Below, piece after piece: positions 1 to 64,000 of a stretch of DNA of 64,000 bases. Below the pieces are notes generated by a model that was given only the letters and a program-made list of their open reading frames with translations, made no database searches and had not been told where the DNA came from. Made by a program: the position numbers and the translations under genes. Source of the DNA: Candidatus Saccharimonadota bacterium (GTDB lineage: Bacteria; Patescibacteriota; Saccharimonadia; Saccharimonadales; Saccharimonadaceae); contig JAFWNB010000005.1 in assembly GCA_017545505.1 (NCBI GenBank), forward strand, positions 1-64,000, in the 5' to 3' direction. Within the stretch, counting starts at the first letter, position 1, and each line of letters starts with the position of its first letter.

Positions 1-3000
1 CAGCACGTATTATATGTACCACTTGTAGTTGTAGTAGTTAGTTTGACGTAGTTTGGATAGTACGCACCATTACCAGCTGAGCCATATGAAGTGGAAGATC
101 CATTTAAATCACTGTCTAAAATACCACGGTAATAGTAGATTGGATAGTTGTTATTTTCGTCGGTTGCAGTACCGAATACTGACGCATTATAGGTATATAC
201 GCCAGAGTTCGAAGTATCAGTATCTTGGCTATTTGTTGTTGGTTTAGTTATTACCGCCTTAAGGTTTGCGGCAGTTTGAGTACCTTTTGTCATGGATGAT
301 ATTTTGTTATGAAGTGTGGTGTTTACGCAACGTACTGACGTGCCAAGATACTTCGGAAGCTGTGTTGTTCCTGGCGTAACAAGGTCATCAGATATAATAA
401 TTCTAAATGCGCCTTCGCTATTTACATCTCCTAAGGTTGAACCGTTGGTTGACGACCAATATCTTCCGCTTGCTCCTTGACCCCAAATTTTGGAATCGCT
501 AATAAAACCTGCATCGATGAAATTATTAGGGAATTTTCTTAGTAGTTTTGAAACATTTGGAGCTTCTGTGCTTGAATAATATGGCCTTTCTGCGCTACTA
601 TAATTTGCTGGTTCAGTTCCATTATTAATTTTTCTTACAATTAGATTCCAATACTCATTATTGATTTCATTTGCTTTGTCTCCCCCTGATGGTATTCTCC
701 ATCCAGCTGGACAAACTGACGTGGAAACTGTTTGATTCTTAGAGCTTATATTATTGGTATTTGCAACTGCAGCTGGCCAGTTGTAATAATTACCATAACT
801 ATAAATATTAGCATTACCACTTGTTGGTGAAGTAGCTCTGGAAGATGTATTTGTATTATTGTAGCGCGGGATACGTTGGCTTTGATAACTACCAGTTATA
901 TTTGAAGTACTATATTTATTATTAGCCGTAGTTACATCTGCGAAGTTAGCAAGTTGTTCTGAATTTGCAAGCCCCGTGAATACTCCACCAAAGCCTTGCG
1001 CTAGCGAACTATTTGTGGAATTAGCCGCATCCAGCCTTAGGTTTTCCATCATCCAGCAGTTACCATCTGCGAGTTTACCTACGGTATAGACATTGTTATC
1101 ACGAGAATCTGTTAATGCAGTGACGCTGCCAATACTCATATTATTGCAGCCAGTCCAGTTTTGAATAGTGCCAGCTGATTGGACCCATACAGCGTAGAGA
1201 TCTAGGCCGGTAGAATTGAAGTTTGATGCGGTAGTAATGGTTTCATTTGGACCATAAATAGTAGAAGAGCCGCCAGGTTGGGCATTAGGATCTGTGCTCC
1301 AACCAGCAAAACCGTAACCAGAACGTGAGAAGTTGGAGGCGATTAGCTGAACTTCCTGATTACTATATGCCATTTGTTTACCCATGGTACCTTGCACATT
1401 ACTACCATTTGGATGATAAGTGATGTAATTATTGGCAACACATCTAGCCGAATAGCCATAGTAGCGTTCGGTTCCCCAGCTTCCTGGTCTGACGTCTGAT
1501 TTTGTGAGCCGTAGGAAATATGAGCTCTTATTGCCACTTACGGTCGATGTTAGATAACCGCCGTATGAACCGCGATAAGTTGGTGTTGAAGTATTGTAGT
1601 ATCCGGGATAAGTGAAGTTATTTGGATATTGCCTTATTAGTTTGCTTATTGGTATAGCTTCTGTATCTCCTGTGTAATATGGGTTATTGTCGTTATTATA
1701 ATTTGTTGGTTTTACACCGTTGTTTAGTTTATCGACGATAAGTTCCCAATATTCATTGTTTGTTTCATTGTTTTTGTCGCCACCTTCTGGCAAACGCCAT
1801 CCTGTTGGGCAGATTGATGTGTGTATTGTTGTATTGTTTGCGGTAATATTTTCGGTATTTGCTGCTGCGGCAGCCCAGGTGTAATAATTACCGTATAAAT
1901 ATACGTTAGTGTCTGGATATGCTCCCTGTTCGCTATTATCTGAGTAATCTTTGACATAAGTCGGGTTGGTAATTGGACTCGAAATGTTCGATTCATTGTA
2001 GCGTGGGAATCTGTAACCCTGATTATTACCTGTGATATTTGATGTACTGTATTTACTATTTGAAGTTGTGGAGCTAGTAAAGGTATTGGTTTCCGGATTT
2101 GCGAGCCCGTCAAATACGCCACCAAAGCCTTCTGCTAGTGTACTATTTGCGGAATTTGCGCTATTTAATCTTAAATTTTCCATCATCCAGCATTTACCAT
2201 CAGCGAGTCTGCCTACCGTGTAGACGTTGCTATCGCGTGCATCCGTAAGCGCAATTACATCTCCAATATTTATACTTGTACACTCTGTCCAGTTTTGTAT
2301 TGTACCCGTTGGTGCTACCCAAACTGCATATAATACTTTTGTTTCGTTTGCCGTCGTTGCTGCCGGAGCTACGATTGTTTCATTTGGGCCGTAGATAGAT
2401 GCGGAGCCACCTGGTTGAGCAGTGCTATCGAATGACCAACCAGCAAATCCGTAACCCGATTTATAGTAGTTTGATGCCAATAACTCTACTTCATCGCCTT
2501 CTGTTATGTTAGTTAGCTGAACTGTATAATTAGATCCGGTCTTCATGCCCGTTGTAGCATTGGTGGCTCCATTTCCATCGAAGACAATTGTATATCTGTT
2601 AATTACGCATACGCCATATAAAGTAGTATTTGCTGATGGCACGAATGAACCACCTGAAGCGTAAGTGATTGTTGTGGCTGTACTTGATGTACTCCAGCCG
2701 CAAGTGTAATTTGGTTTTGTAATTGTTGGTAGTATTACAGAGGATCCAGCCCATCGAGCATATAGCGTCACCGTAGTTGGTTCGACGTACATCCATGTTG
2801 TACCGTAATCTGTGTATACTGTATTACTTTGTAATACTGGTGTTGAGCTGTTATTGGCAACTTTTACTCCACTAGTGGCTCCATCCCACCATCCTTGGAA
2901 GTCGTAATTAGATGTAAGAGTTTCGGTGCTTGAAATAGTCGCAGATGTTGCCGTAGAGCCGGCTGTAAATCCACTCACTGTATAACTTCTGGTTGGGGTG

Positions 3001-6000
3001 GTGATTGGACCTAATGTTGTTGAACCGAAAGTGGCTGTAGTAGAGGTAGAGCCAGTTGTACCGCCATTGCGATTTAATGTAATTCTATTGATGCAGACGC
3101 CGTAAAGCGTCAGGCTTGCCGACGGTGTAATTGTGGCACCGGAATTATAGTCCCATGATGATGTGGCGGTATCTGATGTGGCCCAACCACAAGTGCTACC
3201 CGTTCTTGTGATGGTTGGTAATGTAACACTATTATATGCTGTTTGATTTGTGTTCCAGCCAGCATATAAAGTGACCGCCCCGTCTTTAGTCCATTGACTG
3301 TTAGCGTTCGTGTATGTTGTGTTGGGCTGTAATTGGGGCGTTGTTGCGTTTGACGCAATGAGCGTGCTTGTGTCGGAAGATGTTTGCCTCCACCCATTAA
3401 ATGTATATCTTACGGTGCTTGAGCTACTTAGGGTTGTTGTGGATGAAATCGAAGCATTCGTTGCGCTTGCAGTTCTAGTAAAACCAGACACTGTCCTGGT
3501 ATATATTACGTTTGAGCGCGTTGGGTTCGTTATTGTTGCAAGCGTAGCAGAACCATAAGTTGCCGTAGTTGAATCAGAACCGCCAATACCGCCATTTTTA
3601 TTAAGGGTTATGGTGTAAGTTTTGGCGGTACAAGTAGCGGTGAGGCTTAAATTGCTGGCTGGTGTGATTGAAGCGCCAGATGCATAGGTAACATCATTCG
3701 TACTGTCGTACCAGCTACAGTTATAGCCAGTCTTGGTGATAGTAGGAAGAGTTTTGGCTTGAGCAGTCCATTTAGCGTAGAGAGCCTGATTTGAAGTAGA
3801 GGTCCAGCGTTTTGATGAGTCTGTATAGCTGGTACTGGCCTGAAGAGCTGGAGTAGTGGCATTAGAAGCTACAAGCGAAGTGCCACTACAAGATGATGCT
3901 ACCCAACCACCAAAGGTGTAGGTGGACGTTAGGGTGGCGGTAGAAGAAGCGGTAGCACCAGATACATTGTTTGTAAACGAGATATTATAGGCTCTCTCTG
4001 GTAAAGTAATGCTGGACAAGGTCGTAGAATAATAGGTAGCAGTAGCTGATGTAGAACCACTAGTAGTGGCACTACATTGATTTAATGTAACAGTGTAAGT
4101 TTGTCTTGCACCGTTATGGGTGACAGCGTTAGTGCCATCACCAATGGTATAAGTTGGGTTAGCGGTAGACGTAGATGATAGTGTACCTACCGCACCAGAA
4201 TCTTTAGCCCATGAACTTAGTTTAGAACCAGTAGTATAGGTTGGGTAGAGATAATAAGCAGTATTGTATGTTAATCCGGAAACGCTATTTCCGCTTGTAC
4301 TAACGGTGCCTACTAAATTGCTACCACTACAGTCACCGCTAGTCTTACAGACCTTGATGCTAGAGACGTAGGTGGAGTTGAAGGATACTTTGAGACTTAA
4401 GTTGTTTTTGATGGTACAGACACCATATAATGTAGTATTGCTTGAAGGTGTGAATGAAGCGCCCGAGGCATAGGTGATAGATGTGGCGCCGGTGGAAGTA
4501 GTGGTCCAGCCACAAGTGTAGCCTGTCTTAGTGATAGTAGGTAACGTTATAGACGAGCTAGACCATCCAGCATATAGTGTAACTTCTGAAGTGCCAGTAT
4601 AATTCCATTTATTATTAGAATCAGTATAAGCGGTGTTTACTAATAAATCACCTGTAGTACCATTTCCTGCGATTTTATGTGTTGCGGCTGCTTCTTGGTA
4701 CCATCCCTTGAAGGTGTAATTACTCGTGAGCGTCCCAGGGGAAGTGCCGCCATTAACTGTGGCTCCGTCCGCATTGTTGCCTGAAGGTGTGGTCCAGCCA
4801 GAAACATTGTATGATCGTTGTGGTGTAGTAATACTACCTAATGCTTGCGCCCCATAATTTAGGTTAACCGATGTTGTTCCTTGCGTTGTTGCGCCATTAC
4901 CATTTAATGTTACATTGGTTATACATACACCGTATAGTGTAGTGTTGTTCGTCGGAGTGATTGATGCACCAGAAGCATAAGTGATAGTTGTAGCAGTACT
5001 TGATGTGCTCCAACCACAAGTGCTACCTGTTCTAGTGATAGTTGGTAGCGTAACGGCGCTATATCCGTTCGCAGTCCAACCAGCATAAAGGATTGTTGTG
5101 CCGTCATAGGTCCATTGACTGGAGTTATTGGTATATGTCGTATTTGCTTGTAATGCGGGTGTGGTAGCATTGCTCGCGATTTTGTTTGTAGTGCTTGACT
5201 CTTTATACCAGCCATTGAAGGTGTATGTTTGTGTACTAGTTTTACTGGAAGTTGAGGATACGGTAGCATTTGCCCCAGATGGAGTTAATGTGAAACCGGA
5301 TACTGAGTATGTGCTATTGGCTCTAGTAGGATTAGTGATTGTAGCTAGTGTATTTGCGCCATACGTTGCAGTGGTAGAACTAGAGCCGTCAGTTCCGCCA
5401 TTCGCGTTCAATGTGATGGTGTATGATTTAGCTACGCAGACTCCGTAGAGTGTCGTGTTTGCCGTTGGTGCAAATGATGCACCAGAGGCATATTGGATAG
5501 AGGTAGCGCCAGTTGAGGTGGTAGTCCAACCACAAGTGTAGCCGGTTTTTGTAATTGTCGGAAGTGTTTTTGCTTGGCCCGTCCAACCAGCATAAAGTGT
5601 TTGGGTTGATGTTGAGGTCCATTTGCCGTTTGCGTCTGTATAGGCAGTGTTAGCTTGTAATACTGGAGTAGTAGCATTTGATGCGATTAGGTGGGTGGCA
5701 GCGGCTTCTTGATACCAGCCGTTAAATGTGTAGGTAGATGTGAGAGAGGAAGAGCTAGAGACAGTCGCGCCATCAGCATTGTTGCCAGATGGCGTAGTGA
5801 ATCCTGAAATAGTATAAGAACGTGATGGTTTAGTGATTGATGATAAGGTTGTGGCTTTGTAGGTTGCAGTAGCAGTGTTTGAACCGCCAGTCCCGCCATT
5901 TTTATTTAGCGTGATTGTGTAAGTTTTTGATTGCCAGATTGCATATAGATTAATATTTGTTGTATCAGTTGTTTGATCGATGCCGTAATATGCGCTTGCC

Positions 6001-6851
6001 TGATATGTATTACCGGGGCAAGTTTGACTACCCGTATTGGCATCATCTGTAGTTGCTACATCGCACCAGCCTACGAAATTATATCCGGTTCGTGTTGGCG
6101 TTTTATCGCTTAATGTTGCTTTGCTATCTATGGTAGCTGTACCGCCTGGGACCGATGCTCCTTGTGGGCTAGTTGGCATATTGTTTACTGCGTCTGTTGT
6201 ATTTGCATTGTAGTAGATACTGTAGGCTACTGGATTTCCTATTGCCGTTATGATAAAGCTATTTGAATAAGAATCTGAAGCTTGAGCATAATTTGCTCTT
6301 GCTCCTATGGCGATTGAATAATTATCGGCGTTATTATTTGCTGATTCCGTAACTGCGATTAATGTGCCCGAGGTGGTTGGCGATGGTAAGAAATTTGTGT
6401 TTTCGATCGTCGTGTTTATCCCACCACTCGTAGTAACGTATTGGCTTGGCCTGTAACCCCATGTGTTATTATATGCTGAATTTGAGCTATAAGTTGCCTC
6501 TGAAATAGCAGTACTAATTGATGGTAATGTGTTGTTGGGATTGCTTACTCCGACTAAATCAGTAGAGTTTTCAGCCTTGATTGACAAAGTATAACCTGTA
6601 AAATTATTGGTTGAAACTGAAATACCGTAATCTTCGGATTTAGCAAATACGCCATTGGCCGATGGCGATACTTCTACGGACATAATGAGAGAATCTAATG
6701 TAAGAGTAAGTGTACTCTGTACGGCTTCGGCATTTACTTTGCTAGATAATGTTATAGCGTTAAATAATATACTAAACGCAATAAAGCATAAAGCTACAAA
6801 AAGACGGTTATTGTTCGTCTTTTTTAGCTTTTGCTTTATTATTGTTCGCAT
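1..6851 (-). CDS. Giant secreted repeat protein: InlB-type B-repeats plus FISUMP-like domains; C-terminus outside the window
   Basis: The frame is open from ATG 6851 to the window edge: 2,283 codons with no stop, so the gene is partial. Residues 1 to about 41 form a signal peptide (basic start, hydrophobic core LFVALCFIAFSILF, ending near VNAEA). From about residue 207 to 1510, Thr/Ser/Asn-rich modules recur with a period near 0.5 kb. Each has a WYxE segment, an LYAGW-type end (Listeria-Bacteroides/InlB B-repeat, Flg_new family) and a TCGW...LYGVC half. Near residues 1530 and 1905 are two FISUMP-like domains (TIGR02145-like: VYTVGxLADGxCWMMENLRL, later CPxGWRxPxGGD). Expected location is the cell surface, probably in adhesion or host-cell contact (inference). 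It starts 6 bases after the gene at 6858-7466 ends, so the two are probably co-transcribed. Any C-terminal anchor lies beyond base 1. Confidence 0.85.
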   Translation of the reverse strand, partial: MRTIIKQKLKKTNNNRLFVALCFIAFSILFNAITLSSKVNAEAVQSTLTLTLDSLIMSVEVSPSANGVFAKSEDYGISVSTNNFTGYTLSIKAENSTDLVGVSNPNNTLPSISTAISEATYSSNSAYNNTWGYRPSQYVTTSGGINTTIENTNFLPSPTTSGTLIAVTESANNNADNYSIAIGARANYAQASDSYSNSFIITAIGNPVAYSIYYNANTTDAVNNMPTSPQGASVPGGTATIDSKATLSDKTPTRTGYNFVGWCDVATTDDANTGSQTCPGNTYQASAYYGIDQTTDTTNINLYAIWQSKTYTITLNKNGGTGGSNTATATYKATTLSSITKPSRSYTISGFTTPSGNNADGATVSSSSSLTSTYTFNGWYQEAAATHLIASNATTPVLQANTAYTDANGKWTSTSTQTLYAGWTGQAKTLPTITKTGYTCGWTTTSTGATSIQYASGASFAPTANTTLYGVCVAKSYTITLNANGGTDGSSSTTATYGANTLATITNPTRANSTYSVSGFTLTPSGANATVSSTSSKTSTQTYTFNGWYKESSTTNKIASNATTPALQANTTYTNNSSQWTYDGTTILYAGWTANGYSAVTLPTITRTGSTCGWSTSSTATTITYASGASITPTNNTTLYGVCITNVTLNGNGATTQGTTSVNLNYGAQALGSITTPQRSYNVSGWTTPSGNNADGATVNGGTSPGTLTSNYTFKGWYQEAAATHKIAGNGTTGDLLVNTAYTDSNNKWNYTGTSEVTLYAGWSSSSITLPTITKTGYTCGWTTTSTGATSITYASGASFTPSSNTTLYGVCTIKNNLSLKVSFNSTYVSSIKVCKTSGDCSGSNLVGTVSTSGNSVSGLTYNTAYYLYPTYTTGSKLSSWAKDSGAVGTLSSTSTANPTYTIGDGTNAVTHNGARQTYTVTLNQCSATTSGSTSATATYYSTTLSSITLPERAYNISFTNNVSGATASSTATLTSTYTFGGWVASSCSGTSLVASNATTPALQASTSYTDSSKRWTSTSNQALYAKWTAQAKTLPTITKTGYNCSWYDSTNDVTYASGASITPASNLSLTATCTAKTYTITLNKNGGIGGSDSTTATYGSATLATITNPTRSNVIYTRTVSGFTRTASATNASISSTTTLSSSSTVRYTFNGWRQTSSDTSTLIASNATTPQLQPNTTYTNANSQWTKDGAVTLYAGWNTNQTAYNSVTLPTITRTGSTCGWATSDTATSSWDYNSGATITPSASLTLYGVCINRITLNRNGGTTGSTSTTATFGSTTLGPITTPTRSYTVSGFTAGSTATSATISSTETLTSNYDFQGWWDGATSGVKVANNSSTPVLQSNTVYTDYGTTWMYVEPTTVTLYARWAGSSVILPTITKPNYTCGWSTSSTATTITYASGGSFVPSANTTLYGVCVINRYTIVFDGNGATNATTGMKTGSNYTVQLTNITEGDEVELLASNYYKSGYGFAGWSFDSTAQPGGSASIYGPNETIVAPAATTANETKVLYAVWVAPTGTIQNWTECTSINIGDVIALTDARDSNVYTVGRLADGKCWMMENLRLNSANSANSTLAEGFGGVFDGLANPETNTFTSSTTSNSKYSTSNITGNNQGYRFPRYNESNISSPITNPTYVKDYSDNSEQGAYPDTNVYLYGNYYTWAAAAANTENITANNTTIHTSICPTGWRLPEGGDKNNETNNEYWELIVDKLNNGVKPTNYNNDNNPYYTGDTEAIPISKLIRQYPNNFTYPGYYNTSTPTYRGSYGGYLTSTVSGNKSSYFLRLTKSDVRPGSWGTERYYGYSARCVANNYITYHPNGSNVQGTMGKQMAYSNQEVQLIASNFSRSGYGFAGWSTDPNAQPGGSSTIYGPNETITTASNFNSTGLDLYAVWVQSAGTIQNWTGCNNMSIGSVTALTDSRDNNVYTVGKLADGNCWMMENLRLDAANSTNSSLAQGFGGVFTGLANSEQLANFADVTTANNKYSTSNITGSYQSQRIPRYNNTNTSSRATSPTSGNANIYSYGNYYNWPAAVANTNNISSKNQTVSTSVCPAGWRIPSGGDKANEINNEYWNLIVRKINNGTEPANYSSAERPYYSSTEAPNVSKLLRKFPNNFIDAGFISDSKIWGQGASGRYWSSTNGSTLGDVNSEGAFRIIISDDLVTPGTTQLPKYLGTSVRCVNTTLHNKISSMTKGTQTAANLKAVITKPTTNSQDTDTSNSGVYTYNASVFGTATDENNNYPIYYYRGILDSDLNGSSTSYGSAGNGAYYPNYVKLTTTTTSGTYNTC

Positions 6852-6857
6852 TTCTTG

Positions 6858-7466
6858 TTATTCTTCCGTGTTTTCTTCTGTTATTGCTTCGGATTCTGTT
6901 TGTTCTGTTATGTTTGGACTTTCGTAAGTGTATGCTTTATAAACCTCATATTTTGCAGAATCGAGTTGTTCTGGGGTAAGTTCTGTATAGTAGAATAGAT
7001 TAAATAATTGCGTTTGACCCGGAGTTATACCTTCGGCATAAAGTGATGAAATATCTAATGTTTTTCCATCGTTGTCTTTCGCGGCTAAATCAATTGCAAT
7101 TGAGGTAATCTGGTCTGATTTATTGGTAACCTCTACTGCTACTATGTCGTGTTTTCCGGTTTCGTCTTCAATTTGGGTATGCCCTTTAATGTTTAGGTCG
7201 ACATATTTTTCTAGAGTTTCTTTGGTGATTTCTTGATCGGCTTCGGTTAGGATGCTGCCATTATAATATATGTCAGTATTCTCCAACACTTCGCCGCTTT
7301 CGCCTCCGTCGGCTGGTTTATTATTTAGCGCTGCTAAAATAATTACGACTATGATCGCAATAATTACAACTGCTAAACAGATGATGAAATATTTATTCTT
7401 AAATAGATTTAGATTTTTAGATTTTTTTAGTTTTGGTGCTGATTCAGTTCTCGCATCTGAATTCAT
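6858..7466 (-). CDS. Membrane-anchored extracytoplasmic protein of unknown function (FxLYD-like domain possible)
   Basis: 202 aa. I place the start at ATG 7466 because AAGGAGG lies 7 bases upstream; the longer GTG-started frame would include the ribosome binding site. It has a short basic cytoplasmic head, one membrane segment (about residues 28-47, FIICLAVVIIAIIVVIILAA), and an acidic outside domain. A segment like VAVEVTNKSDQ...PGQTQLF resembles the FxLYD/DUF4352 type of beta-sandwich seen in Gram-positive envelope proteins; this is a weak resemblance. It lies directly upstream of the giant surface protein and could assist its export or anchoring (inference from position only). Confidence 0.75.
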   Translation of the reverse strand: MNSDARTESAPKLKKSKNLNLFKNKYFIICLAVVIIAIIVVIILAALNNKPADGGESGEVLENTDIYYNGSILTEADQEITKETLEKYVDLNIKGHTQIEDETGKHDIVAVEVTNKSDQITSIAIDLAAKDNDGKTLDISSLYAEGITPGQTQLFNLFYYTELTPEQLDSAKYEVYKAYTYESPNITEQTESEAITEENTEE

Positions 7467-7511
7467 TAATTCCTCCTTTTTCTCCACCTTTTAAATTGCC
7501 GGATGCCAAAA

Positions 7512-7530
7512 ATGCAGCTATTTGCTGCAA
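7512..7530 (-). terminator. Terminator downstream of the SufS-like gene
   Basis: On the minus strand a stem GCAGC/GCTGC closes a 5-base loop and is followed by ATTTTT. It lies between the SufS-like gene (ends 7580) and the gene starting at 7466. Confidence 0.55.
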
Positions 7531-7579
7531 TTATTTCTCCACACACGTCCACTCATATGATTTATTATAGCGGATATGT

Positions 7580-8749
7580 TTATTTTAAGTCAAGGGTTTT
7601 TGCTAAAGTTTTTTTGATTTTTTCAATGTCTTTTCCACTATTTTGGAGTCCAAGTGAAAATCTAATGAGTGGTGGCAAATTTAGTACATGACTTAAGTAG
7701 TAATGTGCGCAAAAATAGCCTGTGCGAGCCATGATGTTTTCACGCGAGAGGGCATTCCCTAGCAAATGAGAATCTATTCCGTCAATATAAAATGACATTG
7801 TTGGGTTTGGCTCATTATTTACTAAGTGGGCTTTGTTTGAACTTTTTAAAAAACTAAACAGTTCCCTGGTGTTATTATTCAGATTTTGCCAAGTTGATTT
7901 TGGTTGACCGTTTAGCCAATCTATAGCTGTACCAAGTGCAACTATTTCTCCCCAGGCTTGCAGACCAGACTCAAAGCGCGTATAGCGGTGCTCTTTGTTT
8001 TCGGCAGAAAGTAGATATGATTCTTTATTCACGTCATCGACCATGCCGCCGCCAATAAATCCGACGTCAAGTTTTTCTTGTAGGGAGTTTTGCCACACAA
8101 TTACTCCAAGAGATGGTGCATACATTTTGTGTGCTGAAAAACAGATTGCGTCGGCCTCAACACCTTTTAGAATATCGCTAGAATGTGCCATGGCTTGAGC
8201 GGCGTCTATAATAATGATACCTTTAGCTTTGTGGACGACTTTGACGATTTCTTTGATATTTTCTAATTTGCGGCCGTCAAAATTTGACGCACAGTTAATT
8301 ACGACGACTGATTGTGTAAAATCGTAGTCATTAGTATTAATTGAACCGTCGTCGTTTCTTTTGATGACTTCGCGTGGAAGGCCAGTTCGATTTGAAAAGG
8401 CGATAGTGGCTAAAAATGGCGAGTTGTGTTCAATGTCGCTAGTGATGATTTTTTTGAATTCGGTGGGTTTTAATTGAGATAAAATTAGGTTTATGCCGTA
8501 GGTAGTATTGAGCGTAAAAGATACCGTGAATTTACGTGGAGATAATTTAAGAAATTTAAGGATTTTTTCTCGAGTAGCTTCGACTTTTTCGTCAGTTTCT
8601 ATGCCCCATTTATATTTGACGCGCTCACCGCATGAGTTATGTTTAGTGTAATAATCGTTTAGTGCATTAATAACTGGACGAGGCCTTAAGCTTTGACAGG
8701 CCGCATCTAGATATACTTCCCCCTCACCTAAATAATCAAAATCATTCAT
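7580..8749 (-). CDS. Class V aminotransferase-fold PLP enzyme, SufS/cysteine desulfurase-like
   Basis: 389 aa, usual length for SufS/NifS-type enzymes. Visible landmarks are a cofactor-stacking His in the DIEHNS segment, the Schiff-base Lys in CFSAHKMYAPSLG, and RTGYFCAHYY, which matches the R-x-G-x-x-C region holding the catalytic Cys of SufS-type (group II) desulfurases. The likely reaction is release of sulfur from cysteine as a persulfide for Fe-S or other sulfur transfer. No sufBCDEU partner is in the window, so the acceptor is unknown. TATAAT at 8757-8762 leaves only 7 bases before the ATG and there is no Shine-Dalgarno sequence, so the mRNA is probably leaderless. A related class V aminotransferase activity cannot be excluded. 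Confidence 0.8.
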   Translation of the reverse strand: MNDFDYLGEGEVYLDAACQSLRPRPVINALNDYYTKHNSCGERVKYKWGIETDEKVEATREKILKFLKLSPRKFTVSFTLNTTYGINLILSQLKPTEFKKIITSDIEHNSPFLATIAFSNRTGLPREVIKRNDDGSINTNDYDFTQSVVVINCASNFDGRKLENIKEIVKVVHKAKGIIIIDAAQAMAHSSDILKGVEADAICFSAHKMYAPSLGVIVWQNSLQEKLDVGFIGGGMVDDVNKESYLLSAENKEHRYTRFESGLQAWGEIVALGTAIDWLNGQPKSTWQNLNNNTRELFSFLKSSNKAHLVNNEPNPTMSFYIDGIDSHLLGNALSRENIMARTGYFCAHYYLSHVLNLPPLIRFSLGLQNSGKDIEKIKKTLAKTLDLK

Positions 8750-8766
8750 AGACTATATTATACAAC

Positions 8767-8885
8767 AAAAAAACTGGAATTAATACTTCGAGGGGCTTCC
8801 GGAGGTCACGACCGAGGATGAGGGCGCGAGCCCTGTAACGACAGGTGCGAGCGACCCGTCCCCGAAAAGTATAATTCCAGTTTTT
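8767..8885 (-). ncRNA. Large branched hairpin element downstream of rplL (terminator with inserted GC-rich hairpins)
   Basis: Two long arms pair almost perfectly: AAAAACTGGAATT... at 8768-8790 with ...AATTCCAGTTTTT at 8863-8885. The GC-rich interior can form three further hairpins: GGTC/GACC at 8804-8813, GGGC/GCCC at 8822-8833 and CCTGT/ACAGG at 8832-8845 (the last two overlap by two bases). On the minus strand it follows rplL and ends in a U-tract, so it can terminate that transcript. The interior is far more GC-rich than the surroundings and is not coding. It may be a REP-like insertion or a structured RNA. Confidence 0.55.
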
Positions 8886-8914
8886 AGGTATTACAATTAG
8901 CTAACTTTGATTAA

Positions 8915-9298
8915 TTAAGCGAGCTCGACAGTAGCACCAGCTTCTTCGAGGGCTTTTTTCATAGCTTCTGCGTCGTCTTTGGCAACTTTTTCTTTAACAG
9001 TTGCTGGAGCGCCATCGACGATAGCTTTTGCTTCACCGAGGCCAAGACCAGTAGCTTCTTTTACAGCCTTAATGACTGCGATTTTTTGTGCGCCGGCATC
9101 TTTTAATACGACGTCGTATTCAGATTTGCTTTCTTCGGCAGCGGCGCCAGCGTCAGTGGCTGGACCAGCAGCAACAGCGACAGCTGCAGCGGTAGGCTCG
9201 ATGCCATATTCGTCTTTTAAGACATTTTTAAGTTCATTTACTTCGAGAACGGTTAATTTAACCAATTCTTCGGCTAATTTTTTAATATCTGTAGCCAT
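8915..9298 (-). CDS. rplL: 50S ribosomal protein L7/L12
   Basis: 127 aa, normal length. It has the N-terminal dimerisation/L10-binding helices ([20 protein letters not shown]), an Ala/Gly-rich hinge at about residues 37-52, and the C-terminal factor-binding domain ([20 protein letters not shown], then [16 protein letters not shown]). It forms the ribosome stalk that recruits translation GTPases. It follows rplJ by 26 bases in one transcription unit and is followed by the branched hairpin at 8767-8885. Confidence 0.98.
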
Positions 9299-9324
9299 AT
9301 TTATCCTTTCTAATTATTTGATTG

Positions 9325-9846
9325 CTAATTTGCATGAGCTTCTAGACCAGAAATAATTCCGGACAGACCACCGGAAAGACCGGAAATGCTGTCGGTGACT
9401 GGTGAAAGAAGTTGTGCCACCACTTGAGCGATAAGTTCGTTTTTGCTTGGCATTGCAGCCAATGCATTAACGTCTTCGTTCGAAAGAGTATTACCCAGAT
9501 CGCTAAAGCCACCAACTAGTTCAAGTGCAGTGTGGGTTTTGGCAAAATTTGCTAAAACTTTAGCTGGAGCAACTTCGTCATTATCAGAAACCGCATATAG
9601 GAGTTGGCCAGTAAGGCCGGTAGTGTCAGTGTCTTTATAGACGGCAATTTGACCCATAGCAACTTTTACTAAACGGTTTTTAACAACTTTGATCTTAACT
9701 CCTGCTTCACGTGCAGCTTTTCTTAGTTCTTGGAGTTCAGCTACGGTTAGACCTTGATATCTGGCATAAACTGTAGTTTTAGCACTAGATAATAGTTCAG
9801 TTAAATCAGCAACCAATGTATTCTTTTTATCCTTTGAAATTGCCAT
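9325..9846 (-). CDS. rplJ: 50S ribosomal protein L10
   Basis: 173 aa, normal length. The N-terminal rRNA/L11-binding domain is clear (YARYQGLTVAELQELRKAAR, VKIKVVKNRLVKVA). The C-terminal helix (ELIAQVVAQLLSPVTDSISG...) is the docking site for L7/L12 dimers. It is first gene of the rplJ-rplL unit, read from the promoter at 9974-10002. The ~125-base leader in between is a candidate for autogenous L10 control, although I could not fold a convincing L10-leader consensus by eye. Confidence 0.97.
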   Translation of the reverse strand: MAISKDKKNTLVADLTELLSSAKTTVYARYQGLTVAELQELRKAAREAGVKIKVVKNRLVKVAMGQIAVYKDTDTTGLTGQLLYAVSDNDEVAPAKVLANFAKTHTALELVGGFSDLGNTLSNEDVNALAAMPSKNELIAQVVAQLLSPVTDSISGLSGGLSGIISGLEAHAN

Positions 9847-9973
9847 AAAAAGTCCTTTGGTTAGATTTAATATTAGTTAGCTAATTGTTAAATAGCGTCA
9901 CCAAATAAATTGTAAGAATTTCCTCGGTGGCATTATTAAGATTTCTCCGCCACTGTCTTTGGTAACTTTTTCT

Positions 9974-10002
9974 ATTTTATCACAAAAAGATGTAGATTGC
10001 AA
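9974..10002 (-). promoter_or_regulatory. Promoter of rplJ-rplL
   Basis: On the minus strand TTGCAA (10002-9997), 17 bases, TAAAAT (9979-9974). It begins just after the stop codon of the membrane protein gene upstream and leaves a leader of about 125 bases before rplJ. Confidence 0.7.
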
Positions 10003-10003
10003 G

Positions 10004-10573
10004 CTAATAATCTCGTTTTGTGGTGACAAACTGGAAGATGCCGCCAACGGCAGCGAGACCGATGAGGATAGGCCAGTAGAGAGTGTCGAAGTTACCTTGA
10101 ATTTGTGGGAAGAACGCAAAGAGTACGAGGGTAAGAGCGTAGCTGCCGGCAACAGATGTAGCAATAATGATGGCTGGTTTCATGAGAGCTACTGCGGCAC
10201 CGGCGGCAATTACGCCGATAATTGCACCTATTGCTAGAGTTTGAATATCAGTTCCAAAGTATTGAATTGTCGCTAGCATTACTAATACGAAACAAATACC
10301 GCCGATGCAAACTTTTTCGATTGAAAAACCAAGTAATGCGAGTAGTAGACCGCCAGCAATCGGCAATAGGTTTTGCCAGAGATCGTTGCCGTCTATTTGC
10401 GGTACTAAATTATTAATAGTAGGCATGAGGAAATTCATCAGATTTAAACCAAGTAAAAACCAAATTATAAAAAATGCGGCCCTCTTGACTCGGAAGCCAA
10501 ACAACAGGACAGCTAGTCCGAGGATTATAAAGATTATTAATTCATATGTTTCTAAACTTCTTATCATTTCCAT
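10004..10573 (-). CDS. Polytopic membrane protein, TMEM198/DUF4203-like
   Basis: 189 aa with about seven hydrophobic segments and only short polar links (for example LIIFIILGLAVLLFGF, IAGGLLLALLGF, IGAIIGVIAAGAAVAL). Overall arrangement resembles the DUF4203/TMEM198-like fold. No catalytic motif is visible. It lies between the rplA terminator and the rplJ promoter. A TAAAAT box (10580-10585) sits 6 bases before the ATG and no ribosome binding site is seen, so it may be translated from a leaderless mRNA. Function unknown. Confidence 0.65.
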   Translation of the reverse strand: MEMIRSLETYELIIFIILGLAVLLFGFRVKRAAFFIIWFLLGLNLMNFLMPTINNLVPQIDGNDLWQNLLPIAGGLLLALLGFSIEKVCIGGICFVLVMLATIQYFGTDIQTLAIGAIIGVIAAGAAVALMKPAIIIATSVAGSYALTLVLFAFFPQIQGNFDTLYWPILIGLAAVGGIFQFVTTKRDY

Positions 10574-10590
10574 GGTTTTATTTTAACATA

Positions 10591-10625
10591 AAAAAACTTC
10601 CGGGATATTAAACCGGAAGTTTTTT
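10591..10625 (-). terminator. Terminator after rplA
   Basis: Stem AAAAAACTTCCGG/CCGGAAGTTTTTT with a 9-base loop, A/T-flanked on both sides, so it can work in both directions. It ends the rplA transcript. Confidence 0.85.
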
Positions 10626-10631
10626 AATTGT

Positions 10632-11561
10632 TTAGTTATATGAGTTTTCCACAGGAATTGATGGTCCCATCGTAGTTGTAACGAATACTGATTTTACGTA
10701 AGTTCCCTTTAATGATGATGGTTTTTGTGATTTTAGACTATCAAAGAACGCATTTGCATTTTCTAGAAGTTTCTCTGTGCCAAATGATGTTTTACCAATA
10801 CCAATATGTACGATTGCTTGTTTGTCGACGCGATATTCAACTTTACCGGCTTTTGATTCTTTGACAGCTTTTTCTACGTCCGTAGTTACAGTGCCAGCTT
10901 TTGGATTTGGCATTAAGCCTTTTGGCCCAAGTAGGCGGGCATATTTGCCGAGTTTTGGCATGTATTGCGGTGTTGAGATTAAAACATCAAAATCGATAAT
11001 TCCTTTATCTAATTGCTTTAAGAATGCTTCATCTTCTGCAATATCAGCTCCAGCTGTTTTTGCAGCTTTACACACGTCAAGAGGCGCAAATACTGCAACT
11101 TTTATGGTTTTACCATTGCCATTTGGGAGTACTAGAGTTGTACGAATGTTCTGATCGGCTTGACGTGGATCTACTCCTAAGCGAGTATGGATTTCTACGC
11201 TTGCATCGAACTTTGAAGGGTTAGTTTTGATTGCTAACTCGATAGCTTCTTTTAATGAGTAAGTTTTACCTTTTTCGATTAATTTTGCAGCTTCTTGGTA
11301 TTTTTTACCGCGGCGCTCAATTTTTGGACGAGTGACAGGTGTAGCGCCTTTTGGTTTAACTTCGGCTTCTTTTTCTTTACGTTCAACTTTTCGGGCTTGG
11401 CGTTCTTCTTCGGCTTTTACTTCTTCAATATGTTTTTTAGATTTTTTGCCAGATTTGGCAAATTTTTCTGGTTCTTCGTTTATGGTCTCCTCAACTACTT
11501 CTGGAGTTGTTTCTATTGGAGCTTCATTTTTGATTTCTTCTTCAGCTTTTTTATTAGCCAT
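10632..11561 (-). CDS. rplA: 50S ribosomal protein L1 with long charged N-terminal extension
   Basis: 309 aa against about 230 for most bacterial L1. The start at ATG 11561 has AGAAAGGA 5 bases upstream, which rules out the longer frame. Residues 1 to about 85 form a Lys/Glu-rich tail (KSGKKSKKHIEEVKAEEE...). The true L1 core begins near KKYQEAAKLIEKGKTYSLKE and carries the rRNA-binding signature (KLGKYARLLGPKGLMPNPKAG). L1 forms the mobile stalk at the E site and often represses its own operon. Unusually, rplA is separated from rplK by an unrelated gene and has its own promoter and terminator. Confidence 0.96.
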   Translation of the reverse strand: MANKKAEEEIKNEAPIETTPEVVEETINEEPEKFAKSGKKSKKHIEEVKAEEERQARKVERKEKEAEVKPKGATPVTRPKIERRGKKYQEAAKLIEKGKTYSLKEAIELAIKTNPSKFDASVEIHTRLGVDPRQADQNIRTTLVLPNGNGKTIKVAVFAPLDVCKAAKTAGADIAEDEAFLKQLDKGIIDFDVLISTPQYMPKLGKYARLLGPKGLMPNPKAGTVTTDVEKAVKESKAGKVEYRVDKQAIVHIGIGKTSFGTEKLLENANAFFDSLKSQKPSSLKGTYVKSVFVTTTMGPSIPVENSYN

Positions 11562-11620
11562 AAATTCCTTTCTGTGGTGCTTGCGGATTATTCCTCCCAC
11601 ATATTAATTTAACTCAGTAT

Positions 11621-11649
11621 ATTATAACAAATTTTTAAAATTTTGGCAA
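11621..11649 (-). promoter_or_regulatory. Promoter of rplA
   Basis: Minus strand TTGCCA (11649-11644), 17 bases, TATAAT (11626-11621). About 55 bases of leader precede the rplA start. Confidence 0.75.
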
Positions 11650-11655
11650 GAAAAT

Positions 11656-11673
11656 AGGGGCCCGGAGGCCCCT
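11656..11673 (-). terminator. Terminator after the 161-aa gene
   Basis: Perfect 7-bp stem AGGGGCC/GGCCCCT with a 4-base loop, then ATTTTCTT on the minus strand. It isolates the 161-aa gene from rplA. Confidence 0.7.
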
Positions 11674-11703
11674 AAAAGAAAGGAACACGAACGATGAGAA
11701 TTA

Positions 11704-12189
11704 TCAGTCGTTCATATAGTTAGCTTTTTTGCGGCTTCGGGCTACTGCCCCGATTCTAAAATCAGGGTCGTATAAACCACACTTTGGTTTTTTGCCATTT
11801 CTTAGAAAATATCTCATTTCTGAAATAGCATTTTTGACTGCTTCGTAATCGCACCTTTCCAGGTGTGACTCTATCTCTTTCTTCAGCTGAATTAATTCTT
11901 TTTCATCTAAAGAATCAAGATATTCTTCCGCTTCCCATTCGGGAAGATTCAAGAACCCTACCTGATTCTTTTTGATCTCTTCGATCGTAGCCCTATCGAT
12001 TTTTATTATCTTGATCTTGGGCCTTTTTCCAGCAGTCATTTTCGCAACGACCATTGAGGCCGTTTCGGCTTCGCTTAATACCTCATAGTATTCATCGAGT
12101 CGGTTTTTTTGAACCTTACTCCATGTATTGTAGAGGTTTTTGATTTTGCTCCTTAATTCTCTTTTTGTGTTAACGTACGAAATGCCCAA
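11704..12189 (-). CDS. Unknown charged helical protein inserted between rplK and rplA
   Basis: 161 aa, rich in Lys, Glu and Arg, mostly predicted helical (ELRSKIKNLYNTWSKVQKNR; DSLDEKELIQLKKEIESHLE), with a basic C-terminus (RSRKKANYMND). I do not recognise a family. The start is probably TTG 12189, with AAGGGGGG 9 bases upstream. It has a near-perfect promoter (12235-12263) and its own terminator (11656-11673), so it is an independent unit placed inside the normally contiguous rplK-rplA pair. Strong expression seems likely. Whether it acts in translation is unknown. Confidence 0.65.
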   Translation of the reverse strand: MGISYVNTKRELRSKIKNLYNTWSKVQKNRLDEYYEVLSEAETASMVVAKMTAGKRPKIKIIKIDRATIEEIKKNQVGFLNLPEWEAEEYLDSLDEKELIQLKKEIESHLERCDYEAVKNAISEMRYFLRNGKKPKCGLYDPDFRIGAVARSRKKANYMND

Positions 12190-12234
12190 ATGTGTTTACC
12201 CCCCTTCAATTTTATCAAAATGGACTATTTATCT

Positions 12235-12263
12235 ATTATATCATTATTTATATTTCTTGTCAA
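12235..12263 (-). promoter_or_regulatory. Consensus promoter of the 161-aa gene
   Basis: Minus strand TTGACA (12263-12258), exactly 17 bases, TATAAT (12240-12235). This is a textbook sigma-70 consensus. Confidence 0.85.
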
Positions 12264-12267
12264 TAAA

Positions 12268-12294
12268 AATAACTCCCAATTTCTGGAAGTTATT
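12268..12294 (-). terminator. Terminator after rplK
   Basis: Arms AATAACT/AGTTATT, extended by CC/GG pairs with one mismatch, followed by T-rich sequence on the minus strand, 16 bases after the rplK stop. Confidence 0.65.
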
Positions 12295-12309
12295 TTGGCT
12301 TATTATGTT

Positions 12310-12738
12310 TTAATCTGTCACTTCGACGCCCATTGAACGAGCAGTGCCTGCAACAATTTTGATGGCGCCTTCGATATCAACGGCGTTTAATTGGTCCATC
12401 TTTTTCTCGGCAATTTCTTGGAGCTGAGCTTTGGTGATTTTGCCTACTTTGTCGACATTTGGTTTGCCGGAGCCTTTTTGGATTTTAATAGCTTCGCGGA
12501 TTAAATCATCTACTGGTTGACCTAAGGATTTCCAATCAAATGTACGATCTTCAAACACGCGAATATGCACAATCACATCTTTGCCCATTAAATCTTTGGT
12601 GGCTTCGTTAAATGGATTAATAAAGTCCATCATGTTGAGCCCCCATTGACCGAGGGTTGAACCGACTGGAGGACCCGCAGTGGCGCGTCCGGCCGGAATT
12701 CGTAGTTTTAGATTGCCTATTACTTTCTTTTCTACCAT
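12310..12738 (-). CDS. rplK: 50S ribosomal protein L11
   Basis: 142 aa, normal length. The N-terminal domain has KLRIPAGRATAGPPVGSTLG with the conserved proline-rich segment. The C-terminal domain has the rRNA-binding part (GSGKPNVDKVGKITKAQLQE and GTARSMGVEV). L11 forms the base of the GTPase-associated stalk. Its own promoter (12769-12797) lies in the 60-base gap after nusG, so it can be expressed separately from secE-nusG. Confidence 0.97.
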   Translation of the reverse strand: MVEKKVIGNLKLRIPAGRATAGPPVGSTLGQWGLNMMDFINPFNEATKDLMGKDVIVHIRVFEDRTFDWKSLGQPVDDLIREAIKIQKGSGKPNVDKVGKITKAQLQEIAEKKMDQLNAVDIEGAIKIVAGTARSMGVEVTD

Positions 12739-12768
12739 AGTTTTCTCTTTCTAGTGCGTAACTATATT

Positions 12769-12797
12769 ATTATACCAATTTATGATTGTTTTTGCAA
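12769..12797 (-). promoter_or_regulatory. Promoter of rplK
   Basis: Minus strand TTGCAA (12797-12792), 17 bases, TATAAT (12774-12769). Confidence 0.75.
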
Positions 12798-12798
12798 A

Positions 12799-13347
12799 TT
12801 AATTAAGTTGTTTGACTTGTAAAGCGTCAAGCTCGACTGGAGTTTCGCGACCAAACATCGACACCATAACTTTGAGTTTACCTTTAGCCGCATCGATTTC
12901 GGAAATTGAGCCATCGAAGCCTTTGAACGGACCATCGGTGATAGAAACAACTTCGCCAACTTCGTATTTAACGGAGAATTTTGGATCTTCGACACCCATG
13001 CGTTTTTTAATTTTGGCGATTTCTTTTTCGGAAACTGGGGTAGGTTGAGTTCCGGTACCGATAAAACCAGTAACGCCTGGAGTATTTCGAATTATATACC
13101 AGGTTTCATCTGACAATTTCATATCTACTAGTACATAACCCTGTAATATTTTACGATCGACAATTTTGCGTTTGCCGTTTTTAATCTCAATCTGCTTTTC
13201 TTTCGGTACGATTGCTTCGAAAATTTTGTTTGCCATTTCTACGGTGTTTGTACGCTGATTGATTGAGTCGGCAACTTTGTCCTCATATCCACTATATGTT
13301 GAAATTGCGTACCATGCACGTGTACTATCATATCTGTTTACTGCCAT
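12799..13347 (-). CDS. nusG: Transcription termination/antitermination factor NusG
   Basis: 182 aa. The N-terminal NGN domain starts at RAWYAISTYSGYEDKVADSI and includes LQGYVLVDMKLSDETWYIIR and TPGVTGFIG. The C-terminal KOW domain includes GEVVSITDGPFKGFDGSISE. NusG binds RNA polymerase and couples it to Rho or ribosomes. The start is one base after the secE stop, the usual secE-nusG pairing. Confidence 0.97.
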   Translation of the reverse strand: MAVNRYDSTRAWYAISTYSGYEDKVADSINQRTNTVEMANKIFEAIVPKEKQIEIKNGKRKIVDRKILQGYVLVDMKLSDETWYIIRNTPGVTGFIGTGTQPTPVSEKEIAKIKKRMGVEDPKFSVKYEVGEVVSITDGPFKGFDGSISEIDAAKGKLKVMVSMFGRETPVELDALQVKQLN

Positions 13348-13348
13348 A

Positions 13349-13738
13349 TTAACCCTTTCCTAAAATTAAATTAAATAACCATGAGAAGAACAAATCGAGC
13401 AATGCGATAATTATCATGAATATAGCAGTATAAATAATCACTGCGAGTACCATTTTCCAAGTGGTTTTGCGATTTGTCCAACGAACTTGGCGTAATTCAT
13501 GCCAAGAGTCGCGTAGATATCTTCCAAATGCTACGAATGGTCTAAATAGTATAAATACTTTCTTTTTTGATTTGTTGGCGCTATCGATTTTTTTTGCTGC
13601 TTTCTTGATATCTTTTGCCTTTGATTTTGAAGATTTTTTGTCTTTGACGACAACTTTTTTACGAGTAATTGTCGGCGCATCAGACTTATCCTCTTTCGAG
13701 GGGCCGTCACTTGCTTTTATTCTAGTGATTTTTGCCAT
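13349..13738 (-). CDS. secE: Preprotein translocase subunit SecE with basic cytoplasmic extension
   Basis: 129 aa. Residues 1 to about 70 are a highly charged Lys-rich tail. Then comes the conserved SecE core: the amphipathic region RYLRDSWHELRQVRWTNRKT and one membrane helix (VLAVIIYTAIFMIIIALLDL). SecE clamps the SecY channel. It is followed immediately by nusG. Transcription probably starts from TTGACA-17-TATACT at 13784-13812. Confidence 0.93.
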   Translation of the reverse strand: MAKITRIKASDGPSKEDKSDAPTITRKKVVVKDKKSSKSKAKDIKKAAKKIDSANKSKKKVFILFRPFVAFGRYLRDSWHELRQVRWTNRKTTWKMVLAVIIYTAIFMIIIALLDLFFSWLFNLILGKG

Positions 13739-13753
13739 TTTACTCCTTTTGTA

Positions 13754-13776
13754 TAAAAAAAGTCTGATACCAGACT
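13754..13776 (-). terminator. Hairpin with U-tract at the start of the secE leader
   Basis: Stem AGTCTG/CAGACT (13761-13776), 4-base loop, followed on the minus strand by seven T. It can end the transcript of the acyltransferase-like gene, but also lies at or just after the expected secE transcription start. Confidence 0.65.
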
Positions 13777-13783
13777 TGTCAAT

Positions 13784-13812
13784 AGTATACTCTTTTACTT
13801 AATAGTTGTCAA
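13784..13812 (-). promoter_or_regulatory. Promoter of secE-nusG
   Basis: Minus strand TTGACA (13812-13807), 17 bases, TATACT (13789-13784). It overlaps the last codons of the upstream acyltransferase-like gene. Confidence 0.8.
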
Positions 13813-14768
13813 TACCAAAACTCTTTTGGGAGTTTATCGGCGAGCCTTTGATGAAAATCATAATCAAAACCTTCTAGTCGTTTTGGTTTTTTGGTTTTGA
13901 AATATTTTTTTCTTATATAATCTGCTGTCATTATTTCGCCCGGTATTAGCTGATATTTCTTAAAGAAATTAAGTCCACGTTTATAATTTTTGGGTGGTAA
14001 AATAGCCATTGGCAAAAAATCGCAATTCATCTTTGGATCCGAATATAGTTTTACTGCGAGCATAGACATTGTCGGGATAATCTCTTCTTTTTTGTCATAG
14101 GCTTTTTTCGACTTAAAGACCGTAGCTTGACGCGTGGCGGATGGTGCCACAAAGATTACTCCGCCGTTCATTACGGCTTCGTGCGAAAGGTTCGTGTAGA
14201 TATCTCTAAAAGCACGTTTTAATTTATTGGCTGCTTCGTATTTTTTTGTTCCCTCCTTTAAATTCATTTTCTTCCATGTAGACGGCGTAATTGTAGGTGT
14301 TAAAACAATTCCTAGTCTTTTAATTCTATCGTAATTTGGGGCAAGAGCTTCGTACCAAGGTAAATTAACCGGAAAATACATTGGTTTATCGCCCATAATA
14401 TCAATCTTCATTGTAAGTATTCTGCCAATTTCACCAAGCGATGGATGATTAAAACCAATTACTAGGCCGTTTTTTTGGTCTTTTGGCATACCTTCATATG
14501 AGCCAGGGGCTAGTTTAGATAATACTTTTACGAGTTTTTTACGTGCTGCATGGTTGTGTTTTTCTGGATTAATATCTGGACCAGTAGAGCCAAAGAAATA
14601 ATTGATTGCTGCATTGCAAGCTTTTCCGACTGGTACCATTTCTTTGCGTAGATTTTCTGAACCTAACGTTGTGAGGAGTGAATAATTATCATGTTGAATT
14701 TTATCAATAATTTCTTCGGCGGATAGCGTTTCGAGTTCTTTTTCTGTGAAAGTTTTTTTCTTTGCCAT
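13809..14768 (-). CDS. Putative acyltransferase-like protein (PlsC-type fold, uncertain)
   Basis: 319 aa. The best clue is GLVIGFNHPSLGEIGRILTM: NHPSLGE resembles the PlsC NHxxxxD box with Glu in place of Asp. Further on, GGVIFVAPSATRQ could correspond to the FPEGTR-like block. On this basis it may be a glycerolipid-type acyltransferase, but both boxes deviate, so activity is uncertain. No membrane helix or signal peptide is evident. TATAAT at 14778-14783 lies 9 bases before the ATG without a Shine-Dalgarno sequence, suggesting a leaderless mRNA. It borders the integrative element on its chromosomal side. Confidence 0.55.
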   Translation of the reverse strand: MAKKKTFTEKELETLSAEEIIDKIQHDNYSLLTTLGSENLRKEMVPVGKACNAAINYFFGSTGPDINPEKHNHAARKKLVKVLSKLAPGSYEGMPKDQKNGLVIGFNHPSLGEIGRILTMKIDIMGDKPMYFPVNLPWYEALAPNYDRIKRLGIVLTPTITPSTWKKMNLKEGTKKYEAANKLKRAFRDIYTNLSHEAVMNGGVIFVAPSATRQATVFKSKKAYDKKEEIIPTMSMLAVKLYSDPKMNCDFLPMAILPPKNYKRGLNFFKKYQLIPGEIMTADYIRKKYFKTKKPKRLEGFDYDFHQRLADKLPKEFWY

Positions 14769-14789
14769 AGTGAGTCTATTATAGCACTT

Positions 14790-16496
14790 TTAGTACAAAT
14801 GTGATAAAATAAAGTGGCTTGGGGATTCGCCAAGTGGTAAGGCAGCGGGTTCTGGTCCCGCCATTCGGGGGTTCGAATCCCTCATCCCCAGCCATAAGGG
14901 TCGCTTAACGTCCAAAAGAAGCGTTTTAAATGGTTCTCTCGGTGTTAATTCGACTAAATTACCAGAAACTCGTAGGTTCGATAGTAGAAAACCGACGAGT
15001 CTTTTTTTATCTTCCGTTTCAGCTTGTTCGAAAATCCGATCCGCTCTCTCAAAGACATCTAACAGAGTTCCGACCGTATCATAGTAGTTCGAGTCGGCAC
15101 CGTCTAGTTTCTTTTCTTTTTGTTCGATTTCGGCAAGTTCCGCTTTGTAGCGCTTATTATTTTCGTTATAAAGGTCTAGAGTAATACTCTTGTCCATTAA
15201 GGCATCGTAGGCGTTCCTTTGACGCTCTTGTAGCTTCTTCCTGCGTCTTACAAGCTCTTTTCTTTCTGCATTATAGAAATCCGTTTTCTGGTTGTGCAGT
15301 TCAGCGAGCTCTTGGCGGAGTTCTTCTATTTTTTCGTCAGGTAGCTTCAATTGCCTAAGCACTTCGCGGATAGCTTCATCGATAACTTCCTCCTTAATAC
15401 ATACAATCTTCTCATGTTTATGTTTGGCGTTAGTACAGTGATAATACTTGAAGTGACTAACTTTGCCTGATTTGTAGCGTTTTGTCTTGAAATCTGGAGT
15501 ATAAGTACAACCGCAGTCCGCGCAAAGGATTAAGCCTCGATAAGGCGCGTCTGTTGAGCCGTCCAATCTTCGTCTCATAACTCTGTGTCCATCTAGCATA
15601 TCCTGAACTGCGTCAAATAGATCTGTATCTATTAAATGTTCGTAGTTATGCGGATAATAATCGCCAGTTTTTCGATCTAAAATGTAGCCTATATAGAATC
15701 TGTTGCGAAGCCAGCATTGAACGTTGCTAGATGCGATTCTAAGCCCATATTTGCGGTTAATATATCTAGTGAGTGTCTTAACCGAATAGCTCCCACTTGC
15801 GTAGAGCCGAAAAGCTTGCTTTACGATCGTGGCGTTAGGCTCGAGTGGGACAACGGTCTTAATCTTCGGTTTTAATTGAATAACCTTATGCTCATACCCG
15901 AAAGGTGCGCTCCATGGAAGCTCGCCGCGGTCTAGTTTGGTATATTTCGTATTGACGCCGTCTTCTTTGATGCGATTCAGGTATTCCTGAGCGACGAACA
16001 TCTTTACGTTCCAGTTAGTCAAGATGGCCGCTCGGCTATCTTTGCTAAGCTCTATATTCTCATCGACGCAGTGAATATGCTTGTCGTATTTTTGCATTAA
16101 CTCATCGATAAGTACGGCATCGCGAAAGTTCCTGGAAATACGATCGGCACGAAAGGCGATTAGATCTGTGATTTCTTCGTGATCGCGAAAATACTCTATC
16201 ATCTCATTAAAGCGCTTACGTTCCTTGTATTGTCCGCCAGTTTCGCCGACTTTGTATTCTTTGACGATATTTAAACCTTGCCTTGTGGCATAGTCTCGCA
16301 TTTTCGGGAGCTGGATTTCGTCAAGAGATAAGCCTTCTTTTTCCTGCCTAGCAGTGGAGACGCGTGCGAATAGAATTGCATTCCGTTTTATTGGCGGCTC
16401 TTCTGTAAAACTTTCAGGAAAGCGTCTAGATGGCGCCATGGCGCGTGAAGTGTTATTGAACCGATATTTTGGTTCGCTCATGTTATGTACAATCAT
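14790..16496 (-). CDS. Large serine recombinase (integrase of the tRNA-Gln element)
   Basis: 568 aa. The N-terminal resolvase domain (about residues 38-190) has the nucleophile Ser in FARVSTARQEKEG and the arginine-rich FRADRISRNFRDA. Next come a recombinase domain (APFGYEH..., LTRYINRKYGLR), a zinc ribbon (CADCGC ... YHC) and a long coiled coil (KIEELRQELAELHNQ to QKEKKLDG). It integrates and excises the element. The last ~35 residues (from about LWLGMRDSNPRM) are read from the opposite strand of tRNA-Gln and host flank, so this C-terminus exists only in the integrated state. An AAGG box lies 8 bases before ATG 16496. Confidence 0.92.
   Translation of the reverse strand: MIVHNMSEPKYRFNNTSRAMAPSRRFPESFTEEPPIKRNAILFARVSTARQEKEGLSLDEIQLPKMRDYATRQGLNIVKEYKVGETGGQYKERKRFNEMIEYFRDHEEITDLIAFRADRISRNFRDAVLIDELMQKYDKHIHCVDENIELSKDSRAAILTNWNVKMFVAQEYLNRIKEDGVNTKYTKLDRGELPWSAPFGYEHKVIQLKPKIKTVVPLEPNATIVKQAFRLYASGSYSVKTLTRYINRKYGLRIASSNVQCWLRNRFYIGYILDRKTGDYYPHNYEHLIDTDLFDAVQDMLDGHRVMRRRLDGSTDAPYRGLILCADCGCTYTPDFKTKRYKSGKVSHFKYYHCTNAKHKHEKIVCIKEEVIDEAIREVLRQLKLPDEKIEELRQELAELHNQKTDFYNAERKELVRRRKKLQERQRNAYDALMDKSITLDLYNENNKRYKAELAEIEQKEKKLDGADSNYYDTVGTLLDVFERADRIFEQAETEDKKRLVGFLLSNLRVSGNLVELTPREPFKTLLLDVKRPLWLGMRDSNPRMAGPEPAALPLGESPSHFILSHLY
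14820..14894 (+). tRNA. tRNA-Gln (anticodon CUG)
   Basis: Acceptor TGGGGAT pairs with ATCCCCA, then discriminator G and encoded CCA. Anticodon loop TTCTGGT gives CTG. The T-arm has GGTTCGAATCC. A TAAAAT box lies upstream at 14805-14810. The 3' end abuts the integrative element, and the gene stays intact, as is typical for tRNA-targeting elements. It overlaps the antisense end of the serine recombinase frame. Confidence 0.95.
14888..14895 (+). repeat. Candidate left attachment core of the tRNA-Gln element
   Basis: CCAGCCAT covers the tRNA-Gln 3' end. The same 8 bases occur at 29691-29698 in the gap before the next chromosomal gene. This fits the two ends of the element, though 8 bases alone are not proof. 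Confidence 0.4.
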
Positions 16497-16545
16497 ACTC
16501 TAAACCTTAAATAAGTCTAGTTGCGATTCAATGGAATCGGTGATT

Positions 16546-17703
16546 TTAGGATATTGTTTTGATTCCGTAAGATTCTAGGTCTATTGGTTCAAACTCTTCG
16601 ATTGCTCTTGAAATAACGTCAAATGCAGAGTTTTTATGCTTAGTGAAAACTATATTGTCGATTATCTTGGTGATTCTCGACCATTGCGTTGGCGTAGCTT
16701 GAATTAAGTTCCTAATCTCGCGGCAGCCAGTGTCCTTTATAAGTTCATGAATGGCTAACGCTATCAGCTTTTGATTTGGCTTAGTTTCGGGATTGTTGAT
16801 GTTTAAGTCTTTAATAAACTCTTCGGGTGCGGTCGCTACTGCTTCGGAAAGTCCGAGGTTAGTCTCAGCAATGCGGCCGAACTCGTATCGAAGAATTTTG
16901 CGTGCGAGCTCTATGTTAAAGAGTTCATTAAAACAGATTTTGTCTGAATCCTCGCCGACTTTCGCCAATATTGCCTTTATGGCGCGACGCGAATTGTATC
17001 TAGTTTCGATTCTTACGACCTCGAACGGTCTGTGTTGTTCGAACAAATCTAACAGAGATAGCTGACAGTAGTTGTCGTTTTCAATTAGCGTCTTCTCGGA
17101 AACTCTACTACGCTCTAGCTCTTTCTTCTTGTTATAGATAGCAATTCCGTTAGAATTATTGAAAAAGTGTAGCGTCTCGCCGTAGTTCTTATATGTTCTT
17201 GTGTCGCTTTGCCTGCGAGTAGTAATGTTTACTTTTGCCAGTTCGCTAATAATCTCAGAAGCGGTCGTATAATTCGTTAAGACTACGTTCTTCCCGAAGT
17301 GGACGCGCAACGCTCTAGCAGTTTCTATATCTGTTTTTTGGGTAATAACGCCCATATCGCTCAGCTTTTTAGCTAGTTTTGATACTACGCTAGAAAAGTC
17401 ACTATCTTTTAGCTCATCAAAATTATTTCCAAACAGGAGTTTTGGCGCTGAAAATTCTACTAGTAGATCAATTACGGCTCCGCCAGCTCTGATTGCTTTA
17501 ATAAGCTTTAGTCTTGGCAAATAGTGCCCCAGTTTCTTATCTTCGCGGCTCGGATTTAGGTGGCAGCAAATTACTTTGCCGCCACCAAAATTATAGAATG
17601 GAGATTCGAATAGTCCTCTAGCATTTGGCGTGAATTTGTCGTATATCTCTTCTGTTAATCTGAACTGAGTCGAATTCAGACTGAGAACTATCGTGTCGAT
17701 CAT
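16546..17703 (-). CDS. Putative rolling-circle-type replication initiator (phage gpII/X-like)
   Basis: 385 aa. The opening MIDTIVLSL, the Gly-rich/aromatic middle (LPRLKLIKAIRAGG; LRVHFGKNVVLTNY) and GIAIYNKKKELERS with a candidate nicking Tyr resemble the gene II/X and Cri-type initiators of filamentous phages and small plasmids. I cannot confirm the metal-binding motif by eye. An initiator fits its place between integrase and small regulatory genes in an excisable element. Its start overlaps the 3' end of the SpoVG-like gene by 86 bases. Confidence 0.5.
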   Translation of the reverse strand: MIDTIVLSLNSTQFRLTEEIYDKFTPNARGLFESPFYNFGGGKVICCHLNPSREDKKLGHYLPRLKLIKAIRAGGAVIDLLVEFSAPKLLFGNNFDELKDSDFSSVVSKLAKKLSDMGVITQKTDIETARALRVHFGKNVVLTNYTTASEIISELAKVNITTRRQSDTRTYKNYGETLHFFNNSNGIAIYNKKKELERSRVSEKTLIENDNYCQLSLLDLFEQHRPFEVVRIETRYNSRRAIKAILAKVGEDSDKICFNELFNIELARKILRYEFGRIAETNLGLSEAVATAPEEFIKDLNINNPETKPNQKLIALAIHELIKDTGCREIRNLIQATPTQWSRITKIIDNIVFTKHKNSAFDVISRAIEEFEPIDLESYGIKTIS

Positions 17704-17965
17704 TCATTAGACTTTCATACTTTGCGACGACAGCCTCAGTAATCTTGTTTGCTATTGTCGGTTTGACGGGATAGTAGAGTCCGCGTTTAATGCCACGGTT
17801 ATCGGGTTTTGTCGGATACGACAAATAATAACCGCCGCTGCGGTTAAGCATCAGGGCGATACTATCGCAGTAAATCGTGCCGTAGAGTAGAAACGTTGCG
17901 AACGCTAGTATCCCGGTACTATGATCGTGGACTGGCGTTAGTTGAATCTCATCGATTAGTTTCAT
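17618..17965 (-). CDS. SpoVG-like protein
   Basis: 115 aa from ATG 17965. GGAGGTG lies 8 bases upstream, and the start overlaps the TGA of the previous gene (ATGA), so the two are coupled. The core LAFATFLLYGTIYCDSIALM, YYLSYPTKP and RGLYYPVKPTIANKITEAVV follows the SpoVG pattern (beta-strands, 'P' turn, 'hPi' segment, C-terminal helix). SpoVG proteins bind DNA/RNA and are common in Gram-positive mobile elements. The residue pattern is right but diverged; family assignment is probable. Confidence 0.6.
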   Translation of the reverse strand: MKLIDEIQLTPVHDHSTGILAFATFLLYGTIYCDSIALMLNRSGGYYLSYPTKPDNRGIKRGLYYPVKPTIANKITEAVVAKYESLMNDRHDSSQSEFDSVQINRRDIRQIHAKC

Positions 17966-18162
17966 CTCGTCACCACCTCCAGCTTTGGCAAATCGTTTTT
18001 TACCATAAATTTGTTGCATATAAAACTCCTTTTATTCTTGTGGAGCTCGAACGGCTGTAGCTTACGAAAGAATTTCTTTGAAAATTCTGCTCGCTCACGT
18101 TCATTCTTTATGGTCTCAAGGCTTCTTTTAAGCGCTCTCGCTTCGTATATTTCTATATTCAT
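17962..18162 (-). CDS. Small basic protein of unknown function
   Basis: 66 aa, rich in Lys/Arg/Glu (RALKRSLETIKNERERAEFS). No recognisable family. The last codons carry the ribosome binding site of the SpoVG-like gene and its TGA overlaps that start; the beginning overlaps the end of the 78-aa gene by 35 bases. This packed arrangement supports a real gene in a short operon 18364-16546. Confidence 0.55.
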   Translation of the reverse strand: MNIEIYEARALKRSLETIKNERERAEFSKKFFRKLQPFELHKNKRSFICNKFMVKNDLPKLEVVTR

Positions 18163-18364
18163 GCTTTAGTCTCTCAATTCTTTCTCGACGTTTATTCTTC
18201 TCGTCGACTTCTATTAGGAGCTCAACAAAATAGAGCAAAGGGTTATTCTTTGCAGTATTCTTTGTTAGCTCGTCTAAGTTTGCCCAGGCTTCTGCTCGGG
18301 GTTGAATATAGGCGCCAGCAACGTCTGGCTCCGGTACTAGTCGGTCTTTTGAAAGGTTTCCCAT
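18128..18364 (-). CDS. Small unknown protein, first gene of the element's Rep operon
   Basis: 78 aa from ATG 18364, preceded by GAGGAGGT 5 bases upstream (better than the longer frame to 18433). It contains a Pro-rich start (DRLVPEPDVAGAYIQPRAEA) and a charged helical end (ELLIEVDEKNKRRERIERLK). No family recognised. It appears to lead the minus-strand operon that ends with Rep and the serine recombinase. Confidence 0.55.
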   Translation of the reverse strand: MGNLSKDRLVPEPDVAGAYIQPRAEAWANLDELTKNTAKNNPLLYFVELLIEVDEKNKRRERIERLKHEYRNIRSESA

Positions 18365-18513
18365 TTCATTTTTTACCTCCTCATTCTTTGGGGTGGATAC
18401 AAATAAAAAACGGCGACGCTTTAACGCAATCACCGCAATTATTCAATCGTTATATAAACATTTTACTATATTTTTCAGATAAGCACAAGGGGGATAGTTG
18501 TAGTCTTAGATTC

Positions 18514-18546
18514 GACTTGCAAAATATCCATAATAAGGTTAAATAC
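18514..18546 (+). promoter_or_regulatory. Copy 1 of the shared 33-bp mobile-element promoter motif
   Basis: GACTTGCAAAATA followed by ...TAAGGTTAAATAC, 33 bases in all. It contains a -35-like TTGCAA and, 16 bases on, TTAAAT. It lies 24 bases before the 99-aa gene. Two further copies of the same length are at 57447-57479 and 57914-57946 in the prophage. Confidence 0.65.
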
Positions 18547-18569
18547 GACAAATCTAATTTGGAGTATTT

Positions 18570-18869
18570 ATGGCTAAGGACGAAAAGCTTATTCCGGCTA
18601 TTAAGCTCGTGAATGAAGCAATAATAGCCGAAACGAGACGACTCGAAAAAATAGCTTCAGGTAATGAACGGGATCCGATTCTAATTGAGGGTGAGACCGA
18701 AGCCGACTATTATTGTCAGCTCATGGTAGACCCAAGCGTTGTGGCGAAGATTATGCTCCGCTATGGCTACCCGACGTGTAGAGTTTTAGAGCAGGACGCT
18801 CCAGACGATATGTGGGAAGAACTCGGTCGTGAATTTGGCCTTAAAACGGTATGCTCGGTGGATTTATGA
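18570..18869 (+). CDS. Conserved mobile-element protein, paralogue of the prophage gene at 57489-57788
   Basis: 99 aa, acidic. GGAG lies 6 bases before the ATG. I do not recognise the family. By eye roughly 60% of residues match the prophage protein at 57489-57788, including the blocks DPILIEGET, LMVDP, VAKI and the C-terminal FGLxTVCSxDL. Conservation in two different elements, each time behind the 33-bp motif, suggests a shared early function such as regulation or anti-host activity (inference). The TGA overlaps the start of the next gene. Confidence 0.7.
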   Translation: MAKDEKLIPAIKLVNEAIIAETRRLEKIASGNERDPILIEGETEADYYCQLMVDPSVVAKIMLRYGYPTCRVLEQDAPDDMWEELGREFGLKTVCSVDL

Positions 18870-19057
18870 CGAATAACGTTAAGACATACCTTGCCGGCAT
18901 TAGGACCACTCAAGTCACACCTAAGTGCTCAAAATGCAGAAAAAACTATGTAGGATATCCTGCGTTATCGCGCGAAGATAATGAGACAGAGATTTGTCCG
19001 GAGTGTGGAGTAAAGGAAGCTATTTTATGCTATTTGCGAAATCGTAAGCCTGTTTGA
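18866..19057 (+). CDS. Small zinc-ribbon protein
   Basis: 63 aa from ATG 18866, whose start overlaps the preceding TGA (ATGA), showing translational coupling. Two Cys pairs (CSKC and CPEC, about 27 residues apart) indicate one zinc ribbon. No enzyme motif. The 3' end overlaps the convergent nuclease gene by 38 bases. Confidence 0.65.
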   Translation: MTNNVKTYLAGIRTTQVTPKCSKCRKNYVGYPALSREDNETEICPECGVKEAILCYLRNRKPV

Positions 19058-19796
19058 CTAGCTTCATTATTTTCTCGATGTCATCAGTATTATAGATGTC
19101 GACCCTATAGTCTCCTTGGCCCCAATGTCCGAGATTAGAGATGTCATTGGTGATATTGTCAGGATCGTCGAGCGTTCCTCTCTTCATATTGAGCACCAAT
19201 TTAATGCATTGCTTATAGAGAATTAAATAGCAAAAGCTCTTTTCTCTTGAATTTTGAAAATTGATACACTGTTTCTTTGGGACAATACTTGTATTATCTA
19301 ATGCCGATATCTGGCGTTTCAATTCGCCGTACAGCATCTTTATGTCATCTGGCTTACTTTCTAGGTGATATTCTTCGGTAAATGATTCAGCCGACTTCGG
19401 CTTTCTCGACTTATGCTCGCTTGATACTGCAGTCTCTATTTGATCGTTAAGAAAAGGGTTTTCGTGACTTTCTTTTACTATCGTAATCTCGGCATCATCC
19501 AGGGTCATTGCACACTTTTCGAAAATGCTTAATGCTTTTTCTGGGGTGACGTTAAAAAACTCGCGACCCTTTCGTATGCGCATGCTAGGGTTAACTAAAT
19601 CAATAAGGTCATGTATTTGCTTTTCTGCCTCGTTATATTTCTCGGTCTTCATCACTGCGTAAATATCAAAAGGCAGTGGAACGGCAGTATTATCAAGCTC
19701 TTTAGAACGGACATTAACAGGCCTGGAACTCTTTCCTATTTTTACCCAATCATCCCTAAAACTAGGATTCGTTAGAATGTATACATATCCGCTCAT
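19020..19796 (-). CDS. T5orf172 / GIY-YIG-type nuclease-domain protein
   Basis: 258 aa. Residues 1-100 match the T5orf172 (MUG113) version of the GIY-YIG fold: SGYVYILTN...WVKIGKSSRPVNVRSKELDN, then AEKQIHDLI and REFFNVTPEKAL. The C-terminal ~150 residues are unlike anything I recognise. Such proteins are usual in phages and plasmids and may nick DNA or act in defence. The start lies about 40 bases from a TATAAT-like box in a divergent gap shared with hsdM. Confidence 0.8.
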   Translation of the reverse strand: MSGYVYILTNPSFRDDWVKIGKSSRPVNVRSKELDNTAVPLPFDIYAVMKTEKYNEAEKQIHDLIDLVNPSMRIRKGREFFNVTPEKALSIFEKCAMTLDDAEITIVKESHENPFLNDQIETAVSSEHKSRKPKSAESFTEEYHLESKPDDIKMLYGELKRQISALDNTSIVPKKQCINFQNSREKSFCYLILYKQCIKLVLNMKRGTLDDPDNITNDISNLGHWGQGDYRVDIYNTDDIEKIMKLVKQAYDFANSIK

Positions 19797-19901
19797 ACTT
19801 TAATAGATATAATTATATCATAATTTGTATTTTTCACAACGATTACAGGTTAGCAGGGCTTGCTTCTTGCCTCGACTAATGGCCTTGTGGAAAACTATGC
19901 A

Positions 19902-19958
19902 TTTCGTGATATAACTGGGGCGCCATAACACCTTAGAATTGGCCTTTTCGTGATATAA
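19902..19958 (+). repeat. Direct repeat in the hsdM promoter region
   Basis: TTTCGTGATATAA occurs at 19902-19914 and again at 19946-19958. Both include a -10-like TATAA(T/C). They lie 40-100 bases before hsdM and may be tandem promoters or an operator pair. Confidence 0.45.
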
Positions 19959-19998
19959 TAGATAGTAGATATTTAGGTGTAATTTAAGGAGTTAATGA

Positions 19999-21558
19999 AT
20001 GAATAACAAAAAGGAGTCTGAGCGCGCAGAGCTACACCGCGCAATCTGGAACATCGCGAACGATCTTCGTGGCGCAGTTGATGGTTGGGATTTCAAGCAG
20101 TACGTGCTTGGAATGCTTTTTTATCGCTATATCTCCGAGAATCTGACCAACTACATCAATAAAGGTGAGTGGGATGCCGGTAATAAAGATTTTGACTATG
20201 CCAAGCTTTCCGACGAAGAGGCTGGTCAAGCTCGCCCAGAACTTATTACGACAAAAGGCTTCTTTATTTTGCCATCGCAGCTCTTCTGTAATGTTCGCGC
20301 CAAGGCTCCTTATGACGAGAACCTGAATGAAACACTTGAGAAGACTCTTAATGCTATTGAAGACTCCGCAAAAGGTACTGAGAACGAAGATGACATGAAG
20401 GGTCTCTTTGATGACTTTGATGTTAATAGCAACAAGCTTGGCGCCACAGTTGCAAAGCGCAATGAGCATATTATTCAGCTCATGGACGGCGTTGGTGATA
20501 TGAAGCTTGGCGACTATCAAGATAATACAATCGACGCATTCGGCGATGCTTACGAATATTTGATGGCCATGTATGCGTCAAATGCCGGTAAATCTGGTGG
20601 CGAATTCTTTACTCCGCAAGAAGTTTCAGAACTCCTAACGAAGATTGCAACTCATGGCAAGAAAGAGATCAATAAGGTTTACGATCCAGCTTGTGGCTCC
20701 GGCTCGCTTCTTTTGAAGTCTGCCAAGATTCTTGGCAAAGATAACGTTCGTAACGGTTTCTTTGGTCAGGAGATTAACATCACGACTTACAACCTTTGTC
20801 GCATCAACATGTTCTTGCACGATATTGACCCAGACAAGTTCGATATTGCGCTTGGTGATACCCTAAAAGACCCAGCGCACTGGGATGAGGAGCCATTTGA
20901 GGCTATTGTTTCTAATCCGCCTTATTCTATTCACTGGGAAGGCTCTGAGAATCCGGTCCTTATTAACGATCCGCGCTTTTCGCCAGCTGGCGTACTCGCT
21001 CCGTCTAGTAAGGCTGATCTCGCTTTTGTAATGCATTCGCTTTCTTGGCTTGCTTCTAATGGTACAGCCGCCATTGTTTGTTTCCCAGGCGTGTTTTATC
21101 GCGGTGGCGCCGAGAAGAAAATTCGCAAATATTTAGTAGACAATAACTTTATCGACTGCGTTATCCAGTTGCCTGATAACTTATTCTTCGGTACTTCTAT
21201 TGCTACATGTATTCTCGTCATGAAAAAGAATAAGGTCGACAATAAGGTCCTATTTATTGATGCTTCTAAGAATTGCGTGAAAGTAACGAACAATAACAAG
21301 CTTCGCGATGCGGATATCAATAAGATTGTAGAAGAATACGCATCTCGTAAAGAAATCGAGCATGTTACGCATCTAGCGACATATGAAGAAATTGAAGCGC
21401 AAGACTTTAATCTCTCGGTTTCTACTTATGTAGAACAAGAAGATACTCGCGAGAAGATTGATATTAAAGTGCTGAACGAAGATATCTCGAAGATAGTCGA
21501 AAAAGAGAATAAGCTTCGCGCTGAGATCGATAAAATAATCGCAGAAATCGAGGGCTAA
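19999..21558 (+). CDS. hsdM: Type I restriction-modification DNA methyltransferase subunit (type IC)
   Basis: 519 aa, close to EcoR124I HsdM (520). The N-terminal domain has [18 protein letters not shown]. The methyltransferase domain has SAM motif [15 protein letters not shown] (about residue 225) and the catalytic NPPY in [14 protein letters not shown] for N6-adenine methylation. It is first in the operon, with AAGGAG upstream. Codon use leans to CGC/CTT more than in flanking chromosome genes, which suggests transfer. It works as M2S with HsdS, or as R2M2S for restriction. Confidence 0.95.
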
Positions 21559-21559
21559 G

Positions 21560-22738
21560 ATGAGCAAGCTTGAGAACTTAATTAAAGAAAAATGTCCGAA
21601 TGGAGTTAAGCGCCTTCAGATTGGTGATATATGCGAAGTCCTGACCGGCGGTGAGGCTCCTGCAGAATCTATAAAAGCTAAGAATCCAGATGGCGAATAT
21701 ATTTATCCTGTTTACTCTAATGGTGTAGGCGATAATGCTATATGGGGTTATGCAAAAACATACCGCATAAATCGACGCGCCGTCACTTTTTCTTCGATTG
21801 GAACAATAGGATGTCCTACCCTAAGAGAACCTAATTTTACACCAATCATCCGTCTGAAAGTTTTATATCCCAACGATAAAAACTTGGTTACGGTTGAATA
21901 TATTAAGTATGCATTGGAAACTATTGAGTTCGAATCTCAAAAATCATCAGTTCCCAATGTTAACGCTGACATGATCAAAAGAATAAGAATTCCAGTTCCG
22001 CCATTAGAAATCCAAAACGAAATTGTCCAGGTATTGGACAATTTCGCGGAGCTTACAGCGGAGCTTACAGCGGAGCTTACAGCGGAGCTTAGCAACCGCA
22101 AAAAACAATACGAATACTATCGCGACCTACTTCTTAACTTTGACAAAAATGAGCAGAGAGAGAGAGAGAGAGGAGTAAGATGGGTTTCTATAGAGGATAT
22201 TTGCGAAATTTCGAGGGGCTTTGTTATGTCTAAAGACTTCATTAGAGACAATGCCGGTGAATACCCGGTCTATTCGTCTCAGACCGAAAATAACGGCATA
22301 CTTGGCTGTATAAATACGTATAAATACGACGGAGATTATTTGACTTGGACGACAGACGGCGCAAACGCCGGTACTGTTTTTAGACGGTCTGGCAAGTTCA
22401 GCGTAACAAATGTTTGCGGATTACTAAAAGTCAAAGATTCGACTGTTAGTAATGATTATCTTTATTATATTCTTTCTAATACAGCCAAGAATTACGTAAA
22501 CAGTGGTATGGGTAACCCAAAGTTAATGAGTAATGTAATGGCTAGAATTAAGGTTCCAATACCAGATAACAAAGAGCAGCAAAGAATAGTTGACGTTTTG
22601 GATAGATTCAATAAACTCACATCCGATATTTCCGAAGGTCTCCCGGCCGAAATTGAGGCACGCGAAAAGCAATACGCTTACTACAGGGACAAGTTGCTTT
22701 CATTTGAGGAACAGAAAGTAGAGGCAGTAAATGCTTAA
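21560..22738 (+). CDS. hsdS: Type IC specificity subunit with TAEL spacer repeats and an (AG)9 tract
   Basis: 392 aa. Target-recognition domain 1 (about 1-150), central conserved region (about 150-200), target-recognition domain 2 (about 205-355) and C-terminal conserved helix (EARxKQYxYYRDKLLSF, as in the central YEYYRDLLLNF). The central region reads FAEL-TAEL-TAEL-TAEL: residues 163-177. In EcoR124I the number of TAEL units sets the spacing between the two halves of the DNA target. Immediately before domain 2 lies (AG)9 (22155-22172); losing one unit ends translation after 223 residues, gaining one after 206. It starts one base after hsdM. Confidence 0.95.
   Translation: MSKLENLIKEKCPNGVKRLQIGDICEVLTGGEAPAESIKAKNPDGEYIYPVYSNGVGDNAIWGYAKTYRINRRAVTFSSIGTIGCPTLREPNFTPIIRLKVLYPNDKNLVTVEYIKYALETIEFESQKSSVPNVNADMIKRIRIPVPPLEIQNEIVQVLDNFAELTAELTAELTAELSNRKKQYEYYRDLLLNFDKNEQRERERGVRWVSIEDICEISRGFVMSKDFIRDNAGEYPVYSSQTENNGILGCINTYKYDGDYLTWTTDGANAGTVFRRSGKFSVTNVCGLLKVKDSTVSNDYLYYILSNTAKNYVNSGMGNPKLMSNVMARIKVPIPDNKEQQRIVDVLDRFNKLTSDISEGLPAEIEAREKQYAYYRDKLLSFEEQKVEAVNA
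22046..22090 (+). repeat. 12-bp tandem repeat coding for TAEL units in hsdS
   Basis: GCGGAGCTTACA repeated three times without mismatch plus nine bases of a fourth copy. The unit is a multiple of three, so copy-number change keeps the frame and lengthens or shortens the helical spacer. Confidence 0.97.
22155..22172 (+). repeat. (AG)9 dinucleotide tract in hsdS
   Basis: Nine perfect AG units inside codons 199-204 (QRERER). Dinucleotide tracts of this length commonly slip in replication. Both alternative frames reach a stop quickly: at GAG-TAA right after the tract, or at 22239-22241. Confidence 0.97.
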
Positions 22739-23402
22739 CCCGATTGATTTTCTTCACAACAAAAGGCCAAAGGAAGGATACTTATTGGATCCTCAAAGGG
22801 TTAATGAGGAAATAATTAATATTCTAGACAACGAAGATTCGGAATGGACGCCAGAAGTTAGTAAGCACTTCACGCTTCTGAATAGACTTTATTGGTCATT
22901 GTCTATCCTGGATACAATTGATGATTATTCAGATTATTCAGAAAATGATATCCTGACATTCTTTGTTGCTTTTAGTGCATTCTGCGATATTATTGAACTT
23001 TTTGATACTTTCGAAGTTACCGGCTCAAAAGAAGACATATTCAAAGAATCAAAGACGGAACCGATCTTTACCGACGATATTATTAACGACAGGAGCGACA
23101 AAAGCTTTGTGAGCTTTATTAGGTCGCTCTCGTTTGCTCATACTACTGGAGTTAATAGAGGCGGAAAATTCCTTAAAACAAACACTTGTACTTTCGTCTT
23201 ATCGTCGATAGATATACAAAGTGCAACTCCAACTAATGAGGAAATCGCAAAGAAGCCTAAAGCATTTTATTTTCATGTTTTATTGCTTAGAAATGGACGA
23301 AAGAGCAATCAGATCTTTAAGTTGTATATTGATGAATTGAAAGTATACATGCAGAGCTTATTCGAGAGCTGTAATCTCGAAAAAATAAAGGAGACAAAAT
23401 GA
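22731..23402 (+). CDS. Unknown accessory protein of the type IC operon, at the PrrC position
   Basis: 223 aa. It overlaps hsdS by 8 bases and hsdR by 4 (ATGA), so it is part of the operon. I do not recognise the family with certainty. The N-terminal half is acidic and helical (LLNRLYWSLSILDTIDDYSDY). The segment SFIRSLSFAHTTGVNRG contains R-x5-H, which fits the RX4-6H signature of HEPN ribonucleases; this is only a motif-level hint. In EcoprrI the hsdS-hsdR gap holds prrC, an anticodon nuclease held silent by the restriction complex. This protein is shorter than PrrC (about 396 aa) and has no P-loop, so it is not a PrrC homologue. Confidence 0.7.
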   Translation: MLNPIDFLHNKRPKEGYLLDPQRVNEEIINILDNEDSEWTPEVSKHFTLLNRLYWSLSILDTIDDYSDYSENDILTFFVAFSAFCDIIELFDTFEVTGSKEDIFKESKTEPIFTDDIINDRSDKSFVSFIRSLSFAHTTGVNRGGKFLKTNTCTFVLSSIDIQSATPTNEEIAKKPKAFYFHVLLLRNGRKSNQIFKLYIDELKVYMQSLFESCNLEKIKETK

Positions 23403-26400
23403 GTAGATTCAATATCGTTGTCGAGAGTAGTGAGGCTACAGTGGTAGCCGAATATACTCCGTCTCCAAGAAAAGCCGATTCATATCAAAGTGAGGCGGAG
23501 CTTGAGAAAGAGTTTATCCGTAATCTTGAGGATCAAGGCTATGAGTATATCAAGATTGGCTCCGAGGCTGACCTTATTGGAAATCTTAGAACTCAAATTG
23601 AGAAGCTGAATGACTTCATGTTTAGCCAAAGCGAGTGGTTTCGTTTCTTCAACGAGTATATCGCTCGTCCAGGTGATTCTATCGAAGATAAGACTAACCG
23701 TGTCCAGGTGGATAATGTTTGTAGCTTCCGTTTAGATAATGGTTCTACGAAAAATATTAAAATTATCGATAAGAAGAATATTCATAACAACTCGCTTCAG
23801 GTTATTAATCAGTACGTCGAAGAGTCTGGAGCGCGCGACGTGCGTTATGACGTCACAATACTAGTAAACGGTCTACCTATGGTCCATACCGAGCTTAAAC
23901 GCCGCGGAGTGGCCTTAAAAGAGGCATTTAACCAGATCAAGCGCTACGATCGTGATTCATTCTGGGCTGGCTCTGGTTTGTATAACTATGTCCAGGTGTT
24001 CGTGATCTCGAATGGTACCGAAACAAAGTATTACTCCAATACTACGCGTAGTTCTCATATTAAAGAGCTTTCTGGTGAAGGTCGCAAGAAGAGCAAGCGT
24101 ACTAGCAATAGTTTTGAGTTCACATCCTACTGGGCTGATGGCAATAATAAGATTATTCCTGATCTAATTGATTTCACAAAAACATTCTTCAGCAAGCATA
24201 CGCTTCTCAATATTCTGACTCGCTATTGCGTCTTTGATTCCGACCAGAAACTCCTAGTAATGCGTCCATATCAGATTGTCGCTACAGAGCGTATTTTGAA
24301 TCGTATCGAGATTTCTACTAACTATAAGACACTAGGCTCGACTGATGCTGGTGGTTATATTTGGCACACAACTGGTTCCGGTAAAACTCTAACTAGCTTC
24401 AAGACCGCATTGCTCGCGACTCAGCTTCCTTATATCGATAAGGTTCTATTCGTCGTGGATCGTAAGGATCTAGATTATCAGACGATGAAGGAATACGACC
24501 GCTTTGAAAAAGGCGCGGCTAATGGCAATAATAATACCCATATCTTGCAATGCCAGCTCGAAAATAGAGACCCTAAGACTGGTGCTACTCGTGATTATAA
24601 GATTATTGTTACTACTATTCAGAAGCTTAGCGTCTTCATCAAGAAGAATCCTCAACACGAAGTCTACAACAAGCATTGCGTAATTATCTTTGATGAATGT
24701 CATCGCTCGCAATTTGGCGACATGCATATGGATATTACTAAGCATTTCAAGAATTACAATCTCTTTGGCTTTACTGGTACTCCTATCTTTGCCGAAAATG
24801 CCGGCTCTAGCTCAAATCCACAGCTAAGGACAACTGAGCAAGCCTTTGGCGATAAGTTGCATACATATACCATCGTTGACGCTATTAATGATAAGAATGT
24901 CCTACCATTCCGCATCGATTATCTTCAGATGATGCATTCCAAGGAAGGTATTGCCGACGCCGATATTCCAGCTATTGATCGCGAACGTGCAATGATGGAC
25001 CCTCGTCGTATTACTGAGGTTACTAAGTATGTCCTGGATCATTTTGACCAAAAGACCAAGCGCAGTTTCTATTACGATTACCGCAAGGTTGCAAATATTT
25101 CTGAAAGCATTCTGCATCGCGGCGCCGAAGAAAAGATTACGACTAAGCTAAATGGCTTCAACTCTATCTTTGCGACGTCGTCTATTGATATGGCAAAGCT
25201 TTACTATAACGAATTCAAGAAGCAACTCGCTGAGAGCGGCAGAAAGCTTAAGATCGCTACCATATTCAGCTTTGCAGCCAATGAAGATTTAGACGATACT
25301 AGCGGCTTTATGGGTGATGAAGATGTAGATACCTCTACGCTCGACCAGTCTTCGCGCGACTTCTTGGATTCCGCTATCGCTGATTACAATAAGATGTTCA
25401 GCGTAGATTACGATACTTCTTCTGATAAGTTCCAGAACTATTACAAAGACGTCTCAATGCGTATGAAGAACCGCGAGCTAGATCTTCTTATCGTCGTCAA
25501 TATGTTCTTGACCGGTTTTGATGCTACAACTCTTAATACTTTGTGGGTGGATAAAGATTTGAAGATGCACGGGCTTATTCAGGCATTTTCTCGCACGAAC
25601 CGTATTTTGAATTCAATTAAGACCTACGGTAACATTATTTGTTTCCGTAATCTTCAAGATAAGGTAGACGACGCAGTTGCTTTGTTCGGCGACAAAGAAG
25701 CTAGTGGCATTGTGCTTCTGAAGACCTTTGGTGAATACTTTAATGGCTACGACGAATCTGACGGCAAGCACGTTGATGGTTATACCGACTTAATCAATAA
25801 GCTTAGTGAAAACTATCCAGTGGGAGAGCGTCCAATTGGTGAAGAAAACCAAAAAGAGTTCATTAAGCTATTTGGTAAGATTTTGCGTCTTCGCAATATC
25901 TTGCAGTCATTCGACGAATTCGCTGAGCAAGATATCTTAACGCCGCGTGATTTACAGGACTACCAGTCTGTTTATCTTAATCTGCGTGACGAGTTACGTC
26001 CAGAGACTCCCGATAAAGAAGTTATCAACGATGATCTCGTGTTCGAAGTTGAACTTATCCGCCAGACCGAGGTTAATGTTGATTACATTCTCGCTCTCGT
26101 CGTTAAATATCATGATAGCCACTGTGAAAATAAGGAAATCCTTGTTGATATCGACAAGGCCGTTAGCTCCAGCCTTGAGCTTCGTAGTAAGAAGGAGCTT
26201 ATTCACGAGTTTATTAGAACCTACACTAACACCGGCGAGGAGATTCGCGATACATGGCAGAAGTTTGTTAATGTCGAGCGCGAAAAAGAACTTAACTCTA
26301 TTATTGAAGAAGAAAACCTTAACTCTGACGAAACTAAAAGACTTATCTTGAACGCATTCCGCGATGGCGTTATGAAGACGTCCGGAACTGATGTTGATCG

Positions 26401-26515
26401 TATTATGCCAAAAATGAGCCGTTTTGGTGCCGCTGGCGCTCAACGTAATGAAAAGAGAAACGGCATCATTGCTAAACTCGTATCATTCTTTGATAAGTAT
26501 TTCGGCGCATACTAG
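23399..26515 (+). CDS. hsdR: Type IC restriction subunit (endonuclease and DNA translocase)
   Basis: 1,038 aa, the same length as EcoR124I HsdR as I recall it. The PD-(D/E)XK nuclease has Asp151 (RYDVTIL), Glu165 and Lys167 (HTELKRRG); these numbers equal the ones I remember for EcoR124I. The helicase core has Walker A HTTGSGKT, the DECHR box (IIFDECHRSQFGD), FTGTPIF (motif III), and motif VI in QAFSRTNRILNS. A helical C-terminal region follows. It pulls in DNA past the bound HsdM/S complex and cuts when translocation stalls. It is last gene of the operon. Confidence 0.96.
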   Translation: MSRFNIVVESSEATVVAEYTPSPRKADSYQSEAELEKEFIRNLEDQGYEYIKIGSEADLIGNLRTQIEKLNDFMFSQSEWFRFFNEYIARPGDSIEDKTNRVQVDNVCSFRLDNGSTKNIKIIDKKNIHNNSLQVINQYVEESGARDVRYDVTILVNGLPMVHTELKRRGVALKEAFNQIKRYDRDSFWAGSGLYNYVQVFVISNGTETKYYSNTTRSSHIKELSGEGRKKSKRTSNSFEFTSYWADGNNKIIPDLIDFTKTFFSKHTLLNILTRYCVFDSDQKLLVMRPYQIVATERILNRIEISTNYKTLGSTDAGGYIWHTTGSGKTLTSFKTALLATQLPYIDKVLFVVDRKDLDYQTMKEYDRFEKGAANGNNNTHILQCQLENRDPKTGATRDYKIIVTTIQKLSVFIKKNPQHEVYNKHCVIIFDECHRSQFGDMHMDITKHFKNYNLFGFTGTPIFAENAGSSSNPQLRTTEQAFGDKLHTYTIVDAINDKNVLPFRIDYLQMMHSKEGIADADIPAIDRERAMMDPRRITEVTKYVLDHFDQKTKRSFYYDYRKVANISESILHRGAEEKITTKLNGFNSIFATSSIDMAKLYYNEFKKQLAESGRKLKIATIFSFAANEDLDDTSGFMGDEDVDTSTLDQSSRDFLDSAIADYNKMFSVDYDTSSDKFQNYYKDVSMRMKNRELDLLIVVNMFLTGFDATTLNTLWVDKDLKMHGLIQAFSRTNRILNSIKTYGNIICFRNLQDKVDDAVALFGDKEASGIVLLKTFGEYFNGYDESDGKHVDGYTDLINKLSENYPVGERPIGEENQKEFIKLFGKILRLRNILQSFDEFAEQDILTPRDLQDYQSVYLNLRDELRPETPDKEVINDDLVFEVELIRQTEVNVDYILALVVKYHDSHCENKEILVDIDKAVSSSLELRSKKELIHEFIRTYTNTGEEIRDTWQKFVNVEREKELNSIIEEENLNSDETKRLILNAFRDGVMKTSGTDVDRIMPKMSRFGAAGAQRNEKRNGIIAKLVSFFDKYFGAY

Positions 26516-26604
26516 AATATCTTTCACCGTCTCGCGTCAAGAAAAAATCCCACCCCTATTTTCTGCACAATAACTTTCAAAACCCGATTGTGTCCAAGTG
26601 GGTG

Positions 26605-27069
26605 CTATCTATTGACTAAATGATAGAATGTTTTGTTAGAATCGTTGCCGTAATGGTTAATATCTTCCGGCTCGGCCCAGAGTGAAAGCTTGTGGACGCG
26701 CCACTTACCAATGAAGAACATCTGAACTATCGCGTCATTCACGTCGCGGTTATTTAGCGCGCGTGGAATGTATGCGAGGGAAAAATAGTACCATTTGTCG
26801 TCTTCGGCGTCTAACCTCGCAAAAACGCGTTTACCGCGCCCAAAAAGACGCACATCGAAGCGCTGTGCTAGTGTTTCTAGGGAATAGGTCTTTAATTCAT
26901 GGATCGCGTCACGGACAGACGATTCTATCAGCTCCATACGCTCGAATTTATCGTAATCGCGCGAATTGAATCTGCCATTATGCTCGAGCATAAAGCTTTC
27001 AAGTTGCCGGGCGGTAACCGGTATTGGCTCGCCGGGTTTCGTTTTCCTGAATGTGTGACTTTTCGCCAT
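26605..27069 (-). CDS. Unknown protein of the integrative element
   Basis: 154 aa with GAGG 5 bases before the ATG. Basic N-terminus (SHTFRKTKPGEP), then a helical middle (ESSVRDAIHELKTYSLETLA) and a segment with many aromatic residues (DDKWYYFSLAYIPRAL, KWRVHKLSLWAEP). No known family. It is 44 bases downstream of the XRE regulator and probably co-transcribed with it, so a role in the same regulatory or defence unit is possible. Confidence 0.6.
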   Translation of the reverse strand: MAKSHTFRKTKPGEPIPVTARQLESFMLEHNGRFNSRDYDKFERMELIESSVRDAIHELKTYSLETLAQRFDVRLFGRGKRVFARLDAEDDKWYYFSLAYIPRALNNRDVNDAIVQMFFIGKWRVHKLSLWAEPEDINHYGNDSNKTFYHLVNR

Positions 27070-27113
27070 AATAACCTCGTTTCTTTAGAGGTTGCGCTCA
27101 TTGGCGGTGGTAG

Positions 27114-27662
27114 CTAGAATGGAACTTCATCAAGATCAAATGGAGATTCTGGTTTCTTTTCCGGATGGTTCTTATTGATTTCGTTGGCAACGGATTGTTT
27201 GATTTGGTCTAGATATAAGTCTGGGTCTGGATATGTGTTTTGATTTTGCTTAAACTCGTAAATATTGTCGAGAAGCCGTTTGATAGCCCATGCGTCGCCC
27301 CATAAGGGGATATAATATCTGCCACTTGGCGCAAATTCATCATTGTCTTCTTCGACCTTACCAATAGCTTCATCCAGCATTAGCTCTGTAAAGCAATTTA
27401 CGATTTTCATGCCATAATTGGTAGTTTGTAGCATTTTATTGCTTTCGTTACCAAAATACAGTTCATCCATTGTCGAGTAGAGAGCATGTGCTATTTTTGC
27501 TAGATTAGCAGTGCTTGGCTCGCGTACGCCGCGTTCGAAATCACTAATCATGCTATCTTTTATGCCCGTTGCTTTACTTAGAGCTTTTTGACTCATTTGC
27601 AACTCTTCTCGAGTAGCTCTAATCCGCTTTCCGATAGCTTCCTTGCGCCATTTGTCATCCAT
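27114..27662 (-). CDS. XRE-family transcriptional regulator
   Basis: 182 aa. Residues about 11-70 form a helix-turn-helix of the Cro/cI type (GKRIRATREELQMSQKALSK, GIKDSMISDFERGVREPS). The C-terminal part is acidic and unrecognised. GGAGG lies 9 bases before the ATG. It is transcribed away from the DUF4417 cluster across a 214-base divergent gap, which suits autoregulation and control of the divergent genes. It could be the lysogeny-type repressor of the element, or a controller of the restriction operon. Confidence 0.85.
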   Translation of the reverse strand: MDDKWRKEAIGKRIRATREELQMSQKALSKATGIKDSMISDFERGVREPSTANLAKIAHALYSTMDELYFGNESNKMLQTTNYGMKIVNCFTELMLDEAIGKVEEDNDEFAPSGRYYIPLWGDAWAIKRLLDNIYEFKQNQNTYPDPDLYLDQIKQSVANEINKNHPEKKPESPFDLDEVPF

Positions 27663-27876
27663 TTAATTAAACCTCCGTTTATAACCGTTAATTTATTATA
27701 ACTCATTCGTGAATATTTCGCTATGTCGGGATACTGACTTAGCGGTCTAGTTATCTACTTTTAGCATAAGTAAAAATATTTATAACGACTATATCACCCC
27801 TATAATTGGGAGTTCTTAACAATGACTTTTTAAAGGAAAATTGTAGTAATAGCAAATTAAAAAGAAAGGATGTAGT
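27663..27876. promoter_or_regulatory. Divergent promoter region between the XRE gene and the DUF4417 gene
   Basis: On the minus strand TATAAT lies about 35 bases before the XRE start. Symmetric elements that could be operators are TTATAA repeated either side of an 11-base gap near 27680-27702, and TACTT/AAGTA with a 7-base spacer near 27757-27773. On the plus strand AAAGGA precedes ATG 27877. Confidence 0.4.
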
Positions 27877-28533
27877 ATGGACAAGCGCCATATTATAAAA
27901 TTTAAGCCGTTCAAGTATTACGACTACCTGAACGGCGCAAATCTCGTTGGCTCAGAACGCTATCCCGAGCTCCAACCTACTCATATTATACCAGATAGAG
28001 TAATTGGATTTAACGAGAAGAATAGTATTAAAAATCCAAATGATTACTATCTGGATCACTTCATTGACGATTATCATTTTGAATCGGTCTGGGGTAACTG
28101 TGACAGATATCTAGATAAGTATCGTCAGTTTAAGGGTGTAGTTACGACTGACTTCTCAGTTTATCGGGATATGCCGCTCTGGGTGCGTAAATATAATGTA
28201 GGGCGCAATCGTACTGTGGCGTATTACTTACAGAGGAATGGCATAAATATCGTTCCGGTTGCTTCTTGGGCATATATGGATGATTTTGAATGGTGCCTGG
28301 ACGGCCTACCAAAAGAATCCTCTATTGCGATTTCAACTAACGGATGTATGGCTAGCTTTATTAGTAAAAGCGTCTTCTTGGATGGCATTAATAAGCTGCA
28401 GGAGATTCTGCGTCCATCAAATCTAATCATCGCCGGCGGCCCTATTCCGGAGCTAGAAGAGAAGTATAACAATATCAGTTATTACAAAAATTTCTCCCAG
28501 CGCCTTACGGAAAGGAGAAAACATGGGAAGTAG
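27877..28533 (+). CDS. DUF4417-family protein
   Basis: 218 aa. It matches the DUF4417 pattern as I remember it: an N-terminal region ending in VIGFNEKN, then a nucleotide-hydrolase-like core with GVVTTDFSVYRDMPLWVRKYNVGRNR, VPVASWAYMDD and a terminal block LRPSNLIIAGGPIPEL. This family is widespread on phages, plasmids and ICEs and its biochemical role is not known to me. It leads a tightly packed plus-strand trio ending in the terminator at 29208-29239. Confidence 0.75.
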   Translation: MDKRHIIKFKPFKYYDYLNGANLVGSERYPELQPTHIIPDRVIGFNEKNSIKNPNDYYLDHFIDDYHFESVWGNCDRYLDKYRQFKGVVTTDFSVYRDMPLWVRKYNVGRNRTVAYYLQRNGINIVPVASWAYMDDFEWCLDGLPKESSIAISTNGCMASFISKSVFLDGINKLQEILRPSNLIIAGGPIPELEEKYNNISYYKNFSQRLTERRKHGK

Positions 28534-28921
28534 CGGATCGTATCTAAAAAGTGGCGGTTTCTCAAGTCAGGAATGGGAACAAGTGGGAACCATTAATGGC
28601 GTTAAGGTACTTAAAAAGATTGGCACGAAGAAAGGTACTAAAGGCAACTTGCCATTTTATAGCAACACCCCAGGAACGGCATATATTCTTCTGAATTCGG
28701 ACGGAACATTTAGTCAATTCAGACAATACGGAGAAGATAGAATGCCAGAGTTTGACATTGATTATGGCCGACACGACAGCGATAAGCCATATCTCCATAT
28801 GCATACTTATAACGGAAAGGCTAGATCTAAGCCGACGCCAATTACTAATGAAGATGGTGATATAATTAATAAAGACCTGTATGAAAAATACAAGGGATTC
28901 TTGAAAGGAATAAAGCTATGA
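28523..28921 (+). CDS. Unknown protein coupled to DUF4417
   Basis: 132 aa; GGAG lies 5 bases before the ATG, and the start overlaps the DUF4417 gene by 11 bases. Gly/Ser-rich beginning (GSSGSYLKSGGFSSQ), then a compact domain containing FSQFRQYGEDRMPEFDIDYG and PYLHMHTYNGK. The His/Asp-rich segment might bind a metal, but I see no known nuclease motif. Genes like this often follow DUF4417 in Gram-positive elements (recollection, not verified). Confidence 0.55.
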   Translation: MGSSGSYLKSGGFSSQEWEQVGTINGVKVLKKIGTKKGTKGNLPFYSNTPGTAYILLNSDGTFSQFRQYGEDRMPEFDIDYGRHDSDKPYLHMHTYNGKARSKPTPITNEDGDIINKDLYEKYKGFLKGIKL

Positions 28922-29196
28922 CAGAGGCTCAAGAAGAAGCAAAGAAAGAATATATCGAAACTCTCGACCATAATGGCGAGATTGAGTTTAAATACAATGG
29001 TTTCTTCTACCATATCGAACCAGATTATGATAAAGAAGATACTTATAAAATTTGGAAATTTACCGATCAATATGAGGGTGGCGGAGACGTAATTGCCATT
29101 TGCTCGCCAGCCGAATCGGTTTTAGAGACAAAAGCTTTTGATGGTAAGACCATTCTCGAAATAGAAGACGATATGACAGATTGTATTCTGCGATAA
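28918..29196 (+). CDS. Small acidic protein, last gene of the DUF4417 trio
   Basis: 92 aa, strongly acidic (EEAKKEYIETLDHNGEIEFK; EIEDDMTDCILR at the end). The start overlaps the preceding stop (ATGA). No family recognised. Its acidity and coupling to the upstream gene would suit an inhibitor or immunity partner, but that is speculation from composition. Confidence 0.55.
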   Translation: MTEAQEEAKKEYIETLDHNGEIEFKYNGFFYHIEPDYDKEDTYKIWKFTDQYEGGGDVIAICSPAESVLETKAFDGKTILEIEDDMTDCILR

Positions 29197-29207
29197 TTAA
29201 TCCAAAG

Positions 29208-29239
29208 ATAGCTCCATGTTGTTTCGGAGCTATTTTTTA
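29208..29239 (+). terminator. Terminator of the DUF4417 trio
   Basis: 8-bp stem ATAGCTCC/GGAGCTAT, 10-base loop, then a T-run on the plus strand, just after the stop at 29196. Confidence 0.85.
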
Positions 29240-29256
29240 TCGCAGCCGTATATCCC

Positions 29257-29448
29257 TTAATACTTGAACAGCATCTTGTCGCCATCCCAGGCCGCCCATT
29301 TATTGCGCTCCTTTTCTTCGGGCGTCATCTTTGCCTGTTCTGTATCAATCCTATCTAGAGCCATCATTAGCTCGTAGACATTCTTCTTCGCTTCTTCTGT
29401 CCACTCTATCTTAGTCGTACTCTTTTTAGCGACATTTTGCTTACCCAT
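29257..29448 (-). CDS. Small charged protein of unknown function
   Basis: 63 aa; GAGGAG lies 4-5 bases before the ATG. Lys-rich start, then one charged helix (EWTEEAKKNVYELMMALDRI), then EEKERNKWAAWDGDKMLFKY. No family recognised. It is the last gene before the right end of the tRNA-Gln element. Confidence 0.5.
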   Translation of the reverse strand: MGKQNVAKKSTTKIEWTEEAKKNVYELMMALDRIDTEQAKMTPEEKERNKWAAWDGDKMLFKY

Positions 29449-29690
29449 AAAACTCCTCTTTAGGTATTACTTGAATTCTACCAATAAAATGGTTCGATAG
29501 TGATATTTTCGTTTAAACTGGCTATTCCTCGAAGCAAACAAAATATGCCCATCTTGGGCAAATATCTGAGAAATAATAATGATAATAGGACGCTAATGCA
29601 TCTCTGTAATGCCTAGGCCAAAGGCGATGTAATGGACATTTTCCAGCAGCCTCTCATATTTTGCGGGGTTTCTAATTACATCCTGAAGTT

Positions 29691-29698
29691 CCAGCCAT
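29691..29698 (+). repeat. Candidate right attachment core of the tRNA-Gln element
   Basis: CCAGCCAT, same orientation as the tRNA-Gln copy at 14888-14895. If both mark the ends, the element is about 14.8 kb. Confidence 0.4.
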
Positions 29699-29715
29699 GA
29701 TTTTATAGATATATG

Positions 29716-29743
29716 AAAAAAACGCCTAAATAGGCGCTTTTTT
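29716..29743 (-). terminator. Terminator after the metalloprotease gene
   Basis: Stem CGCCTA/TAGGCG with A-run on one side and T-run on the other, so it can act in both directions. Confidence 0.75.
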
Positions 29744-29764
29744 GCAAATGAGATGATTAACTGG

Positions 29765-30418
29765 TCAATTATAGACTAATTTTGCTTGTTCCATGCATTG
29801 GGGGCAATAACAACGATGATAATCCTTAAAGGCCTCTTTGAAAATGTATATTAATTCTTTTTCAGAAAGGCCCTGGTTCATCACGCATCCCGGGTTCGTG
29901 CAGTGTATGCCGAAATTATTTTCCGTGTTACTTCTGCCGCCAAGACATAAGCCAAATGCATGACCGATTTCATGCATTATTAAACCTTCTATCATTAGCT
30001 TTTTGTATGGTTCTTCTAAGCCCCTTATTCTTGTGAGAGAAATAATGACAACATTCCCTGCAGTATAGCCATAGCAGAAGTTTAGATATCTGCCGCCCAT
30101 TTTCACCGTGATATCTTTCGTCGTAAAAAATACGGCTAAAAATGGATTTCTCTTCATTTTTTCACTATTTGATATTTGATACCAAATATCTTCTGCGTCG
30201 TATCTTGGGCCATATGCCCCTAATTGTACGACTCTTTTGGAGCGTGCGATAATCATATCGGTATCGATATTCTCTTCGTGTGAATTCAATCTTGGTTTCC
30301 TACCGAGATTCATCAGTTTTCTGTCGTAAATCTTTGACGCTTTTACGAGGGTGTCGATAATGATTCTTTTTTCATTATCTTTTATACCTTCGTACATCAT
30401 ACAAATCGGTTTTTTCAT
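29765..30418 (-). CDS. Archaemetzincin-like zinc metalloprotease
   Basis: 217 aa. I chose ATG 30418 (GGAG 7 bases upstream) over the ATG two codons earlier. The zinc site is MHEIGHAFGLCLGG..., followed by IHCTNPGCVMNQG and a terminal CPQC. This follows the archaemetzincin order HExxHxxG, HC-x4-CxM, CxxC; the third ligand His comes about 9 residues later than in typical AmzA proteins because of the insert LGGRSNTENNFG. It is probably cytoplasmic (no signal peptide) with unknown substrate. First chromosomal gene right of the element. Confidence 0.8.
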   Translation of the reverse strand: MKKPICMMYEGIKDNEKRIIIDTLVKASKIYDRKLMNLGRKPRLNSHEENIDTDMIIARSKRVVQLGAYGPRYDAEDIWYQISNSEKMKRNPFLAVFFTTKDITVKMGGRYLNFCYGYTAGNVVIISLTRIRGLEEPYKKLMIEGLIMHEIGHAFGLCLGGRSNTENNFGIHCTNPGCVMNQGLSEKELIYIFKEAFKDYHRCYCPQCMEQAKLVYN

Positions 30419-30499
30419 ACTCATTCTCCTTTTAAAGTGCTACAACAAGTTGTTATCATTGTATATTATAACATACTTTTATATAGATTTCAAACAGCC

Positions 30500-33400
30500 T
30501 TATTCGCTTCTTAGTGCTTCTACCGGATCTTTTTTACTGGCGGCTCGTGCTGGTATAATTCCGCCAATCAATGTTAATACGATCGATAAAATGATTAAAA
30601 AACCTGCCATTTTTATATCTAAACTTGCACTGAGTGGTATATCACCAGTGTAATGATGCAGCACTAAATTAATTGGCGGAATTAATATATATGAAATAAT
30701 CACACCGAATAGACCTGATAGTAAACCAATTATAAATGTTTCGGCGTTAAATATTGATGATATATTATGCTTACTTGCGCCGATCGCTCTTAAAATACCT
30801 ATTTCTTTCGTGCGTTCATAGACGGAGATATATGTTATTACTCCTATCATTATTGATGAAACGACTAATGAAATTGATACAAATGCGATTAGGACGTATG
30901 ATACGGCGTCTACTATAGTTTTAACCGATGACATCAAAATTCCAGTTGCGTCCGTATAATCGATAATTTTGTCTTCATTGTTATATGATTCCATTAGCCT
31001 ATTATATTCATCTAGAAAATTTATAAAAATCGTTTTTCCATCAAAACTGTTAAAATAGAATGATATTCTAGTGGGTTCTTTGGGATTCTGGTAGCCAAGC
31101 GCTGATAAATTGCTTGCCAGTGTTGTTTCTTTTTTATTAAACATTGCTGATACTACTCTAGCTAATTCTTCTTCGCTAAAATTTAGTTTAAAAGCTGAAA
31201 TTAAAGCTGATTCGTCTATATTAAATGCTCTCGCAAAACTGTTTGATAAATAAGCAATAAGATTTCCTATTTTAGAAAGTATTTCTTGCTGCATCGAGAT
31301 ATTTGTAATTGCTACAGCTAAATTATCGAACGCCATTACGGCGGTTTCGGTATGAGTGTAGTCTTCGATTGTAATGTTTTGTATGGATTTGGCTAAATAA
31401 TCCATTAAAAGTCCAGTATATGCTGTTTTAATGTTTTCACTTGGAATTTGGTATTGTTTTTCTAATTCTGAAAAATCTTGTTTATTTACGAATTCGTTTG
31501 TGAGTTCTGTAATGATTTGTTTGGCTAGTTCTGGATTTGTTATTAAATCAGCCGGGTCTATTTCTCCACTTTCAATTTTGGAGGTTAGTATTTCTTTTAG
31601 CCCCTCCGCTAATGTCTTAAATCTATTTATAAGATTTTTTCTAATCTCAGGTAGTGAGCTCGTGCCGTTTGAAATATCGTTCGATACTTGGTTTAAGTAT
31701 TCTTTTGTTTTTGAACTAATTGCATTCTGATCGATCGTGATGTTAAATGCATTTTTTAATGCTTCATTGTCTACAGCGGCTAAATCAGAAAATTGAAAAT
31801 CAAAATCATTCTCTTTTTCGCCGAATTTCTTGTCTGAAAAGATGTCTATTTTTGGATTATTTAATTGTTTTTTAACTATTTCGGTTTTTTCTGCTTCTTC
31901 TATAATGTGAGTTGTCAAACTTGGTAAATATAAAATTCCGTTTCTAATTGCTGACATATTTGATTTCGGTGTGACGATCCCGACTACTTTTAATTTCTCT
32001 GATTGATGCTTATATAAACTCAGCATATAGTCCTTGTTTTCCGACATGTCTTCATATACGTTGTATTTTTCGTTATATTTAAATATTGACGTATTTGGTA
32101 TTAATCTTAAATCAGCGTTTAGTACATCTTCATATGATAATTCTAATGGTTCATTTTCAATATTGGCCGGTTCACCACTAAAAATCTTTGTAAGTGTCTC
32201 GCTTATTTCTCTTGTATTATGAAATCCTAGTGAATATGTTAAGACATCCGAAATTTGTCCTGGATTTGATAATGATACTACGATTTCGTCGTATTTTTCG
32301 GGGTATCGTCCAGCTACTATTTCGGTGTTTTCTGTAATATTTTCTAGTTCGGTTTGTTGAAATATCGATGTCATATTTGAATATGAAGATAAAAGTGTAG
32401 AATCGCCCATAACCGAGGTAAAGAATGAATTTGGATTTAGTTTTGCTAATTCACCAGATGCATCTATTGTATAAATCAATGGGTCAATGTTGTATTGATA
32501 TTCTATTAAACGTATATTGTTTGAAATGTCTTTTTCATGTAAATGATAATAATTCATGAAACTTTCTAAATCGTTATGGGATACGTTTCCGAGCGTAGAA
32601 GTAATTACTTGGTTTTCTATTAATTTATCTTTTTTCTCTGATGCTGTATCATTATTTGATAGACTTAGTAATACTCCCGTAAAATCTGTTGATTCTTCCA
32701 TTAGTGTCAGAGGGTATGACGTAAGAGTGTCTTCTTCTATTGTGTCGATATAATTTTGAAAACCGGTTGAGACTGCTGAAATCAAAGCGATACCAATTAT
32801 TCCAATTGAGCCAGCCAGCGCGACTAGTATTGTGCGTGCTTTTTTAGTAAGTAAATTATTTAGGGATAATGATAGTGCAGTCAAAAATGACATTTTTGTC
32901 TTTGATGTTTTCTTTCTTTTGTTTTCGTCATTCAGATTTGTTTTAATTTTTCCGTTGTACGTATTCGAATCTGATGTTAATTTGCCATCTTTAAGCGTAA
33001 CGATACGTGTGGCGTATTTTTCGGCTAATTCTGGATTATGTGTGACCATTATTACGAGTTTATTCTTTGAAACTTCTTTTAGTAGGTTCATTATTTGAAT
33101 GCTTGTTTCGGAATCTAGTGCGCCTGTTGGCTCATCTGCCAATAATATATCTGGGTTATTCACTAGGGCTCTTGCTATGGCGACTCTTTGCATTTGTCCG
33201 CCAGAAAGCTGGGACGGTTTTTTATTGATTTGATCCTTTAATCCAACATCTTCTAATGCTTTTTTTGCGCGCCTGATTGATTTTCGTTTAGATATGCCAG
33301 ACAATGTTAGGGCTAGTCGAACATTTTGTAAAACTGTTTGGTGCGGTATTAAGTTATAACTTTGAAATACGAAACCGATTCTGTGATTTCTGTATGAATC

Positions 33401-33631
33401 CCATTCTTTATCGTGATAGTTTTTGGTGCTGATCTCATTGATCTTAATATCGCCACTAGTGTAATGATCTAATCCGCCAATAATGTTCAACAGTGTTGTT
33501 TTGCCGGATCCAGACGGTCCTAGGATTGCTACAAATTCATTGACGCGAAAATTAATATTGATATTATCAAGCGCTTTGGTTTTTAGCCCACCTGTTTGAT
33601 AGGTTTTGTTTACTCCCCGAATCTCTAACAT
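30500..33631 (-). CDS. ABC transporter: ATPase fused to FtsX-type permease (MacB-like)
   Basis: 1,043 aa, one polypeptide. ATPase domain (residues 1-225) has Walker A GPSGSGKT, signature [15 protein letters not shown] and Walker [13 protein letters not shown], of the LolD/MacB/FtsE class. A first membrane helix ([20 protein letters not shown], about 270) is followed by a very large outside domain of about 600 residues, then three helices of the FtsX permease ([20 protein letters not shown] and others) with the sequence [14 protein letters not shown]. Such pumps move peptides or lipids, or do mechanical work on the envelope. TATAAT is 11 bases before the ATG. Confidence 0.9.
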
Positions 33632-33703
33632 AGAATATTTATATTATATCATTTTTCGTTGTTTTTCAGATATTTTTAAGATTTCAATTATAATATATAT
33701 TAT

Positions 33704-34429
33704 ATGGACAATAAAGTTTTTGATCGAATCGAAAAGAAATATTTAATTTCTGATTCTCAAAAAAAGAAAATTTTGCCACTCATCAAAAAGCATATGAAGA
33801 GAGATAATTATTTTAAATCTGAGGTATTTAATATTTATTTTGACACGGATAATTTTGATTTAATTAATCAATCGATTGATTGGACCGCTTTCAAATACAA
33901 ACTTAGAGCTCGTTCCTATGGCGGATATGATAGGGTATTTTTAGAGATTAAAACTAAAATTCGTGGTAAAGATAATAACCCTGGTTTTAAAAGGCGCGTT
34001 ATGATTACGCATGAAGACTTCAATGAATTAGTTAAACATAATAAATCAATGGTCGAATTGGCTGCACGCTCGATTGAAACTAAAGATGACCTCCAGATTG
34101 CAAAAGAAGTTGATTATTTAATTCAAAATCTTAATCTTAAGCCAAAAATTATGGTTTCGTATAATAGACAAAGCTATAAAGGTGATGACGATTTAAGGAT
34201 TACTTTTGATGAAAACTTAATGTATCGTGATATGAACTTAAACTTTAAAAAAGAAATACGTGATAAAATTTATTTTAAAGATAGTCAAAATATCATTATG
34301 GAGTTGAAAGCTCAAGGTTCGTTTCCTCTATGGTTAGTTAAAAAAATGTCCGAGCTTAAAATTTACCCTCAACGTTTTTCTAAAGTTGGTAAAGCATATG
34401 AATTAATTAGAAAGGAGAATAATGTTTAA
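33704..34429 (+). CDS. VTC-domain protein (polyphosphate polymerase-like)
   Basis: 241 aa, the length of the isolated VTC domain. Conserved blocks: DRIEKKYLI, VFNIYFDT, FKYKLRARSYGG, VFLEIKTKI, PKIMVSYNRQSY, RITFDENL and the terminal PQRFSKVGKAYEL. The basic and acidic residues line the tunnel in yeast Vtc4, which makes polyphosphate from ATP. In bacteria VTC domains often pair with DUF4956 proteins, and their product is not settled. The end overlaps the next gene by 8 bases. Confidence 0.88.
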   Translation: MDNKVFDRIEKKYLISDSQKKKILPLIKKHMKRDNYFKSEVFNIYFDTDNFDLINQSIDWTAFKYKLRARSYGGYDRVFLEIKTKIRGKDNNPGFKRRVMITHEDFNELVKHNKSMVELAARSIETKDDLQIAKEVDYLIQNLNLKPKIMVSYNRQSYKGDDDLRITFDENLMYRDMNLNFKKEIRDKIYFKDSQNIIMELKAQGSFPLWLVKKMSELKIYPQRFSKVGKAYELIRKENNV

Positions 34430-35093
34430 TAGTATATTTGAAATCAATGCTACAGGGCAAAGTATAACTACAGTTTTAATATGTGCTGCTGTAGCTTTAG
34501 TGCTTGGCGTAATTGTCGCCCTTACACATATGAAAACTTCTCAAACCAGTAAGGGATTCTTAGTTACTTTGGCTACTTTGCCAATTCTTGTGATGGCTGT
34601 TATGATTATGATTAACGGTAATCTTGGTACTTCTATCGCAATTCTTGGTGCCTTTTCTTTAATTCGATTTCGTTCGATTCAGGGGCAAGCTAAAGAGCTT
34701 TTGAGTGTATTTTTCGCAATGATGATTGGTCTTGCTTGTGGTATGGGTCATGTGCTTTTTGCAACAATCATAACTATCATTGCTATTCTGGCAATTCTCT
34801 TATTTACTTACACCCCAATTTTGGAACCAAATAAAAAACAGCGTGTTTTAAAAATTGTAATTCCGGAGGATCTTGACTATGAAGACGTCTTTAATGATAT
34901 TTTTAAGAAATATACTTCTAAAGCCGATCTTGTTCGTATGAAAACTACTAATATGGGGAGTTTATATAAACTAACTTATAACATTACATTACGGTCTGGC
35001 ATAAAAGAAAAGGAATTTCTTGACGAAATACGTGTAAAAAACAGTAATCTAAAGGTTCTTTTGTCTCATCCTCAAATGGAAGAGGAAATATAA
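34422..35093 (+). CDS. DUF4956-family membrane protein
   Basis: 223 aa. About four membrane segments in residues 15-130 (TTVLICAAVALVLGVIVALT, LATLPILVMAVMIMI, LSVFFAMMIGLACGMG, IITIIAILAILLFTY), with the family-typical ASLIRFRSI-like motif (GAFSLIRFRSIQGQAKEL), followed by a cytoplasmic ACT-like tail. It overlaps the VTC gene and is directly followed by the beta-helix protein. It may export or control the VTC product. Confidence 0.85.
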   Translation: MFNSIFEINATGQSITTVLICAAVALVLGVIVALTHMKTSQTSKGFLVTLATLPILVMAVMIMINGNLGTSIAILGAFSLIRFRSIQGQAKELLSVFFAMMIGLACGMGHVLFATIITIIAILAILLFTYTPILEPNKKQRVLKIVIPEDLDYEDVFNDIFKKYTSKADLVRMKTTNMGSLYKLTYNITLRSGIKEKEFLDEIRVKNSNLKVLLSHPQMEEEI

Positions 35094-36701
35094 ATGTCTA
35101 AATCTGAAGAAAGATACAATATCTTTAATTGGCGTTTAATTATTTTAGTTCTATTAATGGTTGTTGTTTTAGTTTGTGTTTTTATTTTAAATAATCAACA
35201 AACCGATAATTCGGCCCTTAAAATATTTAATACGATTGACATCGATGATGGTGACTCTAAAATTAATTGGCAGAGATATTCCAATTATGATATTGAGCTT
35301 TCTGATTCTTTAGAAATCACTAAGGCTGGCGTGTATCATCTAAGTGGAGCACTAAGCGGCGGAAATATTATAATCAATGTTTCAAAAGAAGATCCAGTTA
35401 AATTGGTTTTAGACAATGTTTCAATCTCGAGCACCGATGGCCCAGCAATTGCCTGTCTTGAGGGTGATGATTTAATTATCGAGCTTGTCGGTAACAATTA
35501 TCTAGAGGACGTCCCTTCATATGATACTCAATATGATAGCGATATTACTGGCACTTTATATTCTAAAGCCGATCTTACTTTTCAAGGTGATGGTTCGCTT
35601 AACATTACATCTAATTATTTAGACGGGATTGTTAGTAAAGATGATTTAAAATTTATTTCTGGTAATTATGATATCATCGCGAACGATGATGCTATTCGTG
35701 GAAAAGATTCTGTTTATATTATTGATGGTTCATTTAATATAAAATCTAATGCTGATGCAATAAAAGCTACTAATGAAACAGATAATGGAAAAGGTTTCGT
35801 ATTCATTAAAAATGGTAATTTTGTTATTGACTCTGGCGCTAAAGGTATTAAAGCAATTAACAGCTTATTAATCAACAATGGTTCTTTTTCAATTACATCT
35901 TATGATGATTCCTTACATTCCAATAATTATATCGGTATTCTTGGCGGCGTGTTTGAAATTGATTCACTTGATGACGGCATGCATGCAGATAATGAATTAA
36001 TTATCGATAATGGCTCCATAGTTGTTTCGCGTGCTTATGAAGGAATCGAAGCGAAAGTAGTTACCATAAACGGTGGAGATATTAGTTTAACAACACATGA
36101 CGATGGTATTAATGCAGGTGGAGGCGCCGATGATTCTTCTATGAACCGGCCTGGTTCAGGAATGTTTAATGTTGAAGCAGACTGCTCATTAAGCATAAAT
36201 GGTGGTTATGTTTATGTAAACTCTTCGGGCGATGGGATAGATTCAAATGGTTACTTATATTTCAATGGTGGCGATGTCGTGATTGATGGACCAGCCAACA
36301 ATGGTAATGGTGCGCTCGATAGTGGTACTGGGATTGTAATGAATGGCGGTACTGTTTTTGCAGTTGGCGCTAGCGGTATGGCAGTATCTCTCGGAAGCTC
36401 TTCTAATGTACATAATATCAGTGTATATTTTGACTCTGTTCTTAATAGTGGTACCACAATTGAAATTCGGGATTCTAAAGGAGAAACTGTATTATCGCAT
36501 ACTTCTGCAAAGAGTTTTAACCATTTATCGGCTGGTACTGAACAATTCGAACTTGGCGCTACCTACACAATCTATATTAATAATTATGAATATATAGATT
36601 TTACAATCTCCGATATAACAACTGTTATTGGGGAAATCAATGGCGGCACCGGTCCGGACGTGCCCCAAGATGTTAACATGCCTATAAGAAAACAACATTA
36701 G
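35094..36701 (+). CDS. Secreted right-handed beta-helix protein, carbohydrate-binding (Cthe_2159-like)
   Basis: 535 aa, starting right after the stop of DUF4956. One N-terminal membrane anchor (LIILVLLMVVVLVCVFIL, about 16-33). Then repeated ~20-residue coils with patterns like DGIxSKDDLxFxxG, DDAIRGKDSVYI, DDGMHADNELIIDNG and GDGIDSNGYLYFNGG, typical of the Cthe_2159 carbohydrate-binding beta-helix (PF14262) that binds acidic sugars with Ca2+. Together with VTC and DUF4956 it forms a widely seen three-gene envelope operon whose task is unknown. Confidence 0.88.
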   Translation: MSKSEERYNIFNWRLIILVLLMVVVLVCVFILNNQQTDNSALKIFNTIDIDDGDSKINWQRYSNYDIELSDSLEITKAGVYHLSGALSGGNIIINVSKEDPVKLVLDNVSISSTDGPAIACLEGDDLIIELVGNNYLEDVPSYDTQYDSDITGTLYSKADLTFQGDGSLNITSNYLDGIVSKDDLKFISGNYDIIANDDAIRGKDSVYIIDGSFNIKSNADAIKATNETDNGKGFVFIKNGNFVIDSGAKGIKAINSLLINNGSFSITSYDDSLHSNNYIGILGGVFEIDSLDDGMHADNELIIDNGSIVVSRAYEGIEAKVVTINGGDISLTTHDDGINAGGGADDSSMNRPGSGMFNVEADCSLSINGGYVYVNSSGDGIDSNGYLYFNGGDVVIDGPANNGNGALDSGTGIVMNGGTVFAVGASGMAVSLGSSSNVHNISVYFDSVLNSGTTIEIRDSKGETVLSHTSAKSFNHLSAGTEQFELGATYTIYINNYEYIDFTISDITTVIGEINGGTGPDVPQDVNMPIRKQH

Positions 36702-36753
36702 TCTTGTGCTATTTTATTTAGGTTGTGCTATAATGGTTTAAAAGGAGGTTATT

Positions 36754-37689
36754 GTGCAATTAATCGTAATGTTACTTGGAACTGTGTCTATATTGACATT
36801 GCTTTCTGGTTTAATAGTTTTTTTGGGCGCGAAAAAAGGTAGTAGAGTCCATTCAGCCTGGTTTTTTGCGGCTGCTATTTTTGCTACAGTTTGGATGTCT
36901 TCTATAATGTTCTTTCTCACCGCAAAATCATCAGCCGTCGATACGATTGATTGGCACGTTAAATGGACTTTTGCTAGTGCAATTCTACTAGATGCTTCTT
37001 TTCTTGGTTATGTAGCCTGGAAACAAAAATTAGGACGAACAATCACGATTGTTTTCTTGATTCTCGGTTTAGCTGTTTGTGCCACAATTTTTGCGAAACC
37101 AGAATGGTTATATAGCGATGTTACTCTATCTAATGCTGGAAATTCTGTTACGATGAATATTGATGCCCTATATTATATATATATAGCTTACTTTGCTTTA
37201 ATCGTCCCTGCGGTCATTTTTATGCTGTTTAAACAATTTATTAAAACACGTTCTAGCCGTACGAAAGGTGGAGATTTGGTAATTATGGGTAGTTTTGGTG
37301 GTTCTAGTACTATTGTGTTGATCGTCAATCTTATAATGCCTCTGTTTGGTAATTGGGGTATGATTTGGCTCGGTCCCTTAGCGCTTTCTGCTACTATCAT
37401 CGGTTTTTACTATACGATTTTACGTTATCGTTCTCTGAACCTTTCTTCTATTTGGTTAAAGGCCTTTTCGTATATTGTAGTTTTTTGCTCGCTTGCTTTA
37501 GTATATATGGTGGTGTTTTATTTGATATTTATGGCTTTATTCCGCGGCTCTAAACCTTCAGTTGAAGTAATCGTTTTGAACTTTATAATGGTTTTAATCT
37601 TCCTGTTATTGATGCCGGCTTTGAACCAAATATTATTAAATGTTCGCGATTTAATTTCTGGACAAAAAATTAACAAAGAAGGTAAATAA
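36754..37689 (+). CDS. Multi-pass membrane protein resembling a histidine-kinase N-terminal 7TM sensor
   Basis: 311 aa, start GTG 36754 with AAGGAGG 4-5 bases upstream and a TATAAT box at 36729-36734. Nine or so hydrophobic segments. The arrangement MLLGTVSILTLLSGLIVFLG ... SAWFFAAAIFATVWMSSIMF ... IVFLILGLAVCATIFA recalls the 7TM input module (His_kin_7TM/MASE-like) of sensor kinases, but no kinase domain follows. The stop overlaps the start of the CAP gene by one base. Confidence 0.6.
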   Translation: MQLIVMLLGTVSILTLLSGLIVFLGAKKGSRVHSAWFFAAAIFATVWMSSIMFFLTAKSSAVDTIDWHVKWTFASAILLDASFLGYVAWKQKLGRTITIVFLILGLAVCATIFAKPEWLYSDVTLSNAGNSVTMNIDALYYIYIAYFALIVPAVIFMLFKQFIKTRSSRTKGGDLVIMGSFGGSSTIVLIVNLIMPLFGNWGMIWLGPLALSATIIGFYYTILRYRSLNLSSIWLKAFSYIVVFCSLALVYMVVFYLIFMALFRGSKPSVEVIVLNFIMVLIFLLLMPALNQILLNVRDLISGQKINKEGK

Positions 37690-38654
37690 TGAGCGCTGAA
37701 GAAGCTCCAAAAAAACAGTCAAAAATGACAATATTACTTTCCGTTAATGCTGCCGCTATTTTGGTCGCCGGTATCTTGATTGCTAGTGCGATTTGGTTTA
37801 ATGGCGGAATTACTTTTCGCGCCGTCGATGAACGTTCAGATATTGTCGATGAATCCGTCGATGAGACTGCGCTACTTGATTCAGTAACTGATTCGACTGC
37901 CGTAGTTTCTACTACTAATGTGACTGGAAATGATGATTATATTTCTACTTCGAGTCATGAATTTGATAATTCCGAAGTTTCATCCGGAGAATTATGGAAT
38001 GAAAACTCAATTGTTATTTATGCTACTCCTGATATTGATTTATGCGTAGGTGGTGGACTATCCGATCTTGGCGAAATGTATTGGCAAACTTCTGACTCCA
38101 ATGTCATTTCTGGCTTTTACAACTCTGCTAGAACTTGGCTTGGGTTCGATAACACTGTTTGCCGTTATCCTGTAATTAATGGTATAGGCACTACTACTAT
38201 TACTGCTGGTACTTATGACGGGACTAGGAAAGATTCGATTTCTGTTACCGTAATTGATCCTCCCGTTAAGCAGTGGGAGCATGAAGTTCTGACATTAGTT
38301 AATAAAATTCGTATTAAAAATAACTTAAATCAATTAGCCTGGGGTGACACATGCGAAAATGCCGCCGATACCAGAGCTAATGAAACTAAAGTATTATATA
38401 GCCATACTAGGCCAGACGGATCTAGTTGGTCTACTGCTTGTGAAGCACCTGATTCTGGTGGTATTAGCGGTGAAAACTTAGCAATTGGCAATGCAGCAGT
38501 ATCTCCCGCAACGGTCGTTGCGCTTTGGATGGGTAGCGAGGCCCATCGTGCAAATATTCTAAACCCGGATTATGACAAATTGGCCGTTGGTTTTGTTTTT
38601 GATAAAGATTCTGACTATAAAACTTATTGGTCGCAATTCTTCAGTACTTATTGA
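37689..38654 (+). CDS. Membrane-anchored CAP/SCP-domain protein
   Basis: 321 aa. One N-terminal membrane segment (ILLSVNAAAILVAGILIASA), an acidic/Thr-rich stretch, a middle Ig-like segment (about 110-195, ending GTYDGTRKDSISVTVID) and a C-terminal CAP domain: LVNKIRIKNNLNQLAW, LYSHTRPDGSSW, GENLAIGN, LWMGSEAHRANILNPDYDKL. The His and Glu positions expected in CAP cavities are present. Extracellular CAP proteins often bind sterols or lipids, or take part in cell-cell contact. It ends 7 bases inside the convergent gene. Confidence 0.88.
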   Translation: MSAEEAPKKQSKMTILLSVNAAAILVAGILIASAIWFNGGITFRAVDERSDIVDESVDETALLDSVTDSTAVVSTTNVTGNDDYISTSSHEFDNSEVSSGELWNENSIVIYATPDIDLCVGGGLSDLGEMYWQTSDSNVISGFYNSARTWLGFDNTVCRYPVINGIGTTTITAGTYDGTRKDSISVTVIDPPVKQWEHEVLTLVNKIRIKNNLNQLAWGDTCENAADTRANETKVLYSHTRPDGSSWSTACEAPDSGGISGENLAIGNAAVSPATVVALWMGSEAHRANILNPDYDKLAVGFVFDKDSDYKTYWSQFFSTY

Positions 38655-39583
38655 TATAGTTGTTTTTCAATCATTTCGCCCAGTTGTTTAATTCGAGTAA
38701 AATCGATGTAATTTGTCATTACTATTACGATAAAATGCCTGTTTATCTCTGGCGCTTCCACAATGGCGGCGTCATGATATATTTCCCAATACTTTTTATT
38801 CGGATTATATTCCCAACCGACTTTATTATAAATATTTGCTTTCGTAAAACCACTAGGTAGCCCTTGGCGCCAATTATATGTAGTTATTGGCTGGTTCAAA
38901 AACGAATCTTTCATTTGATTTATAAGGTCCTGGTCAGTTATTTCGGTATGTTCATAAAATATTTTCATGATTTCTAAAATATTTTCGGTGTTTGAAATTA
39001 GATGAGATATATCGGAATTTTTGATACCAAAATCACTAACGATGATGCTGTCTAATTCGGCCTGACCAATCATGTACCATAAAGTTTCTGCGCATGGCGA
39101 ATATGACTCTCTAATTGCTAGATCCAAACACTCCAAAACCGTATGGCCTGTTGCACCGGCAGTCGCATTCTTATCCCATTCATTCCTTTGTACCCTACGA
39201 TATCCTTCATAAACAACAAATAACTTATATAATGACGCGGTTCGGTATTCTTCTTTAGTGTTATACGACCCTGCAATTTCGTTTCTATCTAAATCATAAA
39301 TAACAATACTTTTATTTCCTCCAACGCTATTTGTCCATTCGTCAATAATTGGCTGAAAATTAATAGATTTTATTATTTCTTCTTTTTTTTCTGTTTTTTT
39401 CGATGTTTCATTTGTTTGTTCTGTCGTAATCGGGCTTGGAGTAATTTCCTTAGATTTTAAGTAGTTTAGTATATATACTCCGCTGATTATAATAATAACA
39501 ATTAATATTATAAGCGTTGCGAAGTATAATATTCTTTGTTGTTTTTTTATGGTCTTTCGCTTATTAGTCGATTTAGAAACCAT
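38648..39583 (-). CDS. Membrane-anchored serine hydrolase of the class A beta-lactamase fold
   Basis: 311 aa. Basic start, membrane anchor (ILYFATLIILIVIIIISGVYIL), polar linker, then the hydrolase domain: IVIYDLDRNEIAGSYNTKEE, active-site SxxK in TASLYKLFV, and SYSPCAETLW as the SDN-like loop. A clear KTG box is missing; KVGWEY near the end may replace it. It probably acts on peptidoglycan peptides rather than on antibiotics. Its first 37 bases overlap the 3' end of the CapA gene in another frame. Confidence 0.75.
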   Translation of the reverse strand: MVSKSTNKRKTIKKQQRILYFATLIILIVIIIISGVYILNYLKSKEITPSPITTEQTNETSKKTEKKEEIIKSINFQPIIDEWTNSVGGNKSIVIYDLDRNEIAGSYNTKEEYRTASLYKLFVVYEGYRRVQRNEWDKNATAGATGHTVLECLDLAIRESYSPCAETLWYMIGQAELDSIIVSDFGIKNSDISHLISNTENILEIMKIFYEHTEITDQDLINQMKDSFLNQPITTYNWRQGLPSGFTKANIYNKVGWEYNPNKKYWEIYHDAAIVEAPEINRHFIVIVMTNYIDFTRIKQLGEMIEKQLYQ

Positions 39584-41007
39584 TTCGCTGTTTCCTTATC
39601 CATTACGCTCGTTTGCATACTTGAATCATAAACTGTTGGGGTTATTCTGGTTTGCAACAATTTATTCTTGTAGAAATAGTTTTCTAGTATAAGACTTCGC
39701 GTTGTACCAGGCCACCATACTTGGTCGAAAAATAGATTTCCTAAGCCATAATAGATGGCGCCGTTGTTGTATAGTTCGAAGGTTTGTGGCTGATGTGCTG
39801 AGGTACCAATAACTAAATCTGCACCTAAATCAATCAGATGTCTAAAGAAGCCAACTTGATCGCCAGCTGATGAATTTGCATAATCACATGTTCTATCTTC
39901 ATAAGTTGATGCATATGCGCTGCATTCATAATACTGAATGTCGACTATTACAAAGTCGCCTCTATTTTTTGCTGCATTTATTTCTGCTACTGCGTTCTCC
40001 TCATAATACTGATTTGCTCCTGGCGTGTTATCATAGGTAGCTCCACCAGTTGACAGATTGTAGGCTAGAAATGTTATGTTGTTATTCTTCTGGTTGATAA
40101 TTAATGGTGTTGCGGCTTCTGTTGCACTTTTTCCACCCCCTACTGTTTTTATATTATTATCATTGTATGCATCAATACTCTCGATTGCTGCTTGATCGCC
40201 ACAATCTTGATTATGGTTCCCTGTCAACTCTACAATATCGAGTCCAATTGCAAGAAGTGTATTTATAAATCTTTTGTCTGAACATATATTATTAGAGTTG
40301 GCAAAATCAGTGAATGATGATTCGTTTGAAGTATGAGTTAAATCAAAGCTCGACAAATACTCTTTTATGTTTTCAGCAAAATACGTTGCATCGCCCCCAA
40401 CACTTGCAAGTTTTTGATTCATACCACGGGAAAGTGCAGTGACACCTGTTTGAGCGAACGACAGTACAGATGATTTTTCAGGAAATTCTTTTGTGAATGC
40501 TTCTTCTACCAGTGGCGCTATTTCTTCTTGATATTTTTCTGATTCGAATTTTATTTTACGGAAAATTGCTCCGGATTCAAATGTATCTAAATAATATTCA
40601 CCATCGATTGTTAATAGCTTTTGATTAAATTGCAAATCATCTATTGGGATTACCATATATTCATTTTCAGCAAATTCAGATACGTTTTCCCTCGTGTCGT
40701 AAAAATCTGCAATGGCTACTTTTACCGAATATAAAAATTCTCCTTCCTCGAGGCTCGGTTTTTCATGGCTACTCTCGGCCGAAATTGTAACATCTTTATC
40801 TAAATCTATTTCTTCTGTGAAAATATTTTCTAAAATTGCCAATTCTTCTGCACTCAGACTCTCATCGTAATACACTACTCCTGGAATGCGAAAAATGCCT
40901 GTTTTCGTAAAAAATTGAATGCCGAAGAAAACTAAAGCAAATATTATAACGAACAATGAAATTCTAATTATGATTTGCTTTAATCGATGCTTTTTAATTC
41001 TCGCCAT
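39547..41007 (-). CDS. CapA-family (poly-gamma-glutamate type) metallophosphatase-fold protein
   Basis: 486 aa. N-terminal membrane anchor (about 10-30). The C-terminal CapA domain (PF09587) has VGGDATYF, DIVELTGNHNQDCG, VVDIQYYECSA, LVIGTSAHQPQTFELYNNG and IYYGLGNLFFDQ. This is the order of the metallophosphatase-like ligands in CapA/PgsA proteins. The outside middle part (about 45-200) is not recognised. Likely an envelope enzyme in capsule or wall polymer metabolism. TATAAT lies 11 bases before the ATG, with no good ribosome binding site. Confidence 0.85.
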   Translation of the reverse strand: MARIKKHRLKQIIIRISLFVIIFALVFFGIQFFTKTGIFRIPGVVYYDESLSAEELAILENIFTEEIDLDKDVTISAESSHEKPSLEEGEFLYSVKVAIADFYDTRENVSEFAENEYMVIPIDDLQFNQKLLTIDGEYYLDTFESGAIFRKIKFESEKYQEEIAPLVEEAFTKEFPEKSSVLSFAQTGVTALSRGMNQKLASVGGDATYFAENIKEYLSSFDLTHTSNESSFTDFANSNNICSDKRFINTLLAIGLDIVELTGNHNQDCGDQAAIESIDAYNDNNIKTVGGGKSATEAATPLIINQKNNNITFLAYNLSTGGATYDNTPGANQYYEENAVAEINAAKNRGDFVIVDIQYYECSAYASTYEDRTCDYANSSAGDQVGFFRHLIDLGADLVIGTSAHQPQTFELYNNGAIYYGLGNLFFDQVWWPGTTRSLILENYFYKNKLLQTRITPTVYDSSMQTSVMDKETAKWFLNRLISERP

Positions 41008-41054
41008 ATTCTATATATATTATATAATATGATTTATTTTATTTGAAGAATTGC

Positions 41055-41549
41055 CTAAGTTTTAATTGCTTCTATGATTAGGCGGTGTGTTGCATCTTTG
41101 TTGCCTAGATATTGACCGGCACAGGTCATAATAATGATTGTGTCTTTTGATTCCGATTTTAATAGTTTATTCATTTTGACGTCTGTTTTTGGTACTATTT
41201 CGATTTTTGATACCTTATAGTTAGTATTATTATAGATGATTGTTTCTTCGAGTTTTACTTCGTATAATCGTTGGAATACGGTGCTAGAATGACCGAACAA
41301 GAATGTCTTATTATCTGCTTTTGAGTAGCTTCCAACTATATTGTTTGGGGTTGGCAGAACACCATCTTCGAGTTCTACAGTAGTAACATCGGATCTTAAA
41401 TCGATGCTAGGTATTTCGAGATTACCAGAAATAGAGTAGCTTTGTGCTGCCTCGACTGGCCTTAGACCAATTATAATGTAGGCCAAAAAACAAACTACAT
41501 AGGCCACAGCGGCTATAACTTTAAAACTAAGATGCTTTCTTAGCTCCAC
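41055..41549 (-). CDS. Sortase
   Basis: 164 aa, short for the family. N-terminal membrane helix (VIAAVAYVVCFLAYIIIGL), then the sortase barrel: SISGNLEIPSIDL, catalytic His in FLFGHSSTVF, catalytic Cys in IIIMTCAGQ and Arg in ATHRLIIEA. It links surface proteins to peptidoglycan or builds polymers. No sorting-signal substrate lies complete in this window; the giant protein at the left edge is one candidate. GGAG lies 4 bases before its start codon. Confidence 0.9.
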   Translation of the reverse strand: MELRKHLSFKVIAAVAYVVCFLAYIIIGLRPVEAAQSYSISGNLEIPSIDLRSDVTTVELEDGVLPTPNNIVGSYSKADNKTFLFGHSSTVFQRLYEVKLEETIIYNNTNYKVSKIEIVPKTDVKMNKLLKSESKDTIIIMTCAGQYLGNKDATHRLIIEAIKT

Positions 41550-41612
41550 CTCTCCTCCTTTGAATTAATTATAGCACAAGTTTTTTATAAAATGTATATG
41601 TTTTTTGTTTTT

Positions 41613-42158
41613 TTATATGCCTGGATTGAAAGATTTTAACTTCTTTTCGTGAATTTTATAGTTCTTATCGTGTTGTGCGACCTCTGCCCAGAAGTCACGA
41701 GAATGGTTCATATGATTTAAATGCGCCAATTCATGCAAAATTACGTAATCGCGTAGTACTTCGGGTACTTTCATGAGTCCAATATTTAACGATATTGTTT
41801 TATTTGACGAACAACTACCCCATCTTGTATTAGCGTGCGACAAGCGACATTTTTCATATTTATAGCCGTATAATTTTGCGTAGTATTCTAATCTGTATGG
41901 AAGATATTCCTTGGCTTTTTTCATTAACATCTTTTTTTGATAGTCACGCGAGCGTTGATCTTTTGGATTTTTAATCGGTAACTTCTCTTTAATCATTGTA
42001 CGATTAGAGTTTAAAAATCTTTTTGCCAAAAACTCGGACGTATATTTTGGTACCGACATTTGCAAACGCCCTGACGTCGAAATACTAAATTTAATATTTC
42101 TCGTCAAAGCATTTTTTCTGACGATTACTTCGCCAAATTCTTTATCGATTATTTTCAT
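41613..42158 (-). CDS. YgjP/WLM-type zinc metallopeptidase-like protein
   Basis: 181 aa. N-terminal beta-rich part (FGEVIVRKNALTRNIKFSIS, GRLQMSVPKYTS), then KCRLSHANTRWGSCSSNKTI and the zinc site VILHELAHLNHMNHSRDFW (HExxH ... H). This is the YgjP-like domain (PF01863), usually a cytoplasmic protein of unknown target often found near restriction or DNA-processing genes. The start overlaps the stop of the P-loop gene (ATGA). Confidence 0.88.
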   Translation of the reverse strand: MKIIDKEFGEVIVRKNALTRNIKFSISTSGRLQMSVPKYTSEFLAKRFLNSNRTMIKEKLPIKNPKDQRSRDYQKKMLMKKAKEYLPYRLEYYAKLYGYKYEKCRLSHANTRWGSCSSNKTISLNIGLMKVPEVLRDYVILHELAHLNHMNHSRDFWAEVAQHDKNYKIHEKKLKSFNPGI

Positions 42159-42655
42159 TTTTCCGATAGATCGGCTAGCCCAGTGATTACGTGTTTGGTT
42201 TGAGTTTCAAAAGTATGCTTTCCGGATAATATTATTGGATGCTCTTCTTCGGCCGGAGCCTCGAGTTTTGTCACTGCTTGTTCGTAGAAATCTTTAGCTT
42301 TAGCAATTGATTTAAATTTTGATTTTAGCCTGGTTCGTATTGTGGACATATCGGTTTGTATCCAAACCAAAGACGGTTCATAACCATGATTTCTTAAAGT
42401 ATTTCGAATTTCAATGCGGTCTTTTTCTGTATCTATCTCGCCCTCAATCATGATAGTGTGTTTAGTTTTTAGGATTTCAGCAATGATAGTTAAAATTTGT
42501 TCGCGCGTAAAATTGTTATTATTTTTCAACTCGTTAAGATCATAATATGCTAAACCAAATCTTTTACTGAATTTCTCACAAAATGTCGATTTACCGCTAC
42601 ATGGAGCGCCAAACACCAATATCCCACGTGGTTTATTATTCTTATTACCTTCCAT
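42155..42655 (-). CDS. P-loop kinase-like protein
   Basis: 166 aa. Walker A FGAPCSGKST at about residues 15-24; IMIEGEID could be the second acidic strand; a lid-like RTRLKSKFKS follows. It resembles small nucleotide or AAA kinases (adenylate kinase/zeta-toxin type) without a clear substrate. TATAAT at 42664-42669 is 8 bases before the ATG and there is no Shine-Dalgarno sequence, so the mRNA is probably leaderless. Confidence 0.75.
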   Translation of the reverse strand: MEGNKNNKPRGILVFGAPCSGKSTFCEKFSKRFGLAYYDLNELKNNNNFTREQILTIIAEILKTKHTIMIEGEIDTEKDRIEIRNTLRNHGYEPSLVWIQTDMSTIRTRLKSKFKSIAKAKDFYEQAVTKLEAPAEEEHPIILSGKHTFETQTKHVITGLADLSEK

Positions 42656-42690
42656 ATATCCCTATTATATCATATTATGACAGATTAATG

Positions 42691-42766
42691 TGGCAGGGGC
42701 AGAGGGACTTGAACCCCCGACACCAGGTTTTGGAGACCTGTGCTCTACCAACTGAGCTATACCCCT
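42691..42766 (-). tRNA. tRNA-Trp (anticodon CCA)
   Basis: Acceptor AGGGGTA with TGCCCCT, discriminator G and encoded CCA. D-arm GCTCAGTTGGTAGAGC, anticodon loop CTCCAAA, T-loop TTCAAGT. It lies 70 bases after rpmG on the same strand. Confidence 0.96.
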
Positions 42767-42808
42767 AAATGTACTATTTAATTCTATCATAAATTTCTAT
42801 AAAATTAA

Positions 42809-42837
42809 AAAAATAATCCCCATCGCGGGGATTATTT
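42809..42837 (-). terminator. Terminator after rpmG
   Basis: Stem AATAATCCCC/GGGGATTATT with a short loop and a T-run on the minus strand, directly at the rpmG stop and before tRNA-Trp. Confidence 0.8.
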
Positions 42838-43045
42838 AGCGTTTCTTTTCTTTGACTTCGTTTCTGCCAAGATTTTTCTTGGTTTCTGTAAAAACTACGT
42901 GTTTCCTTAAAACCGGATCGTATTTACGCAGCGATAGTTTATCTGGAGTATTCATGGTATTTTTCTTGGTATAATACGCACGAACTCCCGATTCTTCTGA
43001 AACGAGTCCAACTAATTTTCTCTTGGTATTATTCTTCTTTGCCAT
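42836..43045 (-). CDS. rpmG: 50S ribosomal protein L33
   Basis: 69 aa from ATG 43045, slightly longer than the usual 50-55 because of a charged C-terminal tail ([10 protein letters not shown]). Core blocks: [43 protein letters not shown]. The zinc-binding cysteines are absent, so it is a zinc-free (C-minus) type. Linked to tRNA-Trp, as in many bacteria where rpmG, tRNA-Trp, secE and nusG cluster; here secE-nusG are 29 kb away. Confidence 0.93.
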
Positions 43046-43085
43046 AACTTGTTTTATTTTACCACAGATTAGCAAAATTAGCAAG

Positions 43086-43117
43086 AAAAAGGATGCGAAC
43101 TTGAATGATTCGCATCC
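43086..43117 (-). terminator. Terminator after the zinc-finger gene
   Basis: 9-bp stem GGATGCGAA/TTCGCATCC followed by TTTTTCTT on the minus strand; 20 bases after the stop at 43137. Confidence 0.85.
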
Positions 43118-43136
43118 TGAGAGAGAGTTTTTAACG

Positions 43137-43319
43137 TTAGACTTTCCCTTTGCCGCCACAGCGAGGGCATTTCACGTTCGGGCCGATAGCCTGAACTTTA
43201 ATCCCACTACCGAGACACTCAGGGCAGGTGCGCATGGTCGTCCCAGCACAAATATGCTTAATATATTCATACTCGGTAGCCATAACTTTGCCGCATTTCT
43301 GACAGGTCCAAGTCGCCAA
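43137..43319 (-). CDS. Small double zinc-finger protein
   Basis: 60 aa with CQKCG at the start and, in the second half, CPECLGSG and CPRCGGKG, the CxxCxGxG pattern of DnaJ-type zinc centres. GGAGGTGGAGTG precedes the start. No enzymatic domain. Possibly an RNA- or protein-binding accessory. Confidence 0.65.
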
Positions 43320-43389
43320 TCACTCCACCTCCTCTCATAAAAATACTAAACTATATATTTATAGTTTGTGCAATTATTATATTTATTTT

Positions 43390-46300
43390 TTAGTTTTTTG
43401 CAAGCAAAAGCTCAATGAATTTCTTTATATCTTTCAAACCTAAGCTACTATCAGGTGAAACAAACACTTCTTGATCGTCTATAAAACTCAGACTAATGAT
43501 TTGGTTATAAACTGCGTTTATGATTTTTATCAAAGATTTTTCATCTTCTTCATTAAATGAGTATTCTTTGTCATATACTAAACCGTCTTTATCGGGCGTC
43601 ACAAACAATATATGCGCTTTCATAATCTTATATTTTTTATATGTCGGCGAATTATTGAGAAGTAGCTTGTAAAAGCCGAGTTGAAGCATATATTTATATA
43701 AAGTGGCGTGTGATTGCCATTTTTCCTTATGGTAGCCGCCAGTTTTAAAATCGTATATTTCTATAGTTTTGTTTTCTTCGTCAATAATCATGTGATCGAT
43801 TTTGCCTACAACTGGTACTCCATTTATGATAATCTTTTCTGGGCCTAGATTTATTTCGGCTTTTCCCTGACGTAGGATAGCGCCGAATTCTTTTAATGAT
43901 ACTGCTAGGTCAACTGGTCCTTTTTCGCGGATTTTTTGTTTAATCTCGCTCGATAGTTCTCGTTTATCTAATTCTTTAATAAATAATTCAATTGCATCTT
44001 CATCGGATATCTGTTTATTTGTAACCGTTTCAAATACTTTATGAATTAATGTGCCAAATGCTAAGGCCTCGGTTTCTGGCTCGCGTGGAGCATTTAAGAC
44101 ATAGTTTTTGAAGAATTCTTGCGGACCAGCATACACAATATCTATGAACGAAGTTAGGCTGGATGCTGACAATTTGAAATTTTTTAATCTTTCCTGATAA
44201 ATGGCGCGCATTTCGGGTATAGTTCTACTATATGGTTTTAGCCAATTTTTAATATTTTTTGTCGCAACTTCACGTGCCACTAAAGCGTATTCAGTTTCGA
44301 CATATTTTTCGGGCAGGAATGGTGATACTATTTTGCCGTTTTCTTCAAATTCATTAAAGTACTCCAGACGATCGGGCGTTTTACCGTTAAAATCGTGCAA
44401 TGAATTTGTAATAGTTAATGATTGTTTGGCGCGAGTAAGCGCAACGTATAATATCCGTAGTTTTTCACCGTCAGTTGTGCCGGTATGGCGAATTTGAGAT
44501 AAATTATTTGGTAGTTTTAAGAGGTCATTATTTCCTTTACCTTTACCCCATGATAAATGATCTGCCGATATAATAAAAACATGCTCAAATTCTAATCCTT
44601 TGGCTTTATGGGCTGATAATATTTGGACTGATTCATCCGTATCTTTATATGGACTCGTAGTATTTAGTGGCATTTCGGCATTTTGATAGTCATTTATCAT
44701 CGTTATTAAATCCGATAACTTGATATTTTTTTCTCCGAAATGCCTATTCAATTTTCCGCGAAGGGCCGCTAGGTTCTCGTATAAATTGAATGTTTCATAT
44801 TCGTTTTTACTTGTATAATACTCCAAGAATGGACATCTGTAGCCATTCAATTCACTTGCACCAATTAAATAGTCGAGAAAAATTTCAAGAGGCTCATTTA
44901 TTGATATCCTAATTAAATCCGCAAAGAATGAAGCGACTTTTTGGATTTTTTCATTTTTAGACTCGGCTAGAACATCAAAAATTGCTTTTTTATCATTTCT
45001 CGCTTTTCCGAGCACCTTGATCACTTCTAACATAGGCAAATCAAAAAATGGATACGAAAGCACTTCTAGAATCGACACATTCTCGTTACGTTCGTTCGAA
45101 AGTTCATAAATATATTGAGAAACGGTAAGTATTTGATGGATTTTTTCGTCTTCAAATAGATTATCGCGTTTTTCGTAGGCAATTTTAATCTCTGGGTACG
45201 ATTTCAAAAACGGTAATAATGGCATAAAATATTTTGTTTTATATGAAATAATTGCAATTTCATTTTGTTTTGTACCGGATTTAATTAACTCAGAAATTCT
45301 TTTGGCCACAAATGCATATTCGGCGTCCGAGGAAATAAATTCATGCCGCTTTATTTGCGATTTTTCTGGTGCTTCTTTGTGCGCGATGAGTTCTTTATCG
45401 GCAAAACGATCTGGTGCCTGTGCGATTATTTCGCGCGAAAAATCAAGTATTTCTTGGGTACTTCTATAGTTTTCGGTAAGTGCAATAACGTGTGCGCTGT
45501 AATGATTTTGAAAATCTGTCAGGTTTGTAGATAAAGCTCCTTGGAATTCATAAATTGCTTGGTCGTCATCACCTACTGCCATAATCGGAGGTTTTTCATA
45601 ATCTGTAAGTTGTTTAATGATTGAAAATTGCGAAGGGTTCGTATCTTGAAATTCGTCCAACATAATAAACTGATATTTTTCCGAGAGTGTATCCTTGAAT
45701 CCTTTGTCTTTTTTTAATACATTAACCGCTTCCTGTATCATGTCATCATAATCATATAGACCATTTTGTTTTAAATATTGGTCGTATTTTTCCATAATCG
45801 CAGCAATACTTAGCAATTTTTTATTGGCTATACGATCGCGCAAACGATAGTTACCTTTGCCGTCTTTTTCGAAATACGCATCCTTCCAAGATGTCAGAGA
45901 TTTAATTTTTTGGCTAGATTCTGCTTCTATAATGGCAGCTTTTAAATCTCTCGCCATCCCGGCGATCGAACGTTCAATATTCTTAATGACTGGCTTCGTG
46001 TCGGTGTAATTTTGTAATATTTGATAAATTGGATAATATGCTTTTTCGTATGATTCCTTAAAAACGCGTGGTACTATGTTTTTTAGTAGTGGCGAAATAG
46101 CCTTTGAGAGCACTAATGAATCGTCTATATTTTGTTCTGCTACTTTTTTAAGATCACTAGGTGATAAATTGGCGGATTTCGCTGATGAAATTATACTAAT
46201 AATGTCTTTTACGTTGTCTTTTTGTAAAATATCATTTCCTGGGAGATTCGCTTGAATTTCTTTTATAATTTTAAATTGTGTTATTTCGTCGATTGGTGAA

Positions 46301-46617
46301 TCTAGACGACGGTCATAGTCTTCTGAATAGTTTTGATACTGTAATAAAATATCAGAGCCAAACGCATGGTATGTGTTTACTTTGACTTTTTGCCCTTCTG
46401 TTCCTAGTACTGTCTTTAATCTTTCGCGCATATTGGTCGCGCCAGCTTCGGTAAATGTCATGCAAAGGATATTTTCTGGGTTTGTATCGGTATTTTTTAA
46501 TATATATGCTACTTTTTCCGAAAGAAGCTGAGTTTTGCCGGTTCCTGGACCAGCCAACACTAAGAGCGGCCCTTCTATATATTCTACGGCTTCTTTTTGT
46601 TTTTGATTGAGTTTCAT
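43390..46617 (-). CDS. UvrD/PcrA-type helicase with C-terminal PD-(D/E)XK nuclease (AddA-like)
   Basis: 1,075 aa. Helicase motifs in order: NQKQKEAVEYIEGPLLVLAG (Q motif), AGPGTGKT (I), TFTEAGATNMRERL (Ia), LDEFQDTNPSQ (II), GDDDQAIYEFQGA (III), LTENYRSTQEIL (IV), SAHKAKGLEFEHVFI (V), LYVALTRAKQSL (VI). The last ~270 residues carry a RecB-type nuclease: AFGTLIHKVFE, GKIDHMIID, IEIYDFKTGG and an aromatic helix after it. It likely processes double-strand DNA ends. The start overlaps the rmuC stop by 4 bases, so both DNA-recombination genes are coupled. Confidence 0.93.
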   Translation of the reverse strand: MKLNQKQKEAVEYIEGPLLVLAGPGTGKTQLLSEKVAYILKNTDTNPENILCMTFTEAGATNMRERLKTVLGTEGQKVKVNTYHAFGSDILLQYQNYSEDYDRRLDSPIDEITQFKIIKEIQANLPGNDILQKDNVKDIISIISSAKSANLSPSDLKKVAEQNIDDSLVLSKAISPLLKNIVPRVFKESYEKAYYPIYQILQNYTDTKPVIKNIERSIAGMARDLKAAIIEAESSQKIKSLTSWKDAYFEKDGKGNYRLRDRIANKKLLSIAAIMEKYDQYLKQNGLYDYDDMIQEAVNVLKKDKGFKDTLSEKYQFIMLDEFQDTNPSQFSIIKQLTDYEKPPIMAVGDDDQAIYEFQGALSTNLTDFQNHYSAHVIALTENYRSTQEILDFSREIIAQAPDRFADKELIAHKEAPEKSQIKRHEFISSDAEYAFVAKRISELIKSGTKQNEIAIISYKTKYFMPLLPFLKSYPEIKIAYEKRDNLFEDEKIHQILTVSQYIYELSNERNENVSILEVLSYPFFDLPMLEVIKVLGKARNDKKAIFDVLAESKNEKIQKVASFFADLIRISINEPLEIFLDYLIGASELNGYRCPFLEYYTSKNEYETFNLYENLAALRGKLNRHFGEKNIKLSDLITMINDYQNAEMPLNTTSPYKDTDESVQILSAHKAKGLEFEHVFIISADHLSWGKGKGNNDLLKLPNNLSQIRHTGTTDGEKLRILYVALTRAKQSLTITNSLHDFNGKTPDRLEYFNEFEENGKIVSPFLPEKYVETEYALVAREVATKNIKNWLKPYSRTIPEMRAIYQERLKNFKLSASSLTSFIDIVYAGPQEFFKNYVLNAPREPETEALAFGTLIHKVFETVTNKQISDEDAIELFIKELDKRELSSEIKQKIREKGPVDLAVSLKEFGAILRQGKAEINLGPEKIIINGVPVVGKIDHMIIDEENKTIEIYDFKTGGYHKEKWQSHATLYKYMLQLGFYKLLLNNSPTYKKYKIMKAHILFVTPDKDGLVYDKEYSFNEEDEKSLIKIINAVYNQIISLSFIDDQEVFVSPDSSLGLKDIKKFIELLLAKN

Positions 46618-47735
46618 TTAAGCGTCTCGCCTATTAACTTAATTGATTCTGATTCCGGTAACTCTTCTACGTCTTTTAATTTTTTCTCGATTTGGCGAGA
46701 TGTAGTTTTGGCAGATTCTATTTTATTGGCTGATTCCTGAAGCTTCTTTTGCACTCCGTCAAGCAAGTCGCCGAATTTACCGAATTGTGTTTTAATCGCG
46801 CCGAGTTTTTGCCATACTTCTGCTGAGCGTTTTTCGATGGCCACTGTGCGAAATCCCATCAAAAGTCCTGATAACATTACTGGCAATGTAGAAGGTGATG
46901 CGATGGAAATATTATATTTTTTACGAATTTCGTCTGGCAATCCCGCAATACGTATTATTTCGGCATAAAGTGATTCTGTCGGTACAAACATTATCGCAAA
47001 ATCGGTCGTTGCAGGTGGGTCAATATATTTTGTGCTAATTTTTTTAGCTTGCTCTTTTACATCATTTGATAGAGCTTTGCGATATAATTCGATATCAGCT
47101 TTTTTGCCCTCGTCATACGCCGCAATCAATCTTGAATAGTTTTCTACGGGAAACTTCGAGTCGATCGGTAAATATACTACACTTTCTTTGCCCGGCATTT
47201 TCACAGCAAATTCTACACGATCGGCTGATCCTTTTTTTGTGATGATGTTCTCTTCGTATTGTGATTTTGTTAAAATGTCTTCAATTATTGCGCCTAGTTG
47301 AACTTCACCATAAATGCCCCGCGTCTTTACGCCCTCCATGACTTTCTTTAGACCGCCAACTTCGGTTGCCATATTTTTCATTTCGCCTAGCCCTTGTGAA
47401 ACCTGGCTAAGTTGTGTGGAGATTGTTTTAAAACTTTCATTAAAACGTTTCTCTACAGATGCTTTCAATTTCTCGTCTACCGTTTCTCGCATTTCTTCAA
47501 GCTTTTTTTCGTTACCGGATTGAAGACGTTCTAAATTTTCTGATATTTCTTTGCGGTTTTCACGAAAGTTTCGATCGATTGAAGGATTAATTTTTGAAAC
47601 TTCACCTTCTACTCGGATAAGTTTTTCTTCCATTGATTTAAAATCGGATGGGATTTCGACTTTTGTTCTTCTAAAAACAAGAAAGATCAATAACACTATT
47701 ACTATTACTAATAAAACTACCAATATGATATCCAT
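46614..47735 (-). CDS. rmuC: DNA recombination protein RmuC
   Basis: 373 aa. N-terminal membrane helix (IILVVLLVIVIVLLIFLVF), long coiled coil (about 35-135), then the RmuC domain with RGIYGEVQLGAIIEDILTKS, VYLPIDSKFPVENYSRL, TDFAIMFVPTESLYAEII and SPSTLPVMLSGLLMGFR. RmuC limits DNA inversions and belongs to the PD-(D/E)XK-like nucleases. TATAAT at 47742-47747 is 6 bases before the ATG: a probable leaderless mRNA. Confidence 0.93.
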   Translation of the reverse strand: MDIILVVLLVIVIVLLIFLVFRRTKVEIPSDFKSMEEKLIRVEGEVSKINPSIDRNFRENRKEISENLERLQSGNEKKLEEMRETVDEKLKASVEKRFNESFKTISTQLSQVSQGLGEMKNMATEVGGLKKVMEGVKTRGIYGEVQLGAIIEDILTKSQYEENIITKKGSADRVEFAVKMPGKESVVYLPIDSKFPVENYSRLIAAYDEGKKADIELYRKALSNDVKEQAKKISTKYIDPPATTDFAIMFVPTESLYAEIIRIAGLPDEIRKKYNISIASPSTLPVMLSGLLMGFRTVAIEKRSAEVWQKLGAIKTQFGKFGDLLDGVQKKLQESANKIESAKTTSRQIEKKLKDVEELPESESIKLIGETLK

Positions 47736-47757
47736 AAGAATATTATACCATACAGAT

Positions 47758-47783
47758 AAAAAAACGAGAACCTTGTGGTTCTC
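47758..47783 (-). terminator. Terminator downstream of tRNA-Thr
   Basis: Stem GAGAACC/GGTTCTC, 4-base loop, then GTTTTTTT on the minus strand. Confidence 0.85.
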
Positions 47784-47793
47784 TAATTCTTTA

Positions 47794-47822
47794 TGGAGCC
47801 GACTGTAGCAAGTACAGTCCGC
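47794..47822 (-). repeat. Hairpin copying the 3' end of tRNA-Thr
   Basis: TGGAGCCGACTGT at 47794-47806 repeats exactly the tRNA-Thr 3' end at 47875-47887. Here it is one arm of a stem with TACAGTC...GCTCC. A second perfect stem CGGACGC/GCGTCCG lies at 47843-47858. Confidence 0.7.
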
Positions 47823-47874
47823 TCCACTCGAAAAACAAATTACGGACGCAAGCGTCCGATTTTATTTTTACTCG

Positions 47875-47950
47875 TGGAGCCGACTGTCGGGCTTGAACCG
47901 ACGACCTACGGTTTACAAAACCGTTGCTCTACCAGCTGAGCTAAGTCGGC
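47875..47950 (-). tRNA. tRNA-Thr (anticodon UGU)
   Basis: Acceptor GCCGACT/AGTCGGC, discriminator T, encoded CCA. D-arm GCTCAGCTGGTAGAGC, anticodon loop TTTGTAA, T-loop TTCAAGC. Confidence 0.96.
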
Positions 47951-47990
47951 ATCTGTATGTGATATATTATACCACATACTATTTGTGAAT

Positions 47991-48536
47991 TTAATAATTT
48001 TCAGCTTTTATTTCGAAGTAAGCTTGCGGATGATCGCAGACCGGGCATACTTCTGGAGCATTCTTACCAATTACAATATGTCCGCAATTACGACATACCC
48101 ATATCGTGTCGCCTTCTCTTGAAAATACTTTCTTTTCTTTAACATTTTCTAATAACTTAAGATATCTTTCTTCATGTGACTTCTCGATCTTTGCGACTTC
48201 TTCGAATTTCTCTGCTAGTTCATTGAAACCTTCTTCTCGTGCCGTTTCCGCGAATCCTTTATAGATATCCATCCATTCGTAGTTTTCACCATCCGCTGCG
48301 GCTTTTAGGTTGGTTTCTGTATCTTCTACTGCGCCGCCATGCAGTTCTTTATACCACATTTTAGCATGTTCTTTTTCGTTGGCCGCAGTTTCTTCGAAAA
48401 TCGCCGCTATTTGTTCGTAGCCATCCTTTTTTGCTTTTGATGCAAAAAATGTATATTTGTTGCGTGCTTCCGATTCGCCAGCAAACGCTTTTTTGAGGTT
48501 TTCTTCGGTCTTGGTGCCTGTATATTTAGTTTTCAT
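47991..48536 (-). CDS. Rubrerythrin
   Basis: 181 aa from ATG 48536 (AAGGAG 5-6 bases upstream; the longer frame is not needed). A four-helix diiron domain with [24 protein letters not shown] and [16 protein letters not shown] supplies the Glu/His iron ligands. A C-terminal rubredoxin domain has CRNCG and CPVCDHP. It detoxifies hydrogen peroxide. Located 14 bases after the dehydrogenase stop, likely one operon; suits a mainly anaerobic or microaerophilic cell. Confidence 0.95.
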
Positions 48537-48550
48537 TTTTACTCCTTTCT

Positions 48551-49312
48551 TTATATACATGTGTATCCGCCGTCAACCGGCATAATTAATCCTGTAACAT
48601 ATGATGATTCTTTTGATGCCAAAAACACTACTGCCGCATCAAGCTCACCGGGTTTACCGTACCTTTGCATCGGGACATGGGTTTTTGCAAAATCTTGGAA
48701 TGATTGTGTATCTAGTACTTCTTTCGTAAGTTCCGTTTCGAAATATCCCGGGCAAATCGCGTTACAAGTTATACCGCTAGTTGCTAATTCGGCTGCTACG
48801 GCACGCGTAAAATTAACAACAGCTCCCTTACTCGTGTGATATGCTATAGTATGAATTTCTGTATTACCGACTAGTCCATACATCGATGCAATATTAATAA
48901 TACGACCGTAATGATTTTTTTGCATAATTTTCGCAAAGGCTCGTGTCATTTTAAAAACACTTGTTTCGTCTGTAGCGATTGTGAAATCCCATTCCTCATC
49001 GCTCATTTCCGTTACACCTTTATCCTTTGAAGATCCTGCGCAGTTCACTAAAATATCTACTTTTCCGAATTCTTTTTCAGTTTTTTTGGCAGCTTCTTCT
49101 ATGTCTTTCGTTGATGTAACATCGCATTTTATTGCAATTACTTTTTCGGCACCCTCTTCTAATAACTTTGGCTTTAATTCTTCTAATCTTTCAATACGTC
49201 GTGCTAATATTACTAAACTTGCACCTTGACGAGCCAGCGCAAATGACATTTGTTTACCTAAGCCACTTGATGCGCCAGAAACTACTGCCACATTTCCTTT
49301 TAAATCAAACAT
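48551..49312 (-). CDS. Short-chain dehydrogenase/reductase (FabG-like)
   Basis: 253 aa. Nucleotide-binding [14 protein letters not shown], the NAG-like VNCAGSS, catalytic Ser in [11 protein letters not shown] and [11 protein letters not shown] (Tyr-x3-Lys), [10 protein letters not shown] and the terminal [14 protein letters not shown]. It belongs to the classical NAD(P)H-dependent SDR family; gluconate/3-oxoacyl-type substrates are common for close matches, but the substrate cannot be read from sequence. AAAGGAG lies before ATG 49312. Confidence 0.92.
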
Positions 49313-49362
49313 TAATACTCCTTTCCTATTTCTATTATAGCAAATTATGATAATATTTAATT

Positions 49363-50016
49363 ATGGAAAAGATTCGTAGTGAAGCTATCGTAAAATCTGG
49401 TTTATTATTTATTTTAATAAATTTTTTGCTAGCTATTTTTAATATTATTGTTGGTATAATTTCTAATTCGCTAGCCATTGCTTCCGATGCGACGCATAGC
49501 CTGATCGACTCAATCTCTGGTTTTCTTGTGATTATTAGTGAAAAACTCGCAGGTCACAAGAAATTCAATTCAAGGCGCAATCAAATCGAGAGATTTACCA
49601 CGGTTATAATCGCGTTAATTATTGTCGCCACTGGTTTAGAACTGCTTATTTTGTCGATTAAAAATATTTTTGATCCGGAAGAGGTTGACTATTCTGCACC
49701 CGTAATGATTGTTTTAATTGCTAGTCTTCTAGTAAAATATGGGTTAGCTTTATATCTAAAGAAAACTGGTAAGAAAATTAATTCTCAAGTAGTGATGGCT
49801 AGCGGCGCAGAAACCATGAACGATTGTTGGATTTCGATCGCCGTCTTAATCTCTGCGATTGTGTATTTAATCTGGCAAATTAATATCGAATCTTATGTGA
49901 GTATTCTAATTTCTGTCGTGATTATTAAAATTGGCTTGGAATTTATTTTCCCACACGCCTTGAAACACCATCATCATCACTTCGACGCGGACCACGACCA
50001 CGGCGTAAAATCTTAA
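49363..50016 (+). CDS. Cation diffusion facilitator transporter without C-terminal domain
   Basis: 217 aa, short for CDF. Six membrane helices; metal-site residues in ASDATHSLIDS (helix 2) and ASGAETMNDCWIS (helix 5). The usual cytoplasmic C-terminal domain is missing and is replaced by a His-rich tail (HALKHHHHHFDADHDHG). It probably exports Zn2+, Mn2+ or Fe2+. A GATAAT/TATGAT box lies about 8 bases before the ATG without Shine-Dalgarno sequence (leaderless type). The prophage begins 12 bases after its stop. Confidence 0.9.
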   Translation: MEKIRSEAIVKSGLLFILINFLLAIFNIIVGIISNSLAIASDATHSLIDSISGFLVIISEKLAGHKKFNSRRNQIERFTTVIIALIIVATGLELLILSIKNIFDPEEVDYSAPVMIVLIASLLVKYGLALYLKKTGKKINSQVVMASGAETMNDCWISIAVLISAIVYLIWQINIESYVSILISVVIIKIGLEFIFPHALKHHHHHFDADHDHGVKS

Positions 50017-50027
50017 ACTAAAAAAAA

Positions 50028-50071
50028 TGGAGCCGCGAACCGGGTTTGAACCGGTGACCTCATCCTTACCA
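50028..50071 (-). tRNA. 3' fragment of a tRNA-Thr(GGU) gene: prophage attachment site
   Basis: On the minus strand the sequence from TGGTAAGGATG through the T-arm (ACCGG-TTCAAAC-CCGGT) and acceptor TCGCGGC-T-CCA is the 3' half of tRNA-Thr with anticodon GGT. No matching 5' half (GCCGCGA, D-arm) follows at the expected place; instead unrelated sequence starts at 50072. This is what remains when an element integrates into a tRNA gene and brings its own replacement 3' end. Confidence 0.7.
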
Positions 50072-50233
50072 TGATAGTGCTATGGTCCTACCGAAGTAGA
50101 AACACTTGAAATTGAAATTCAGATTTCTAAATCTCATACGCCTCATCTTGGTAAAGGTGCGGCTTTGGACGTATTGCTCCATCCCGTCCAAATCTAATTC
50201 CATTATACCACAAAATCCGTAAAATTTGAATAA
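50072..50233. other. Left end of the prophage: structured non-coding sequence next to the attachment site
   Basis: No gene. Stems visible on the minus strand: TTGGACG/CGTCCAA, AGATTT/AAATCT, CTAC-TTCG-GTAG. A second tRNA-Thr-like stretch in opposite orientation (CTTGGTAAAGGTG at 50148-50160), and TATAAT at 50202-50207 reading to the left. These may be integrase arm sites or a small RNA that runs into the tRNA remnant. Confidence 0.4.
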
Positions 50234-50270
50234 AAAAATGAGGACTTTAAACCCACACGCGTCCTCATTT
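50234..50270 (-). terminator. Terminator of the integrase operon
   Basis: Stem AAATGAGGAC/GTCCTCATTT followed by TTTT on the minus strand, just after the integrase stop at 50274. Confidence 0.85.
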
Positions 50271-50273
50271 TAT

Positions 50274-51188
50274 TTATACCGCCGATAGCGCTGTGTGGCT
50301 CTGATTATAAGCCCTGAGTAGATCCTCGTTAGCGAGATGGGTGTAAGTCATAGTGGTTTGGATATTCTCATGCCCAAGCATTTCCTTGATCGACACGACA
50401 TTCGCATTATTTTTGATGAGATTAGTTGCGAATGAATGACGAAAAGTGTGAGGATGGATAGTCGAGCGAAGACCGGCTCTTTTCGCACAATTTTTAACCA
50501 CCATTTCCACTACTCCTTTATGAACCCGTGCTCCTTTGTTATTTTCGGCAACAAATAATGCTCTCTCGTTATCGTCACGGAGAGCCAGATACTCGTCGAT
50601 AAAAGCATGAGTCTGATCATCCATGAAGCATAGACGTTCCTTATCTCCCTTACCGATAATCGTAAAAGTATTCTCCCCAGGCTTAATTTGGCAGACATTC
50701 AGCGAACATAATTCGCCAACACGAAGTCCGGAACTGAAAAGTAGTGCTAACATAGCACGATTTCTATATCGTTTAAACTTAGAATAGCCGACGGATTTCA
50801 TAAATGCAGTTCGAACTAACAATTCTATCTCGTCAAAATCAAGACAATCGACCGGTACGGTTTCGCGCTTAGGAATGCCGATGGTTTCCGCATTAATACA
50901 TTTGTAGCCGTTGATATTGAGGTATTTAACAACCACGCGAACTTTTACGAGATAGCCACGAATCGTGTTCGCTTTCATATGCTCTCCAGCCATTTGATCA
51001 CGCCAACCACGTATTGTTGCGAAGTTGAGTTCACTAACTGGAATGTCACCAGCGAAATCCACGAATCTCTTTTTAACGAGATTATGCATTTCGATCGTGC
51101 GACTGGATTGATTTTGATAGATAATCACATCGTTCAAGTAATTATCAAATGCTTCAGATAAAGTAATGTCGTCTTTTTGACTTGTCAT
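50274..51188 (-). CDS. Tyrosine recombinase, prophage integrase
   Basis: 304 aa, XerC/D-like length. N-terminal SAM-like DNA-binding domain (about 8-95: DITLSEAFDNYLNDVIIYQN). The catalytic domain has Arg in SSGLRVGELC, a Lys in IGKGDKERL, HTFRHSFATNLI (His-x-x-Arg), LGHENIQTT (His) and the nucleophile in MTYTHL. It is adjacent to the tRNA-Thr remnant, as expected for a tRNA-targeting integrase. AAGGAG lies 4-5 bases before its ATG. Second gene of a minus-strand operon. Confidence 0.95.
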   Translation of the reverse strand: MTSQKDDITLSEAFDNYLNDVIIYQNQSSRTIEMHNLVKKRFVDFAGDIPVSELNFATIRGWRDQMAGEHMKANTIRGYLVKVRVVVKYLNINGYKCINAETIGIPKRETVPVDCLDFDEIELLVRTAFMKSVGYSKFKRYRNRAMLALLFSSGLRVGELCSLNVCQIKPGENTFTIIGKGDKERLCFMDDQTHAFIDEYLALRDDNERALFVAENNKGARVHKGVVEMVVKNCAKRAGLRSTIHPHTFRHSFATNLIKNNANVVSIKEMLGHENIQTTMTYTHLANEDLLRAYNQSHTALSAV

Positions 51189-51225
51189 AGTACTCCTTTT
51201 GGTAGCTATGGCAAGCGTCCCACGG

Positions 51226-51687
51226 CTACCACTTATTAACTTTTATAAGCTCCTGACGGAGCAACCAAGACAAATATTTAACCGGAGTGCGACCCTTACT
51301 ACTCGCAAGTTCGACGCAGTCCCAGACGGTAGCTTCGGAAAGATGATTAAAAGCCTTACAATAGAGCTTAAACGCTATTTCATCGCCACTATTTCCCATC
51401 TTGCGGCATACCGCGTCGGCCCGTTCGTCGATTGCGCGATTACGGTTATCATTGTCATTGAAACAATGACGTTGTATACTTCTGAAAGAAGTAACATTGT
51501 CAATGTACGGTTTTGTGCCTTGTTCCGCGACGGCACGATCCCCGGCAACGGCAAAAGCGTAGCTCGTCTGCCAGCCAGAGATGATTTCGCCCAAAGTTTG
51601 TATCATAGTCCGTTCTTTCCGAGGTATCAAAATCAGATCGAGGATTGACCTCGTTACCTCCATTAATTTAAATTCGCTAGAAAACAT
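51226..51687 (-). CDS. Unknown prophage protein upstream of the integrase
   Basis: 153 aa as the longest frame. The start is uncertain: ATG 51606 (126 aa) has GGAAAG about 8 bases upstream and may be the real one. Helical, no family recognised; the C-terminal half reads KAFNHLSEATVWDCVELASS then KYLSWLLRQELIKVNKW, which looks like a small DNA-binding or regulatory fold. It could be an excisionase or directionality factor because it precedes int in the same operon (position only). The opposite-strand frame at 51199-51648 is probably a shadow. Confidence 0.55.
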   Translation of the reverse strand: MFSSEFKLMEVTRSILDLILIPRKERTMIQTLGEIISGWQTSYAFAVAGDRAVAEQGTKPYIDNVTSFRSIQRHCFNDNDNRNRAIDERADAVCRKMGNSGDEIAFKLYCKAFNHLSEATVWDCVELASSKGRTPVKYLSWLLRQELIKVNKW

Positions 51688-51725
51688 TGCCGTCAGCTGA
51701 TACGGTGCTAGAAACTAGCCTAAAA

Positions 51726-51776
51726 CAAAGGACTCCTTTTTTCACAGAGGAGTCCTTTGACTCCTCGCGGAGTCGT
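51726..51776 (-). promoter_or_regulatory. Putative attenuator in the integrase leader
   Basis: On the minus strand GACTCC-GCGA-GGAGTC is followed by AAAGGACTCCT, 10 bases, AGGAGTCCTTT and a weak U-rich run (GTTTT). The GGAGTC/GGACTCC blocks can pair in more than one way, so a terminator-like hairpin and an alternative fold exclude each other. It lies between the promoter and the 153-aa/int genes. Confidence 0.5.
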
Positions 51777-51812
51777 CAATTAGTATGCTCAAATTGAAGA
51801 TTTATTGATTCA

Positions 51813-51841
51813 ATTATAGCATAAACGAGCGGCTTTCTCAA
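51813..51841 (-). promoter_or_regulatory. Promoter of the integrase operon
   Basis: Minus strand TTGAGA (51841-51836), 17 bases, TATAAT (51818-51813), giving a leader of more than 100 bases. Confidence 0.75.
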
Positions 51842-52078
51842 GATGTTTATGTTATTTTTGATTCTGAATAGTTAGAGAAATTGAATTACCGCGTCACAGA
51901 TACGGGAAGATGATCAACTCCAAATTAATCGGAATCAACTAACGACGCACCACCAAGAGTGGTGCTTGGAAACGGAGAAAATAACTAAACAACATAATAA
52001 ATATATCATAACAGAAATATCGCTATTGAGCAAGTGTAGATCTTGTGTTCAGTTGCCATACATGATATAATTTAATAG

Positions 52079-53428
52079 ATGGAATATTATTCTGTAAAGT
52101 TGCCAAAAATATTATATCTTTCTCTTTTGGTGTTGCAGTACACGAAGCTTAATGGATATACAAATACAAACGATATGGCAAAGATGGCGAACTCAATAGC
52201 TAAAGGGCTTGTTCGCACGAGAAAAGATAAACAGGATTATAAATTTCTTGAAGATACTAATTATGGAGGATTACGCGGCAATTTCTCCACCCAAATGACT
52301 TTACGAGGAATGATAAAACGAGGCAGTCGGTACACTGCTTATTATGGGATAGGAGCAAACGATAGATTACTAAATGCAGTGGTAAAAGGCCAAATTATTC
52401 TTGATGACCCCACAAGCTTAGTCGCGCATACAAATGATAGAACATTGAAAAGAATTTTGGAACATGAATCCAAACTATTAACTCTTCGTGAGACGCAAGC
52501 CCACATTAAGCAATTTTTAGGAAAAAATCCCGGTCTTCCATTCGAACGCGACTCTCTGAATTTTCCTAAAATAGCAGTGGTAAGATCAAAATTTAGAAAT
52601 AGTTACTTCATGAGAGTTCTATTTAACCGCTTTACCGATTCTAGCAACTCTATAATAGAATATAACCTTTTGAACTATTGGCAGGGATCTAGTATTAGGA
52701 AGCATAATATGCATATTCTATTTGTTGTCCCAAAAATGAGTGATTCTGACGATAAAGACGATTACTGGCACAAAATAAAGGCAATAAGATTCGAAGATAT
52801 TATTGAACGAAAACCGCTATTTATATACTACGATACAAATCTAGATCAGTGTTTTGATTCAAATCACAATAAACTTGACTCTTTTGAGTTGGATTATGCG
52901 ATGGAAAACTTTTCGTTAGATAATGCAAATATTGGCCAGAGATTATCTTATGACTGGGAAGAGACTAGGTCCCAATTTAATAGTCAAGAAAATACTGTAG
53001 TGGGAGAAGTGAAGCCTACAGAGTTCTTTGTTTTCTTGGAGAACTTCCTAAAGTTCTCGTTCCAATTCAATATTGACGGCAAGACTGTTGCTTCCTTAGT
53101 TGAATCTGCGTCTGGCGGTCCAGATGTTATCTTGACTTTTACGGGCGGCACAAAGCAACCACTAGAGCTAGAACACGAGTGGTCTCATTATGTGCAACAT
53201 GGGCATCAAAACAATAAAGCATTTCAGGGAGCCTGGATTTATGCTAACGAAGATTGGAATTTTGATAGGATTAAAAGTATATTTTATCCAGAATACCTCA
53301 AAGGAAAAATAGTCCCTGAAGTCTTTTTGTTCACCGATAATGGAGTAAAAGCCGCTAGACGCGTAGATTGGTCCGTCAAAGAGCCATATGCTGAGCAAAT
53401 AGATATAAGTGAACTTAGTGACAACTAA
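52079..53428 (+). CDS. Probable restriction endonuclease or partner of the prophage methylases (unrecognised)
   Basis: 449 aa, no close family recognised. The N-terminal part (LSLLVLQYTKLNGYTNTNDM...; YRGNFS-like) is helical. Near residue 340, SGGPDVILTFTGGTKQPLELEHEW looks like a PD...ExE nuclease core with Glu instead of the final Lys, so a PD-(D/E)XK endonuclease is plausible. It faces two methyltransferase genes and overlaps the first by 14 bases at the 3' ends. TATAAT sits 7 bases before the ATG (leaderless type). Confidence 0.55.
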   Translation: MEYYSVKLPKILYLSLLVLQYTKLNGYTNTNDMAKMANSIAKGLVRTRKDKQDYKFLEDTNYGGLRGNFSTQMTLRGMIKRGSRYTAYYGIGANDRLLNAVVKGQIILDDPTSLVAHTNDRTLKRILEHESKLLTLRETQAHIKQFLGKNPGLPFERDSLNFPKIAVVRSKFRNSYFMRVLFNRFTDSSNSIIEYNLLNYWQGSSIRKHNMHILFVVPKMSDSDDKDDYWHKIKAIRFEDIIERKPLFIYYDTNLDQCFDSNHNKLDSFELDYAMENFSLDNANIGQRLSYDWEETRSQFNSQENTVVGEVKPTEFFVFLENFLKFSFQFNIDGKTVASLVESASGGPDVILTFTGGTKQPLELEHEWSHYVQHGHQNNKAFQGAWIYANEDWNFDRIKSIFYPEYLKGKIVPEVFLFTDNGVKAARRVDWSVKEPYAEQIDISELSDN

Positions 53429-54428
53429 TTACGATTTCATGAAGCGAGTCAGTCATTCCTCTGCCTTGCATAGAATGCTTATAAGCTTTTGAATGAATGT
53501 CTACGGAATCGTAGTGACACTTCAATATCTTTGTTAGCTTATCGATACCAATTAAGCCTTTATCGGAATAGCTTATAACTAGAGACGAGCCATTCTCTTT
53601 ACATAGTCTTGCGACTTTTTCAAACTCATCCCCTACTCGGTTTTTATAACAAAAGTTAGATTGGAATCTATCTTCACGATAAAGACCTTTGTATTTTAAC
53701 GCCGGAAAGTCGTACTTAACCATCGTCTCCAAAAGATGATAAAAGCGTGAATACTGGGCCTCAGAATATGGTGGGTCGAGGTAAACTACTTTCGCTTCTT
53801 TAGCCACGTCTTCAGATAATAGGTCGGAATAGTCTTCAGCCAAAACCACGTTCTCGTATGGAGTATTCGATACTTTTGCATTGGAAAACCACGAAACAAA
53901 CGAATCCTTTATGCTCAATTTTCTTAAGTTTTGGATTCTAGGATTATCTTTCGGCATGTACTGAGCAAAATGGCCAGCGCTCGATTGGCAGTATCCCATT
54001 GCATACATTAGCCCAGTCAAGATTAAGGCTTTACGAATTTCGTTTTCCTGAAGATCGGCAGCATGTCTTATTTTGTCGATATCGACACATTGTTCTTTAG
54101 AAAAATATGTATCAGAGTAGAATTTCTCAAACAGATTATATTTTGAATCTTTTTCTACGGAATTATAGACCTGAAGAGCTTCATCTTTAGTTAAACTTAC
54201 CCCATTATTTTCTATAAGAGCCACGCCTATATTTCTACTATATTCCTGAATATCATTGCATATAATCCTATGATTTGGTTTAAGAGCATAGCCAACCGAG
54301 TGAGTACCAGCCATAAGATCAATAATCGTGTCTCCGTCATTGCAGAGAGACTCGATAATTGGAATTACAAAATCTAATAGTTTAATCTTTGAACCCATGT
54401 ATCGCATGGTGTAAATTTTATCGCACAT
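53415..54428 (-). CDS. D12-class DNA adenine methyltransferase (FokI-type half)
   Basis: 337 aa from ATG 54428 (GGAG 8 bases upstream). MRYMGSKIKLLDFVIPII is the start block of D12/alpha-class N6-adenine methylases; DTIIDLMAGTHSVGYAL is the SAM motif and KVVYLDPPYSEAQYSRFYH holds the catalytic DPPY. The sequence after DPPY (YSRFYHLLETM) recalls M.FokI-type enzymes. It follows the other methylase by 10 bases, so both are expressed together. Confidence 0.9.
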   Translation of the reverse strand: MCDKIYTMRYMGSKIKLLDFVIPIIESLCNDGDTIIDLMAGTHSVGYALKPNHRIICNDIQEYSRNIGVALIENNGVSLTKDEALQVYNSVEKDSKYNLFEKFYSDTYFSKEQCVDIDKIRHAADLQENEIRKALILTGLMYAMGYCQSSAGHFAQYMPKDNPRIQNLRKLSIKDSFVSWFSNAKVSNTPYENVVLAEDYSDLLSEDVAKEAKVVYLDPPYSEAQYSRFYHLLETMVKYDFPALKYKGLYREDRFQSNFCYKNRVGDEFEKVARLCKENGSSLVISYSDKGLIGIDKLTKILKCHYDSVDIHSKAYKHSMQGRGMTDSLHEIVISCH

Positions 54429-54438
54429 TATCAGTCTC

Positions 54439-55674
54439 CTAAGGTTTTTCAAATATCAGTATCCAGTCAAATGTCATAATTCCGCTATATGAATTTCTGG
54501 CCGTGAGTAGTGAACGTGAATTTGGATCAAAATCGTCTTTGAATTTGCAAATAAACTTTAACCCTTGCTGCTCTAAGATTTTAATAAAATACTCATGTGT
54601 GGGGATTTGTTCCGTTCTAACCTTGGAATCGCTAATCTTTATGACAACATGTCCACCGCTTTTTAAAACTTTAACATAATTACTGAAGTCAATCTGAATA
54701 TCATTAAAATACTCCGCCACCACTTTAGCCATCTTCGGATTTGTACGTTTGAGGTTTGAAATCTGTTCTTGTAACTCTGGTATTTTAACGCTGCATTCAA
54801 TTTGTTCAAGGTCTTTTTTATAATAGCGTTCTGTGCCTATCAGGGTTTTATCAAGGTCTATATAATCCTTTTGGGAATTTATTAAGCCAAGCCACCCCAT
54901 TTCAATTTTCATCGTTTCTAGATAACGAATCGAGCTTATATATGGAGGATTGATGACAACAAGTGAAATATCGCCTATTTCTTTTGGTAGAACTTTTGAC
55001 GACTGATTATATAAAGTGATAGTCGACGAATTATTGGGTATTGTACCTATTTGCTTAATTCTCTTCTTCACTGCGTTGTTGTAAGATGACATTACGTGAA
55101 TCTGCCTTTTACCTTCAGCGTCAAGAGCTCGCAGTCTCTTACTATAGCCAGGAAATACATGACGTGGATCACAATTCGAAACATTCCTCATGAATGCAGA
55201 AAAAACCATCAGATAAAAATCGCGAATCGTTTGGTCATCTATCAATAAAATATGCTTTCGAATTCTCAGAAGGTCCTTTTTGACCTCTGGTCTGAACCAG
55301 TGGTCTATATTTACGCAATATGGATCTTCATAGTCGTCGTCACCGTCAGATTCAATATCCTCAAGTAAGCGTTTAAATGTTTTTTCGAGAACTTCAGTAT
55401 CGATAGGCGTAGTTTTTACCCTCGAAGCCATAATAGCTAACGGATTAACATCAAACCCGATAGCATTTCTGTTATTGAATTTAGCTTCAACTAACGAAGT
55501 GCCGGAACCACAAAACGTGTCCAGAATAGTGTCACCCTCATTAGTAAAAGTTTTAATAGCAAAAGCAGGAATGGCTGGAATAAACTTGCCGAAATATCTA
55601 TGAAATGAGTGTATGTCATTCCTGACATTGCTCTTCTCTTCATCAAGTAATTTTTTGTATTCCTCCGCAACCAT
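54439..55674 (-). CDS. DNA methyltransferase, N4-cytosine/N6-adenine type
   Basis: 411 aa. SAM motif GDTILDTFCGSGTSLVEA near residue 50 precedes the catalytic INPPYISSIRYLE near residue 235, with HVVIKISDSKV near the end. The opening NDIHSFHRYFGKFIPAIPAF is typical of a group of putative DNA methylases in two-methylase systems. A pair of different methylases suits a type II or IIS target with an asymmetric sequence, one enzyme per strand. TATAAT at 55681-55686 is 6 bases before the ATG (leaderless type). Confidence 0.88.
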   Translation of the reverse strand: MVAEEYKKLLDEEKSNVRNDIHSFHRYFGKFIPAIPAFAIKTFTNEGDTILDTFCGSGTSLVEAKFNNRNAIGFDVNPLAIMASRVKTTPIDTEVLEKTFKRLLEDIESDGDDDYEDPYCVNIDHWFRPEVKKDLLRIRKHILLIDDQTIRDFYLMVFSAFMRNVSNCDPRHVFPGYSKRLRALDAEGKRQIHVMSSYNNAVKKRIKQIGTIPNNSSTITLYNQSSKVLPKEIGDISLVVINPPYISSIRYLETMKIEMGWLGLINSQKDYIDLDKTLIGTERYYKKDLEQIECSVKIPELQEQISNLKRTNPKMAKVVAEYFNDIQIDFSNYVKVLKSGGHVVIKISDSKVRTEQIPTHEYFIKILEQQGLKFICKFKDDFDPNSRSLLTARNSYSGIMTFDWILIFEKP

Positions 55675-55780
55675 GCCTTTATTATACCATAAAACCGAGA
55701 TATATGTTCGCTCTCTTATAAAAAACGCCGACTATCGGATATGGGCAAAATATGTTATAATACATAAAAGGATTTGCGAT

Positions 55781-56764
55781 ATGGATGAAAAATCACAAAA
55801 TAATTATACTCTATCGGATGAGCGCAAACATGCAGTTCGTCAGGAGAAAAATTACTATATTCCAATACTGAAGATATTAAAGGATCACGGTGGTGAAGTG
55901 TCTTCGTATGATGAATTAACGGAGTTGCTGCCCGAATACACAGACTTCACATCGGACGAATTAAATTATTCTGAGGTCACCGATAAAGGTAATGTTAACC
56001 ACTATCACTGGTTTGGCCGAAATCTTGCCACAAGAGACCTGCAAATTGCTGGCCTAGTAGAGCATGATCGCGGAAAAGATATAAAGTTGACATCTAAGGG
56101 CCAGAATATCGACATTGATAAACTCGATATCGAGAGAGATATCCTCGACATTATTAGGCCAATAAAAAATAAAGAAAATCAACGTCGAAAGATGGAAAAG
56201 GTTAAGGCTCAATCGTCAAAAGATGGCCTGATGATAAGTGATTCTGATTTAGACTCTTCAAACACTTCCGTTTATGCCGACGATACATGGAAAGAAATTA
56301 TTCTTGATAGGGTATATGGACTGAGTCCAAAAGAATTCGAAAGTTTTTGTCGAGGCCTCCTACGCAAAATGGGATTCGAACTCGATACGATTAAAGGTAT
56401 TGCATACTCGGGCGATTTTGGTATTGATGGTTTTGGATATCTACTAGATAGCGGCAGTCTTCGCACGACTCGTGTCTGTATTCAGTGTAAATCGTACAAC
56501 AGTAACCACGCAGTCAGTGTTGATGAAATTAATAGTCTTCGTGGCGCCATAGATACTAATCGTGCCGATTACGGAATTATGATGACAACCTCGTATTTTT
56601 CAGATCAAGCCATAAAAGCAGCTCGTTCCGGAAGTTCCAATATAACGCTCATAAATGGTCAGGAATTAACTGAACTCATGTCCAAATATGAATATAAAGT
56701 TTATCCTGCAACTGTTTATCGTGTAGACGAAAGCTATTTTGATTCTGCTGAATCAAGAGAATAA
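55781..56764 (+). CDS. Mrr-like restriction endonuclease
   Basis: 327 aa from ATG 55781 (AAAGGA about 8 bases upstream); the longer frame would run into the methylase gene. N-terminal Mrr_N winged-helix domain (YYIPILKILKDHGGEVSSYD, NHYHWFGRNLATRDL, GLVEHDR). C-terminal Mrr catalytic domain: LSPKEFESFCRGLLRKMGFE, GDFGIDGFGYL (Asp), RVCIQCKSYN (Gln-x-Lys). Mrr cuts methylated DNA; with two methylases beside it, it may instead be the cognate nuclease, or guard against foreign methylation. TATAAT lies at 55756-55761. Confidence 0.9.
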   Translation: MDEKSQNNYTLSDERKHAVRQEKNYYIPILKILKDHGGEVSSYDELTELLPEYTDFTSDELNYSEVTDKGNVNHYHWFGRNLATRDLQIAGLVEHDRGKDIKLTSKGQNIDIDKLDIERDILDIIRPIKNKENQRRKMEKVKAQSSKDGLMISDSDLDSSNTSVYADDTWKEIILDRVYGLSPKEFESFCRGLLRKMGFELDTIKGIAYSGDFGIDGFGYLLDSGSLRTTRVCIQCKSYNSNHAVSVDEINSLRGAIDTNRADYGIMMTTSYFSDQAIKAARSGSSNITLINGQELTELMSKYEYKVYPATVYRVDESYFDSAESRE

Positions 56765-56912
56765 AATAATCCCCACATCACACCTCTACATCTAACCCAG
56801 AACGGACTTGAAGTGGGTTATTCGTAGAGGCGTGGTGCCGGGAGCCGAACGACAGCACCTAGAACGCTCGGCAATTCAAGATCGCTACCTCCAAGCGACC
56901 TTGACCTTATGT

Positions 56913-57419
56913 TTACTTCGTTTTTGTTTTATTCGAATCCTCATGGTTGCGTTTCTCCTCGAGATAATCAAAACGGCTATCTTTGGCTACAGGGTTAAAA
57001 GTCAAATAAGAGATTAAGATTTCCATCATCGCTTTACGGTCTGGCGACGGAGAGATGAGCCACTCTCCATGCTTAAAGACAGCGACTGGCTCAATTTTCT
57101 CTACAGGATCGATAATGTGCAGTTCCGTAATTCGATCCCCTCGAATACCGTCTTTTCTTGGCTCATCTCGCACTTGAGCCAAGAATGTTAGAAAATTAAT
57201 CTCTCCAAAAATCCAGTCGTCAGGCATTCTCAATGAATGTTCGATATGGATTTTGAGATCACGCTTTACGGTGTGAGTGTCAATCTCTACCGAATCTTTC
57301 CCACTAATCTTCATCTTTGGCCCAGTCCCAATCGAAATATGATCATCCCCCACCCGAAACTCCTTAGTTTCGAACGCGTCCACGCTAGGCTTTAAATCTT
57401 TATTGCTCCGTTCTTTCAT
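56913..57419 (-). CDS. Unknown prophage protein behind the 33-bp motif
   Basis: 168 aa, with AAGGAG 6 bases before the ATG. Mostly beta with many charged residues (EFRVGDDHISIGTGPKMKIS; SVEIDTHTVKRDLKIHIEHS), ending in a Lys-rich tail (EEKRNHEDSNKTKTK). No family recognised. The 33-bp motif copy 2 lies 28 bases upstream, so it is probably controlled with the 99-aa gene. Confidence 0.6.
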   Translation of the reverse strand: MKERSNKDLKPSVDAFETKEFRVGDDHISIGTGPKMKISGKDSVEIDTHTVKRDLKIHIEHSLRMPDDWIFGEINFLTFLAQVRDEPRKDGIRGDRITELHIIDPVEKIEPVAVFKHGEWLISPSPDRKAMMEILISYLTFNPVAKDSRFDYLEEKRNHEDSNKTKTK

Positions 57420-57446
57420 AAAAGCTCCTTATCTTAAATGTTTTAT

Positions 57447-57479
57447 GTATTTAACCTTAACTTAAGATTATTGCAAGTC
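57447..57479 (-). promoter_or_regulatory. Copy 2 of the shared 33-bp promoter motif
   Basis: Minus strand GACTTGCAATAATCTTAA... ending TAAGGTTAAATAC. Same length and same conserved ends as at 18514-18546. It precedes the gene at 56913-57419. Confidence 0.7.
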
Positions 57480-57488
57480 TTTCTTCAA

Positions 57489-57788
57489 TTAGAGGTCGAT
57501 ACTGCAAACCGTAGCCAGACCGAACTTCCGGCCCAAGTCTTCCCACATACCGTCCGGGTAGTCTTGTTGTAAAATATGCCAGACAGGATAGTTGTATTCG
57601 AGTACAATCTTCGCAACGTCTTTCGGATCAACCATCAAATGGCAAAAATAACCAGCTGTAGTTTCTCCCTCGATCAAAATTGGATCGCCCTCTTCGGTTT
57701 TAGCAATTTCTTCTAATCGCTCATATTCAGCCATAATAGCCTCATTGATTAACTTTACTGCCTCGTGAAGTTTATCTTCTTTTGACAT
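57489..57788 (-). CDS. Conserved mobile-element protein, paralogue of the gene at 18570-18869
   Basis: 99 aa, acidic. GGAGAG lies 5-6 bases before the ATG. Matches the protein of the tRNA-Gln element along its whole length (KLxNEAIxAExxRLExIA; DPILIEGET; LMVDP; MWEDLGRKFGLATVCSIDL). Family unknown to me. Preceded by a 35-aa gene behind motif copy 3. Confidence 0.7.
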   Translation of the reverse strand: MSKEDKLHEAVKLINEAIMAEYERLEEIAKTEEGDPILIEGETTAGYFCHLMVDPKDVAKIVLEYNYPVWHILQQDYPDGMWEDLGRKFGLATVCSIDL

Positions 57789-57797
57789 ATTTCTCTC

Positions 57798-57905
57798 CTA
57801 AACTTCCACCTCTTCGCTTGCGAGAGCCTCAAAGAACTCATCGCAAGCCCTGATATCTAACGGATCCGGAAGTGGATTATCTGATTGATTAACATCTATT
57901 TTCAT
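57798..57905 (-). CDS. Possible 35-aa peptide gene
   Basis: ATG 57905 to TAG 57800-57798, acidic (ends FEALASEEVEV). It ends 9 bases before the 99-aa gene starts and begins 9 bases after motif copy 3. No clear Shine-Dalgarno sequence, so translation is uncertain. Confidence 0.4.
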   Translation of the reverse strand: MKIDVNQSDNPLPDPLDIRACDEFFEALASEEVEV

Positions 57906-57913
57906 AGGTGTTT

Positions 57914-57946
57914 GTATTTAACCTTACTTTGAGATTTTTACAAGTC
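57914..57946 (-). promoter_or_regulatory. Copy 3 of the shared 33-bp promoter motif
   Basis: Minus strand GACTTGTAAAAATCTCAA... ending TAAGGTTAAATAC. It overlaps the last codons of the holin gene and drives the 35-aa and 99-aa genes. Confidence 0.7.
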
Positions 57947-58159
57947 ATTTTCGGTGTTTTCTTTTCGGTCATAAATTACCTTAGAAATGCCGAAAATAGC
58001 GCCTAGAAACAGCTCTACAGCCGAGAGAGTAGTCAGTATGGCTTCGGTAGGTAAATTCCAATGCCAGGCCTCGGCTAGTGTCGAGAAAAAGACCCCGAGA
58101 GCTGGCAAAAAGACTGCAATAAGCCAACGAAGAACTTCATAAACCTTATCTGGTAACAT
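57938..58159 (-). CDS. Phage holin
   Basis: 73 aa from ATG 58159, overlapping the last base of the endolysin stop; GAGGGT lies 5-6 bases upstream. Two membrane segments (VLRWLIAVFLPALGVFFSTL and ILTTLSAVELFLGAIFGIS), short turn with a Trp, charged C-terminus (YDRKENTENDL). This is the usual class II holin pattern of Gram-positive phages. It forms the membrane lesion that releases the endolysin. Confidence 0.85.
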   Translation of the reverse strand: MLPDKVYEVLRWLIAVFLPALGVFFSTLAEAWHWNLPTEAILTTLSAVELFLGAIFGISKVIYDRKENTENDL

Positions 58160-59106
58160 TATTTTACCCTCACTCTCTGACCTGGCCAAATCTTATTTGG
58201 ATCAGGAATGCCGGAAAGTCTTGCGATTTCCTGATAAGTAGTACCGTAACGTTGAGCGATGGCCCAAAGCGTATCGCCAGATTTAACAGTATACCAGACT
58301 TCGCCAGAGCCATTAGAACCAGAAGAACCAGCGAGTCGTTGGTTTACGATACTCTGGACGGCACCATAATCATAGCCAGCCGCAGCCAAACGGTTTTTAC
58401 GCTCTTGACCATTTCCCCAATCGCCACGAATAACTTCGGTAGCTAAATCCTCGTTAGATTTTCTAGCTGGAGCCGGAGTGGGCGTTGGCGACGGAGTTGG
58501 ACTACCAGACGGATTTGCATATTTATCCCAAGCAGTCGCGTCGCCCATGAAAACATCACGATCAAGACGACCACCGGAGCTGGTATATTGCCAAAGAGCA
58601 TAAAATGGCCAAGGTTTAACATCCCATCTAAAGTCTGGAATATCCCAGCTATCGCGATTATCTGGCCACCCGGCAACCCAAAGTCCATAATCTCCGGCGA
58701 CAACCTTAGACCAATCGGCAACTTTAATGACGCTGGCGCTCATATAAACAAGCGGCTTTACGCCAGTCAATTCTTTAACGCGGTTCAGGAACCTCAAGCA
58801 CCATGATGCGTGCTCATGATAGCGACCATTTTGAGTTTTCTCCCAGTCAAGAATAAGGATAGCTTCACCAATATAACCTTTAATGTTGCGAACGAAGAAG
58901 TCAGCTTCAGCCACCGGATCGCCGCCCGAAGCGTAGTGGTAAACACCAAGCTTCAAACCAAGCCTTTTAGCTATCTGATAATGTCTATCACAACTCGGAT
59001 CGACAAAAGTCGTACCCTGAGTTGCTTTACAGATTACAAATTGTGCGCCCGTTGAGGCGATATCGAGATTCGCTTGCCAATGCGAAATGTCAATTCCTTT
59101 AAGCAT
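58159..59106 (-). CDS. Phage endolysin: GH25 muramidase, Cpl-7 domain, LysM
   Basis: 315 aa. Residues 1-200: GH25 (LKGIDISHWQANLD with the catalytic Asp, AILILDWEKTQ, VYMSASVIK, WVAGWPDN, FYALWQYTSSG). A Pro/Ser/Thr linker (SPTPSPTPTPAP) leads to one Cpl-7 repeat (DLATEVIRGDWGNGQERKNR), then after a Ser/Gly linker LysM (WYTVKSGDTLWAIAQRYGTT...WPGQRVRVK). No signal peptide, so it relies on the holin. The enzyme cuts the glycan of peptidoglycan, implying that the phage leaves a cell with a Gram-positive-like wall. Confidence 0.95.
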   Translation of the reverse strand: MLKGIDISHWQANLDIASTGAQFVICKATQGTTFVDPSCDRHYQIAKRLGLKLGVYHYASGGDPVAEADFFVRNIKGYIGEAILILDWEKTQNGRYHEHASWCLRFLNRVKELTGVKPLVYMSASVIKVADWSKVVAGDYGLWVAGWPDNRDSWDIPDFRWDVKPWPFYALWQYTSSGGRLDRDVFMGDATAWDKYANPSGSPTPSPTPTPAPARKSNEDLATEVIRGDWGNGQERKNRLAAAGYDYGAVQSIVNQRLAGSSGSNGSGEVWYTVKSGDTLWAIAQRYGTTYQEIARLSGIPDPNKIWPGQRVRVK

Positions 59107-59127
59107 ATTGCTACTCCTATACGGCAG

Positions 59128-59379
59128 TCATTTGCCTAGAATATCTGCGAGAACATATGCGATAAGAGATGTAATAACAAAAGTGAGAATCGTAGAGAGT
59201 AAAGTTCGCACGGTTTGCGAGTGCTTTACTTCTTTCTTAAACTCCTCAAGCTCTCGCCTAGTAACGCGATCCTCGCTTAAGGAATCGAACTTATTGTTGA
59301 TTTGCGCCACGGTCTCAATAATAGTATCTACCTTGGTTTCAAGTTTTGCGACTTTCACTTCGATATTTTCTTCTGTCAT
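59128..59379 (-). CDS. XhlA-like phage membrane protein
   Basis: 83 aa from ATG 59379 with GGAG 5-6 bases upstream. N-terminal coiled coil (KVAKLETKVDTIIETVAQIN) followed by one C-terminal membrane helix (LLSTILTFVITSLIAYVLA). This is the architecture of hemolysin XhlA of PBSX-type prophages, which works with holin and endolysin in lysis. First gene of the minus-strand lysis operon. Confidence 0.8.
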   Translation of the reverse strand: MTEENIEVKVAKLETKVDTIIETVAQINNKFDSLSEDRVTRRELEEFKKEVKHSQTVRTLLSTILTFVITSLIAYVLADILGK

Positions 59380-59401
59380 AGTGTCTCCAGAGATGACCAA
59401 T

Positions 59402-59482
59402 TTGCAATAAAAAATCGGTGTTAGAACACCGCAACTTTATTGCAATAAGAGTGCCTATAACTTATTGCTAATGCTTATTATA
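59402..59482 (-). promoter_or_regulatory. Promoter and structured leader of the lysis operon
   Basis: Minus strand TATAAT (59482-59477). The leader can form GCAATAAG/CTTATTGC (59442-59468), or a 10-bp stem TTGCAATAAA/TTTATTGCAA (59402-59445) enclosing the terminator CGGTGTT/AACACCG (59416-59431) with ATTTTTT. The first and second stems share bases and exclude each other. Plus-strand TATAAT at 59504-59509 serves the packaging genes. Confidence 0.55.
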
Positions 59483-59571
59483 CCATAAAAGGCACAAATA
59501 TGGTATAATATAACCATAAATTAGTTGCGATAAGTCGAAGGACTTGTCGCTTTTTTAATGGAGAAAATCCT

Positions 59572-60000
59572 ATGAATAATCTAAAAATAAAAGAGCTCGA
59601 ATCGATTACGACTACTAGAGTCATACTCGATGAACTCAAGGAGTCTTACAGTGGTTCATATATTGTGGACTTCCCGTATAGGCTGGCGGTCGCGGCCTGC
59701 CAGACGACGCTTTGCAGGCTCTTAATCGAGAAAAATCTCAATAAAATATTTTGGCCTCGTGTCAGAGGAAATCGAATATTTCTATTCTATCTACCAAAGA
59801 AGAAAGTCGCTGCCGAAGTCGGAGTTATTACCGACGAAAGTAAAGGTAATTTGAGAAAACGGCTAAAGGTTGAGCTTATAGGCTATAAAGGCGCGGCTCT
59901 GCCGGAAACTTTTGCGGATTTAATTGAGGCCATTGACCGTCCAAAACATTTTACGAATAAAAGGAGAAAATATGGAATACAGAAATATTCTAGAGCTTAA
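59572..60000 (+). CDS. Unknown prophage protein, first of the packaging operon
   Basis: 142 aa. Basic in the second half (KKKVAAEVGVITDESKGNLR; ending RPKHFTNKRRKYGIQKYSRA). No family recognised. GGAG lies about 10 bases before the ATG. Its end overlaps the start of the ParB-methylase gene by 29 bases. Small size and position suggest a DNA-binding protein of the packaging or late-regulation kind (inference). Confidence 0.55.
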   Translation: MNNLKIKELESITTTRVILDELKESYSGSYIVDFPYRLAVAACQTTLCRLLIEKNLNKIFWPRVRGNRIFLFYLPKKKVAAEVGVITDESKGNLRKRLKVELIGYKGAALPETFADLIEAIDRPKHFTNKRRKYGIQKYSRA

Positions 60001-61252
60001 AAAACTCGAAAACAACCCACGTACAATTTCAGCAAAAGAGTTCGAGATCCTAAAGAAGTCTATTGCTGACAATCCTGATTATTTCGAGGCAAGACCGATT
60101 CTGCTAAGCGATAGGACCGGCGAGTTTGTAATCATTGCTGGAAATCAACGTTACGACGCGGCGAAAGCCCTTGGAATGGATCAAGTTCCGACTTATTTAT
60201 TGCACGGGCTATCCGAAGAACGCGAGCGAGAAATCGTGATTCGCGATAATGTAAATAACGGCGAATGGGATTTAGATAAACTTGCGGCAGAATGGTCAGA
60301 TCTAAATCTTTCTGACTGGGGCCTAGACCTAGATCTTCCAGAAGAAGAAAAAGAAATTATCGAAGATGTTGCTCCGGAGCTCGACGATGAAAACGAGCCG
60401 ATTAGTCGTCCTGGCGAAGTTTATCAGCTCGGTCGTCATCGTTTGATGTGTGGTGATTCGACAAAAATAGAGGATGTAGAAAAGTTGATGGATGGTAAAA
60501 TCGCAACGCTTCTCTATACTGACCCACCATATGGCGTTAATTATAAAAGCAAAAAACGTGGATCGATAAAGAACGACGACTTAAAAGATTCTGTCCTCTA
60601 TGATTTTCTTTATGACGCATTTTCTGCCGCCGAACCACACCTTTCAGAAACGTGCGCCGTATATTGTTGGTTTGCAAGCTCTAACCATATCGAGTTCAGA
60701 AAAGCCCTTGAAGATGCCGGATTTTCCTACAAAGAAGAATTAATCTGGAATAAAGGCATGACGCTCGGTCGATATGATTATCATTACGCACATGAAGCTT
60801 GTATGTATCTCCAAAGAACCGGCAAACACGCCGCTTGGTATGGAGCGAGAGATAAAAAAACGATTTTAGGGTTAAAAAGACGAGATTTGTCAGAGATGAA
60901 AAAAGAAGAACTTGTAAAGATGTTCGAAAATCTCAAGGACGAATCAACGGTCTGGGATTATGATCGTGACAAAGTAACGACATATGTTCACCCAACACAG
61001 AAACCAGTTACGCTCGGAGCGAATGCTATGAGAAACTCGAGTAGAGTGAACGAAATAATCTTAGATTTATTTACCGGATCCGGCAGTTCGATTATGGCGG
61101 CCGAGCAGACTGATAGAATATGCTACGCGATGGAACTTGACCCGAAGTTCTGTGACGTAATCAGAAAACGGTACTTCAGATTTGTTAATCATCTGAATAT
61201 TGACGACGATGATTCCGGATGGGATGAGTTTACCGCCAAAATCGGAGAATAA
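59972..61252 (+). CDS. ParB-like nuclease domain fused to DNA methyltransferase
   Basis: 426 aa from ATG 59972 (AAGGAG 5-6 bases upstream). Residues 1-90: ParB/Srx domain (LKKLENNPRTISAKEFEILK, EFVIIAGNQRYDAAKALGMD). Residues about 160-420: beta-type methylase with catalytic TDPPYGVNYKSKK first and SAM motif LDLFTGSGSSIMAAEQ last. Such fusions are common next to terminase genes of Gram-positive phages and probably protect phage DNA or mark packaging sites. Confidence 0.93.
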   Translation: MEYRNILELKKLENNPRTISAKEFEILKKSIADNPDYFEARPILLSDRTGEFVIIAGNQRYDAAKALGMDQVPTYLLHGLSEEREREIVIRDNVNNGEWDLDKLAAEWSDLNLSDWGLDLDLPEEEKEIIEDVAPELDDENEPISRPGEVYQLGRHRLMCGDSTKIEDVEKLMDGKIATLLYTDPPYGVNYKSKKRGSIKNDDLKDSVLYDFLYDAFSAAEPHLSETCAVYCWFASSNHIEFRKALEDAGFSYKEELIWNKGMTLGRYDYHYAHEACMYLQRTGKHAAWYGARDKKTILGLKRRDLSEMKKEELVKMFENLKDESTVWDYDRDKVTTYVHPTQKPVTLGANAMRNSSRVNEIILDLFTGSGSSIMAAEQTDRICYAMELDPKFCDVIRKRYFRFVNHLNIDDDDSGWDEFTAKIGE

Positions 61253-61255
61253 AAA

Positions 61256-61813
61256 ATGGCGAAAGCTACGTCAAAATCGATCCAGAAATCGCCAAATAAT
61301 TTTGATGTAAAAAATACAACAGTATCCACTTCAACGCAAGTGGATAAACAGAGGTCGAGTAAAACTATAAAAACGACCAAAAATCCACCTAGAAAAACAG
61401 CAAAAAATACAGCAAAACGTGACGAAAAAGGACGCTTCGTTAAAGGATATCAACCGCCAACTACATTTAAAGACCGTCCCGACGACCGCTATGATATTAC
61501 AAAAGACGACAACTTTAATCCTCGTCATTCTCCACGTTATCAGCTCCGAAAGCTCTGGGCGATGCCAAAAGATGACGTAAAAAAGAAGATTATGACCGCT
61601 GAAACGGCAACGGATATTACCTATGGAGAGTATCTAGCACTCTTACAGGCTAATCGGGCTCGACGATCAAGTAAAGACTTTGAAACGACCATGAACCAGG
61701 CCGAGGGCGCACCGCTTCAGCCAATTGATATGGAAATAGCTGAAGAAGAAAAATCGCCATACGACGAATTGACAGCTGACGAAATCCGAAAACTACTAGG
61801 AGAGATAGAATGA
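61256..61813 (+). CDS. Terminase small-subunit-like or packaging-associated protein
   Basis: 185 aa. Lys/Thr-rich disordered start, then RDEKGRFVKGYQPP, a motif often found at the beginning of DUF5681/small-terminase-type phage proteins, and a helical end (MTAETATDITYGEYLALLQA; LTADEIRKLLGEIE). Position between the ParB-methylase and the large terminase, with a 4-base overlap to the latter, supports a role in DNA recognition for packaging. Confidence 0.6.
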   Translation: MAKATSKSIQKSPNNFDVKNTTVSTSTQVDKQRSSKTIKTTKNPPRKTAKNTAKRDEKGRFVKGYQPPTTFKDRPDDRYDITKDDNFNPRHSPRYQLRKLWAMPKDDVKKKIMTAETATDITYGEYLALLQANRARRSSKDFETTMNQAEGAPLQPIDMEIAEEEKSPYDELTADEIRKLLGEIE

Positions 61814-63276
61814 ATAAACTAATTGAAAGGCTTCGCACCGATCCGAAACAAAATCTTGAAATGAGATTATCTCTTGCGAGAAAGAGTTTCATTGATTATT
61901 GCCGATTGCTATATCCTGCGCATTACACAAAAGAACGAAAATATCTTACAGAAATCTGCAACGATATTCAAAACTTCATGAGCCAGAGCGAAAAGCATTT
62001 TCTAGTAATAAATCTGCCACCTCGCCACTATAAATCTTTTACAGCGACTTGCCTGGTAGAATGGATATTCGGCCAAAATCCCGAACTCGCCGTCATGACT
62101 GGTTCATACAATGAAATACTTTCTACCTCATTTGCAAGAAAGGTACGCGATACGATTAATCAACGAAAAGTCGATACCCGAATTGTATATACCGATATCT
62201 TCCCAGAAACACGAATAAAGCAAGGCCAAGCGAGTGCGTCGCTGTGGGCTCTAAATGGTTCGAGTAAGAATAATTATCTTGCAACATCTCCAACAGGTAC
62301 TGCGACCGGCTTCGGAGCAAATATAGTTCTAATTGACGATATTATTAAAAATGCCGAGGAAGCCTACAATGAGATGACTCTTGAAAAACATTGGTCTTGG
62401 TTCACAAATACAATGATTCAACGACTTGAGGGCCAGAATTGGAAAGTTATAGTAATTATGACAAGATGGGCTTTAGGCGACTTGGCTGGACGGATTATTG
62501 AGTCATATCCAAATGATGCAGTTGTGATTACAAAAAAGGCAGTGCAAGACGATGGGGTTATGCTCTGCCCCAGCATTCTCTCAAGAAAAGATTATGATCT
62601 AAAAACGCGAGAAATGAATAATGACATAGTAGAAGCGAACTATAATCAAAAACCAATAGACGTAGGCGGCAGACTATATCAGAGCTTTAAGGAGTGGGAA
62701 ATATTGCCGGAGAATGCTGACAAGACCATAAATTTTACAGATACCGCCGACACAGGCTCTGATTACCTCTGTTCGGTAAATGGAGTAATCTACGAGAATG
62801 AGTTTTATATTACAGATTTAGTCTTTACGGATGAGCCGATGGAAACAACCGAAAAACAGGTCGCGGAGCTCTTGGCGTCTGGAGAAGTAAGCGAAGCCAG
62901 GATAGAAAGCAATAATGGCGGTCGCGGATTCGCCAGAAATGTAGAAAGACTCCTCATTGAAAAGTATCAGTCAAACAAAACGGATATCCGGGCTATTCCG
63001 CAAACCCACAATAAAGAGTCTAGAATACTCGCTAGCTCAGCTTGGGTGGCGAATCACATTTATATGCCACAAAACTGGCGAATTCGTTTCCCTGATTTCT
63101 ATCGACAAGTCATGAATTATCAGAAAAAAGGCAAAAACGAGCATGATGATGCCGTGGATGTTCTAGCGAGCATTTATGAATATGTGTCGGAGCCACGGGA
63201 AGTGGAACTGATAGACAAATCGGTGCTTACGAGCTCACCTCGAAATAGACACCGCAATTATTGGAAAGGAATCTAA
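61810..63276 (+). CDS. terL: Phage terminase large subunit
   Basis: 488 aa. ATPase: FLVINLPPRHYKSFTATCLV (deviant Walker A, PPRHYKS), motif SYNEILSTSFAR, Walker B in ANIVLIDDIIKNAEEAYNE. The C-terminal nuclease (RNase H fold) starts at FTDTADTGSDYLCSVNGVIY, with ARIESNNGGRGFAR and EHDDAVDVLASIYEY providing acidic residues. It packs DNA into the capsid. Directly followed by portal. Confidence 0.93.
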   Translation: MNKLIERLRTDPKQNLEMRLSLARKSFIDYCRLLYPAHYTKERKYLTEICNDIQNFMSQSEKHFLVINLPPRHYKSFTATCLVEWIFGQNPELAVMTGSYNEILSTSFARKVRDTINQRKVDTRIVYTDIFPETRIKQGQASASLWALNGSSKNNYLATSPTGTATGFGANIVLIDDIIKNAEEAYNEMTLEKHWSWFTNTMIQRLEGQNWKVIVIMTRWALGDLAGRIIESYPNDAVVITKKAVQDDGVMLCPSILSRKDYDLKTREMNNDIVEANYNQKPIDVGGRLYQSFKEWEILPENADKTINFTDTADTGSDYLCSVNGVIYENEFYITDLVFTDEPMETTEKQVAELLASGEVSEARIESNNGGRGFARNVERLLIEKYQSNKTDIRAIPQTHNKESRILASSAWVANHIYMPQNWRIRFPDFYRQVMNYQKKGKNEHDDAVDVLASIYEYVSEPREVELIDKSVLTSSPRNRHRNYWKGI

Positions 63277-64000
63277 ATGATATACACTTTACCAAAAGAT
63301 ACAAAAATAACCGCCCAAGTAATTAAGGACGCAATCGACTATAACGAGAAGAGGCGACCAAGGTTCGATCTTCTCGATAAATACTACATTGGAGATCAGG
63401 CTATTACGCATCGCGAGAAACCAGACATTCTCAGGAATAATCGTGTTATGGTTAATCACGCCAAATATATCGTCGATACAAATGTCGGGTATTTGCTCGG
63501 AAACCCTGTGGATTATCAGGTAACTGACGGAATCGATATCGAACCACTCCTCGATATTTACAAGAAACAAACTATGAATGATATCGATTCCGAAATCGCT
63601 AAAGACTGTGCGATTTTTGGGATGCAATATGAGTATGTCTACGCAGACGAAAATGCCGAACCTAAATCTGCTGTCCTCGACGTTAGAAATACCATTATAG
63701 TCTACGATAACACCTTACAGCATAATAAAATGTTTGCCGTGAATTATCGTCCACAATTCGAGAAGCCTACTGATGAGAAACCGGCATATTACGACGTAAT
63801 TGTTGCAGATAAAGAAATTGTCAGCAGCTACAAGCTGATCAACGATAAACTAGAGCTGGTTGGCGAAGAAAAACACGCATTCCAAGACGTCCCAGTCGTA
63901 GAATACGTCAATAACAAAGAATATTTGGGTGATTTCGAACCGGTCATCTCGCTGATTGACGCATATAATCTAATCCAAAGCGATCGCGTTAATGACCGTG
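63277..64000 (+). CDS. Phage portal protein (SPP1 gp6-like), partial
   Basis: 241 codons to the window edge; open at the 3' end. AAAGGA lies 6-7 bases before the ATG. The start reads YNEKRRPRFDLLDKYYIGDQ, NRVMVNHAKYIVDTNVGYLLGNPV and AIFGMQYEYVY, matching the SPP1/Phage_prot_Gp6 portal family. It forms the dodecameric gate for DNA. The order terL-portal shows that head genes continue to the right. Confidence 0.92.
   Translation, partial: MIYTLPKDTKITAQVIKDAIDYNEKRRPRFDLLDKYYIGDQAITHREKPDILRNNRVMVNHAKYIVDTNVGYLLGNPVDYQVTDGIDIEPLLDIYKKQTMNDIDSEIAKDCAIFGMQYEYVYADENAEPKSAVLDVRNTIIVYDNTLQHNKMFAVNYRPQFEKPTDEKPAYYDVIVADKEIVSSYKLINDKLELVGEEKHAFQDVPVVEYVNNKEYLGDFEPVISLIDAYNLIQSDRVNDR

Follow-up and report, generated by a model that had tools for sequence, protein, structure and literature searches.

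What would a single hsdS gene gain from carrying two slippage-prone repeats, an in-frame array of 12-bp units and, shortly downstream of it, a run of AG dinucleotides? The gene lies in the 64 kb stretch of Saccharibacteria DNA analysed here (hereafter the window; its genome is G000), where hsdM, hsdS and hsdR occur together and the HsdR subunit carries the EcoR124-type C-terminal domain that marks the EcoR124 family. On these domain matches the locus (19999–26515) is a type IC restriction-modification system of that family. The 392-aa hsdS product matches Methylase_S twice (the second match covering residues 209–367), among solved structures its sequence is closest to the EcoR124 S subunit (7bst, E 8e-33), and an AlphaFold2 model built with 54 homologues (pLDDT 89.7) resembles known HsdS structures, including 7bst and 5ybb, in a structure comparison.

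Table 1. Features of the type IC locus in the window and the second AG-bearing methyltransferase gene of the same genome (TRD, target recognition domain; CR, conserved helix).
Feature	Position	Strand	Basis or remark
HsdM, type I adenine methyltransferase, 519 aa	19999–21558	+	N6_Mtase E 2.1e-115; HsdM_N E 5.9e-20; TIGR00497 hsdM E 1.4e-224
HsdS, 392 aa, ON state	21560–22738	+	Methylase_S x2; 7bst E 8e-33; model pLDDT 89.7
TRD1, about residues 1–146	21560–21997	+	AlphaFold2 secondary structure; G053 N-terminal domain differs
CR1, central conserved helix, residues 149–192	22004–22135	+	single long helix in model
TAEL array, 12-bp unit GCGGAGCTTACA x 3.83, in frame	22046–22091	+	spacer-setting repeat; residues 163–178 AELTAELTAELTAELS
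(AG)9 frame-switch tract, CR1–TRD2 linker	22155–22172	+	about residues 199–205; relatives with tract at same place
TAA stop ending the 206-aa (AG)10 product	22176–22178	+	recomputed frames
TRD2, about residues 207–334	22178–22561	+	model; Methylase_S 209–367
TAA stop ending the 223-aa (AG)8 product	22231–22233	+	just 3' of in-frame ATG codon 223 (22226)
CR2, second conserved helix, residues 337–379	22568–22696	+	model
223-aa protein ORF, overlaps hsdS stop	22731–23402	+	no family match
HsdR, type IC restriction subunit, 1038 aa	23399–26515	+	EcoR124_C E 1.8e-68; HSDR_N; SWI2_SNF2; TIGR00348 hsdR
EcoRI-type adenine methyltransferase (L032)	G000:C5:2121-3215	minus	PF13651 E 2.9e-120

Both repeats fall at telling places in the model. 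Residues 163–178 (AELTAELTAELTAELS) hold three TAEL units, and the array lies inside the long helix 149–192, as the tetrapeptide repeats of the EcoR124 family lie in the central helix. An initial annotation of this DNA had named the gene an HsdS with TAEL spacer repeats, which the EcoR124_C domain of HsdR, the paired Methylase_S matches and the helical position of the units bear out; the array itself, described there as 3.75 copies at 22046–22090, is present but extends over 3.83 copies (22046–22091). Its (AG)9 at 22155–22172 in the same gene was confirmed on recounting; no other dinucleotide tract in the window reaches seven units, and an order-1 Markov model predicts about 8e-7 tracts of that length. 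In the model the AG-encoded residues (about 199–205) form a linker ahead of the first TRD2 strand (207–210), and confidence across linker residues 193–206 is low relative to the surroundings. As the tract sits in the linker behind helix 149–192, a frame change drops TRD2 and CR2 and keeps TRD1 and the whole helix; the truncated products had indeed been expected to retain only the first target domain and the central helix, which in the model ends at residue 192. Recomputed frames give 390, 392 and 394 aa for (AG)6, (AG)9 and (AG)12, and reproduce the lengths foreseen on loss (223 aa, (AG)8) or gain (206 aa, (AG)10) of one AG. The gene thus has a slippage-prone tract between TRD1–CR1 and TRD2 whose frame changes leave a roughly 200-aa half subunit (206 or 223 aa) with TRD1 and the helix entire, which is the anatomy of NgoAV-type genes. 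Also inside CR1 is a 13-bp inverted repeat, GAAATTGTCC..GGACAATTTC (22017–22047), largely kept in near relatives, which is perhaps a coincidence of codons or else a recombination site for domain exchange.

A third TRD downstream of hsdS was considered and rejected: the next ORF (22731–23402) had no match in Pfam, PADLOC or NCBIfam, and the window gene therefore has two TRDs only. G135 has a counterpart of this ORF, G438 carries a different gene in its place, and G053 lacks it. On the other side of the operon, a T5orf172/DUF5655 protein (19020–19796) matches the PADLOC PDC-S57 candidate defence models, and genes that look similar lie between hsdM and hsdS in G144, G042 and G107. Beside the restriction-modification island, the 3' end of a large serine recombinase gene (14790–16496) overlaps a tRNA-Gln gene on the opposite strand (14820–14894), which is the likely integration site of the island; a duplicated tRNA-Gln end marking its far boundary was sought in the 64 kb window and not found. 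A scan of viral contigs found no relatives of the window HsdS.

The reading we favour, with a probability of about 65%, is a phase-variable type IC system of the NgoAV type, in which half subunits have a palindromic target and the TAEL copies set the gap. Replication slippage in the AG tract would flip the hsdS reading frame, and such errors would probably go unrepaired, the lineage appearing to have no MutS/MutL. With (AG)6, (AG)9 or (AG)12 the full HsdS would be made and a bipartite target recognised; with (AG)8 or (AG)10 we infer, from the behaviour of known relatives, a half subunit of TRD1 and the complete helix that should dimerise and, by the same analogy, mark a palindromic target made from the TRD1 half-site. 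Changes of the TAEL array by one in-frame unit, up or down, are expected to be rarer than AG slippage and should shift the gap between half-sites by one base, as in comparable enzymes. Since HsdR works with the same HsdS, restriction would change along with protection. The comparison with NgoAV and EcoDXXI had been made in the initial annotation and is supported by the shared anatomy.

The same arrangement could instead be a plain ON/OFF switch, in which (AG)8 and (AG)10 give dead products and the linker houses the tract simply because extra residues are tolerated there when the gene is ON. Judging from the model, the low-confidence linker 193–206 would accept Arg-Glu insertions, and ON/OFF switching is the commonest behaviour of hypermutable methyltransferases (PMC7394358); not all HsdS halves work, H. 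pylori TRD1 alone being inactive (PMC3936762). Halves of the same type IC design are, however, active in the three published cases, NgoAV, EcoDXXI and EcoR124I (PMC3874165, PMC9577141). A survey of 98 anchored type IC HsdS loci also speaks against a mere shut-off; as best matches to one query region these form a biased sample, and fractions of them are not population frequencies. Strict simple repeats were present in 31 of the 98 loci, 32 repeats in all, and every one lay at one of two joints: site 1, +28 to +45 nt, after CR1, or site 2, +558 to +671 nt, after CR2 (P about 1.6e-27 under uniform placement; 34 of 37 at looser thresholds). None of the 98 loci had a strict repeat inside a TRD or helix, or in the TRD1 half of the gene, though an ON/OFF switch would work there too. 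The units at these joints include AG, GA, AC, G, GACA, AAGC and GCAA, among others, and the hosts are Clostridia, Selenomonads, Erysipelotrichales, an archaeon and Saccharibacteria; that 13 of the 15 site-1 loci with sequence beyond the tract are ON counts against the favoured reading. The confinement of all strict slippery tracts to two HsdS joints argues for selection on a change of specificity, not on shut-off alone, and we regard a plain ON/OFF switch as rather unlikely.

Close relatives show that both tracts vary in nature. A related HsdS is encoded in 9 of 174 congeneric genomes, and the same joint carries (AG)6 in G053, G135, G438 and G265 (all ON), (AG)7 in G081 (OFF), and a poly-G run in two more, (G)9 in both G192 (ON) and G241 (OFF). 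In a DNA alignment of five species, substitutions are scattered and indels are almost confined to the TAEL array (one unit, missing from G053 and G438 relative to the window) and the AG tract, whose counts, the window included, are 9/6/6/6/7, a variation between species. Four of the five are ON. G081 goes OFF exactly at the AG joint, beyond which TRD2 continues as an open sequence in a different frame, by which we read its (AG)7 as a natural truncated state of hsdS; another frameshift close to the 3' end of this gene means that the OFF state may instead reflect decay. The HsdS ORF of G053 is complete (an apparent internal stop comes from a match running beyond the gene end) and shares nearly the same TRD2 with the window, with a different TRD1, so domains are also exchanged. 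Slippage is credible from these tract differences, which come from comparison between species.

MutS and MutL domains were sought in G000 (94% complete) and not found, and a search for the MutS domain in 60 genomes of the genus, G000 included, returned 0 of 60. Mismatch repair thus seems to be missing, by which slippage would be raised. That the tracts are static remnants, inherited low-complexity sequence with no meaningful rate of slippage, could be argued from (AG)9 spanning just 18 bp, yet is highly improbable given AG counts of 6/6/6/7/9 amid nearly identical flanks, the gain and loss of TAEL units, the different units (AG, G, GACA, GCAA) that other lineages carry at this joint, and the mismatch-repair domains that were not found. 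Least credible of all is that (AG)8 yields both halves, the 223-aa half plus a TRD2 half re-initiated at ATG 22226 that could restore two-domain recognition: the stop TAA within ATGTCTAA does lie just past this ATG, with GAGGGG upstream, and separate EcoDXXI N and C halves restore wild-type activity (PMC3874165), but a start at codon 223 loses the first TRD2 strands (residues 207–222 in the model), so that the TRD2 half would probably be misfolded.

With NgoAV-type switching as our preferred account of the window gene, the second joint points to a further outcome in its relatives. Every site-2 locus whose sequence continues beyond the tract has a third TRD and helix there. They are fused in frame in L052, L105, L112 and L113 (600–637 aa; three Methylase_S stretches were confirmed in L052 and L112) and out of frame in L051, L067, L079, L091, L103, L129 and G144, and L010 is also listed with a tract after the second HsdS helix followed by a third target domain. 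A stop cuts off the upstream TRD1 in G057, the third domain itself is broken in G169, and contigs L069, L102, L121 and L125 end in or beside the site-2 tract. A 577-aa HsdS-like ORF with no detected slippery tract (L124:3069–4799) may be a fixed longer HsdS. We found no description of slippage control of a third TRD in the open-access literature.

AG tracts of at least six units are missing in 150 of 174 congeneric genomes; G000 has two, in hsdS and in the gene for an EcoRI-type adenine methyltransferase, where a single (AG)9 allows three possible C-termini according to frame. The same enzyme in six Saccharibacteria species (L028, L032, L034, L041, L043, L166) has an AG/GA tract of 6–13 units interrupting the C-terminal module; whichever of the three frames is read leads to its own alternative copy of that module, usually ending ...YxRIxIxxK, and the frame occupied by the gene differs between genomes. 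From its reading frames the tract looks like a three-way specificity switch, and we infer that the alternative C-terminal segments recognise DNA; short peptides in H. canadensis offer a precedent for C-terminal switching (PMC2823697). Elsewhere, in L020, L023, L026, L030, L035, L038 and L040 of several congeners, AG tracts read SLSLSL from the other strand, within or close to the signal-like stretch at the N-terminus of large, secreted proteins of surface type; this is probably surface phase variation. In L021, L022, L031 and L042 they lie in or at genes for FemAB-like, transporter-like membrane, metalloprotease-like and putative N6-adenine methyltransferase proteins, names assigned by eye.

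Taken together, slippage at the joints of target-recognition modules could be a general specificity switch that has been recruited repeatedly, giving half, full and three-domain forms of type IC HsdS and, from one AG tract in the EcoRI-type enzyme, three frames each with its own probable target segment, such that a Saccharibacterium with no detectable mismatch repair would move among several methylomes without a recombinase; we offer this as a tentative generalisation, at somewhat less than even odds. The window locus would extend slippage-driven restriction-modification switching to the Saccharibacteria, which are ultra-small and apparently lack mismatch repair, and for which we found no paper on phase variation in the open-access literature; with it, variation of phage defence in Patescibacteria can be tested in long reads that are already available. 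Relative to that literature, the newer points are the placement of tracts at two joints, the probable slippage control of a third TRD and an EcoRI-type enzyme with three possible outputs.

The pairing of both mechanisms in one HsdS, which had been thought unusual, is not new. NgoAV of Neisseria gonorrhoeae, also type IC, has central tetrapeptide repeats (LEAT) and a slipping tract just downstream in one gene, and its truncated half HsdS is 201–208 aa against about 400 aa for the full protein (PMC6789123, PMC9577141). Its methylomes gave three motifs, GACN6TGC with one LEAT at full length, GACN7TGC with two, and GCAN8TGC when truncated with two (PMC6789123), and it has been described as a phasevarion controller (PMC9577141). 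Among 80 distant type IC loci, likewise best matches to one query region and a biased sample, the 12-bp repeat occurs in 70, and in 20 it is accompanied by a slippery tract. The window HsdS differs from NgoAV in its phylum and in having (AG)n in place of poly-G. Slippage-prone repeats like those of the window gene are reported in 7.9% of REBASE hsdS genes, a figure of Atack et al. 2020 as cited in PMC7394358. H. pylori JHP1422 is a three-TRD HsdS from which one subunit yields two motifs (PMC3936762), and its third TRD resembles that after the site-2 tracts, although no slippage control of it is reported and the window gene has two TRDs. For EcoR124I, EcoR124II and EcoDXXI no frame-shifting simple repeat is described and the truncations were artificial or made by Tn5, but they share with the window HsdS the type IC organisation and TAEL repeats in the same helix, and in EcoR124 two or three TAEL copies give a gap of six or seven bases (halves and spacing, EcoDXXI included, are reviewed in PMC3874165).
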